DNA from: Pseudolactococcus hodotermopsidis
GTDB taxonomy: Bacteria > Bacillota > Bacilli > Lactobacillales > Streptococcaceae
Length of the DNA: 39,884 nucleotides
Assembly: GCF_011170085.1 (NCBI RefSeq)
Contig: NZ_BLLI01000012.1
Location: 1-39,884, forward strand
Direction of reading: 5' to 3'
The translations under genes were made by a program, and so were the position numbers. Under the pieces are notes generated by a model, which saw only the letters and a list, made by a program, of their open reading frames with translations, did not search any database and had not been told where the DNA came from. Below, piece by piece: positions 1-39,884 of this stretch. Numbering within the stretch: position 1 is the stretch's first letter; each line of letters opens with the position of its first letter.

Positions 1-148
1 GCCCAGTCTGTCCAGTCATAATCTTCCCACCGAGGATTTTCGATGATTTCTTCTTCAACTTTTTTGGTATCATCTACTAAATCACGCTCGGGGGAAATTG
101 TCCAAAAATCATCAAAAAGCCCTTTTTATAGGCATTCTTAATTTTCAT
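1..148 (-). pseudogene. partial, frameshifted hypothetical gene at left edge
   Basis: An ATG at 148 opens a short reading frame (begins MKIKNAYKKG). Its natural continuation lies in another frame (LFDDFWTISPERDL, then an acidic Trp-rich stretch including PRWEDYDWTDW) that is open to the window edge. One missing base in or near the AAAAAGGGCTTTTT tract around 120-130 would join the two parts. The acidic product, downstream of an LXG toxin and its probable immunity gene, could be a second immunity-like or orphan gene; that is inference. I do not recognise the family. The gene is cut by the window, so its length is unknown. Confidence 0.35.
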
Positions 149-315
149 GAAAATACTTTTATTCCTGCAAAGTGTTCTAAAAATAATGAGTTGAAGATTA
201 GCTTCTAAGGCTGTTATCAGATTGCTTTGAAAATTATCCAAAAAAGACAAGACATAATTACTCGTTACACTTTGTCAATATTTCAAAAAAACTTTTATAC
301 TTATCTGACTTTATT

Positions 316-717
316 TTACAAACCTAAAACTGTTTTCACTTCTGATAAAAGGTGTTCATATTCAGCTTTATCGCTAGGTGTTTCGGCAATTCTTTCATCA
401 ACAACTTCAACCAAGTAATCATAAAATTCATCAAAATCGATATAGACGACTTCCTCTGCATCTTTATCATCACTAATTGTTGCAGGATAAGAGACATTAA
501 GAATGACTTGATTATCCTTAATTTCGGATAATTCCTGTTGAAATTCATACGGGTCTTCTTCCAAATCTGCTTTGAAAAAAATTCCCATATAACCACCTCC
601 ATCATCACCATAACCAGATTTTTTAGTAAATGCTTTTAAACTACGTTTATGAATAAATGTTTTATAACCTATTAACAAAGATTTTTTTTCTATTTCATCT
701 GTAACTGTAATTATCAT
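316..717 (-). CDS. probable immunity protein for the adjacent LXG toxin
   Basis: A 133-residue acidic cytoplasmic protein with no signal peptide or membrane segment. It starts at an ATG with an AGGAG ribosome-binding site 7 bases upstream and lies 16 bp downstream of the toxin gene on the same strand. This is the standard place for the cognate immunity protein in LXG/polymorphic toxin loci, and small acidic proteins are typical there. Visible features are a Gly-rich loop (GYGDDGGGY, about residues 35-43) and an Asp/Glu-rich C-terminal half. I do not recognise a named immunity family, so the function is inferred from position. It would be expected to bind and neutralise the C-terminal nuclease domain of its neighbour. 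Confidence 0.6.
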   Translation of the reverse strand: MIITVTDEIEKKSLLIGYKTFIHKRSLKAFTKKSGYGDDGGGYMGIFFKADLEEDPYEFQQELSEIKDNQVILNVSYPATISDDKDAEEVVYIDFDEFYDYLVEVVDERIAETPSDKAEYEHLLSEVKTVLGL

Positions 718-733
718 ATTATTTCTCCTACTA

Positions 734-2278
734 TTAAAATATTGGATAGAAATTAGTTATTTTTCCATCTCTAATATATCCTCTAAATTTCAAACCATTA
801 CTGGCTACCCCATCTATATACTCCCCATTAGCTCCACTTATTTTTCCGTTTTTCATGGCCTCTTGTCCCCATTGGTACATCTGCTCATCACTAATAATAT
901 TGGTATCGTATATTGTTTTAGGTTCTTTAATAGTTTTATATTCAGGTGGAACTAACGATTTTCCATCAATTCCTTTTTTAGGGACTTCATACTTAACTTC
1001 TTTTATTCCTTGATATATTGGATTCGTTTTTTCTGAAACAACTTGCCCACCAATTTCATCTAAACTCTCAAAAAAAGCATCTGAATTGTGACCACCACTA
1101 ATACCTTTTTTTCCAACTCCCTCCACATTCTTCAAATGATTTACAGCATTTTCTCCTATCGGAATACCATTCACATCATCCATAACATTCGCAACATTAA
1201 CACCAGTACCAGCCTTAGTCTGCGACTTACTAGCCGCATAAGAAAGTCCAGCAATCAGCGCCAAATCAAGCAAACCACTCTTTGAACTATACCAATAAAT
1301 AGAATCCGCAAAGCCTCCAGCTTGACCCCACTTCTCCCAGCCACTAGGAAGCTGACCGTCCGTGAGATAATTCTTGCCGTCCCCTTTTCGCCTTGCCGCA
1401 AGGTCTAGCTCATAAATCTTCTCCCAACCAACAATTTCATACATACCAACAAAGTTTTTGCCATATTTCTCGACATAATCTTGTAGTTCCTCGTCAAAAA
1501 TACGCACACCGTCCTTGTCAATAAACCACATGATTTTAACTTCTTTGGTTTTCGGGTCTTCATAAGGCATGGCATAAATGTTATATTTCTCTAACTCTTT
1601 TATTTTCGATTTGTGATAGGCTTCTTCTTTTTCTTTAATTTTATTAGTTACGACAGTTCGCCAAGACAAGTCTTTCGGCATAATAAAAGTGCCACTAGAC
1701 CGATTCCAAGACTCTTTAACTTGTGAAAGCCCTTGACTTATTGACGATTCCAAAATCTCAATTTCTGAGAAAATACTTGGAGAAAAAGCATTAAATTCTC
1801 GTAAACTGTCTAATTTTTCTAAAAAAGCGCTTTTCATTTCCTCATATAATTCAATTTGTTCCTCATTAATTGAGAGGAGGGAATATCTAGCAAACTCAGG
1901 CATTAAATAAAAGTCTATATTATCGCGAATGTCATATAACATTCGAATTTGATTATCCAAGCGATCAATCGTTTCCACAAGTTCCGATTCTTTCCAATCA
2001 CAGGTATCAACTCTAGCTTTATATTCTTCGGGAAATTTATTGACCGCCTCTTTAACAGCCTCGGCAAGCAAAATACCGCACTCTGACAAAGGATATAAAA
2101 CGGTCATAAAATATTCTTTAGCAGAATCATAAGTTTTACCGCTCAAATCCGCACTGTTAAAGTAAAAATCGCTGATTGCTCTTTGTAATGAATGATAGCC
2201 GTCAATTCGACTATCACAACGTCTAGCAACACTTTCGGCTTGCATTTCGGAATCTGATAAATACATATCAATACTCAT
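734..2278 (-). CDS. LXG-domain type VII secretion toxin with C-terminal nuclease-like domain
   Basis: A 514-residue protein. The N-terminal ~200 residues are helical and carry the LxG motif (LSGKTYDSAKEYF, about residues 45-57), the signature of LXG effectors exported by the type VII (ESX/Yuk) system. A linker follows (about 200-365). The C-terminal ~150 residues look like a polymorphic-toxin RNase of the EndoU/CdiA-CT type: GGHNSDAF with the candidate catalytic His near residue 397, IKEVKYEVPKK, ISDEQMYQWGQEAM, and the terminal GKITNFYPIF. The nuclease class is my reading of these motifs and is less certain than the LXG assignment. No type VII machinery genes are in the window. An immunity-like gene follows, and a small helical ORF overlaps its start by four bases (ATGA). 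Confidence 0.8.
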   Translation of the reverse strand: MSIDMYLSDSEMQAESVARRCDSRIDGYHSLQRAISDFYFNSADLSGKTYDSAKEYFMTVLYPLSECGILLAEAVKEAVNKFPEEYKARVDTCDWKESELVETIDRLDNQIRMLYDIRDNIDFYLMPEFARYSLLSINEEQIELYEEMKSAFLEKLDSLREFNAFSPSIFSEIEILESSISQGLSQVKESWNRSSGTFIMPKDLSWRTVVTNKIKEKEEAYHKSKIKELEKYNIYAMPYEDPKTKEVKIMWFIDKDGVRIFDEELQDYVEKYGKNFVGMYEIVGWEKIYELDLAARRKGDGKNYLTDGQLPSGWEKWGQAGGFADSIYWYSSKSGLLDLALIAGLSYAASKSQTKAGTGVNVANVMDDVNGIPIGENAVNHLKNVEGVGKKGISGGHNSDAFFESLDEIGGQVVSEKTNPIYQGIKEVKYEVPKKGIDGKSLVPPEYKTIKEPKTIYDTNIISDEQMYQWGQEAMKNGKISGANGEYIDGVASNGLKFRGYIRDGKITNFYPIF

Positions 2279-2448
2279 GCTTTTTTCCTCGCTTTATTGA
2301 ATTTTATATCGGTCTCTCGTCCTGTTGAAACTATATGACGATATAACTCTTTAAGTATTTTATTAACATTTTCTAATTTGCGATTCACATTATCTATACG
2401 ATTTTTACATTCCCACAAACTATTAATAGCTACTTTTATTTTCTCTAT
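2275..2448 (-). pseudogene. small helical LXG-associated ORF with ATA in start position
   Basis: An open frame of 57 codons ends in TGA overlapping the toxin start (ATGA), so the two would be translationally coupled. It encodes a Lys/Asn-rich, coiled-coil-like helix (for example NRIDNVNRKLENVNKIL). LXG toxins are normally preceded by small helical partner proteins (Lap/DUF3130 or DUF3958 type) required for export, and this fits that role by position. There is an excellent AAGGAGG site, but the codon at the right distance (8 bases) is ATA, and no ATG, GTG or TTG is suitably placed. Either the start codon mutated from ATG, or a very rare AUA start is used. Confidence 0.4.
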
Positions 2449-2514
2449 TTTCAGCTCCTCCTTCTTAAATAGAGAAAATTAATTGTTATTTTAAAATTTT
2501 CATCCTGTACTTCC

Positions 2515-2543
2515 ATTATAAGTATACCACACAAATTAGCCAA
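2515..2543 (-). promoter_or_regulatory. promoter of the LXG toxin-immunity operon
   Basis: On the minus strand, TTGGCT (2538-2543), a 17-base spacer and TATAAT (2515-2520). It lies about 65 bases upstream of the small helical ORF. The rest of the 2544-2648 interval downstream of gltD shows no gene and no convincing terminator. Confidence 0.6.
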
Positions 2544-2648
2544 AAACAACAATCGTTAGATAACTAAGAAAAATATTCACGAAAATCACGTTATTTAAAA
2601 AAGGCATCAAGCCACTGACACCATTTTAATTATTTAAATCGTTATTGA

Positions 2649-4088
2649 TTATTGTGCCACCATAACCCGCAAAGTTTCATCAATCTTCTCAGCCGTCAAG
2701 CGTCCCTCACGAATGCCCCAGATAACAAGAGACGGACCACGTTTGGCATCGCCAGCAACGTAAACTTTTTCATTATCCGTTGTATTGTCATCAAAGATTT
2801 GATTGACACCGAAACCTTGGAAAATGGCTTGTTCAGCACCTGTAAAGCCCATAGCAAGTAAAACCAAATCAGCTTTCAAAGTTTCCTCTGTACCAGTAAT
2901 CGTCTTGAAATCAGCACCAACTTTAACTGTTTTAATGCCAATCAGTTGCCCACGTTCAGCACCAATAAATTCAGTTGTTGACGTTGCATAACGTGTTAAA
3001 TTGATATTCCCAGCCGCAATCGCCTCTTCTTGACCATAACCAAGTCGTGTTATCATTGGATATTCAGGCCATGGATTGGTTGCTAGGCGTTTGCTTGGTA
3101 ACTGGGGTGTGATTTCAAGCTGCGTGACGCTAGCAGCACCGAGTCGAATTGCTGTACCGATACAATCATTACCTGTATCGCCACCTCCAATAACGACAAC
3201 ATTCTTGCCATCAAGCGATTGGCGCATTTTTTTGTCGCCATTCGACAAAATAACCTTAGTAATATCTGTCAAATAATCAACTGCGAATTTCACACCATTA
3301 AGCTCGCGACCAGGAACTGGCAAATCACGTGGCACACTAGCACCAGTTGCTAAAATCACACGGTCAAAGTCATTTTCAAGCGTTTCAAAGGCAATGTCTT
3401 GCCCAATCTCCGTGTTAGCAACAAACGCTATCCCGATTTCACGCATGACAGCAATGCGTCGTTCAATCACATCCTTGTCAAGCTTCATGTTGGGAATGCC
3501 ATACATGAGCAAGCCCCCAAAACGATCGCTACGTTCAAAAACAGTAACATGATGTCCGAGTTGGTTGAGCCGCCAAGCTGCAGCAAGTCCCGCTGGTCCT
3601 GAACCGACAATAGCAATCTTAAAATCAGTCCGTTCCTTTGGTAAGCCACTCTCAGCAACCCAACCCTTTTCAAAAGCCGTATCAATGATAAAACGTTCAT
3701 TATCATGAATCGTCACACCCTCGCCGTTAAGCCCTTCCGTACAGCCTTTTTCACAAGGCGCTGGGCAAACTCGACCTGTCATCTCGGGCAAAGGGTTTGT
3801 CCTTGACAAGCGCTCAAAGGCTTTCTTGAACTCGCCACGGTAGACAAGATCGTTCCACTCGGGAATCAAATTGTCATTTGGACAACCCGAAACGGCACGA
3901 CTGTCGCCATAAAATTCGCCAGAATGACAAAATGGGATACCACAAGCCATACAGCGCGCCGCTTGTTTTTGACGTTCTTCAACACCAAGCGGCATTTGCA
4001 ACTCAGCAAAGTCCAAAACACGCGCAGCAACGGGACGGTATGGATTATCTTTACGTTTATATGTCATAAAACCAAATGGATCTGCCAT
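2649..4088 (-). CDS. gltD: glutamate synthase (NADPH) small subunit
   Basis: A 479-residue protein of full family length. It oxidises NADPH and passes electrons through FAD and Fe-S clusters to the large subunit, making glutamate from glutamine and 2-oxoglutarate. The N-terminal half has the cluster cysteines (CMACGIPFCH, about 46-55; then CPND and CPAPCEKGC). A Rossmann FAD site follows (AIVGSGPAGLAAAWRL, about 160-175) and an NADPH site (VVIGGGDTGNDC, about 298-309). The C-terminal VAGDAKRGPSLV is the usual FAD-binding end. It starts one base after the gltB stop, and its ribosome-binding site (GGAGGG) lies in the last codons of gltB, so the two are translationally coupled. Confidence 0.95.
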   Translation of the reverse strand: MADPFGFMTYKRKDNPYRPVAARVLDFAELQMPLGVEERQKQAARCMACGIPFCHSGEFYGDSRAVSGCPNDNLIPEWNDLVYRGEFKKAFERLSRTNPLPEMTGRVCPAPCEKGCTEGLNGEGVTIHDNERFIIDTAFEKGWVAESGLPKERTDFKIAIVGSGPAGLAAAWRLNQLGHHVTVFERSDRFGGLLMYGIPNMKLDKDVIERRIAVMREIGIAFVANTEIGQDIAFETLENDFDRVILATGASVPRDLPVPGRELNGVKFAVDYLTDITKVILSNGDKKMRQSLDGKNVVVIGGGDTGNDCIGTAIRLGAASVTQLEITPQLPSKRLATNPWPEYPMITRLGYGQEEAIAAGNINLTRYATSTTEFIGAERGQLIGIKTVKVGADFKTITGTEETLKADLVLLAMGFTGAEQAIFQGFGVNQIFDDNTTDNEKVYVAGDAKRGPSLVIWGIREGRLTAEKIDETLRVMVAQ

Positions 4089-4089
4089 T

Positions 4090-7000
4090 TTATTTCCCTC
4101 CTACTTTGATGAGTTCAGCTTTTTCTTCGACTGATGTTGACATGGCTTTTTCAAATGTTGCCATTTCAAGTTCGACACCTGAAAGCCCTGTTTCAGCCAA
4201 ACGGTACTCGATTTCCTTGATTTCATGAAATTCTCTTGGATAAACCTTGACAAATTTGCTGACAACCTTATCCCATTCAGCAAGGAGCGCTTTTGCTTTT
4301 GCTGAATCTGTATATTTGGCATGATTTTCAACTAGCTCTTTGAGAATATCGTCACCACGCGTTTGACCAATGGCATATAAATCAACCATTTCCATATTGA
4401 CCTTGCTAGCGAAATCACCCTTAGCGTCGTAGACATAAGCCACACCGCCACTCATACCCGCTGCGAAGTTTTGTCCAGTGCTACCGAGAATAACAGCAAC
4501 GCCGCCTGTCATGTACTCACAACCATGTTCCCCGACACCCTCGACGACGACCTTAGCGCCCGAGTTCCGCACGCAGAACCGCTCGCCCGCACGACCACGG
4601 AAATAAGCCTCGCCACGCACAGCACCAAACAGTGACACATTGCCAACAATCGGCGAATTTTCGACATCAAAACCTGCATCAAGAGGCGGTTTAACAATCA
4701 CGCGCCCGCCAGACAAGGACTTAGCGATATAGTCGTTAGCCTCGCCAATGAGGGTAATTGCCATACCCTGCGTTGCAAATGAAGCAAAAGATTGACCCGC
4801 GATGCCCGTATATTCGTATTTGAGCAAGGCTGGCTCAAGCGCGTAGTTCCCATAACGTTCGGCAATCCAACCCGCCATACGCGCGCCAGCCGTCCGTGTA
4901 ACGTTGTTAATCGTTTCCTTGACAAGAACGGTTGAACCACTGTCAATCGCTGACTTAGCAAAACCATCAAGCTCCCGCCACTGCCGTTTTTCAATAAACG
5001 GATCAACCACTTTACGCGTAATCGGCATAGCTGAGCCAATAACTCGACTGAAATCAAGCGATTTCGCCTTACCTTTAGCAATAAACTTAGGCTTCAAGAC
5101 TTCTGCATGCCCAATCATGTCATCAATCGAACGAAAACCAAGCTCAGCCATGATTTCACGGAGATCTTGCGCCAAAAATTGCATGGCATTGATAACATGC
5201 TCAGGTTTACCAGTGAAGTTAGCTCGCAAGTCAGGATTTTGCGTACAAATGCCGACAGGACAGGTATTAAGCGAGCAAACGCGCATCATCACACAGCCAA
5301 CCGCAACAAGGGCAAGTGAGCCAAATGAATACTCCTCAGCACCAAGCAAGGCAGCAACTGCAATATCACGACCAGTCATCAATTTGCCATCAGTTTCCAA
5401 AGTCATACGTTGGCGTAAATTATTCATGGTCAGCGTTTGATGTGCCTCAGCCAAGCCCATTTCCAAAGGCAAACCTGCATCACGCGCTGAATTTCTAGGT
5501 GCTGCACCTGTTCCACCTTCGTAGCCCGCAATAACAACTTTATCAGCACCCGCCTTGACACAACCTGCAGCGATTGTACCGACACCTGTTGATGAGGCGA
5601 GTTTAACATTGATTTGAGCATATGGATTGATAGCTTTAAGGTCATAAATCAACTGCGCCAAGTCTTCAATCGAATAAATATCATGGTGCGGTGGTGGTGA
5701 AATCAGTGTCACACCAGGAGTTGAACCACGAATTTCCGCAACCCAAGGAAAGATTTTATTACCTGGCAATTGTCCGCCCTCACCTGGTTTTGCCCCTTGA
5801 GCGAGTTTGATTTGCAACTCATCTGCGCTCATCAAATATTCTGCATTGACACCGAAACGCGCTGAGGAAACTTGCTTGATTTTTGAGTTGAGATTGGTAC
5901 CGTCAGCTTGTTTATGGAAACGCGCCCGATTTTCACCACCCTCACCAGAATTTGATTTACCGCCAATTGCATTCATGGCTGCTGCCATGGTTTCATGTGC
6001 CTCTTTTGACAAAGCACCAAAACTCATCGCACCGACCTTGAAACGTTTGACGATATTTTCAACTGGCTCAACTTCTGACAAGGCAACCGGTAAACGTTTT
6101 TGGTCAAATTCCCAAATATGACGAAGCAAAGTCGGTGTCTCATCAGCCTCTTTATTGAGTTCAGATGCATACGCCTTGTACAAGTCGTAATCGCCTTGCC
6201 GAACTGCTTTTTGAAAATTATAAATCGACCGTGGATTGAAAAGATGGTATTCGCCATCAGCCTTGTACTGATAAGAACCGCCAGACGGCAAAGTTTCATG
6301 ACTGCGAGGACCATAAGCAAACTCATAGCGCTGCAGATATTCTGCCTCAATTTGTTTAAGGCTAAGTCCGCCAATACGCGTCACTGTACCATGAAAGTAT
6401 TTATCAACAACATCAGCTGACAAGCCAACCGCCTCAAAAAGTTGCGCACCTTTATAGCCAGAAATGGTTGAAATTCCCATACGGCTCATAACTTTGATAA
6501 TGCCTTTTTCAGCCGCTTGACGGAATTTTTCCGCCTTATCATACAATTTGTAATCTTTCAGTGTTTCATAAGCACCGTAAGGATGGATGGCACTTGCACC
6601 ATAACCAACGATTGTCGCAAAATGATGCACTTCATTGACTTCAGCCGTGTCAACAACAATTGAAAAAAGACTGCCTTTACCTTTTTCAACCATATAGTTA
6701 TAAAGTCCCGAAGTTGCAAGCAAAATCGGCATGGGCATGCGCCCCTCTTTTTGATCACGATCGCTGAGAATGATAATGCTTGTACCCGCATCTACCTCAG
6801 CCTCAACCGCCTTAAACATATCATCTAAAGCATGCTCCAAGCGATTTGGCGTGTCCTTGGTAACATCATATAAGGTTGAAATAATCTGCGTTTTGTGTTT
6901 TTTATCTTTGACAGCGGCGATTTTCTCAAAATCAGCGGTTGTCAAAACAGGGCTATCAAGTTTCAGCTTAACACAATTTTTATCACTATCATCACGCAAA

Positions 7001-8592
7001 TCGCCATCACGTCCTAGATAAACTTCTGTGCCAACGACAATTTTCTCACGAATGGCATCAATCGGCGGATTGGTAACTTGGGCAAATTGTTGCTTGAAAT
7101 AGGTAAACAAAGATTGATTCTTGTCAGACAAAACAGCCAGTGGACTGTCATAGCCCATAGCAATAACAGGTTCTTGCCCTTTTTCCGCCATAGGCACAAT
7201 AACCGTTCTGATAACTTCTTCGGTATAGCCAAAAAGCTTGTGCATGATTTTGCGGTCGCTTTCAGTTATCTCATCAAACTGCGCTTGCTCAGCAATTTCA
7301 TTGATATGGAGCAGATTTTTAGCTAGCCATTTTTCGTAAGGATATTGTTTGGCATAATGTTTTTTAACGTCATCATTGCGCAAAATCTTGCCATTGACCG
7401 TATCAACCAACATCATGTTCCCAGGACCAAGCACGCCTTTTTCAACAACGCGACTCGGCTCAAAGTCAACAACACCAGACTCAGACGAGCAAACAATGAA
7501 GTTATCTTTGGTAATGCTATAACGGCTCGGACGTAGACCATTTCGGTCAAGTCGAGCGCCAACAGTTTCCCCATCCGTGAAAACTAAGGCTGCTGGACCG
7601 TCCCATGGTGCCATAAAAGATGACGTATACTCATAAAACGATGTCAGCTCTTTTGACAAACCTGCTTCTTTGCCCCAAGCCTCGGGGATCATCATCAACA
7701 ATGAATGCGGTATATCACGACCGTTACGGTAAAGATATTCCATGCAATTTTCGAGCTTAGCTGAATCAGAATTTTCTTCATTGTAAATCTCGATTTTATG
7801 GGAAGTCATCCAGTTTTCAGCACCACGCAAGGTATTGATTTCACCATTGTGCGCCAAAAAACGAAAAGGCTGCGCCCGATCCCAAGACGGAAAAGTATTG
7901 GTCGAAAAACGCGAATGCGTCAAGGCAATCGTTGATTTAAAGTCGGGATCTGACAAGTCAGGATAAAATGTCCGCACTTGAAAAGCATGGAGCATGCCTT
8001 TATAAACAATCGTTTTGCTAGAAAGCGAACAGATAAAAACTTCTGACGTTGCAAATGTCTTTTCGATTTTACGGCGCAGGCGATACAATCTATCCTCAAA
8101 ATCACGTCCCGCCTTACTTTCAGCGGGTTTTGAGATAATAAATTGAACAAATGCTGGCATAATGGCTTGGGCGCCAGGACCACAATTATCAAAGTTAAAA
8201 GGCACATCACGTGTCAAGAGAATTTGATAGCCGTCAGTTTGAATTTCTGTTGCAATCGCCTTGCAAAGCGCTTGTTTTTTAGCCAAATCTTTGGGCAAGA
8301 AAAACTGTCCCACAGCATAATCGCCTTTTTTAGGAAGTTCGACCTCATTTTCAGCTACAATTTTTGAAAAAAAGTCGTGAGGCATGGCAAAAAGCGCACC
8401 CGCACCGTCACCAGTATCTGGCTCAGCTCCCGTACCACCACGATGATTCATTCGCTCCAAAATTGTCATCGCATAGTCTACCAACTCATGTGTGGCTCGA
8501 CCATCTATCTGAGCAATAAACCCCATACCACAGGCATCTGACTCAAAGGATTGATCCCAAAGCGTTTGCTGTTTCGCTTGTTTTTTATCCAT
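4090..8592 (-). CDS. gltB: glutamate synthase large subunit
   Basis: A 1500-residue glutamate synthase alpha subunit. After a 20-residue propeptide (ends FESDA) comes the catalytic Cys21 of the class II glutamine amidotransferase domain (CGMGFIAQIDG), which hydrolyses glutamine and releases ammonia for tunnelling. The central and FMN-binding domains follow. The FMN domain includes the SSGEGGE-like segment (GGKSNSGEGGENRAR, about 890) and the 3Fe-4S cysteines of CSLNTCPVGICTQ (about 1140-1155). The C-terminal Gly-rich beta-helix (GXGXG) domain is intact (GGVAVILG, GMSGGVAYVYD). It is first in the operon with gltD. A consensus promoter and a perfect CodY box lie directly upstream, implying control by branched-chain amino acid/GTP status. 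Confidence 0.97.
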   Translation of the reverse strand: MDKKQAKQQTLWDQSFESDACGMGFIAQIDGRATHELVDYAMTILERMNHRGGTGAEPDTGDGAGALFAMPHDFFSKIVAENEVELPKKGDYAVGQFFLPKDLAKKQALCKAIATEIQTDGYQILLTRDVPFNFDNCGPGAQAIMPAFVQFIISKPAESKAGRDFEDRLYRLRRKIEKTFATSEVFICSLSSKTIVYKGMLHAFQVRTFYPDLSDPDFKSTIALTHSRFSTNTFPSWDRAQPFRFLAHNGEINTLRGAENWMTSHKIEIYNEENSDSAKLENCMEYLYRNGRDIPHSLLMMIPEAWGKEAGLSKELTSFYEYTSSFMAPWDGPAALVFTDGETVGARLDRNGLRPSRYSITKDNFIVCSSESGVVDFEPSRVVEKGVLGPGNMMLVDTVNGKILRNDDVKKHYAKQYPYEKWLAKNLLHINEIAEQAQFDEITESDRKIMHKLFGYTEEVIRTVIVPMAEKGQEPVIAMGYDSPLAVLSDKNQSLFTYFKQQFAQVTNPPIDAIREKIVVGTEVYLGRDGDLRDDSDKNCVKLKLDSPVLTTADFEKIAAVKDKKHKTQIISTLYDVTKDTPNRLEHALDDMFKAVEAEVDAGTSIIILSDRDQKEGRMPMPILLATSGLYNYMVEKGKGSLFSIVVDTAEVNEVHHFATIVGYGASAIHPYGAYETLKDYKLYDKAEKFRQAAEKGIIKVMSRMGISTISGYKGAQLFEAVGLSADVVDKYFHGTVTRIGGLSLKQIEAEYLQRYEFAYGPRSHETLPSGGSYQYKADGEYHLFNPRSIYNFQKAVRQGDYDLYKAYASELNKEADETPTLLRHIWEFDQKRLPVALSEVEPVENIVKRFKVGAMSFGALSKEAHETMAAAMNAIGGKSNSGEGGENRARFHKQADGTNLNSKIKQVSSARFGVNAEYLMSADELQIKLAQGAKPGEGGQLPGNKIFPWVAEIRGSTPGVTLISPPPHHDIYSIEDLAQLIYDLKAINPYAQINVKLASSTGVGTIAAGCVKAGADKVVIAGYEGGTGAAPRNSARDAGLPLEMGLAEAHQTLTMNNLRQRMTLETDGKLMTGRDIAVAALLGAEEYSFGSLALVAVGCVMMRVCSLNTCPVGICTQNPDLRANFTGKPEHVINAMQFLAQDLREIMAELGFRSIDDMIGHAEVLKPKFIAKGKAKSLDFSRVIGSAMPITRKVVDPFIEKRQWRELDGFAKSAIDSGSTVLVKETINNVTRTAGARMAGWIAERYGNYALEPALLKYEYTGIAGQSFASFATQGMAITLIGEANDYIAKSLSGGRVIVKPPLDAGFDVENSPIVGNVSLFGAVRGEAYFRGRAGERFCVRNSGAKVVVEGVGEHGCEYMTGGVAVILGSTGQNFAAGMSGGVAYVYDAKGDFASKVNMEMVDLYAIGQTRGDDILKELVENHAKYTDSAKAKALLAEWDKVVSKFVKVYPREFHEIKEIEYRLAETGLSGVELEMATFEKAMSTSVEEKAELIKVGGK

Positions 8593-8642
8593 TTTTAGAT
8601 CCTTTCCTAGAAAAATGTCAAAACTTTTTTACTTTTATAAAA

Positions 8643-8653
8643 TTGTCTGACAA
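8643..8653. promoter_or_regulatory. perfect 11-bp palindrome in the gltB leader
   Basis: TTGTC-T-GACAA is a perfect inverted repeat between the gltB -10 box and its ribosome-binding site. With flanks it matches the CodY consensus at 11 of 15 positions, so it may be a weaker second CodY site or an operator for another regulator. Its function is inferred from position only. Confidence 0.35.
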
Positions 8654-8666
8654 AAGATATACGGCT

Positions 8667-8695
8667 ATTTTACCAAAAAAATTTGGAAATGACAA
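8667..8695 (-). promoter_or_regulatory. gltBD promoter
   Basis: On the minus strand, TTGTCA (8690-8695), a 17-base spacer and TAAAAT (8667-8672). The predicted leader before the gltB ATG is about 68 nt. Confidence 0.75.
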
Positions 8696-8697
8696 GC

Positions 8698-8712
8698 AAT
8701 TTTCAGAAAATT
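8698..8712. promoter_or_regulatory. CodY box upstream of gltBD
   Basis: AATTTTCAGAAAATT matches the published CodY consensus AATTTTCWGAAAATT at all 15 positions. It begins three bases upstream of the gltB -35 hexamer, a position from which bound CodY would compete with RNA polymerase. CodY regulation of nitrogen-assimilation genes is established in Lactococcus and relatives; regulation of this copy is inference. Confidence 0.85.
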
Positions 8713-8724
8713 CTTTATTCATTG

Positions 8725-8759
8725 AAAAAACGACTAAACCATTTAAAGGTCTAGCCGCT
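8725..8759 (-). terminator. intrinsic terminator downstream of the amidohydrolase
   Basis: An 11-bp stem with a few G-T pairs (arms 8730-8740 and 8749-8759, loop ATTTAAA), followed on the minus strand by a run of T. It closes the transporter-amidohydrolase operon before gltB. Confidence 0.8.
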
Positions 8760-8767
8760 TTTGACTT

Positions 8768-10213
8768 TTATTTTTGAGGTTGAATCCCTGCAGGAATCGG
8801 ATTTTCATAAGGCGTACCAGCTGTTTTTTCAGCCAATTCTGTCTTAGCTTGTGCAATCAATTCTTGATTTTCTAGTAAGTATAAAGCAGTCGCCCCCATA
8901 ACTTTACCCGCATGTGCCATGCCTTTCAAGCCAATAGAACCGCGACCTGTCGTTGTCCATTGCCATGTATGAGCTGAAGTTTGACGAACATGACTTGCCA
9001 CCAAACATTGCACCGTTGGCACCAGCCAGCTAACATCTCCAACGTCAGTTGAAGCGCCGATTGATTTCTCCGTAATACCTTCCGAATAAGGATACAAAAA
9101 GTCTGAGAGATTTTTATCTTTGGCTTGTTGTTCCAATTTACGACCTTTGGCATCTAGCATGTCTGACACAAATTCTTTAGCTCGCGCAGCTTCGGGAATC
9201 GTTGCACGAATGCGACCTGCAAATTCATCTTCTTCTGCCGTAAATTGTGGCACACCCAAATCTTCAAAGACAGTATTCATAGTAGAGGCAAGCACATGAT
9301 TGGGAATATAATTTGAACAAGCCTTATCAAAACGAATCGACACTTCCGTCCCTGTCATCAGTGCTGCACCGCGGGCAATATCGTTCATGCGTTCATAAAC
9401 TTCATTGACCAACTGCGTTTTTGGCGCACGAATCAAGTACATGACCTTAGCTGAACCTTGCACGACACCTGGCGATGTGCCACCGCTATCGGTCATGGCA
9501 TAGTGAAAACGCACATCAGTCGAAACATGCTCGCGCAAGTAGTTAGCACCAACATTCATCAACTCAACGGCATCAAGCGCACTACGACCCATTTCTGGGG
9601 CGATGCCAGCATGGGCGGTAATTCCTTTAAAAGAATATTCAGCTTGAAGATTGGCTAGGGAACTCACACCCCAGACAACATTATCAGGGGCTGGATGCCA
9701 ACAAAGAGCTGTATCAACATCATCGAAAACACCTTCGCGTGCCATGAAAGTTTTACCTGAACCGCCCTCTTCGGCGGGACAACCATAATAACGAACAGTG
9801 CCAGTCAAATTGAACTTTTCAATCGCATCTTTCAGTGCCAAAGCACCAGCAAGAGATGCCGTCCCAAGCAAGTTATGACCGCAACCATGACCATTACCAC
9901 CAACAACAAGCGCCTCTTGGTAATCAAGACCTGGCTTTTGACTCAAATTTGGCAAGGCATCATATTCGCCCAAGAAACCAAGTACTGGCTTGCCTGAGCC
10001 AAATTCAGCGATGAAAGCTGTGTCAAGCTCACCGACACCTCTTGTTACTGTGAAACCCTCAGCTTCAAGCGTTTCAATCAACAAGGCTGACGACTTGTAT
10101 TCCATAAAACGTACTTCTGCAAAATCATAAATCTGTTTTGCAACTGATTCGAGTAACTCTTGCTTTTGATCAATCGCATCAGAAATAAATTTGTTGATAG
10201 CTGTTAAATCCAT
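8768..10213 (-). CDS. M20-family amidohydrolase, AbgB-like
   Basis: 481 residues from the ATG at 10213, chosen because a strong CAGGAGGA site lies 8 bases upstream; an upstream in-frame extension (to 10243) has no such site. It resembles the B subunit of p-aminobenzoyl-glutamate hydrolase (AbgB) and related dipeptide/amide hydrolases. Visible metal-site motifs are the GHGCGHN segment (about 120-126), AEEGG (about 158-162) and HPAP (about 183-186), and a dimerisation domain lies in the middle. It is cytoplasmic with no signal peptide. It follows a DcuA/B-like carrier on the same strand, which suggests the carrier imports the conjugate that this enzyme splits. The exact substrate cannot be read from the sequence; an N-acyl or aminobenzoyl amino acid is plausible. 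Confidence 0.85.
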   Translation of the reverse strand: MDLTAINKFISDAIDQKQELLESVAKQIYDFAEVRFMEYKSSALLIETLEAEGFTVTRGVGELDTAFIAEFGSGKPVLGFLGEYDALPNLSQKPGLDYQEALVVGGNGHGCGHNLLGTASLAGALALKDAIEKFNLTGTVRYYGCPAEEGGSGKTFMAREGVFDDVDTALCWHPAPDNVVWGVSSLANLQAEYSFKGITAHAGIAPEMGRSALDAVELMNVGANYLREHVSTDVRFHYAMTDSGGTSPGVVQGSAKVMYLIRAPKTQLVNEVYERMNDIARGAALMTGTEVSIRFDKACSNYIPNHVLASTMNTVFEDLGVPQFTAEEDEFAGRIRATIPEAARAKEFVSDMLDAKGRKLEQQAKDKNLSDFLYPYSEGITEKSIGASTDVGDVSWLVPTVQCLVASHVRQTSAHTWQWTTTGRGSIGLKGMAHAGKVMGATALYLLENQELIAQAKTELAEKTAGTPYENPIPAGIQPQK

Positions 10214-10330
10214 ATTAGAAATCCTCCTGAAAGTGTATGGCACACCAAGTGTAAAAACGACTGGTTGGCAGAAAACTAGCCGAAATCTGTCAACTTTTGT
10301 ACTTGGTTGCGTTAATTATTATTAAACAAA

Positions 10331-10367
10331 TTCAGGCAAACCACTTCTACGAAATAATCTGCCTGAA
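10331..10367. terminator. inverted repeat between transporter and amidohydrolase
   Basis: TTCAGGCA (10331-10338) pairs with TGCCTGAA (10360-10367) across a 21-base loop, followed on the minus strand by a T-rich stretch. It could be a weak terminator or processing site that lowers expression of the downstream amidohydrolase. The loop is large, so confidence is low. Confidence 0.35.
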
Positions 10368-10384
10368 CTCATTATATCAAATTT

Positions 10385-11701
10385 TTAGGCAAAAAACATT
10401 TTAGTAACAAATGAAATACCGATAGCTAGGAAAAGACATACAAAGCCTGGTGCAATAAAGTTTTTCGGCTTCGTTTCGCCTGTTGTATCAAGTTCGCATG
10501 CAAATAAGAGAACCGGTGCAGATGGAATGATAAATTTGGCATTCAAAGTTTGAACGATAACAGGTACCATAATTGGCGCAAAACCAAGCGACAATAGTAA
10601 CGGGAAGAGAATTGAGGCAACAACTGTTTGCGCACCCAAAACAGCCGAAATAATAATTGCGACAACCAAAATAATCAAGAAATTGACGATACCTGAACCT
10701 TTGACAACGTCGCCAATTGTGTCAACCATGGCTTTGTTGTTATCAGCAAACATAAAGATAACATTACCAACCCATCCAACACAGAAAACGATAAGTGCCG
10801 CACCGATTGAAGATTGTGTTGTTTTAGATGACAAGATTTTACGATGATCAACCTTGAAAGCAATCATGTTGATGAAAGCCGTCGCGTACATGAAAATCTG
10901 CACCAAAACGGCTGTTGAGATGAATTTTTGTTTGCCTGTTACGTCATCAATCACTTTGGCTTGTGGCAACCATTCTGGTTTCAAACCGAAAAGGAGAATC
11001 AAGGCAATCCCCGCCAAAAAAATGTAAACTGACAATTTAGCAGCTTTTGTGATTTCTTTTGCTTCTTCGACTTTATCATTTAAATGATGCGCTGTAAATT
11101 CTCCCGCATTTTTTTGGTCAACGACAAAGAAAATAACGCTCGTCACAATTAAAGCAATAACTGTTGCGGGGATAACAATACCAAAATATTGTCCCATTGA
11201 AATATTATATTCTGGTTTGGCAATCAACGCCATAACATAAATCGCAGATGAAGCGGCTGGAGAACAAGCAACGCCAAAGTTAGCTGCATTTGCTGACAAA
11301 ACTAAAGGGTATTTCGGATTGATCTTTTCACGAATCGCAGTTTCGGCAATGACTGGTTCGAGCGCCAAAGCAATGTTTGCCGTTCCATTGACAATGACCA
11401 AGACAAACGTAATCAGTGGCGCAAGCACAATGATTAACCGTGGATTGGACTTGATAACTTTCTCAGCCAATGAGACAAGATAGTCAATCCCACCAGTCAA
11501 ATCAAGTACACCACTCGAGATACCGATAGCAAAAACAATCAGCATAGCATCAGTTGCTGGCGACTGGAAAGGCAATTTGAAAACGAATAACATAATGGCT
11601 AATGAAATCATCGATGCCGCTGAGGCGCCAAGTGGTCCTTTTTTCAGACCAAATAGCAAGACACCGACCATAATGGCGACTTCTAAAACTAACTTCAACA
11701 T
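10385..11701 (-). CDS. DcuA/DcuB-family anaerobic dicarboxylate transporter
   Basis: A 438-residue hydrophobic protein with about 10-12 membrane segments. It resembles E. coli DcuA/DcuB carriers (C4-dicarboxylate or aspartate uptake and antiport) over its length. Examples are the N-terminal pair of helices, ISSGVLDLTGGIDYLV, the NPRLIIVLAPLITFVLV segment and the small-residue-rich SANAANFGVACSPAASS. It starts at an ATG with AGGAG 10 bases upstream. A consensus promoter and two inverted repeats separate it from the divergently transcribed sensor kinase, the usual arrangement of a transporter controlled by its neighbouring DcuSR/CitAB-type system. The pairing with an amidohydrolase makes an amino-acid conjugate a possible substrate instead of fumarate or malate. 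Confidence 0.8.
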   Translation of the reverse strand: MLKLVLEVAIMVGVLLFGLKKGPLGASAASMISLAIMLFVFKLPFQSPATDAMLIVFAIGISSGVLDLTGGIDYLVSLAEKVIKSNPRLIIVLAPLITFVLVIVNGTANIALALEPVIAETAIREKINPKYPLVLSANAANFGVACSPAASSAIYVMALIAKPEYNISMGQYFGIVIPATVIALIVTSVIFFVVDQKNAGEFTAHHLNDKVEEAKEITKAAKLSVYIFLAGIALILLFGLKPEWLPQAKVIDDVTGKQKFISTAVLVQIFMYATAFINMIAFKVDHRKILSSKTTQSSIGAALIVFCVGWVGNVIFMFADNNKAMVDTIGDVVKGSGIVNFLIILVVAIIISAVLGAQTVVASILFPLLLSLGFAPIMVPVIVQTLNAKFIIPSAPVLLFACELDTTGETKPKNFIAPGFVCLFLAIGISFVTKMFFA

Positions 11702-11754
11702 AAAAATAAATTCTCCTAAATAAGATTTTACGAATTTAAAACTCGCTTATATAT

Positions 11755-11783
11755 AGAATAATCTAAACTGTGCAAATTGTCAA
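11755..11783 (-). promoter_or_regulatory. promoter of the Dcu-like transporter operon
   Basis: On the minus strand, a perfect TTGACA (11778-11783), a 17-base spacer and TATTCT (11755-11760). Confidence 0.8.
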
Positions 11784-11791
11784 GCAGATTT

Positions 11792-11833
11792 AATGATTTA
11801 TTATCATTTTACGTCAGAAAATCTAACATCTGA
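11792..11833. promoter_or_regulatory. candidate response-regulator binding region
   Basis: Two imperfect-spacer inverted repeats lie just upstream of the transporter -35. AATGAT-N5-ATCATT spans 11792-11808, and TCAGAAAATCTAACATCTGA (11814-11833) has TCAG/CTGA ends. Position and the divergent layout suggest binding by the adjacent DcuR/CitB-like regulator. This is inference. Confidence 0.4.
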
Positions 11834-11948
11834 AATTTTACCCAATTTCAAAAAAATTCAATTTAATCTTGTGAAAATAATAGCAAATTCAGGTTGAATG
11901 GAGTACAATTAGAGTAGAGAAATTTCTCCCTAGGATACCAGTAGAAAT

Positions 11949-13580
11949 ATGAAAAATATTTTATTCAACAAAAGACGAAAACTTTCTTTACAAGTCACGA
12001 TTATCGCTGTTGTCTGCCTCTCCGTTACAGTTTCTTTGATTGTGTCTAGCTTTTTAATCCGAAATTATGTCATTAACCGTGAGTATGACCGTGCTAAAGA
12101 TAAAATCTCTAGCGTTGCTTGGATGGTTGCCAAAGAACAGATTGTCATCGAAACGCTGACAACTCTTGAGCAGTCACAGACTGTCCAAAACTATACAGAT
12201 GATATGCAAAATCTTGCCAAAGTTGATTTTGTTGTCGTTTTGGATAACAATTTGACAAGATATTCTCACCCCAATAAAAGCATTATCGGGCAACCTTTTT
12301 CAAATATTTCAGATGCCAAAAAATCACTGAACGGCACTAGCCATTTTTCTGTTCAAAAAGGCGTTTTAGGTAACGGCTTGCGTTTTTTCACACCTGTTTT
12401 TGATGACAATGGTAAACAGATTGGCATTATTTGCGTTGGTTTAACTTTAGAGACGATTAATCAAGAAATTTTCAAGGCTCAAAAAACGCTCCTAGTCGGA
12501 ATTGGGTTAGGGTCAATTGTTGGACTTTGTGGCGCAATTATCCTTGCTCGCAATTTAAAACGCATTTTGCTCGGACTTGAACCTTATGAAATTGCGACAA
12601 ATATGGAAGAAAAGCAGATTATCGAAGATGCCGTTAGTGATGGCATTATCGCACTCACAGCTGACGGCACAATTCTCATGATTAATCGTGAAGCCAAGAG
12701 AATTTTAGAGAAAGTGGCACTCAATCCTCCCCTTTTAGATGATAAAATCACAGAAACTCATCTACTTTTCCCATTATTTAAAAATGTTTTCGACAGTCAA
12801 AAAAAGGTCACGGATGAAGTCGTTTATTTGAATGGTTTAGAGCTTGTTACCAGTGTTGCGCCGATTTTTGTCAGTCAGCAATTTTATGGCATTGTGGCAA
12901 CTTTTCGTGACCAATCCGAGATGAAACAGTTGATTGAGGAGTTGAGTGGTACGGGGCAATATATTGATGCACTTCGCGCGCAAACACACGGTTTTATGAA
13001 TCGTATGCACGTGATTCTCGGTTTGATTGAACTTGGCAAATACGATGACGTTCGCACTTTTATTACCTCGCTCAATGCGCTACATCTAAAAGAAATCGGT
13101 TTTATTTCTGAGAAAATTAAAACACCTGCTTTGACTGGCTTTCTCCTTGGCAAATTTAACGAGGCAAGCGAGCAAGAAATTCTCTTTATTCTTGAAGAAA
13201 CGTCAGAAATTCCTGAACTTGAGGGCAATGAGAAATTACAGAATATTTTGCGTATTTTAGGTAACTTACTAGATAATGCCAAAGATGCGGTCAGTGGCAA
13301 AATTGACGGTCAAGTCAGAATTTCCTTGAATTACGAAGAAGATGGGCAGATTTTCATCATCCAAGTCAGCGATAATGGCAGTGGTATTTCAGATAGCGTC
13401 AAAGAAGAAATGTTCAAACGCGGTTTTTCAACTAAGGGGAATCATCGTGGTTTTGGACTAAATTTAGTGCAAAATATTGTCAAAAATCAGAAAGGCATTC
13501 TCGAAGTCCATAGCCAAAAAGAAATCGGCACTGATTTTTATATCGAATTACCTGATGTTAAAAAGAAGGAAATAACATGA
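11949..13580 (+). CDS. DcuS/CitA-family sensor histidine kinase
   Basis: 543 residues. TM1 (about 16-38) and TM2 (about 180-200) flank an extracytoplasmic PAS-like ligand domain. It carries the RYSHPNKSIIGQPFS segment, the spot where citrate/C4-dicarboxylate sensors have R-SHP and bind carboxylate. A cytoplasmic PAS (about 225-325) follows, then the phosphoacceptor region QTHGFMNRMH with His347 and the HATPase (NLLDNAKDAV N-box, DNGSGI). The length is typical for the family. It is transcribed away from the transporter and overlaps the response regulator gene by four bases. No strong ribosome-binding site is visible before the ATG (CCAGTAGAAAT). It likely detects the substrate imported by the divergent carrier. 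Confidence 0.88.
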   Translation: MKNILFNKRRKLSLQVTIIAVVCLSVTVSLIVSSFLIRNYVINREYDRAKDKISSVAWMVAKEQIVIETLTTLEQSQTVQNYTDDMQNLAKVDFVVVLDNNLTRYSHPNKSIIGQPFSNISDAKKSLNGTSHFSVQKGVLGNGLRFFTPVFDDNGKQIGIICVGLTLETINQEIFKAQKTLLVGIGLGSIVGLCGAIILARNLKRILLGLEPYEIATNMEEKQIIEDAVSDGIIALTADGTILMINREAKRILEKVALNPPLLDDKITETHLLFPLFKNVFDSQKKVTDEVVYLNGLELVTSVAPIFVSQQFYGIVATFRDQSEMKQLIEELSGTGQYIDALRAQTHGFMNRMHVILGLIELGKYDDVRTFITSLNALHLKEIGFISEKIKTPALTGFLLGKFNEASEQEILFILEETSEIPELEGNEKLQNILRILGNLLDNAKDAVSGKIDGQVRISLNYEEDGQIFIIQVSDNGSGISDSVKEEMFKRGFSTKGNHRGFGLNLVQNIVKNQKGILEVHSQKEIGTDFYIELPDVKKKEIT

Positions 13581-14293
13581 CAAATGTACTCATTATCGAA
13601 GATGATCCCATGGTCGCCATGCTCAATCAGCAGTATATCATGCAAGAAAATGATGTCAAAAATATCAAAACGGCTAAAAATACAACGGATGCGATGACAA
13701 TTTTAAAAACACAGCAGATTGATTTAATTTTGCTAGATGTTTATCTGCCTGGTATGACTGGTTTAGAATTTTTGGAACTCTTACGTGAACAAAATAACGA
13801 AACAGCTGTCATTTTAATAACAGCTGCTGATGATGTGCCAAGTGTCAAAAAAGCAATTTCTTTTGGTGTCGTCGATTATCTTATCAAACCTTTTAACCTT
13901 GAACGTTTTAAACTTGCGATTAAGCGCTATAAAGATTTACAACAAGCAACTGATAAAGCTAGCTCACATACCAACCAAAGTGCCATTGACCAATTCTTTT
14001 TACCGACCAGTCCCAAAAAATCGCTCATTTCCCTCCCAAAAGGGCTAGCCAAATTAACGTTAGAAATGGTTTATCAGCAAATTTTAAAAGAAAACGCCTC
14101 ATTTTCAACCCAAAGTTTGGCAAGTCATCTCTCACTTTCAAGAATTTCAACCAAAAAATATATCTTATTTTTAGTTGAAATTAACGTTTTAGGCGAAAAA
14201 GTCATGTACCAAGACATCGGACGACCAATTACCTATTATTTTTTGAAGGATGTTAATCATCGGTTAATTCGTGATTATTTGCCAAATGTATAG
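13577..14293 (+). CDS. DcuR/CitB-family response regulator
   Basis: 238 residues. The N-terminal receiver has acidic residues D9/D10 (IIEDDP), phosphoacceptor Asp54 (LILLDVYLPG), Thr82 (ILITAAD) and Lys107 (YLIKPF). The C-terminal ~75 residues form the helix-turn-helix of the citrate/C4-dicarboxylate group (FSTQSLASHLSLSRISTKKYI). It overlaps the sensor gene by four bases (ATGA), so the two proteins are made together. Expected target: the intergenic region 11702-11948. Confidence 0.88.
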   Translation: MTNVLIIEDDPMVAMLNQQYIMQENDVKNIKTAKNTTDAMTILKTQQIDLILLDVYLPGMTGLEFLELLREQNNETAVILITAADDVPSVKKAISFGVVDYLIKPFNLERFKLAIKRYKDLQQATDKASSHTNQSAIDQFFLPTSPKKSLISLPKGLAKLTLEMVYQQILKENASFSTQSLASHLSLSRISTKKYILFLVEINVLGEKVMYQDIGRPITYYFLKDVNHRLIRDYLPNV

Positions 14294-14335
14294 AAAAAGA
14301 CTTTGTCATTTCAAAAAAGTGATAAAGTCTTTTAA
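14294..14335. terminator. bidirectional terminator between response regulator and ABC operon
   Basis: A 14-bp stem (AAAAGACTTTGTCA at 14295-14308 pairs with TGATAAAGTCTTTT at 14320-14333), with T runs reading either way. It serves the two-component operon and possibly the convergent ABC operon. Confidence 0.8.
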
Positions 14336-14358
14336 ACAACAAAAATGCTAACAATCGG

Positions 14359-15438
14359 CTATAAATAATATTTTTCTTTTTTACTTAAATTCATATAAAT
14401 AATTATCAAAGTAATCAGCAACAAAAGATTCACTAAATTAGTTTTTGCATTAAACATAACACTAAACTTATTAGAAATGATAGAGTTTATAACTAGGAAA
14501 CTGTTAAAAAACGGTACAAAAGAATAATTGCTTTTATCTGCTGTAATGCCTAAGACTGACGATAACATCGCCGACATTGCCAATACTAAATTTATCACGG
14601 TTACTTTGCTAGAAGAATCTTTAATATTCTTGGCTGTTGAAATAATCAAAATAGTCAGTAGACTACCTAAAATAGCAATCATAACAAAATTAAGCTGTAA
14701 ATTCAAAGTTTGAGACACACTAAAATGGAGTGATTGATAATCCTTTAAGATTTTAGACATTGCCAATGAATTTATCATCATAGCCCAAAAACTCAAAACA
14801 GCAGCAATGACAGCAAAGGAAACAACAACTAACAACTTTGATAAAAAGATAATACGCTTAGATACTGGTGTCGCTAAAAGTGATAAGCGAATATTTTTTT
14901 CTTTTTCTAAAACAAATGTATTATTTGAAATGCCAGTAATCGCTAGAAAAATTGCCAAAACAACACCATAAGACAGATACATTGAAGCAACATTTGTCGA
15001 ATTTTTATTTGCAATATCCACTATGTTCAATTGCATTGGTACTTGACCCATATCTTTTAAGTTGTTGATATTGATTTGATTACTCATCTCATTCACAAAA
15101 TTAGCAGCAGCCATAGATTTCAAATTTGATGAATCAAAAAATAATTTATCTTCTTTGATAATCAGATTAACCTGATTACCAATATCTTCTTTTTGATACT
15201 TCTTGTCCACTATCGTTACATTAGGAATATCTGATAATAATTGTTGATAAGTCGTATTTTGAACAACTATTTTCAAATTATCATCATTTGTCGTCTTAAC
15301 ATTCACAGCGTAAATCAACCAAGTTAATAAAGGTGAAATCAACAAAATACCTAAAATGACACCAATAGATGTTTTGGTATCTTTCAAAAAAGTCAATATT
15401 TCCTTTTTGACCAATATTTTTAAATACTTAATTTGCAT
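14359..15438 (-). CDS. ABC-2-type exporter permease
   Basis: 359 residues. There is one membrane segment near the N-terminus (about 23-42), a soluble extracytoplasmic domain to about 160, then five further membrane helices. This is the layout of ABC-2/NatB-like exporter permeases. It is the last gene of an AT-rich ABC operon. Its ATG overlaps the stop of the tandem ATPase by one base (TAATG), implying coupling. Substrate unknown; candidates are a peptide, drug or Na+-type efflux function. Base composition is clearly more AT-rich than the flanking housekeeping genes, consistent with acquisition by transfer. Confidence 0.75.
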   Translation of the reverse strand: MQIKYLKILVKKEILTFLKDTKTSIGVILGILLISPLLTWLIYAVNVKTTNDDNLKIVVQNTTYQQLLSDIPNVTIVDKKYQKEDIGNQVNLIIKEDKLFFDSSNLKSMAAANFVNEMSNQININNLKDMGQVPMQLNIVDIANKNSTNVASMYLSYGVVLAIFLAITGISNNTFVLEKEKNIRLSLLATPVSKRIIFLSKLLVVVSFAVIAAVLSFWAMMINSLAMSKILKDYQSLHFSVSQTLNLQLNFVMIAILGSLLTILIISTAKNIKDSSSKVTVINLVLAMSAMLSSVLGITADKSNYSFVPFFNSFLVINSIISNKFSVMFNAKTNLVNLLLLITLIIIYMNLSKKEKYYL

Positions 15439-16815
15439 TATTTTTTACCGTCCTCTATAAAATAGCTATAAATATCCATATCCCCAGAATTTACCTTATC
15501 TTCAATGATTTCTCCTTGATTAATCATGATAACTCTTTCGGACATATTCAAATCTTCAGCTAAATGAGAACAGATAATAGTCGTTGCTCCCTTTCCTTGC
15601 AACTCTTTAATAAGTTTTCTGATTTCATAAGAGATGATAACGTCAAGTCCATTAGTTGGTTCATCTAAAATTAAAAGTTCAGGTTCATTGATAAGCGCTC
15701 GTGTCATGAGTATCTTTTGCTTATTACCAGTCGAAAGACCATGTATTTTATGTTTCAAATGTTCTTTGAAATTCAATTTTTCAGCAAATTCATTTATTTT
15801 AACTTCAATATTATCAACTTCATAAATTTCAGCAAAAAAATGAAGATAATCATAAACTGTCATTTCATCATACAAGCTCATTTCGATAGAAATAAAAGAA
15901 ATTTTATTTTTAGGGACAGACACAACCACTTCACCTTCACTTGGCGATATAATATCTAAAATAATTTTTAAGAGTGTTGATTTTCCTGCACCATTAGGGC
16001 CTATTAAAGCAATCCTCTCTCCTTTGTTAATAATCCATATTAATGTCTTTTAAAGCATAAATATCTCTTTTCTTTTTATCAAACTGTTTTGAAATATTTT
16101 TTAAAACAATCATACCATCTTGTTTCACTTGATTTTCTCCCTCATACATTGCTAGGTAAGATTTCTCTAATTCAGCCCCTCTTTCAATTTCTATCAATTT
16201 TTTGTCAAATAAAACAACAACTTTATCCGCAATGTCTTCTGCTAATTTTAACGAATGAGTTGAAATTATAATGTTTTTCCCCTCTTTTTTAAGAGAAGTT
16301 AAAAGATTTTTAAAAACAAAAATCTGCTCTGGATCAAGTCCGTTTGTAGGTTCATCTAAAAAAAGAACCGTTGGATTATGTATAATAGTTAAAAACAAAT
16401 GTAATCTTTGCTTAGTACCGAAAGATAAATCGTTTACCAACACATTTTCATACTCTGTCAACATAAGTAAACTTATATATTTTTTATAATCTTTTTCAAA
16501 AAAAACAACATCAATATCTCTTATTTTAGCAATTAAAAAACAAGTTTGCCTAACTGTCAATTCCTTATAAAAAAAGAACTCATCACTCATATAACCATAT
16601 TCAGATGAACTTATTTTGCTTTTTTGATTATTGTCATAACTAATACTACTATCAAAAATTTCAGTGCCAGCAAGTAAATTTAATAATGTTGTTTTTCCAA
16701 CACCATTTCTACCTAACAAAACCGTTATCATATTGTCTTCAAATATATAGTTACAATGAGAAAAAATCTGCTTTTTTTCGTATGAAAAACTGAGATCATT
16801 AATTACTACTTTCAA
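15438..16815 (-). pseudogene. tandem (two-domain) ABC ATPase, frameshifted
   Basis: Domain 1 is complete: Walker A GRNGVGKTTLL (about 35-45), signature-like LSFGTKQR, Walker B VLFLDEPTNGLD and a switch His. Its frame runs without a stop into the start of domain 2 (MIVLKNISKQF...ALKDINMDY) and ends at TAA, 16027-16029. Domain 2 continues in another frame (INKGERIALIGPNGAGKSTLLK, signature LSTGNKQK, Walker B LLILDEPTNGLD) to 15438. Deleting one T from GGATTATTAAC (16026-16036) restores one 458-residue protein with perfect family spacing (DINMDINKGER). Without correction the second half lacks its own ATG before Walker A. A GTG with GAGGGAG upstream could start domain 2, but it lies before the shift, so it does not rescue the frame. 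A sequencing error is an equal explanation. Confidence 0.8.
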
Positions 16816-17854
16816 AATTAAACTCCTTGTCTATTATTTTTTTGACTTTCTTATAGAAATAAAAAATTAAACATACATTCACTAAAACGATAATTTCTCC
16901 AAATATATAAAATAAACTCAGATAAAGCAAACAAAATACCAACTCCAAATAAAGTGAGGTTATCTTCACTTTATAATAGCCTAGCTTATATTCAGCTTTA
17001 TTAATAGCTAAACTCATTACTACTAAGAAGTTCAGAATGTACACTGAAATTAAATTTATTACTAATAAAATATTTATCTGCCCTAACAATAACATTTTTT
17101 CCATAATTAATAACAGATATAAGGCAAATCCTACTACAAACCAAAAATTAAATTTTCTTTTCAAATAAGAAAATGTTAAAATCCCCTCTTTTTTTAAAAA
17201 CATTAACTCTTGTTGCTCTATTCCAATACAGTTCAAAGTAAATATATCATTGTAAATGAAAGAGATAAAAATAGCAACAATTGTTGTATCAATCATAGTT
17301 ACACTGATACATAATACAATCATATATATTAAGATAAATAATTGAAAATAACTCCCTTTCAAAAAAAGTTTAATTTCTTTTTCTGTATCCACAGATAAAA
17401 AATCTGGTATTTTCTGGATAATTATTTTACTTATATCAAATGACAATAAAATTTTTGACATAACAAAATAAATAGCAATACCAATCAACAGAAAAAAAAC
17501 TTTTACTATTGATGTTTTGAGTAAATACAGACTTACGACTATATCAAGTATCGCAATCAAATATATATTTAAAATTAAAAACAATCTAAATTTTATATAA
17601 TCAAATCTACTAACAACTCTCGATAAAAAAACTATTTCTTTTTTGTCCATGAACATAAAAGAAATAGCTCCTATGATAATACCTACAAAAATTAAAATCG
17701 GAATTAATAGCTTTGGATAATTATTTATTAGTAGTTTTAGCCCTAAATAAAAGCAAAACTGAATAATCAAAAAAAATATCAAGTTTAAACCAATTTTCCC
17801 TTTAGAAGTATTCCTCAAGCGAGTTAGTAGAATATATAAATATTTTATAAACAT
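16799..17854 (-). CDS. integral membrane permease of the ABC operon
   Basis: A 351-residue, highly hydrophobic protein with about 8-10 predicted membrane helices and a short basic N-terminus. It starts at ATG 17854 with GGAG 7 bases upstream and overlaps the tandem ATPase gene by 17 bp. It has no signature I can name. Its place as first gene of permease / dual ATPase / permease suggests a heteromeric exporter, a layout common in bacteriocin or antimicrobial-peptide export and immunity. That role is inference. Confidence 0.65.
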   Translation of the reverse strand: MFIKYLYILLTRLRNTSKGKIGLNLIFFLIIQFCFYLGLKLLINNYPKLLIPILIFVGIIIGAISFMFMDKKEIVFLSRVVSRFDYIKFRLFLILNIYLIAILDIVVSLYLLKTSIVKVFFLLIGIAIYFVMSKILLSFDISKIIIQKIPDFLSVDTEKEIKLFLKGSYFQLFILIYMIVLCISVTMIDTTIVAIFISFIYNDIFTLNCIGIEQQELMFLKKEGILTFSYLKRKFNFWFVVGFALYLLLIMEKMLLLGQINILLVINLISVYILNFLVVMSLAINKAEYKLGYYKVKITSLYLELVFCLLYLSLFYIFGEIIVLVNVCLIFYFYKKVKKIIDKEFNFESSN

Positions 17855-17871
17855 ATCCTAACTCCATTAAA

Positions 17872-17937
17872 TTAAGAAACTTTTGTTGGGAAACCAAACA
17901 AAATGATACCTGAAATAATAATAGCTACAATAACCAT
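17872..17937 (-). CDS. possible 21-residue hydrophobic peptide
   Basis: ATG 17937 to TAA 17872 encodes an almost purely hydrophobic peptide (MVIVAIIISGIILFGF, then PTKVS) in the leader of the ABC operon, 17 bp before the first permease. The nearest ribosome-binding-like sequence (AAGG) is 12 bases upstream, so translation is uncertain. It could be a small membrane or signal peptide handled by the exporter, or a remnant of a longer gene. Confidence 0.25.
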   Translation of the reverse strand: MVIVAIIISGIILFGFPTKVS

Positions 17938-18102
17938 ATTAGACTTTCGCCTTAATATTTTTCTTCCTCAAAAATTCGAGGAATTTTCCTATCTTCAAAC
18001 GACCAGTCGCGACTTGATTTATTAAGAGATATAAAAATAGAAGTAAGAGCAGCATCCGCTAAAAACAAACGTTTAAGCAGAATATCTCCACTTCTTGCTT
18101 TA
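17938..18102 (-). other. long 5' leader of the ABC operon with a truncated ORF
   Basis: Transcription from the promoter at 18103-18131 would give a leader of about 240 nt. It contains the C-terminal part of a 57-codon frame (ATG 18125 to TAA 17952; ends FEDRKIPRIFEEEKY). That ATG lies at the -35/spacer boundary and so is not on the transcript. The sequence may be a gene remnant or a regulatory leader. Confidence 0.35.
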
Positions 18103-18131
18103 ATTCTAACATCTTTTAAAAACATTGTCAA
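18103..18131 (-). promoter_or_regulatory. promoter of the ABC exporter operon
   Basis: On the minus strand, perfect TTGACA (18126-18131), a 17-base spacer and TAGAAT (18103-18108). Confidence 0.75.
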
Positions 18132-18161
18132 TAGATTTCCTGTAATTTATTCAAATAATCC

Positions 18162-18206
18162 AAAAAACTCTGCATTAACTAAAAATCAGTCAATACAGAG
18201 TTTTCT
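18162..18206 (-). terminator. terminator of the dehydrogenase operon
   Basis: A strong hairpin (arms 18162-18180 and 18188-18206) with one or two mismatches, followed on the minus strand by a T run. It overlaps the stop codon region of the dehydrogenase gene. Confidence 0.85.
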
Positions 18207-19216
18207 TATTTCTGCTCAGTCACAGCATTAGCTGTCTGACCAGTCGTTAAGACATCATTCAGGTTGTCAAAACTGATTTCGATCATATTGGTAACCGCCT
18301 CATCAGTGTTTGAACCGATGTGTGGCGTTACTAGAACTCGCGGATAGAGATTCACAAGTTTTTGAACTGTTGCATCAGGAATTTCGCCATTGACACCGAA
18401 ATCTTTAAAGAAAATTGTCGCTTCATTGGCAAAGACATCTGTGCCAAAGCCGTCTAATTTTTTGCTTTCGAGTGCTGCAAGAATAGCTTCATTATCCTGC
18501 AACTCACCGCGCGCCGTATTGACGAGAATCGCACCGTCCTTCATCTTAGACAGGAAGTCAGCATCAATCATCTTCTCATTTCTACCTGGTAGATAAGGCA
18601 CATGCAGACTGACAATATCACAAGTTGCAAGCAGCTCATCTAAGGTAACAAACGTCACAACTTCTTTTGCGGCATCGCTTTGGAAAACATCATAACCGAC
18701 AACCTTAGCACCCAAACCTTTATAAAGTTTCGCCTCAGTCAAGCCGATACGACCTGTACCAATCAAGCCGACTGTACAATTCCTAACTTCTTTACTGAAC
18801 ATGGTATCATCCACGATGAAATTTTTCTGAGAAGTACGTGCTGTTGTATGTGCCGTATGGCGGAGCAACATCATACCCAAAGTTAGCGACAGTTCAGCCA
18901 CAGCATTTGGCGAATAACCCGGCACGCGCGCCACAAGCATGTTGTAGTCAGCCGCTGCTTCCAAGTCAATATGGTTAAAGCCAACTGTCCGCGTGAAAAG
19001 ATACTTCACACCATATTCAGCCATTTTCTCGATATTTTGACGATCGCCGACACAGTTACCACGCAAAATGACTGCATCCATACCTTTAGCCGTCTCAATA
19101 TTGTCATGTGTTAATAAGTCACTAACCAAACTCAGCTCATAGTGATACTTATTAAGTTTTTCAAAGTAAGGCACTTCGTTATGCCGAACACCGTAACAAA
19201 CTACTTTTAAAGTCAT
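18206..19216 (-). CDS. D-2-hydroxyacid dehydrogenase (D-lactate dehydrogenase-like)
   Basis: A 336-residue NAD-dependent D-isomer 2-hydroxyacid dehydrogenase. The NAD fold is at VGLIGTGRIG (about 150-159). The NAD-family signatures include DIVSLHVPYLPG and GAILVNTARGELQD with the substrate-binding Arg. The catalytic acid/base His is in TPHIGSNTDEA (about 300). The family reduces pyruvate or branched 2-keto acids to D-hydroxy acids, and the substrate cannot be fixed from sequence. It starts at ATG with TAGGAG upstream, 27 bp after the AEC carrier stop, so the two probably form an operon for a 2-hydroxy acid. Confidence 0.85.
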   Translation of the reverse strand: MTLKVVCYGVRHNEVPYFEKLNKYHYELSLVSDLLTHDNIETAKGMDAVILRGNCVGDRQNIEKMAEYGVKYLFTRTVGFNHIDLEAAADYNMLVARVPGYSPNAVAELSLTLGMMLLRHTAHTTARTSQKNFIVDDTMFSKEVRNCTVGLIGTGRIGLTEAKLYKGLGAKVVGYDVFQSDAAKEVVTFVTLDELLATCDIVSLHVPYLPGRNEKMIDADFLSKMKDGAILVNTARGELQDNEAILAALESKKLDGFGTDVFANEATIFFKDFGVNGEIPDATVQKLVNLYPRVLVTPHIGSNTDEAVTNMIEISFDNLNDVLTTGQTANAVTEQK

Positions 19217-19243
19217 TTTTTTCTCCTAAATTTAAGTAAAATC

Positions 19244-20350
19244 TTAGTTAAAAATACCCATTTTGTTAATTACTTCTAAGACAATAATCCAAACCGGCAT
19301 CATGACAACAGCGCCTAAAGTTGACAAGAGCGAAGCATTACTTGCAAGCAAGGCATCCTTATCAAAGCTAATGGCGTAAGCTGCCGCCACAGTTGCGGTT
19401 GGTGTTGCCATCATAATAACGATTGTTGCAAGTGCTGCAAAGCTGATTGGCAAGATATTTGTCGCTGTCAAGATTGCCAAAATGGCGATATTCAAGGCTG
19501 GTACACCGATGACTTTAACCAAAGTATAGAACCATGACACTTTGTCTGTCGCAGCTTTTGTAAAGCTCACCTCGCCAAGTGTTGCGCCGATAGCCAACCA
19601 TGCAAGCGGTGATGCCAATGGTGCAAGGTAAGTCAATGGTTTAAACAACCAAGGAGCGGTTTGGTCGATACGTAAGAAAGCGAATTGTTTAACCACCATT
19701 TCATTGACAATCTTACCATTTTCAACTGCTTTTGGTACAGCAACTGTGACGTCAACTTGTGGCAATGATTTTTGGAAAATCCAAATCAAAAGGCCTGCAA
19801 AAGTTGCCAAAACGATAGGGTTCAAAAACATTGATTTGACATTTTTCGCCTCCATTTTCAAACCGCTCATCTTGATATAGCCGTATGAATAAAGGAAAAC
19901 ACGGTAGCCAATGTTAAAAACTGATGCCAAAAGGGCAATTGTCACGCCAAATTGAGGACCGTAAACCGCCGTTGCGATTGGGATACCAAAAAATGTTGTT
20001 GAGCCAAAAACAGTCAAAACACGCAAAGTTGTTTGGTCGTCGCCTTTAAATTTCATGAAAATTGGTTTAGAAACCAAAATCAAGATAACGTAGACAAGCA
20101 ATCCCCAAATCAGCACGTTCATGCTTTCTTTCAGAGATTCAGGATTAATATCTTGCATGAAGGCATTGAAAGCCAAACATGGTAGAGATACAGTCAAAAC
20201 AACGTTTGACAAAATTTTCGCAGTGTGATCGTTAAAAATGCCCCGTTTACGGCAAAAGAAGCCTAACAAAATAATAAAGACAGTTGATGTGATTGCGCTG
20301 ATGATATTCATATCCGTCAGCGTTGTTTTGATGATGTCACCAAAATTCAT
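19244..20350 (-). CDS. AEC-family (auxin efflux/malate permease-like) carrier
   Basis: 368 residues from ATG 20350, chosen for its TTTGGAGG site 6 bases upstream. The longer in-frame start at 20389 would fall inside the predicted -10 box. It has ten hydrophobic helices in two groups around a central loop, as in AEC carriers, which include the malate permease MleP and lactate/malonate carriers. An extra stretch of about 35 residues (VPKAVENGKIVNEMV...) sits between helices near residue 200. The downstream partner is a D-2-hydroxyacid dehydrogenase, suggesting transport of a hydroxy or keto acid; inference. Confidence 0.8.
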   Translation of the reverse strand: MNFGDIIKTTLTDMNIISAITSTVFIILLGFFCRKRGIFNDHTAKILSNVVLTVSLPCLAFNAFMQDINPESLKESMNVLIWGLLVYVILILVSKPIFMKFKGDDQTTLRVLTVFGSTTFFGIPIATAVYGPQFGVTIALLASVFNIGYRVFLYSYGYIKMSGLKMEAKNVKSMFLNPIVLATFAGLLIWIFQKSLPQVDVTVAVPKAVENGKIVNEMVVKQFAFLRIDQTAPWLFKPLTYLAPLASPLAWLAIGATLGEVSFTKAATDKVSWFYTLVKVIGVPALNIAILAILTATNILPISFAALATIVIMMATPTATVAAAYAISFDKDALLASNASLLSTLGAVVMMPVWIIVLEVINKMGIFN

Positions 20351-20387
20351 AATATTCCTCCAAATTTTAAAAATGATTACCTTTTGC

Positions 20388-20396
20388 ATTATAACA
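20388..20396 (-). promoter_or_regulatory. extended -10 promoter of the AEC-dehydrogenase operon
   Basis: TGTTATAAT on the minus strand (TG-T plus TATAAT). The hexamer at -35 spacing is weak (TTCCCC). The leader to the ATG is about 31 nt. Confidence 0.6.
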
Positions 20397-20468
20397 TCAA
20401 AAACACATTTGGGGAAGAATTAAGAAAGTTAAGCTATTTATGTAACTTATGTAAGTAACTTCACAAGG

Positions 20469-20782
20469 TTAATATTTTTTATCATAATGCAAAAGTGCTA
20501 GAAATTTTGCATCTGTTAGGGTGTAGATGACAAAAAAAGCAAAGCATTTTAAAAGTGTCAGTAATTCTGTAAACTTAAGCATTTTTTCTGTCATTGGCAA
20601 CCAAATCAATAGACCAAAATCGCTTTTAGCGCAACCAAATTTGCCTTGCTATCAATAAAACACCAACGCTCATCTTTGCCGTACTCTTTTATCATTTTAG
20701 TCGTTTTGGGCATGAGATAGAGCGCGCCGATAAGTGCCGAAAGTTCAGTTAAACTTGCCATGACAAGAGTAATAATGTGCAT
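20469..20782 (-). pseudogene. small membrane protein, copy 1 (frameshifted)
   Basis: ATG 20782 (GAAGG upstream) encodes a membrane helix, then KEYGKDERWCFIDSKANLV, and stops early. A one-base shift near 20610 restores the rest (LIWLPMTEKMLKF... ending HYDKKY) to TAA 20469, giving about 104 residues. It is a paralogue of the next two copies: N-terminal helix, DERW motif, two more helices, and a Tyr-Asp/Phe-Asp-(Arg/Lys)-Lys-Tyr end. Confidence 0.65.
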
Positions 20783-20791
20783 AAAAACCTT

Positions 20792-21116
20792 CTAATATTT
20801 TTTGTCGAAATAACGTAAAGACAGAAATTTCAAGATTGCTGCCAAATAAAGATCTAATATCACAAAACGGTGGTAAAATTGAACCAAAAAATGATCTGAA
20901 ATCTGTGAATGTGTGCCGTCGCCCCAAAAGGTCGCAAAGAAAGCAACAGCTACACCAATACTAAGAAATACTTTCAAGTAAACGAGTTAGCGTGACTGAC
21001 AATCATCTGCCAACGCTCATCTTTGTGATATTCTTTCTTTTTTTAGAGATGAAATTCACACCATTGATGATAATCACCATGGTTAATAGTGTCAATAGTT
21101 TCATTAATAAAATCAT
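20792..21116 (-). pseudogene. small membrane protein, copy 2 (frameshifted)
   Basis: ATG 21116 follows AGGAGG. The N-terminal helix (MILLMKLLTLLTMVIIINGV) is followed by a frame change in the A-rich tract to KEYHKDERWQMIVSHANSF, then a second change to KVFLSIGVAVAFFATF, ending RYFDKKY at 20792. Two indels thus separate three parts of one ancestral protein of about 108 residues. Confidence 0.65.
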
Positions 21117-21125
21117 AAAAACCTC

Positions 21126-21446
21126 CTAATATTTTCTATCAAAATAGATAATTGTCAAAAAAGTAATAACATTGTATAAATTAACCTGTAACATGAGCGA
21201 TAAAAACAAAATATCAATCAGCGTTTCTTTGGAAAAGGTCAGTAACTTATCGCGACCCCGATAATCGCACCTAGCCTTAACAAGACAATGACAACAAGCA
21301 TAGTCAAGCGACTTGATTCGCTAATAATCTTCTGCCAACGCTCATCGTTATGTTAGGCTTTCGCCATTTTTAAATCTTTTAATTGCGCCAAATGATGTCA
21401 TGATTAAAAAGAGAATGAGTGTCGCAACAATGATTAGGTCAATCAT
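21126..21446 (-). pseudogene. small membrane protein, copy 3 (frameshifted)
   Basis: ATG 21446 overlaps the end of copy 4 (GGAGG upstream). The N-terminal helix MIDLIIVATLILFLIM is in one frame, NDERWQKIISESSRLTMLVV in a second and LTFSKETLIDILFL...IYFDRKY in a third, ending at TAG 21126. The junction sequence AATATTAGGAGGTTTTTATG with copy 2 recurs almost exactly between copies 2 and 1, showing tandem duplication. Confidence 0.65.
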
Positions 21447-21664
21447 GTTCGACCCTCCGAAACTTTCTGAAATACAAAGTCATGATAAGCCACAAAATGA
21501 TTGAGGTTTTGGTTAAAACAACTTTTAAGACGATAACGGTAAAGCAAGCAAAGACAATTGTCTTTCGTTTGCTACTGCCATAGCCTATCATCTTTGATAA
21601 GTTTGTAGGCAAACACAGCTAAAATAGCGATAATTAACAACGGTTGATATAAAATTTCAAACAT
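21439..21664 (-). pseudogene. small membrane protein, copy 4, next to the XRE regulator (frameshifted)
   Basis: ATG 21664 is three bases after the XRE stop, with AAGGAGG upstream. The first frame (MFEILYQPLLIIAILAVFAY, then KLIKDDRLWQ) stops at TAG. A shifted frame continues GYGSSKRKTIVFACFTVIVL to a basic end at TGA 21439. It is shorter and without DERW, so it may be a different subfamily. YgzD-like XRE regulators are commonly followed by small membrane proteins, and this fits that pattern. Confidence 0.6.
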
Positions 21665-21667
21665 TTT

Positions 21668-21871
21668 CTAGTCCTCCTTGACCTTTTCAAAGACATCAGT
21701 GATGTCCACACCAAATGTTTCAGCAATCTGAAACGCCAATTCGAGCGACGGCGTATATTTGTACTTCTCGACAGAAATAATCGCCTGTCGCGACACGCCA
21801 ACTCGTTTTGCTAACTCCTCTTGCGTCCAGTCACGCTCGGCGCGCAAGACTTTGATTCTGTTTTTTATCAA
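21668..21871 (-). CDS. small XRE-family transcriptional regulator (YgzD-like)
   Basis: 67 residues from a TTG at 21871, chosen for the AAGGAGG five bases upstream. The start then matches the family start (M/L)IKNRIKVLRAERDWTQEELAKRVGVSRQ. A longer in-frame start at 21919 would include non-conserved residues and one of the operators. The whole protein is one HTH_3 domain. It leads a gene set of small membrane proteins. Two identical half-site palindromes overlap and follow its promoter, so autorepression is likely. Confidence 0.85.
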   Translation of the reverse strand: MIKNRIKVLRAERDWTQEELAKRVGVSRQAIISVEKYKYTPSLELAFQIAETFGVDITDVFEKVKED

Positions 21872-21910
21872 ATACGCCTCCTTTTTCTGATGACTCACTT
21901 CTTTACAAAA

Positions 21911-21928
21911 TGTAACCAAGACCTTACA
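21911..21928. promoter_or_regulatory. operator 2 of the XRE regulator
   Basis: TGTAA-N8-TTACA (minus strand TGTAAGGTCTTGGTTACA), downstream of the -10. Its half-sites and spacing are identical to operator 1, with 26 bp between centres. Confidence 0.7.
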
Positions 21929-21934
21929 CTCCCT

Positions 21935-21963
21935 ATTGTAACTAAGTGATTACATTTTGTCAA
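21935..21963 (-). promoter_or_regulatory. promoter of the XRE operon with overlapping operator 1
   Basis: TTGACA (21958-21963), a 17-base spacer and TACAAT (21935-21940). The spacer holds operator 1, TGTAATCACTTAGTTACA (21937-21954), which overlaps the -10, so a bound repressor would block RNA polymerase. Confidence 0.85.
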
Positions 21964-22000
21964 GGACTAAATACAGTTTTTGAAAATATTTTTAGGTATC

Positions 22001-22021
22001 AAAAAAACGCCTTACGACGTT
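22001..22021 (-). terminator. terminator after the Bax inhibitor-1-like gene
   Basis: On the minus strand, a 6-bp stem (AACGTC with GGCGTT), a GTAA tetraloop and seven T. Confidence 0.75.
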
Positions 22022-22035
22022 CTCTACATTTACCC

Positions 22036-22743
22036 TTAATCTCTACTTCCACCAATCCCAAAGATTCTCAAAATAACGATAAATAAGTTGATAAAGTCCA
22101 AATACAAGCTCAGTGCCATGCTGATAGCCCAACCGTCAGTCACATCGCCACCCGCACGATTGTAAATTGTCTCAATTTTTTGATTGTCCCAAGCAATCAG
22201 ACCTGAGAAAACAAGAACTGAGAGGATTGAGAGGAGAAAATTAATACCTGATGACCCAATAAAGAGATTGATAACACTGGCAATAATAATTCCAATCAGC
22301 GCCGTAAACATGGCTTTACCCATGCCTGACAAATCACGCTTAGTCGTCTTACCAAAGATAGAAAGCGCAAAAAACATCACCGCTGTAATCGCAAAAGCTA
22401 TGCCAATGCTACCTAAATCATAGTAAGCAAGCGTAAAACTCAGCGTGAAACCATTGAGAGCAGAAAAACCGATGAAAACTGGTAATGCCATTGGCGAATT
22501 TTTCGCAGCAAGCGGTGTCGCAACAAGCACTAAGCCCATTTCCAAAATCCAAAAGAGAAATAAAACCCAAGAATTACCTGTTAAAATAGCTGAAATATTG
22601 TCCGCAAAGACGGTCAGCGTTAGAAAAGCGACGATAGCACTGACTGCAATTCCCATGCCCACAAGGGCATAAATACGAGCGAAAAAGTCCGCTAGTGTGA
22701 ACTTTCCTGTTTGTTGATTTGATTCAAAAATTTGATTAGTCAT
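22036..22743 (-). CDS. Bax inhibitor-1/YccA-family membrane protein
   Basis: A 235-residue protein with seven membrane helices. The end LYLDFINLFIVILRIFGIGGSRD is characteristic of the family (the LFxxLLRIxG region). Bacterial members such as B. subtilis YetJ are pH-sensitive Ca2+ leak channels. It starts at ATG 22743 with GAGG upstream and follows the MaoC-like gene by 22 bp, probably at the end of the operon that starts with the HD gene. Confidence 0.85.
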   Translation of the reverse strand: MTNQIFESNQQTGKFTLADFFARIYALVGMGIAVSAIVAFLTLTVFADNISAILTGNSWVLFLFWILEMGLVLVATPLAAKNSPMALPVFIGFSALNGFTLSFTLAYYDLGSIGIAFAITAVMFFALSIFGKTTKRDLSGMGKAMFTALIGIIIASVINLFIGSSGINFLLSILSVLVFSGLIAWDNQKIETIYNRAGGDVTDGWAISMALSLYLDFINLFIVILRIFGIGGSRD

Positions 22744-22765
22744 TAAAATATACCTCTTTCGTTTT

Positions 22766-23227
22766 TTAATTTTCGACCTGTGTCACTTCGACCAAAGGCG
22801 GTTGCACAAGAACAATGGCATCGCCCACACGTTCGTCATTTCTAACAATCTCAACATTGATTGTTGCCAAATCTTTGTTGGTGTCAATCTTGATAATTTC
22901 AAAATTGAAACTCAGCAAATCATTGCGAAAAATCTTTTCGATAAGATTGAGATTGACGTTGACAACGTGGCTACCAGGTCCAGGTAGGTGCTTGTTAATT
23001 GTTGATGTGATAACGCCAAAAATCAGCGCAGTTGGCACAATCGGCTTGGTCAGACCAAGTTCCTTAACATAATCATACTGCGAATAAAGCGGATTGTCAT
23101 CGTTCGTAAGACCGAGATAGAGTAAAATTTCACGATTTTTTATCGTTTGAGACAGACTAAAAGTCTCTCCCTCGACTAATTCATCAATCGTTTTACCAAT
23201 TTTGATGTCTTGATTCTGCAAATTCAT
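22766..23227 (-). CDS. MaoC-like hot-dog dehydratase
   Basis: A 153-residue single hot-dog domain. The MaoC/(R)-hydratase active-site region is seen as GLTNDDNPLYSQYDYV (about 38-53; the Asp with a His in R-hydratases, here Tyr at the His position). PIVPTALIFGVIT is the central helix. The change at the His position leaves catalysis uncertain. It starts one base after the HD gene stop (TAAAATG), so the two are co-translated. Confidence 0.75.
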   Translation of the reverse strand: MNLQNQDIKIGKTIDELVEGETFSLSQTIKNREILLYLGLTNDDNPLYSQYDYVKELGLTKPIVPTALIFGVITSTINKHLPGPGSHVVNVNLNLIEKIFRNDLLSFNFEIIKIDTNKDLATINVEIVRNDERVGDAIVLVQPPLVEVTQVEN

Positions 23228-23228
23228 T

Positions 23229-23735
23229 TTAGATAGCTTTTTCCTTCTTCAGGTGTTTGCGGTATTTCCACTTCATTTTCATGAGCTGACACCATTCCTT
23301 AATCGCAACATAATCATCAACAAAAGTCACGACAAAACTCTCTTTATATCGCGGTGGCGCAATTGTCGCCCCCCACATATGCTTGATAATAATATCTTTT
23401 TCGAGCTTGGAAATGGTCGTGATTTTTTGAGCGTTCTGATAAGCAATGCGGGGATGAACGTAGGCATGGCTACCTTCATCAAACTTAGTTTCACGCCAAT
23501 CATAGTAAAAAAGGTCGTGGAGCAAACCCGCACGTGCCGTTGCTTTTTGATTCCAACCGAATTTTTTGGTAATTTTGTAAGCCGTATAGCTAACATTGAG
23601 TGAATGTAGCAAACGAGTAGAAATATAATGATGTGTAAATTCATCTAACTTTTGGACTTCAGGCATATCAAGTAAAGTGCCTACATAAGACATATACTCA
23701 GCATCATAAAGCCACGGAAAATCTTTTTTTATCAT
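23229..23735 (-). CDS. HD-domain hydrolase
   Basis: 168 residues from ATG 23735. The metal-binding series is visible: His in RLLHSLNVSYTAY, the HD pair in RAGLLHDLFYYDW (about 82-83), and a further His in SHAYVHPRIAYQNA. The family includes nucleotide phosphohydrolases; the substrate is unknown. A longer TTG start at 23768 would place the promoter within the gene. I prefer ATG 23735, which lies exactly six bases after an extended -10 (TGGTATAAT), so the mRNA may be leaderless. Confidence 0.8.
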   Translation of the reverse strand: MIKKDFPWLYDAEYMSYVGTLLDMPEVQKLDEFTHHYISTRLLHSLNVSYTAYKITKKFGWNQKATARAGLLHDLFYYDWRETKFDEGSHAYVHPRIAYQNAQKITTISKLEKDIIIKHMWGATIAPPRYKESFVVTFVDDYVAIKEWCQLMKMKWKYRKHLKKEKAI

Positions 23736-23741
23736 ACTTAT

Positions 23742-23750
23742 ATTATACCA
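23742..23750 (-). promoter_or_regulatory. leaderless-type promoter of the HD gene
   Basis: TGGTATAAT on the minus strand, then six bases (ATAAGT), then ATG. There is no ribosome-binding site. The predicted start point is the A of the ATG or its neighbour. Confidence 0.65.
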
Positions 23751-23751
23751 C

Positions 23752-24687
23752 TTATTTTTGAAAATCAAGTAAATTATCCCTTAACTGCTGAAAAATAGTA
23801 TCATTTTCTGCTGCTGAATAACTATTCGCTCCACTGGCTAATGGGTGTCCGCCACCTGCATGCTGCTTAGCAATTTGGTTAATCGGCGCTTGTTTTGAAC
23901 GCATTCTGACACGGAAATGTCCGTCTGCTTGCTCAACAAAAATTGCCCATGTTTGAATTTCTCTGATTTTCCCAGGTGCTGAGACAATAGCTGAGGTTTC
24001 AGAATCCGAGATATTATAAGCTTTCATGCGTTCTTGCGTAATAAAAATTCGTGCCACACCTTCTGGTGAGATTTCCAAATTTTCATAAACATACCCTTGA
24101 AGTTGGGCAATTTTCATATCAAAGCTGTCCATTTCCCGCAAAAGTCCCGCGCGGTCAAAATCATACTCAGCAAGTCTAGCGGCTGTATAGAGCGTTTTGG
24201 GCGTGGTCGCAGGATAGAGAAATCGTCCTGTGTCACCGACAATGCCCGCATACAAAAGCCTTGCCGACTCACTAGAAAGTTGCAAGCTATTTTCAAGTGC
24301 CAAATTGGCGATAATTTCCGAGGCAGAGCTAGCTGTCGTATCAACCAAAAGCAAATCGCCATAGGCATCATCATTGGGATGATGGTCGATTTTGATAAGA
24401 AAATCGCCTGTTTGATAGCGGTCGTCGTCAATTCTTGGCGTATTTGCCGTATCAACTACAATAACGAGTTTGCCTTCAAAAGTTTGGTCAGAAACCTTAT
24501 CCATCTTCCCCAAAAAAGCGAGACTTGGCTCATCAAAACCAACAGCTGAAACCTTTTTTTCTGGGAAATTTGTGCGTAGAATCTCACGCAAACCAAGTTG
24601 ACTGCCGAGTGCGTCGGGGTCAGGGTTCTTGTGACGGTGGATAATGATGTCGTCGTAGGCTTTTATTCTTGTTAGTATATCGTTCAT
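23752..24687 (-). CDS. DHH/DHHA1 phosphoesterase (NrnA/Pde2-like)
   Basis: 311 residues from ATG 24687; the longer GTG start at 24714 lacks a ribosome-binding site and family similarity. The DHH motifs are visible: HRHKNPDPDALGSQ (about 17-30), VVDTAN (about 77-82), IDHHPNDD (about 100-107) and the GDTGRF motif. The DHHA1 RNA/nucleotide-binding GGGHPLASGA is near 282. The family degrades nano-RNA, pAp or linear pApA from c-di-AMP turnover. It follows the SpxR-like gene closely and is probably in its operon. Confidence 0.9.
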   Translation of the reverse strand: MNDILTRIKAYDDIIIHRHKNPDPDALGSQLGLREILRTNFPEKKVSAVGFDEPSLAFLGKMDKVSDQTFEGKLVIVVDTANTPRIDDDRYQTGDFLIKIDHHPNDDAYGDLLLVDTTASSASEIIANLALENSLQLSSESARLLYAGIVGDTGRFLYPATTPKTLYTAARLAEYDFDRAGLLREMDSFDMKIAQLQGYVYENLEISPEGVARIFITQERMKAYNISDSETSAIVSAPGKIREIQTWAIFVEQADGHFRVRMRSKQAPINQIAKQHAGGGHPLASGANSYSAAENDTIFQQLRDNLLDFQK

Positions 24688-24714
24688 ATCTCTCTTTTCT
24701 ATTTCAAATAGCAC

Positions 24715-25998
24715 TCAGTTAATCTGCACAGTAACCAAAACCTTACTAATAATCTGATAATCCAGATAGACCTCAAAGTCAATTGTGGCACCAAGCCTTG
24801 TCTCGCTGATAATCTTGGGATAAACTTCAAGTTCATCGTCAATTGCTACCGCGCCCATAAAATAAATCGTCATGGACTCGATGATAATGTTTTTATTCTT
24901 GGTTTTAGTCATGACGAGACCTGAAATATTACTAATAATCTCTGTCATCATGCCGTTTGCGATGTTACCAACATTGTTCATCATGAAAGGCTCAACAGTA
25001 AAAGTATAGTAAGATTGAACTTCTCGAATGGTGCGCGCAACATTGTCAGTCAGTGTGTGGGAAAACTGGCTCTGCTCAGCCGACTCCTGCATACTGCGGA
25101 GCATGTCAGACTTGCTGATAATGCCTGCGTAAGTGCTATCAGAGTTGACGACTGGCATGATGTCATAGCCGTCGAAAATCATCTTTTGACTGGTTGAGGC
25201 GACCGTCATCTCGAACTTGGCGAGCTTGGGATTGCGGGTCATTACCTTGTCAATGGTCGTACTGTTCTTTTTGCCTGTAACATCCCGCATGCTGACAACA
25301 CCGACAACGAGCTTGTGCTGATTGATGACAGCAAAGCGGGACTCATTGGTTTTCTTGACCAAGTCAAGATAATCTTTAACTGTCGAAATCTCAAAAAGCG
25401 TTGGTGCGTGACTTTGATAAACATCTGCAACCGTTGTAATTTCCTTTTTAATCAGTTCATTTGACAAGGCACGATTGATACGACTGGCAACCGTGAAAGT
25501 GTCGTAATCAGTTCGCAAAACGGGAATATCATGCGCATTGGCATAATCTAACACCGCTTCCTCAACATCCACACCACCTGTGATAAGAACAGCGTTACGC
25601 TCATGTAAGGCAAGAAGTTGAATATTCGTGCGGTCACCAACAATCACGAGACCATCATGGCTCAGATATTTACGGATATTTTCCTTAGTCATCGCAGCAA
25701 TGGCAAAATTACTAAAAGACTGACTCAGCCCTTTTTCCCCTGCTAAAACCTCGGCACTCGCAACTTTGGCAATCTCGCCAAAAGTCAGCGTTTCAATCAC
25801 GCGCTGTTCAGTCGTTGCGATTCGTGTCGTGCCTGAACGGTCATTTATCGAAACCAAACCGCGCGACTGCGCCTCTTTAATGGCACGATAAGCCGTGCCG
25901 TCAGAGACCTTGAGCCGATTGGCTAGCCCACGTACACTGACTTTCTTGCCGACTTCGAGATCGTCGATATAATCAAGCAATTCTTGGTGTTTACTCAT
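24715..25998 (-). CDS. SpxR/YtoI-like regulator: HTH, DRTGG, CBS pair, hot-dog
   Basis: 427 residues in four modules. There is a winged-helix-type HTH (about 1-60, LANRLKVSDGTAYRAIKEAQ) and a DRTGG domain (about 75-185, GDRTNIQLLALHERNAVLITGG). A CBS pair follows (about 195-310, FAVINQHKLVVGVVSMRDV and YAGIISKSDMLRS), then a C-terminal hot-dog domain (about 320-427, GNIANGMMTEIISNI). This is the architecture of B. subtilis YtoI and of SpxR, which controls spxB and virulence genes in pneumococcus. The adenine-nucleotide ligand of the CBS pair is an inference. It overlaps the preceding GNAT gene by eight bases. Confidence 0.85.
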   Translation of the reverse strand: MSKHQELLDYIDDLEVGKKVSVRGLANRLKVSDGTAYRAIKEAQSRGLVSINDRSGTTRIATTEQRVIETLTFGEIAKVASAEVLAGEKGLSQSFSNFAIAAMTKENIRKYLSHDGLVIVGDRTNIQLLALHERNAVLITGGVDVEEAVLDYANAHDIPVLRTDYDTFTVASRINRALSNELIKKEITTVADVYQSHAPTLFEISTVKDYLDLVKKTNESRFAVINQHKLVVGVVSMRDVTGKKNSTTIDKVMTRNPKLAKFEMTVASTSQKMIFDGYDIMPVVNSDSTYAGIISKSDMLRSMQESAEQSQFSHTLTDNVARTIREVQSYYTFTVEPFMMNNVGNIANGMMTEIISNISGLVMTKTKNKNIIIESMTIYFMGAVAIDDELEVYPKIISETRLGATIDFEVYLDYQIISKVLVTVQIN

Positions 25999-26533
25999 GA
26001 TTTGCCTTTCTATAACACTTGAAATTCTTGATGATTTTGCTATATTCGTTAATTGCTTTGTAGCTCTTTTTTAAGGTATAACCTGATTTCTCTGCGACCT
26101 TGCAAGAGGCAAAATTTTCTGATTCAACTACGATGTCAAGATAGTACAAGCCAAACTCTGTCAAACCAATCTCCGTCAAAGTTCTGACAGCTTCAGTCAT
26201 CAAACCTTGTCCCCAATAAGCCATGTTCAGCGCATAGCCAATTTCCGCTATCCGCTTCTTCTCATCTAGTTTGACAAAAGTAATCGTCCCAATCATTTTC
26301 TGCTCACTTTTGAGTTCAATCGCCCATTTTCCCAAAGGCGCTTTCATAAAAAAATTAGCAATCGCAAACTGAGTGTCAGCGATATTTTTATGCGCTGGAA
26401 AAATGTAAATCAAATTTTCGGGATTGCTAGCATAGGCATACATATCCTCGCTATCTGCCATAGTAAGCGGTCGCAAAAGTAAGCGCTCGGTTTCAATCGT
26501 GGTAAAAATCGCAAGTTTTTCATAGAGGTTCAT
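25991..26533 (-). CDS. GNAT N-acetyltransferase (RimJ/RimL-like)
   Basis: 180 residues from ATG 26533 (MNLYEKLAIF). TERLLLRPLTMADSEDMY is the standard N-terminal strand of the RimJ/RimL group. IGYALNMAYWGQGLMTEAV is the acetyl-CoA pyrophosphate loop. KVAEKSGYTLKKSY is motif B. The target is unknown. The ATG is six bases after TGTTATAAT with no ribosome-binding site, so I reject the longer start at 26629, which lies upstream of that promoter. It overlaps the SpxR-like gene. Confidence 0.85.
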   Translation of the reverse strand: MNLYEKLAIFTTIETERLLLRPLTMADSEDMYAYASNPENLIYIFPAHKNIADTQFAIANFFMKAPLGKWAIELKSEQKMIGTITFVKLDEKKRIAEIGYALNMAYWGQGLMTEAVRTLTEIGLTEFGLYYLDIVVESENFASCKVAEKSGYTLKKSYKAINEYSKIIKNFKCYRKANHE

Positions 26534-26539
26534 GACTGT

Positions 26540-26548
26540 ATTATAACA
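26540..26548 (-). promoter_or_regulatory. leaderless-type promoter of the GNAT gene
   Basis: TGTTATAAT on the minus strand, six bases (ACAGTC), then ATG. No ribosome-binding site is present. Confidence 0.65.
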
Positions 26549-26614
26549 CGTTTGGGGGGAATTTGCATAGGTAAACGTTTCAATTTTTGTTAAATTAAAA
26601 CGATTATTTGAAAG

Positions 26615-26639
26615 ATAAAAAGCAGCCAATTAGGCGCTT
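26615..26639 (-). terminator. terminator after the hicB remnant
   Basis: On the minus strand AGCGCC, loop TAATT, GGCTGCT (one bulged base), then TTTTT. Confidence 0.55.
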
Positions 26640-26641
26640 AA

Positions 26642-26992
26642 CTAAGATTCAGTCAAAATTTTAATTTCTTGCTTTAACGCCTTGGTAAGAACAGATGAGA
26701 AATTTATATCAAGATTTTCAGCTTGCTTTGCCAAGTCAGCGGGAATTGTTGTATTTTTCTTGACCTTTAGAGTGCGCCGTAAGATTAACCTCAACCAGTT
26801 GCACGTAGGCATTAGGATTGTTTTTTTAACCTCTAACAAATCAGATGGCATAGGTGGAACATCAACTAAGACGAGGCCTAGCACTTCCCAAGCATTATGC
26901 ACATCAGGAAAACGCACATCATAGTAAGTTTCAAAACCTTTGTCTGTCATTTTCTCAAATACAGCAGGATAGATAACAATTTTATCACGCAT
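26642..26992 (-). pseudogene. decayed HicB-type antitoxin
   Basis: ATG 26992 has AAGGAG upstream. The 116-residue frame starts like HicB (IVIYPAVFEKMTDKGFETYYDVRFPD) and ends with its ribbon/HTH dimer region (KNTTIPADLAKQAENLDINFSSVLTKAL). The middle is damaged. About 15-20 residues of the HicB fold are missing between DVHNAW and EVLGLVLVD. The stretch after LLEVKK is read in the wrong frame; in the neighbouring frame it gives the expected NPNAYVQLVEVNLTAHSKG before KKNTT. A pair of opposite indels therefore keeps the ORF open. No hicA toxin gene is seen on either side. Confidence 0.75.
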
Positions 26993-27039
26993 ATTTTGAC
27001 ACTCCTTTTTTATTTTCACTAAAAAGCAAAAGAACTGCA

Positions 27040-27240
27040 TTATAAGCCCATTTACTCTCGCAGTGATTTGTAAGTTTTAGGCGGTAAAGTATCTATGATG
27101 AGGAACTTTTGTACGGTTCGCCATTTAATTTTTCAACAAATTCAATGCGTCTTTTAGTTGCAACAGGTATTATCGTCAAAATATGCAAAGTTTTTAAAGC
27201 AGTCATAACCTATGAAATTTCCCCGCTTATCAATCACGCC
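27040..27240 (-). other. region with possible gene fragments
   Basis: No intact gene. On the minus strand, short frames (GVIDKRGNFIGYDCFKNFAY, KRRIEFVEKLNGEPY, TVQKFLIIDTLPPKTYKSL) in different phases suggest a degraded coding sequence upstream of the hicB remnant. I do not recognise it, and it does not look like HicA. Confidence 0.3.
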
Positions 27241-27252
27241 TAACAAATTTTA

Positions 27253-27261
27253 TGTTAAAAT
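27253..27261 (+). promoter_or_regulatory. leaderless-type promoter of yueI
   Basis: TGTTAAAAT, six bases (GGTAAT), then ATG at 27268. No ribosome-binding site. Confidence 0.6.
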
Positions 27262-27267
27262 GGTAAT

Positions 27268-27711
27268 ATGACTAATATCGAAGAGCGACTAGATCGTGCA
27301 GCAAACGGTGAATATCGGCTCAATCCTGATGAACAAAATCTGTATCTCAATACTTTTCGGGAACGTGTTTTACTTGCCGTTACTTTTTCTGATGCGCAAA
27401 ATTTGCGATTAAAATCACAATTTGACAACATTTTAAGTTATTTTGACGGTAAATATGCTAAAATTTTTGTCAAAATTTCTGGCAATTTATCTGATGATTT
27501 GTCGGCATTTTATCTGAAAATGGCGGTTAAACATCAATTTGAGGGACAAATTTTAACTAGCGATAATGCTGATGTTTATGGCATTGTGATTCATACAGAT
27601 ATGGCTGTTACCCTTGATAAAATTGGCTTGACAGATGTTTTTCCTGACATTGTATTGACAGCAGAAACGCCTAAAATTAAGAAAAGTTTCTTTGGTAAAC
27701 TTTTTGGATAA
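27268..27711 (+). CDS. yueI: YueI-family (DUF1694) protein
   Basis: A 147-residue cytoplasmic protein matching the YueI/DUF1694 family, common in Bacilli. The N-terminal region has LNPDEQNLYLNTFRERVLLAVTFSDA, a central alpha/beta domain carries KIFVKISGNLSDDLSAFYLK, and FFGKLFG ends the protein. The family function is unknown. It is one of only three protein-coding genes on the plus strand here and stands alone. Its ATG follows an extended -10 by six bases without a ribosome-binding site. A repeat element with terminator-like stems follows the stop. Confidence 0.8.
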   Translation: MTNIEERLDRAANGEYRLNPDEQNLYLNTFRERVLLAVTFSDAQNLRLKSQFDNILSYFDGKYAKIFVKISGNLSDDLSAFYLKMAVKHQFEGQILTSDNADVYGIVIHTDMAVTLDKIGLTDVFPDIVLTAETPKIKKSFFGKLFG

Positions 27712-27712
27712 A

Positions 27713-27830
27713 AGAAGCTGGGACAAAAGTCGAAATTTAGCTCATTCAGCAAACAGAAAAATCGCACAAAATTCGTTCATAAAACGTTGATTTCATGCGA
27801 TTTTTCTATTATTTTGACTTTTCCCATCCT
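27713..27830. repeat. nested inverted-repeat element (MITE/RUP-like)
   Basis: The outer arms are GGGACAAAAGTC (27720-27731) and GACTTTTCCCA (27816-27826). The inner arms, AGAAAAATCGCA (27755-27766) and TGCGATTTTTCT (27796-27807), are a perfect 12-bp match. Intergenic elements starting AAGCTGGGACAAAAGTC are familiar as dispersed repeats in streptococci and enterococci. The element also provides a terminator for yueI and perhaps for the convergent ogt. Confidence 0.65.
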
Positions 27831-27895
27831 CGTTTTGGATTAACCTAAAAATTGCGATTATCTGTAAATAGCTGCAAAATTAGATGCATTCATTT

Positions 27896-28417
27896 TCAAG
27901 GCACAAACAGTTCACTCATCTCCACACCTTCAAATTCAAGCAATCTCCGTTTAACATCAATACCACCAGCATAACCTGTCAAACTCCCGTTGCTCCCAAC
28001 AACACGATGACAAGGAATCATTAGCGAAATCGGATTATGCCCAACTGCGCCACCAACTGCTTGACTAGACATTTTTTCCTTGCCCATTTCCATGGCTAAT
28101 TTCTGAGCAATTTCGCCGTAAGTGATGAGTTTGCCATAGGGAATATCACATAAAATCTGCCAAACTCGCTGACGAAAATCGCTACCGATGGGCGCTAAAG
28201 GTAAGTCTGCAATTGTTGGCTTTTTACCACAGAAATAACTATCTAACCATTTTTTAGCTAGGTCAAATACAGGCAGATTAGCATTTTCTACCCATTTATC
28301 AGAAATGCGACCACCAAAATATTTCTGATTTGCCAACCATAAACCATTCAGATTCTTCCCGTCACTTACAAGCGTTATTTTACCAATTTCTGAGAGATAA
28401 GTTGTCATGTTATACAT
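27896..28417 (-). CDS. ogt: methylated-DNA-[protein]-cysteine S-methyltransferase
   Basis: 173 residues from ATG 28417 (AAGGA nine bases upstream). It removes O6-methylguanine lesions by transferring the methyl group to its own Cys. The active site PCHRVVGSNGSLTGYAGG (about 138-155) is intact and preceded by the HTH region (YGKLITYGEIAQKLAMEMG). A short ORF with a better ribosome-binding site sits directly upstream and ends at the ogt start, suggesting coupled translation. Confidence 0.93.
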   Translation of the reverse strand: MYNMTTYLSEIGKITLVSDGKNLNGLWLANQKYFGGRISDKWVENANLPVFDLAKKWLDSYFCGKKPTIADLPLAPIGSDFRQRVWQILCDIPYGKLITYGEIAQKLAMEMGKEKMSSQAVGGAVGHNPISLMIPCHRVVGSNGSLTGYAGGIDVKRRLLEFEGVEMSELFVP

Positions 28418-28419
28418 AT

Positions 28420-28479
28420 TCAAAGTTCCTTATCATTTTCTGCAAATAATGCCAATTTGCTTTGGCTAATGTCGGTCAT
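28420..28479 (-). CDS. 19-residue leader ORF upstream of ogt
   Basis: ATG 28479 (with GGAGG seven bases upstream) encodes MTDISQSKLALFAENDKEL and stops at TGA (TGAATATG), three bases before the ogt ATG. The ogt ribosome-binding site lies in its last codons. This fits a translational-coupling leader peptide; I do not recognise the peptide. Confidence 0.5.
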   Translation of the reverse strand: MTDISQSKLALFAENDKEL

Positions 28480-28521
28480 TCCAATACCTCCATTTTAAAC
28501 TCACGATAAGTTCTTAAACAC

Positions 28522-28550
28522 ATCTTATCAGTTATTGAAAAATATTGCAA
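28522..28550 (-). promoter_or_regulatory. promoter of the leader ORF and ogt
   Basis: TTGCAA (28545-28550), a 17-base spacer and TAAGAT (28522-28527) on the minus strand. A GATAAG/CTTATC inverted repeat straddles the -10 and start point. Confidence 0.6.
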
Positions 28551-28585
28551 AGATTTGTACGACACGCATTACAAGTATAAAAAAC

Positions 28586-28662
28586 AAAAAAGGCACATAC
28601 CCACCCTACTTAGGGCTGCTTGCTTCCGCATCTGACCCACTTCATAGACTGACTATTGCCTC
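28586..28662 (-). ncRNA. ffs: signal recognition particle RNA (small bacterial type)
   Basis: The conserved domain IV is plain on the minus strand: GGTCAGATGCGGAAGCAAGC followed by AGCCC. The ends GGCA and TGTGCC can pair, and a T run follows. It forms the Ffh-binding RNA of SRP for co-translational membrane targeting. The expected 5' end (G at 28662) is exactly six bases after TATAAT. It lies just downstream of tadA, as in other Streptococcaceae. Confidence 0.93.
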
Positions 28663-28668
28663 ATTACT

Positions 28669-28677
28669 ATTATATCA
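28669..28677 (-). promoter_or_regulatory. promoter of the SRP RNA
   Basis: TGATATAAT on the minus strand. The TGA of this extended -10 is the stop codon of tadA. Confidence 0.75.
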
Positions 28678-29154
28678 CACTTTTGCCTTTTTGCGACGAT
28701 TTTTGAAAAAATTTTGCATCATTTCGGCACATTCTTTTTCTAAAATGCCAGATTCGACTTGTAAACGATGATTTAAGCGCTCATCTTCGAGAATTTGGTA
28801 CAAACTTACCGCACCACCAAATTTAGGATTGGTTGCACCAAAATAGACTTGCGGCAGTCGTGCCAAGGAAATCGCACCCGAACACATAACACAAGGCTCA
28901 ATCGTTACAAACAGCGCACAGTCAAGCAAACGCCAGTTGCCGACGACCTCATTTGCCAAATCAATGGCACAAATTTCTGCATGGTGGGTCGCTTTTTGAT
29001 GCCATTCACGCGCATTAAACGAGCGGGCGATAATCTCACCATTCTTGACAATGACTGCGCCAATTGGCACTTCATCGTTATCTGCTGCCTTTTTGGCCTC
29101 ACGTAATGCCTCGCGCATAAAATTATCTTTTTCTTTTTCGGTAAATGTTATCAA
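28675..29154 (-). CDS. tadA: tRNA adenosine(34) deaminase
   Basis: 159 residues. It converts A34 to inosine in tRNA-Arg(ACG). The deaminase zinc site is complete: HAEICAID (about 58-65, His and Glu) and PCVMCSGA (about 88-95, two Cys). The frame starts at TTG 29154, overlapping the stop of the MBL gene by four bases. That start gives the family N-terminus (FTEKEKDNFMREALREA), whereas the first ATG would lose it. Confidence 0.92.
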   Translation of the reverse strand: MITFTEKEKDNFMREALREAKKAADNDEVPIGAVIVKNGEIIARSFNAREWHQKATHHAEICAIDLANEVVGNWRLLDCALFVTIEPCVMCSGAISLARLPQVYFGATNPKFGGAVSLYQILEDERLNHRLQVESGILEKECAEMMQNFFKNRRKKAKV

Positions 29155-29909
29155 AATGTCTTAAAATCCCATGATTTATGCGGTTCAGCAAGTTCAGTTG
29201 ACACACCTTGCGCCGCATTTTCAGCTTCTTTGCGTAACTGTTCCAAATCGCCAAACTGTGGCAAATGTGTCAGAACTAATTTTTTCACACCTGCTTGACA
29301 TGCCGCTTGCCCCGCCTCAACACTTGACAAATGGTTAGGCATGTTTGATTTATCAGCAAAAAAGTAAACATCCGCTAACAGCATATCAACCCCATTTGCA
29401 AAGTCAATCAAACCGTCAAACCATCCTGTATCGCCAGTAAAGACAAGCGTTTGACCAGTTTTTCGCTCAATAATCCGCATCGCATAACATAGAATCGGGT
29501 GAACCGTCTCTTTGAAAGTTATATCGAAAGGTCCAACTTTCTGCACGCCATGAACATCATAAGCAATGCCTTTGGAAACGCCATCAAGCGTGAGATTTTT
29601 GAAAGCCTGCGCATCTTTATCATGACCGTAAATTTTGAGAATGGCGCTATCCCAATCGGGGTCGGTCTTAGGCCAAAGCTGACGATACTGGCGCAAAACA
29701 CCAAGATCAGCGATGTGATCCTCGTGGTAATGACTGACAATCGCGGCATCCAAACACAAAGGCGAGATTTCATGCTCAAGCTCAGTTACCGCACGACTCC
29801 CCGCATCAATCAAAAGGTTAAAACCGCTATCACTTGTCAGCAAATACGATGTCGTTCCCGCATCTTTGTAAGGATAGCCACCCCAAACACCCAAAGCTGT
29901 TAATTTCAT
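29151..29909 (-). CDS. metallo-beta-lactamase-fold hydrolase
   Basis: A 252-residue MBL-fold protein with the metal-binding HYHEDHIADLG motif (about 60-70), a downstream DTGW motif and LTHLPQFG near the C-terminus. It resembles YhfI-type cytoplasmic hydrolases of Firmicutes. The substrate is unknown, with phosphodiesters possible. It starts at ATG with AAAGGA 11 bases upstream and precedes tadA with overlap, so they share a transcript. Confidence 0.85.
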   Translation of the reverse strand: MKLTALGVWGGYPYKDAGTTSYLLTSDSGFNLLIDAGSRAVTELEHEISPLCLDAAIVSHYHEDHIADLGVLRQYRQLWPKTDPDWDSAILKIYGHDKDAQAFKNLTLDGVSKGIAYDVHGVQKVGPFDITFKETVHPILCYAMRIIERKTGQTLVFTGDTGWFDGLIDFANGVDMLLADVYFFADKSNMPNHLSSVEAGQAACQAGVKKLVLTHLPQFGDLEQLRKEAENAAQGVSTELAEPHKSWDFKTF

Positions 29910-29949
29910 CTGATTTTTTATCCTTTCGTTTTAAAAACTTGGTAATTCT

Positions 29950-29958
29950 ATTTTACCA
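29950..29958 (-). promoter_or_regulatory. extended -10 promoter of the MBL-tadA operon
   Basis: TGGTAAAAT on the minus strand, about 40 bases before the MBL start codon. It is back to back with the small RNA promoter on the other strand. Confidence 0.5.
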
Positions 29959-29964
29959 TAATTT

Positions 29965-29997
29965 TTTAAGGTTAATTTAAGGTAAGTGCCGTATAAT
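29965..29997 (+). promoter_or_regulatory. CiaR-type direct repeat and -10 of a small RNA
   Basis: TTTAAG (29965-29970), five bases, TTTAAG (29976-29981), ten bases, TATAAT (29992-29997). This matches the published CiaR site NTTAAG-N5-WTTAAG and its fixed distance to the -10 in streptococcal csRNA promoters. No normal -35 is present, as expected for an activator-dependent promoter. Confidence 0.75.
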
Positions 29998-30003
29998 AAA
30001 TTT

Positions 30004-30074
30004 ATTCCTAAAAAAACTTTTTCATTCTTACTCCGAAAACCGTCGCTCAGACAAAAACAGAGCGGTGTTTTTTT
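30004..30074 (+). ncRNA. probable CiaR-dependent small RNA (csRNA-like)
   Basis: The predicted transcript is about 70 nt. It starts six bases after the -10 and ends in an intrinsic terminator (CGCTC at 30044-30048 with GAGCG at 30060-30064, then GTGTTTTTTT). In its single-stranded middle lies TCATTCTTACTCC (30022-30034), whose complement is GGAGTAAGAATGA, a ribosome-binding site, spacer and ATG. Streptococcal csRNAs carry just such a segment and repress translation of targets such as comC. No ORF is present. The function is inferred from architecture. Confidence 0.7.
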
Positions 30075-30177
30075 ATTTCCAACAAGTAAAACCTGCTATT
30101 TTTTAATTTTAAACTAATTTAAAATTCACAGAAAATATACGATTCACATTTTTAGGAAGCGTTTTATCGTTTTTTTA

Positions 30178-32562
30178 TTATTTTTTAAAAAATCGCTGCG
30201 CAATCTCAACGCTTGCCATGGCATCTTTGGCGTAATAATCCGCATCAACAAACTCACGATAGTCTTCATTTAGGACAGCACCGCCAACCATAAATGTCGT
30301 GTCTGGCGCAGCTGCCTTGACTGCCGCAATCGTTTTCTTCATATTTTGAACAGTCGTTGTCATCAAAGCCGACAAGCCAACAAGTTTGATGTCTTGCGCA
30401 ATAACCGTGGCAACAACAGTCTCAATCGACACATCTTTTCCAAGGTCCACAACATCATAACCATAATTTTCCAAAATCATCTTAACAATATTTTTACCAA
30501 TATCATGAATGTCCCCCTCAACAGTGGCAAGCAAAATTTTTCCGAGATTTTCAGACTGCTGACCCGATTGGGCGAGTTTGTCTTTCAAAACTTCTTGCGC
30601 ATTTTTGGTCGCCTCTGCTGATTGCATGAGTTGTGGCAAAAATAAGTCACCGTTTTCAAATTTAGCGCCGACAACATCAAGTGCTGGGATAAAATAGGTG
30701 TTGACGATGTCAAGTGGTGTCATTGTTTCAAGTAATTTCCTCGTCTCAGTAGCAGTCAATTCCTTGCGACCTTTGATAATCATGTCTTTCAAATCTAAGT
30801 TTTCAGCTGTTTTGACTGGTGCTGCACCATTGGCGCCAGCCGCAGACACTGCGATATTAGCCCCTTGCTCTTTGTCAATGAAATCCGCAGAATTGGCATC
30901 TTGTCCTGTAAAAACACGAATTGAACGCACAACGCTCATCATATAATCTGACAGCGGATTCATAATTGGCGCATCAAGCCCTGCACCAAAAGCCTGTGCC
31001 AAAAATGTGCCGTTTAAAAGCGCACGATTTGGCAAACCAAAAGAAATATTTGACAAGCCAACGACCGTCTTACAGCCTAGACGCTCCTTGACAAGCCGAA
31101 TCGTGTCAAGCGTGACAGGCACTTGGTCTTGCTGAGCAGAGGCCGTCAAAACAAGCGGATCAATCATCACACGGTCGGGCGTAATGCCATACTTACCAGC
31201 CTCATGTACGATTTTCTCCGCAACTTGATAGCGTTTCTCAGCCGTTTCGGGAATGCCATCATTATCAAGACACAGCCCCAAAACCACGCCACCATATTTG
31301 GCGACAATCGGAAAAATTTTGTCCATACTAGACTGCTTGCCATTGACCGAATTAATCAGCGGAACGCCGTTATAATGCCGCGCACCAGCCTCAAGCGCCG
31401 CAATTTCTGACGAATCAATCTGCAAAGGCAAATCAAGTAAGGACTGGAGTTCTGTAACCGTTTTGATCATCATCTGCGCCTCATCAATCTCGGGCAGACC
31501 AACGTTGACATCCAAAATATCTGCACCCGCATCACGTTGCGCAACCGCCTCTTTGATAATATAACTAACATCATCTTTACGAAGCGCCTCCTTAAGACGA
31601 GGTTTCCCAGTCGGATTAATCCGCTCGCCAATCAAGGTCAGACCGTTGCCAATTTCAACCGTTTTCAAACCAGATGTGACAAAAGTCCCCGATTTCGTCT
31701 GAGGCACAACTTTTTCAGTTTTGTTGATAATGGTGCGCAGTTGTCTGATAAACTCTGGTGTCGTCCCACAGCAACCACCCACTACCGAAACACCTTTATC
31801 TAGGAGTTTTTGTGTGTAGTCGGCATAAGTTTCAGGCGAAATTTTATAAACTGTCTCGCCATGCTCCATTTGAGGCAAGCCAGCATTTGCCTGTACCATG
31901 ACAGGCACTTGAGCGTAGTCCAAAATCGTTGCTACAATTGGTGCTAGTTCCTTTGGTCCAAGTGAACAATTAACCCCCAGCACATCAACGCCAAGATTCT
32001 GCAAAGTTAGCGTTGCAGTCTGGGGATCAGTGCCGACAAATGTTCGCCCGTCCTCTTGATAGGTCATGGTCACAAAAACAGGCAAATTCGTCTTTTCCTT
32101 GACCGCAAGAATGGCGATTTTCGTTTCTAACAAATCAGCCAAGGTTTCGATAATGACCAAATCTGCCCCTGCATTTTCAGCAAGAATCGCTTGTCTTGCA
32201 AACATATCATAGGCAGCTTCAAATGACAAAGTCCCCATTGGTTGCAATAACTGCCCCGTTGGTCCCATATCATAGGCAACATATTTCGGATTCGCTTTTT
32301 TAGCGAGTTTGACTGCCGTTGTGATAACTTCTGCCAATTCCTCAGCGGTCATTTTAGTCGTGTTAGCTTGAAAAGTATTAGTTGTGATAACATCCGCTCC
32401 CGCTGCAACATAATCAGCATGAATCGCCGCAACTATTTCTGGGTGCGAGAGATTAAAATGCTCTGGAATCCCACCAATCGGCAGTCCACGATTCTGCAAC
32501 TGCGTCCCCATTGCCCCATCAAAAAGCAAAATTCTATCTTTTAAATCGTCTAAAATCGTCAT
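30178..32562 (-). CDS. metH: cobalamin-dependent methionine synthase, short form
   Basis: 794 residues in three modules. The homocysteine-binding barrel spans about 1-290 (DGAMGTQLQ, zinc Cys in VNCSLGP and the GGCCGTTPEF pair). The pterin (methyl-folate) barrel spans about 310-580 (LIGERINPTGKP, ADILDVNVGLP). The B12 cap and Rossmann domain spans about 600-794, with EGDIHDIGKNI (around 685) supplying the cobalt-ligating His. The C-terminal S-adenosylmethionine reactivation domain of long MetH is absent; a separate gene in this operon supplies it. MetH makes methionine from homocysteine using methyl-folate. Confidence 0.93.
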   Translation of the reverse strand: MTILDDLKDRILLFDGAMGTQLQNRGLPIGGIPEHFNLSHPEIVAAIHADYVAAGADVITTNTFQANTTKMTAEELAEVITTAVKLAKKANPKYVAYDMGPTGQLLQPMGTLSFEAAYDMFARQAILAENAGADLVIIETLADLLETKIAILAVKEKTNLPVFVTMTYQEDGRTFVGTDPQTATLTLQNLGVDVLGVNCSLGPKELAPIVATILDYAQVPVMVQANAGLPQMEHGETVYKISPETYADYTQKLLDKGVSVVGGCCGTTPEFIRQLRTIINKTEKVVPQTKSGTFVTSGLKTVEIGNGLTLIGERINPTGKPRLKEALRKDDVSYIIKEAVAQRDAGADILDVNVGLPEIDEAQMMIKTVTELQSLLDLPLQIDSSEIAALEAGARHYNGVPLINSVNGKQSSMDKIFPIVAKYGGVVLGLCLDNDGIPETAEKRYQVAEKIVHEAGKYGITPDRVMIDPLVLTASAQQDQVPVTLDTIRLVKERLGCKTVVGLSNISFGLPNRALLNGTFLAQAFGAGLDAPIMNPLSDYMMSVVRSIRVFTGQDANSADFIDKEQGANIAVSAAGANGAAPVKTAENLDLKDMIIKGRKELTATETRKLLETMTPLDIVNTYFIPALDVVGAKFENGDLFLPQLMQSAEATKNAQEVLKDKLAQSGQQSENLGKILLATVEGDIHDIGKNIVKMILENYGYDVVDLGKDVSIETVVATVIAQDIKLVGLSALMTTTVQNMKKTIAAVKAAAPDTTFMVGGAVLNEDYREFVDADYYAKDAMASVEIAQRFFKK

Positions 32563-32567
32563 TTTAT

Positions 32568-33053
32568 TTACCTCTTTATATATACTTGTTTATTTTTGAA
32601 AATGGTCACTAACACTGGAAAAAAGAGCGCCGTTGACACGGCATGCGCAAGGTCAAAAGTCAGACCACTGAGCCAAAAAGGTAGAAAGCTAGCGCCAAAT
32701 AGGCGAGCTGAGAAAATAGAAATCACAAATCCATACAACATGGTCAAACAAAAAATGATAATCGTTCTATAAATTAAATTTCTAACCCCTTTGAACAGCC
32801 CAAAACCAATTGTCAAAATCACTGCATAACTCAAAATCTGTCCAATAATAATTGGCGAAAAGCCCATCAAAAAACCTGTCACAAGCATCGTTAGCGAACT
32901 GACAAATAAGCCGTCAACTAAGCCAAAAGTTAGCATGATCACAAAAAATAAGGCTGTAATTGGCTTGATATTAGGTAAACTACCAAAAGCAAGTCGCAAC
33001 ACACAGGAAAGGGCTGTCAATAGCGCAAGTTTCGTTAATTTTCTTATCGTCAT
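32568..33053 (-). CDS. ECF transporter S component, probably for cobalamin
   Basis: A 161-residue protein with six hydrophobic segments and the S-component look (short basic N-terminus, LRLAFGSLPNIKPITALFF helix). It lies between the MetH reactivation gene and metH. Its start overlaps the upstream stop by four bases, and metH follows after five bases. It probably captures vitamin B12 or a precursor, working with a shared ECF module (EcfA/A'/T) encoded elsewhere, like CbrT of Lactobacillus. The substrate is inferred from context. Confidence 0.75.
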   Translation of the reverse strand: MTIRKLTKLALLTALSCVLRLAFGSLPNIKPITALFFVIMLTFGLVDGLFVSSLTMLVTGFLMGFSPIIIGQILSYAVILTIGFGLFKGVRNLIYRTIIIFCLTMLYGFVISIFSARLFGASFLPFWLSGLTFDLAHAVSTALFFPVLVTIFKNKQVYIKR

Positions 33054-33727
33054 TTTTCAATATTAAACCCAGCAGCCGCAACTAATTCAGAGGTCAGGTA
33101 TTCAGGTGCTTTGCGCCGCGGACGAGCCAACTTTTCATCATCAAACAAGCCAATAATTGCTGTCACTGATTTTCTTGGCACCATCAGATTCGTTTCGGTC
33201 AATGTCAAACCAAGTTGCTTGTCAGCTGCCAAAGTTTTCAAAAATTGCGGCTGAATATCAAGCGACAAATCGCCATATCCTGGCGAAAAACGGCGATTCA
33301 GCGTATAGTTTGAAAATTTTGTGTTCATATCAACTTCAGCTAAATCACAAACTTTTTCAATATAATCAACACAAGCCGAATCTAAAATGAACGCTTTAGT
33401 CATCTCAGACAATTCATAAAGTCTGATTTGTCGTTCAATTTCAATGCCCAAAGTTGCCGCTAAAAGCACAACTTTTTTCGCATTTTTCAACTGATTAAAA
33501 ATAGTTTTCGACTGTAAAACCAAGTCTGTATGGGTCACATGAACCGCAAAATTTTCCGCATCCAATGTAAAATCATAGGCTTGATAAAAATAACGCGCAT
33601 TCGATATTTCCTGTACTTCAAGCATCAAGTCATCAACCAAACTCGACAGATCATCTGTCAGCTCTTGCTTACGTTTATAACCCAGATAGCGCAAAACTTC
33701 ACTTTTTTCCAAAGGTAGATACTGCAT
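33050..33727 (-). CDS. MetH reactivation-domain protein
   Basis: 225 residues resembling the stand-alone vitamin B12-dependent methionine synthase activation domain. The key region is YTLNRRFSPGYGDLSLDIQPQ (about 142-162), where long MetH has the RxxPGYxxxP motif that binds S-adenosylmethionine. It would reductively methylate inactive cob(II)alamin in the short MetH. First gene of the operon; ATG 33727 with GGAGG four bases upstream. No cobalamin riboswitch or T-box fits in the short leader of about 25 nt. Confidence 0.88.
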   Translation of the reverse strand: MQYLPLEKSEVLRYLGYKRKQELTDDLSSLVDDLMLEVQEISNARYFYQAYDFTLDAENFAVHVTHTDLVLQSKTIFNQLKNAKKVVLLAATLGIEIERQIRLYELSEMTKAFILDSACVDYIEKVCDLAEVDMNTKFSNYTLNRRFSPGYGDLSLDIQPQFLKTLAADKQLGLTLTETNLMVPRKSVTAIIGLFDDEKLARPRRKAPEYLTSELVAAAGFNIEK

Positions 33728-33753
33728 ACTGCCTCCAATTTATACTTGTCTCA

Positions 33754-33762
33754 ATCATAACA
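33754..33762 (-). promoter_or_regulatory. extended -10 promoter of the methionine synthase operon
   Basis: TGTTATGAT on the minus strand; upstream TAGTCA sits at 17-base spacing. Confidence 0.55.
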
Positions 33763-33822
33763 TAATTTTAACTAACTGACTAATATTTAAAAACTGAATT
33801 TAACTATAAAGAATGCCTATAT

Positions 33823-33868
33823 CGCAAAAAAATACCTCATCCGACAAGAATGAGGCATTTTTTTGCGA
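33823..33868 (-). terminator. terminator of the tRNA-Arg gene
   Basis: A long hairpin (GCAAAAAAATGCCTCAT against ATGAGGTATTTTTTTGC) directly after the tRNA. Confidence 0.9.
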
Positions 33869-33942
33869 TGATCCCAGCAGGATTCGAACCTGCGACCGTT
33901 CGCTTAGAAGGCGAATGCTCTATCCAGCTGAGCTATGAGACC
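33869..33942 (-). tRNA. tRNA-Arg (anticodon TCT)
   Basis: A 74-nt cloverleaf. The acceptor stem is GGTCTCA with TGGGATC and discriminator A. The D-arm is AGCTCAGCTGGATAGAGC, the anticodon stem TTCGC/GCGAA with loop CTTCTAA (anticodon TCT), and the T-arm GCAGGTTCGAATCCTGC. CCA is not encoded. It reads AGA codons. Confidence 0.96.
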
Positions 33943-33992
33943 ATTTGGCAGACTCTAAAATTCAATTTCCAGAGCGCCCTTAACACTACTAA

Positions 33993-34021
33993 ATTCTACC
34001 AAAAATTAACCGTTTCGTCAA
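33993..34021 (-). promoter_or_regulatory. promoter of tRNA-Arg
   Basis: TTGACG (34016-34021), a 17-base spacer and TAGAAT (33993-33998) on the minus strand. Confidence 0.75.
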
Positions 34022-34040
34022 ACTTTTTTATTGACTTAGA

Positions 34041-35378
34041 TTAATCAGTAGGCTCATATTGTTGCGATGACGACTCACTATTGGTCTCTTGTGTTGGCTC
34101 ATCTTCATAACTGTAATAATAGTAACCAGCTGCCTCCTCATTATCATCAGTAGCTGTATTAGACTTTTCTACTGCTTCATCTGCTGTAACTTGTGTGCCA
34201 TCCGTCAACAACGTTTTTTCCGTTGTTTGTCCATCAACCGTTATCAAGATTGTCGGCAATATCGTCTCTGTTGACAAAGCACCATAGTAATTTTCAAAAG
34301 TAACAATCCCAGTTGACAAAGACTTCTTAGCTGATTTACCAAGCGACAAGCGCAAAGCATTTTGCACACTGAGCAAGTTATTCTCAGGCATGACCTGATA
34401 AGAACCACCATCAATCATCTCGCCAACACCTTGTAACTTAATCGAACACATTTTTTTAAAGGCATCTTTGTAGCCAAGTAAACTTGTCAAAGATTTCGCA
34501 TTCACTGCAAAATCGGTTTTCATATTGCCCGAAACAGCTTGTAAAATTTTCTCGTAATTCGCCACGGAATTTAGGCTCAAAACTTTACTCACAACTTGCG
34601 TAATGACCTCACGTTGCCGCGCCTGACGACCAATATCACCCTCAGGGTCTTGATGACGCATGCGCGCATAAACCAAGGCTTGATCGCCGTCAATGTGCTG
34701 CACACCAGACTCAATCGTTGCTGTATAGTCAGGCTCAGTCTCCTCAATTGAAATCGGAAAATCAAGCGTATTATTGACGTCAATGCCACCAACAGCATCT
34801 ACCAAGTCTTTCAGACCATTCATGTTAATCAGCGCATATTTGTCAATATCCAAGCCAAGTTGCTGCTGAATAGTTGCCACAGCAGTAGCCGTCCCACCAA
34901 GAGAATAAGCAGCATTCAACTTATCCGTGGCAAGAAAATCGCCATCAGGATCAACAACATCCGTCAACATATCACGCTCCAATGAAACCATTGTCGTCGT
35001 ATTCGTTTGCGGATTAATCGTCATGACAATCATCGTATCAGAAAGCCCTTCCCAAAGATCCGCACGAGTCTTATCGCCCGTATCAATTCCCATTAACAAG
35101 ACCGTCAATGGTTTTGTTGCCTTGATAATATCATCAGATTTCTTACTAGAACCAAGCCCCAACTCTTCAAAAGTACTACGCATAACATCTTCTGTCCGAT
35201 GAAGCACAATCGTCCCATAGGCAAAGATTCCCCCAGCAGAAATCACTAAAAATGCCAAGCTACCAAGCAAAATCTTTTGCCAAAGTTTCATTTTGGACTT
35301 GCCATGTTTAGCAGTCATTTTCTTATCTTCTAAAGCCCTATCATTTCGACCACGATAAGTTTCTCGATTTCGTCTCAT
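34041..35378 (-). CDS. lytR: LytR-CpsA-Psr family wall-polymer ligase
   Basis: 445 residues. There is a cytoplasmic basic N-terminus, one membrane helix (about 34-56), and an extracytoplasmic LCP domain with LLMGIDTGDKTR (about 93-104), DTMIVMTINPQT, SLERDMLTDV and YARMRHQDPEGDIGRQARQR. These hold the Asp/Arg residues that bind the polyprenyl pyrophosphate and transfer wall polymers to peptidoglycan. The C-terminus is an acidic Glu/Ser/Tyr-rich tail. It resembles BrpA/LytR of Streptococcus. The ATG is six bases after TGATAAAAT, so the mRNA is probably leaderless despite the adjacent tsaE-GNAT genes. Confidence 0.9.
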   Translation of the reverse strand: MRRNRETYRGRNDRALEDKKMTAKHGKSKMKLWQKILLGSLAFLVISAGGIFAYGTIVLHRTEDVMRSTFEELGLGSSKKSDDIIKATKPLTVLLMGIDTGDKTRADLWEGLSDTMIVMTINPQTNTTTMVSLERDMLTDVVDPDGDFLATDKLNAAYSLGGTATAVATIQQQLGLDIDKYALINMNGLKDLVDAVGGIDVNNTLDFPISIEETEPDYTATIESGVQHIDGDQALVYARMRHQDPEGDIGRQARQREVITQVVSKVLSLNSVANYEKILQAVSGNMKTDFAVNAKSLTSLLGYKDAFKKMCSIKLQGVGEMIDGGSYQVMPENNLLSVQNALRLSLGKSAKKSLSTGIVTFENYYGALSTETILPTILITVDGQTTEKTLLTDGTQVTADEAVEKSNTATDDNEEAAGYYYYSYEDEPTQETNSESSSQQYEPTD

Positions 35379-35384
35379 ATTCCT

Positions 35385-35393
35385 ATTTTATCA
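35385..35393 (-). promoter_or_regulatory. leaderless-type promoter of lytR
   Basis: TGATAAAAT, six bases (AGGAAT), then ATG. The AGGA is only two bases from ATG, too close for a normal ribosome-binding site. Confidence 0.6.
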
Positions 35394-35473
35394 AATTTTA
35401 GGATTTTTCACTTGAAAATCTAGTAAATGTCATGGAATTGTAATCTTTTAGTCTTTTTAATTTTAAGGAGACT

Positions 35474-35986
35474 TTAAAAGAATTGCACCATTTCTAGCAC
35501 ATCAATCAACTGCCCATTCTCATCTTTTGCACCATATTTTCTAATCGACTCAATTTCAAAGCCATTTTTTTGATAAATGTGAACAGCCTTCTCATTGCGT
35601 TTTTGAACCTGAAGCTCCAAACGTTTAATGACACCTGTTTCTTCTACAAAGTCAATCATATCAGCCATTAGAATGCTGCCAATACCATAGCCCTGAAAAG
35701 ATTTACGAACAGCAATAAATAGTTCCCCAATATGCCGAATGCGCTCATGAAAATCAGCCGTCAGACTAACGACACCCGCAATTTCCTCCTCAACCAAGGC
35801 TAATAAATAAGCATTATTAGCCTTTTCATTAATTTGATTCAGATAAGCAATCATGTCATTTTCTGTCATCAAAATCCCTGCATCATCTAAGGTTAAAAAA
35901 TGCGTTTCCTTGCCAACCGCATTCAAAAAGTCAATCAATTTTTGTGCATCTTTTGGCTCAGCCGCTCTTACAATTATTTCTGCCAT
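35474..35986 (-). CDS. GNAT N-acetyltransferase
   Basis: 170 residues with the GNAT acetyl-CoA loop (VRKSFQGYGIGSILMADMI, about 93-111) and LELQVQKRNEKAVHIYQKNGF (motif B). It resembles the acetyltransferase found between tsaE and lytR in streptococci and lactococci. The substrate is unknown; a RimI-like role is possible but not shown. Its ATG overlaps the tsaE stop by one base (TAATG). Confidence 0.88.
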   Translation of the reverse strand: MAEIIVRAAEPKDAQKLIDFLNAVGKETHFLTLDDAGILMTENDMIAYLNQINEKANNAYLLALVEEEIAGVVSLTADFHERIRHIGELFIAVRKSFQGYGIGSILMADMIDFVEETGVIKRLELQVQKRNEKAVHIYQKNGFEIESIRKYGAKDENGQLIDVLEMVQFF

Positions 35987-36411
35987 TATCCTATATATGC
36001 CTCATATCTTTTGCCATGTGCAATCAATTTTAAATGTCGACTAGCCGTTAAAGGCTCAAAAATAATTTCCAGATAGTCGTCAGGTAAATCTTGTGCCAAA
36101 AGCTGTCCCCACTCGATAACGGTCACACCATTACCAAAAAGATAATCGTCCAAATCAATCGAGTCAGGATCGTCGCCAATCCGATACACATCCATGTGAT
36201 AGAGAGGTAGCCGCCCCTCATCGTACTCACGGACAATGGTATAAGTCGGACTTTTAATCATCTGATGAATGTCAAGCCCCAGTCCAAGCCCCTTGGTAAA
36301 TGTCGTCTTACCAGCACCTAAATCGCCCGTTAGAACAATAATATCGCCAGCCTTCAATTTTCTACCCAAATTTTCAGCAAAATCAAGCATCTCTTTTTCA
36401 TTCATTTTCAT
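35986..36411 (-). CDS. tsaE: tRNA threonylcarbamoyladenosine biosynthesis ATPase
   Basis: 141 residues. It works with TsaB and TsaD to make t6A37 in tRNAs reading ANN codons. The P-loop TGDLGAGKTTFTKGLG (about 28-43) is followed by SPTYTIVREY, LYHMDVYRI and VIEWGQLL, all diagnostic of the family. It is first in the tsaE-GNAT pair. The ATG lies six bases after TGGTATAAT with no ribosome-binding site. Confidence 0.95.
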   Translation of the reverse strand: MKMNEKEMLDFAENLGRKLKAGDIIVLTGDLGAGKTTFTKGLGLGLDIHQMIKSPTYTIVREYDEGRLPLYHMDVYRIGDDPDSIDLDDYLFGNGVTVIEWGQLLAQDLPDDYLEIIFEPLTASRHLKLIAHGKRYEAYIG

Positions 36412-36417
36412 ACTATC

Positions 36418-36426
36418 ATTATACCA
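36418..36426 (-). promoter_or_regulatory. leaderless-type promoter of tsaE
   Basis: TGGTATAAT on the minus strand, six bases (GATAGT), then ATG. Confidence 0.65.
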
Positions 36427-36447
36427 AAAAAACAGCCTTTCGACTGT

Positions 36448-36678
36448 TTATAGTTGGTTAATTTCACGAATACCTTCTGCCATCAGAGCAAGCCCAGCCA
36501 ATATCACAAGTCCCTGCAAAATTGACGTTTTATTTTGAACAATCAAGCCGATTACCACCGTCACAGCCAAAACCGCGCCAATAATAACAACAAAAAGGTT
36601 CAAATTTTTCTTAATCTCATCAGGTGCTAGAAAAATATAAAACAGAACAAAGAGTGCTAATATAATCAAGTAAAACAT
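36448..36678 (-). CDS. small membrane protein, DUF3165-like
   Basis: 76 residues from ATG 36678 (AAGGGAG five bases upstream). There are three hydrophobic helices (about 2-18, 28-46, 52-68) with a short charged loop (APDEIKKN). It resembles the DUF3165 proteins next to typA in lactococci and streptococci; function unknown. A longer frame to TTG 36741 is open but reads through a hairpin and has no ribosome-binding site. Confidence 0.75.
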   Translation of the reverse strand: MFYLIILALFVLFYIFLAPDEIKKNLNLFVVIIGAVLAVTVVIGLIVQNKTSILQGLVILAGLALMAEGIREINQL

Positions 36679-36733
36679 GGCTACTCCCTTAGTGATTGAG
36701 GAACGAAGTGACGAAGAGCTTAGGGAAGTAGCT
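36679..36733 (-). promoter_or_regulatory. hairpin that buries the ribosome-binding site of the DUF3165-like gene
   Basis: On the minus strand GCTACTTCCCTAAG pairs with CTAAGGGAGTAGC around a 26-base loop (6 bp, one bulge, 4 bp, one mismatch, 2 bp). The 3' arm contains the AAGGGAG site five bases before ATG, so the closed form should block initiation. Confidence 0.55.
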
Positions 36734-36742
36734 ATATACAAC

Positions 36743-36758
36743 GTGGCTAACCAGCCAC
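36743..36758. terminator. stem-loop after typA
   Basis: A perfect 6-bp stem GTGGCT/AGCCAC with a four-base loop, 12 bases after the typA stop. There is no T run, so it is more likely a processing or stability element than a full terminator. Confidence 0.4.
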
Positions 36759-36770
36759 TAAATTAAACGC

Positions 36771-38606
36771 TTACCCTTTTTTCTTCTTATTTGCTTTTTC
36801 ACGTTCCGCTTTATTCAAAATTTGTTTCCGCAAACGGATAGATTCTGGTGTGATTTCAAGATATTCATCATCCGCCATAAATTCAATTGATTCTTCAAGC
36901 GTGAGAATACGCGGCGTTTTAATAACATTAGTCTGGTCTTTATTAGCCGAACGGACATTCGTCATTTGTTTTGCTTTGGTCACATTAACCGTCAAGTCAT
37001 TTTCACGAGAATTTTCCCCGATAATCATGCCCTCATAAACTTCAGTCCCTGGATTGACAAAAATCGTGCCACGTTCTTCAACGCCCATAATCGCATACGT
37101 CGTTGTTTTACCCGTATCAATTGACACAAGCGCCCCACGACTACGACCGCCGATTTGTTCGTGAATCATCGGCAAATATTGATCAAAAGTATGGTTCATA
37201 ATACCATAACCACGTGTCATTGACAAAAATTCAGTCGAGAAACCAATCAAACCACGAGCAGGGACAAGGAAGATGAGACGAACTTGGCCATTGCCGGTAT
37301 TAATCATATCCTGCATCGCCCCCTTGCGCTCAGAAAGCGCTTGGATGATTGAGCCTTGGTACTCCTCAGGTGTATCAATTTGAACACGTTCAAATGGTTC
37401 AGAACGTACACCATCGATTTCACGTTCGATAACTTCAGGACGCGATACTTGCAATTCATAACCCTCACGACGCATTGTTTCGATAAGAATTGACAAATGG
37501 AGTTCCCCACGACCAGAAACAATCCAACGGTCAGGTGAATCAGTCGGGTCAATACGTAAAGAGACATCAGTTTGCAATTCTGCTTGCAAACGTTCTTCAA
37601 CTTTACGGGACGTTACCCATTTGCCCTCACGACCAGCAAAAGGTGAGTTATTGACAAGGAAAGTCATCTGCAAAGTTGGTTCGTCAATATGCAGAATCGG
37701 CAGTGGCTCAATATGGTCAGACGGTGTTACCGTTTCGCCAACAAAGATGTCCTCCATACCCGAAACAGCAATCAAATCACCTGCTTTAGCCTCTTTGATT
37801 TCAACACGTTCAAGACCAAAGAAACCGAACAATTTTGTCACACGGAAATTTTGCTTAGCGCCATCCAGTTTAGACAAGGTAACGCTATCGCCAACTTTAA
37901 TCGTCCCACGAAAAACACGTCCAATACCAATACGACCTACGAAATCATTGTAATCAAGCAAAGAAACTTGGAATTGCAAAGGCTCATCTGAATTATCAAC
38001 TGGCGCAGGAATATGGTCAATAATCGTTTCAAATAAAGGTTCCATCGTATGTTCTTGCGTCTTAAGGTCATCAGAAAGACTTGACGTGCCATTAATAGCT
38101 GAGGCGTAAACAACCGGAAACTCAAGTTGGTCTTCATCCGCACCAAGCTCAATCAAAAGCTCAAGCACTTCATCAACCACTTCTTCTGGACGCGCTGACG
38201 GTTTGTCAATTTTATTGACAACAACAATAGGTGTCAAGCCTTGATCCAAAGCCTTTTTCAAGACAAAACGCGTTTGTGGCATCGTTCCCTCGTAGGCATC
38301 GACAACCAAAACAACACCGTCAACCATTTTCATAATCCGCTCAACTTCACCACCGAAGTCCGCGTGACCTGGCGTATCAAGGATATTGATATGTTTCTCT
38401 TTATATTTTACAGCGGTATTTTTGGCAAGAATGGTAATGCCACGCTCTTTTTCAAGGTCGTTTGAGTCCATAGCGCGATCGTCAAGATGTGCGCGAGCGC
38501 TCAAAGTATCAGATTGTTTCAAAAGTTCATCAACCAGGGTCGTTTTGCCGTGGTCAACGTGGGCGATAATGGCGACATTCCGAATGTCTTCGCGTAATTT
38601 AGTCAA
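36771..38606 (-). CDS. typA: ribosome-associated translational GTPase
   Basis: 611 residues, full-length TypA/BipA. G1 AHVDHGKTTLVDELL (about 15-29), switch I RGITI, G3 DTPGHADFG (about 76-84) and G4 VNKIDKPSARP (about 130-140) are intact. The EF-Tu-like domain II, two EF-G-like domains and the unique C-terminal domain (ENSRENDLTVNVTKAKQMTN) follow. It acts in ribosome assembly and stress or cold adaptation. The start is TTG 38606 with AAAGGAAA upstream; TTG may reduce expression. Confidence 0.97.
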   Translation of the reverse strand: MTKLREDIRNVAIIAHVDHGKTTLVDELLKQSDTLSARAHLDDRAMDSNDLEKERGITILAKNTAVKYKEKHINILDTPGHADFGGEVERIMKMVDGVVLVVDAYEGTMPQTRFVLKKALDQGLTPIVVVNKIDKPSARPEEVVDEVLELLIELGADEDQLEFPVVYASAINGTSSLSDDLKTQEHTMEPLFETIIDHIPAPVDNSDEPLQFQVSLLDYNDFVGRIGIGRVFRGTIKVGDSVTLSKLDGAKQNFRVTKLFGFFGLERVEIKEAKAGDLIAVSGMEDIFVGETVTPSDHIEPLPILHIDEPTLQMTFLVNNSPFAGREGKWVTSRKVEERLQAELQTDVSLRIDPTDSPDRWIVSGRGELHLSILIETMRREGYELQVSRPEVIEREIDGVRSEPFERVQIDTPEEYQGSIIQALSERKGAMQDMINTGNGQVRLIFLVPARGLIGFSTEFLSMTRGYGIMNHTFDQYLPMIHEQIGGRSRGALVSIDTGKTTTYAIMGVEERGTIFVNPGTEVYEGMIIGENSRENDLTVNVTKAKQMTNVRSANKDQTNVIKTPRILTLEESIEFMADDEYLEITPESIRLRKQILNKAEREKANKKKKG

Positions 38607-38646
38607 GATTTTTTTCCTTTAATTTATATTCTACTTCAACTTATAT

Positions 38647-38675
38647 AGTATACCATATTTTTACTAAAATGCAAA
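38647..38675 (-). promoter_or_regulatory. promoter of typA
   Basis: TTTGCA (38670-38675), a 17-base spacer ending TGG, and TATACT (38647-38652) on the minus strand. Confidence 0.65.
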
Positions 38676-38676
38676 C

Positions 38677-38697
38677 AAACGCTTTTATTAAGCGTTT
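38677..38697. terminator. hairpin between the surface-protein remnant and typA
   Basis: AAACGCTT (38677-38684) pairs perfectly with AAGCGTTT (38690-38697) around five bases. It lies immediately upstream of the typA -35 and would end transcription from the remnant. Confidence 0.5.
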
Positions 38698-38752
38698 TCA
38701 TCTGCTTGAAAATGAGATTATTAATTTTTTGTTCAAAAAAATCTATTTAACT

Positions 38753-39884
38753 TCAAAAGTCAACAAGTAAATTTGAAACATCTAAACTCTTTAACTCATT
38801 ATGATAACACTGTAATTCTTTTAGTTCTGTCAATCCAGATACATTTAAACTTGTCAAGTAGTTATAGTGACAATCTAAATACTGTAATTTTTTTAATCCT
38901 GATATATCAATACTCTCTAATTGATTAGTACCACAATGTAAATAAGTGAGATTTTTAAAGAGATTAATTCCTGTTAAGTCTTTGATACCATGTTTATTAA
39001 CCGTTAATTCCGTAACAGCATTGACATTAATTTTGTACTGTCGCTCTCCTTCAGAGGTTTCTCTATAGGCTCTGTTGCTATTAAGTTCGACCTCAAAGCC
39101 TTTCTAAACCCCTCATCTGGAAAATTTTTCGCTGACAATTCAACTCAAAAATCTTCCGCACCAACAGTAATAACTTGCCTAACAAAAACATCATTATACT
39201 TAGCATTGCCTACTCGAATAGCTATTACCGCTATCTCACCAACAGACCTAACGGTCACATCTTGCCCGCTAAGCGTTGCCCCTGTTGTACTAGCATTGCT
39301 AATCGCATAAATAAACCTACCTGTCGTACCACCTTGAGCGACTAATTTAAGTTTTTTAGTTTGATTAAAATCAAGGAAATTTCCTGATGTGAAAATAAGG
39401 GGTGCTTGATTCGCTTTGACAGTTGTGATAGTAATATCTTTTGAGGCAGTACCGTAGTCACTCGTTGCTGCTTTAGTTGCTGTAACGACAATCGTACCAG
39501 GTGTTTTGAACGTCACTTCCCCTGTCGTTGCGTTTACTTTACCAGCAGAACCTGATTTTACCTTGAAAGTAACCTTGCCGTTGCCTTTACCTGAAACATT
39601 GAGTGTACATTTTTCATTCCATGGATAATCAGAAATTTCGTCAATCTCAAGCTCTGGTATTGCCTTATCTGCTATTACTGAAATAACTTGCTCAACAGAA
39701 ACATCATTATACTTCTCATCGCCTTGCCGAGTAGCAATTACTGTCAAATTGCCCGCGGCATTAACCGTCAGATTTTGACCGCTAAGCGTTGCACCTGTTG
39801 TGCCTGCATCTTTAATAGCATAAGTAATCTTACCAGCTGTGCCACCTTGGGCAACCAATTTCAATTTTTTAGTTTGGTCAAAAT
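38753..39884 (-). pseudogene. decayed Ig-like / leucine-rich-repeat surface protein (cut by right edge)
   Basis: The frame enters from the right edge with two Ig-like repeats (each with TKKLKLVAQGG, TTGATLSGQ, YNDV and QVI(S/T)V) around a third Ig-like unit. It hits an in-frame TGA at 39145-39147, just after VGAEDF. The same frame then continues VELSAKNFPDEGFRKAL, the usual lead-in to bacterial LRR domains. After a frameshift and loss of the FDxNxDG-type segment, EVELNSNRAYRETSEGERQY and five LRR-like units (such as NLTYLHCGTNQLESIDISGL, LQYLDCHYNYLTSLNVSGL) follow to TGA 38753. There is no LPXTG anchor. It is an adhesin-like gene broken at two or more places. Confidence 0.75.

Follow-up and report, generated by a model that had tools for sequence, protein, structure and literature searches.

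A predicted csRNA gene and a putative CiaRH regulon in Pseudolactococcus hodotermopsidis

Anatomy of the csRNA locus

The window, i.e., the whole stretch of 39,884 nucleotides analysed here (contig NZ_BLLI01000012.1 of Pseudolactococcus hodotermopsidis, GCF_011170085.1), carries an intergenic region with csRNA hallmarks between an MBL-fold gene and a metH-like gene. A preliminary description of this DNA had placed there a CiaR-controlled small RNA sharing a back-to-back promoter region with the MBL gene, and both neighbours as well as a likely -10 element for the MBL gene were indeed located. The features are listed below with the evidence for each.

29151-29909, - strand: MBL-fold gene, left neighbour
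29950..29955, - strand: likely -10 element of the divergent MBL gene, TAAAAT with an extended TGG (by reading)
29965..29981, + strand: CiaR direct repeat TTTAAG-N5-TTTAAG, operator, with GTTAA as N5 (sequence)
29992..29997, + strand: -10 element TATAAT, ten bases 3' of the repeat (sequence; equal spacing in relatives)
30004..30074, + strand: csRNA gene with a predicted 71-nt transcript, type A in its own genome (published start/end convention; intact in three relatives named below)
30005..30013, + strand: UUCCUAAAA, matching the csRNA nonamer at 8/9 positions (sequence, alignment)
30022..30034, + strand: anti-translation-initiation segment UCAUUCUUACUCC, anti-AUG plus anti-Shine-Dalgarno (sequence; equivalent in relatives)
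30041..30074, + strand: intrinsic terminator with an 8-bp stem, an 11-nt loop and U7 (by reading; consensus fold of four orthologues)
30178-32562, - strand: metH-like gene, right neighbour

The csRNAs, for which PMC3091779 cites Halfmann 2007 as the first description, are called by Marx et al. from a CiaR repeat, its spacing to the -10 element, a segment complementary to Shine-Dalgarno and AUG, and a terminator (PMC3091779). All of these features are present in the window, which supports the csRNA identity proposed earlier. The two halves of the repeat (TTTAAG at 29965-29970 and at 29976-29981) keep their G residues intact, and the -10 element, for which up to two mismatches to TATAAT are tolerated, has none; the described arrangement of repeat, ten bases and TATAAT is thus borne out. 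With the start placed seven bases after the -10 element, following the convention of Marx et al. (PMC3091779), the predicted RNA begins with AUUCCUAAAA, composed of an A and UUCCUAAAA. The latter matches the nonamer [A/C]UCCUAAA[A/C] at 8 of 9 positions, directly at the 5' end, and adds a csRNA hallmark that the preliminary description had overlooked. A sequence close to this nonamer occurs in all but four streptococcal csRNAs, either at the 5' end or following the first stem-loop (PMC3091779).

The DNA at 30022-30034 reads TCATTCTTACTCC, and its reverse complement GGAGTAAGAATGA corresponds to GGAG-N5-ATG, as had been claimed; folding prediction leaves this segment of the 71-nt RNA unpaired. 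The terminator stem pairs 30041-30048 with 30060-30067, including two G-U pairs, and is followed by seven T. A non-coding stretch of about 70 nt had been announced, and no open reading frame of at least 20 aa starts within 30004-30074; the gene is intergenic, its terminator lies within 250 nt, and its 71 nt fall into the csRNA size range of 51-202 nt. Folded with three bases past the U-run, the RNA outperforms shuffled sequences only modestly (z -1.45, with 17/200 shuffles equally good), and its fold is the least stable among the 14 Pseudolactococcus csRNAs compared. A generic promoter and terminator scan listed neither the csRNA promoter nor its terminator, probably because the promoter is without a -35 hexamer and the scan admits only loops of 3-8 nt. 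At the csRNA locus, Rfam places no family over threshold, at gathering as well as relaxed settings. Elsewhere in the window it recognises a small SRP RNA adjoining a tadA-like gene (28576-28672, - strand) and a tRNA (33869-33942, - strand).

Recurrence of the pattern and conservation in relatives

The bare CiaR repeat alone is weak evidence, being present in 12/100 shuffles of the window and not enriched in the whole genome (9 matches vs 12 for the reversed control). When a loose -10 element ten bases after the repeat is required as well, 82 sites vs 15 in the control are found in 19 genomes sampled from the raffinolactis group, Lactococcus, Floricoccus and Lactovum, and 36 vs 1 in four Streptococcus genomes. 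Adding a 5' UCCNAA to the CiaR promoter leaves 3 occurrences in the own genome. This composite pattern, with TATAMT as the -10 element and UCCNAA at the RNA start, matches in 34/97 Streptococcaceae genomes, i.e., in 10/12 of Pseudolactococcus, 13/18 of Lactococcus, 11/46 of Streptococcus (genus inferred) and 0/21 of seven other genera. Pseudolactococcus and Lactococcus were recognised by match positions identical to those of named genomes, and Floricoccus by a CiaR position in common. The pattern is strict: it occurs in none of 4 Floricoccus genomes and overlooks csRNA-like genes in which a half-site reads TTTAG, Floricoccus L080 being an example. In an order-wide sample it is found in 3/98 genomes, all three inside the family, to which 14/98 belong, and in none of the 84 genomes of the order outside Streptococcaceae. 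The reversed pattern is absent from both the 97-genome and the 98-genome searches, which have 14 genomes in common.

A pattern of the RNA body devoid of any promoter matches exactly three times in the 2.3-Mb genome, each time behind a CiaR promoter, with 0 matches for the control. Likewise, the nonamer core is present at 35/67 CiaR-type promoters vs 6/1016 other TATAMT sites, and the nonamer together with the anti-initiation segment at 27/67 vs 2/1016, the background in both comparisons consisting of loci chosen for these motifs or their neighbours rather than of random DNA. By eye, both exceptions are csRNAs, one in a shifted -10 register and the other with a single half-site. The combined features of the csRNA locus are far beyond chance.

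Across genomes, a csRNA gene was counted where a CiaR promoter with TATAMT is followed by the nonamer core. By this rule, 16 of the 19 non-Streptococcus genomes have at least one gene, with 33 genes among the 82 sites. The exceptions are the two L. plantarum genomes and Lactovum; each of them has CiaR and an htrA-like CiaR site (gene assigned by eye), and in Lactovum there is also a csRNA-like stretch failing the rule (L144, by eye). Genes of csRNA type were also seen in L. cremoris (L104, L114, L115 and L116 of genome G012) and in further Lactococcus loci (L086, L106, L122 and L139). The type formed by L086, L106, L114, L122 and L139 carries CCCUAAAUAAUUUCUUCAUAA(A)CCCC, of which the anti-Shine-Dalgarno part would fit GGGG and not GGAG. 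In Floricoccus tropicus, a csRNA-like gene (L030:2736, + strand) lies upstream of an MBL gene, with its orientation relative to MBL reversed. The preliminary suggestion that the CiaRH-csRNA regulon reaches the lineage of the window, a modest one given that csRNA-like genes also exist in Lactococcus and Floricoccus, is supported.

The MBL protein of the window is 80-83% identical to those of L. raffinolactis, L. reticulitermitis, L. piscium, L. insecticola, L. plantarum and a termite MAG. L. raffinolactis is now classed as Pseudolactococcus (NCBI taxonomy), and the other species of the raffinolactis group are taken to belong there from PMC12281737, as far as its accessible part goes, and from their closeness. 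An intact csRNA divergent from the MBL gene is present in three of seven relatives, namely L. raffinolactis, L. piscium and L. insecticola, and is therefore dispensable. Inspected by eye, the csRNA at this position has diverged in the two L. plantarum genomes and is reduced in L. reticulitermitis (L024) to a remnant that keeps the terminator stem without -10 element and anti-initiation segment, and none is visible in the termite MAG. The four intact copies agree in all of the first ten bases, and their terminators vary in sequence with the stem preserved. Indeed, the consensus of the four orthologues has 9 pairs, 8 of them changed on both sides, with 4/36 cells broken; a pair was counted as covarying when both sides change in at least one sequence. 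Of the 14 csRNAs from the group, 12 were chosen as alignment rows, and in these the two TTAAG, most of the -10 element and ATTCCTAAAA are invariant; the remaining two, both from L. piscium, begin with ACCCC.

That AT-rich motifs were assembled by chance, or that the locus is a degraded relic, would agree with the lack of enrichment of the bare repeat over its control in the own genome and with the remnant of L. reticulitermitis. This explanation is scarcely credible against the composite pattern, which is never found in controls, the orthologous position of the gene, the compensatory changes in its terminator and the intactness of all motifs in the window.

CiaR, its kinase and the putative regulon

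The preliminary description had named absence of ciaRH, the genes for a stress-sensing two-component system, from the genome as the finding that would speak against it; the genome holds one CiaR orthologue with an adjacent kinase. Among 14 response-regulator matches in the own genome, the protein encoded at L020:1171-1839:- is the best match for six CiaR orthologues taken from Streptococcus, Lactococcus and Lactovum. It is 75.7% identical to S. agalactiae CiaR, vs 36.7% for the next own response regulator, and its identity to four CiaR proteins of streptococci is 74-77%. Its recognition helix reads VVEVYMSKLRKKL vs VVEVYVSKVRKKL in S. agalactiae, the latter as printed for strain NEM316 in PMC3091779. 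Among the matches listed, one CiaR match per genome at E <= 1e-55 was obtained in 22/22 genomes searched. The gene is adjoined by a HisKA-domain kinase, so that both a CiaR and a CiaH candidate are present. Over the 371 aa compared, the gene running off the locus end, this kinase is 42-65% identical to ciaR-adjacent kinases of 17 other genomes, the lowest value being that of Streptococcus pseudoporcinus, the sole Streptococcus in the comparison. For regulator and kinase alike, the best 25 matches in NCBIfam belong to other families and all stay under their cut-offs. A further 34 selected genomes gave a CiaR match in 10/13 members of the family, at 55-83% identity, and CiaR-like proteins in 8/21 genomes outside it; these were not counted as CiaR because they are only 50-60% identical and come without the csRNA pattern. 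LlrA of L. lactis was dropped as a CiaR orthologue since PMC11244767 equates it with CovR, in the part of that paper available.

The genome-wide scan for further CiaR sites that had been proposed adds a second and a third csRNA gene as well as an htrA-type site. The own genome thus has three csRNA genes, type A of the window and the following two.

Type B, G000:C1:8203: between methyltransferase-like and GNAT genes
Type C, G000:C46:4801: between dnaJ-like and marR-like genes

A CiaR promoter also precedes a gene for a protein that combines Trypsin_2 and PDZ (L006) and is an HtrA by its domain make-up. Ahead of ciaR itself (L020) stands TTCAG-N5-TTTAAG-N10-TAAAAT, a CiaR-like site with one half altered, and this degenerate site suggests autoregulation in the own genome. 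Three other loci (L003, L005 and L007) show bare CiaR-like repeats without a -10 element ten bases on; by eye, what follows them resembles a lipoprotein gene, a gene for a secreted protein and an ABC transporter operon.

The CiaR site of the window could be thought to control chiefly the divergent MBL gene, the rightward transcript being a by-product. Indeed, the repeat (29965-29981) coincides with the expected MBL -35 region, the MBL -10 element is nine bases away, and by reading the divergent layout looks similar in the relatives compared. The rightward RNA, however, has the nonamer, the anti-initiation segment and a covarying terminator, its sister csRNAs share the RNA body and adjoin unrelated genes, and the repeat is oriented toward MBL oppositely to what is seen at csRNA and htrA-type promoters; a main role in MBL control is accordingly improbable. 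Control of the csRNA gene and of the MBL gene may nevertheless hold together, as CiaR may act in both directions.

A genuine sRNA could also be driven by another OmpR-type regulator or by a constitutive promoter. The 14 response-regulator matches of the own genome leave room for such a regulator, binding by CiaR being a prediction, but the motif, its spacing, the recognition helix, the htrA-type site and the CiaR-like site before ciaR all indicate CiaR, which makes this explanation, if anything, slightly less probable than the MBL one.

Proposed function and comparison with known systems

The window element is very probably a csRNA gene, encoding a CiaR-activated antisense RNA predicted to block translation initiation as part of a CiaRH regulon. 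What is observed directly is the sequence anatomy and its conservation, CiaR with its kinase, the sister genes and the site before the htrA-type gene; from this anatomy we infer transcription, CiaR dependence and the antisense mechanism. Phosphorylated CiaR would bind the TTTAAG repeat and activate a promoter in which the repeat replaces the -35 element. RNA polymerase would then produce the 71-nt RNA, stopping at the terminator, and the unpaired UCAUUCUUACUCC would pair with the Shine-Dalgarno sequence and start codon of target mRNAs, blocking ribosome loading. Together with its two sister csRNAs and the HtrA-type protease, the window csRNA would form a CiaRH regulon whose simplest origin would be inheritance from an ancestor in common with Streptococcus and Lactococcus.

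Targets were searched with GGAGTAAGAATGAAAA, allowing at most three mismatches, and the 48 matches, including the csRNA itself, are not enriched vs the 41 obtained with the reversed query. This is in keeping with PMC12323649, according to which most of the known csRNA targets escape prediction programs. Among the 47 other matches, 29 were inspected, 13 of which lie at the possible start of an ORF of at least 40 aa, one of these sitting inside a longer open frame. The duplex energies calculated for eight candidates are not trusted without a null, and no target is claimed. In streptococci, comC is reported as a csRNA target (PMC4507080).

The 5' end AUUCCUAAAA is nearly constant while the anti-ribosome segment varies. 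It is likely that the whole CiaRH-csRNA-HtrA circuit goes back to the ancestor of Streptococcaceae and functions in Pseudolactococcus, Lactococcus and Floricoccus, and that AUUCCUAAAA has a conserved function of its own throughout the family, with a protein or RNA partner. The genes with csRNA hallmarks in Lactococcus, including L. cremoris, and in Pseudolactococcus offer non-pathogenic laboratory hosts for studying the regulon. So far csRNAs have been studied as a streptococcal system; the other genera permit targets to be compared across genera, and such a view separates a conserved part, the 5' nonamer, from a freely changing one, the anti-ribosome segment.

The literature on the distribution of the system is divided. 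CiaH searches gave no homologue in Lactococcus, among others, as stated in PMC3091779, and CiaRH is said elsewhere too, in the passages available, to be absent outside Streptococcus. The regulator and kinase found in these genomes do not agree with statements confining CiaRH to Streptococcus. A KEGG-based survey reports CiaH and CiaR from bacilli as well as from further classes, with no mention of csRNAs in its accessible sections (PMC8895600), and CiaR-H is named among regulators of lactic acid bacteria (PMC12839946). The available parts of PMC4839699 contain nothing on this, those of PMC6027394 add nothing, and the main text of an L. lactis paper on stress sRNAs (PMC5603721) has neither 'Cia' nor 'csRNA'. 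At the level of titles and abstract openings, with subscription papers and preprints thinly covered, no report of csRNAs in Lactococcus was found. The window csRNA is thus of a known kind, here in genera without a prior csRNA report found in the literature.

In Streptococcus, csRNA expression was shown by Northern blots, with CiaR dependence in S. oralis (PMC3091779). The window gene resembles these csRNAs in its repeat, ten-base spacing, 5' nonamer, unpaired anti-Shine-Dalgarno/anti-AUG segment and terminator, in the several copies of its own genome and in an RNA size within 51-202 nt. It differs in its host, a member of the Lactococcus raffinolactis group, and in a nonamer beginning with U. 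Its only stem-loop is that of the terminator, a class that accounts for 16/61 streptococcal csRNAs (PMC3091779). The own CiaR helix has M and L, whereas streptococcal CiaR has V or I (PMC3091779, Table 1). As in streptococcal CiaRH, there is an orthologous regulator with a near-identical helix, an adjacent kinase and a site before an htrA-type gene.

Multicopy sRNAs tied to a two-component system and pairing with ribosome-binding sites are also known from Listeria, in the LhrC/LisRK system. Its working is similar to that proposed for the window csRNA, whereas its regulator and RNA sequence are different, so that LhrC/LisRK is an analogy and the csRNAs of Streptococcus are the family to which the window gene very probably belongs.
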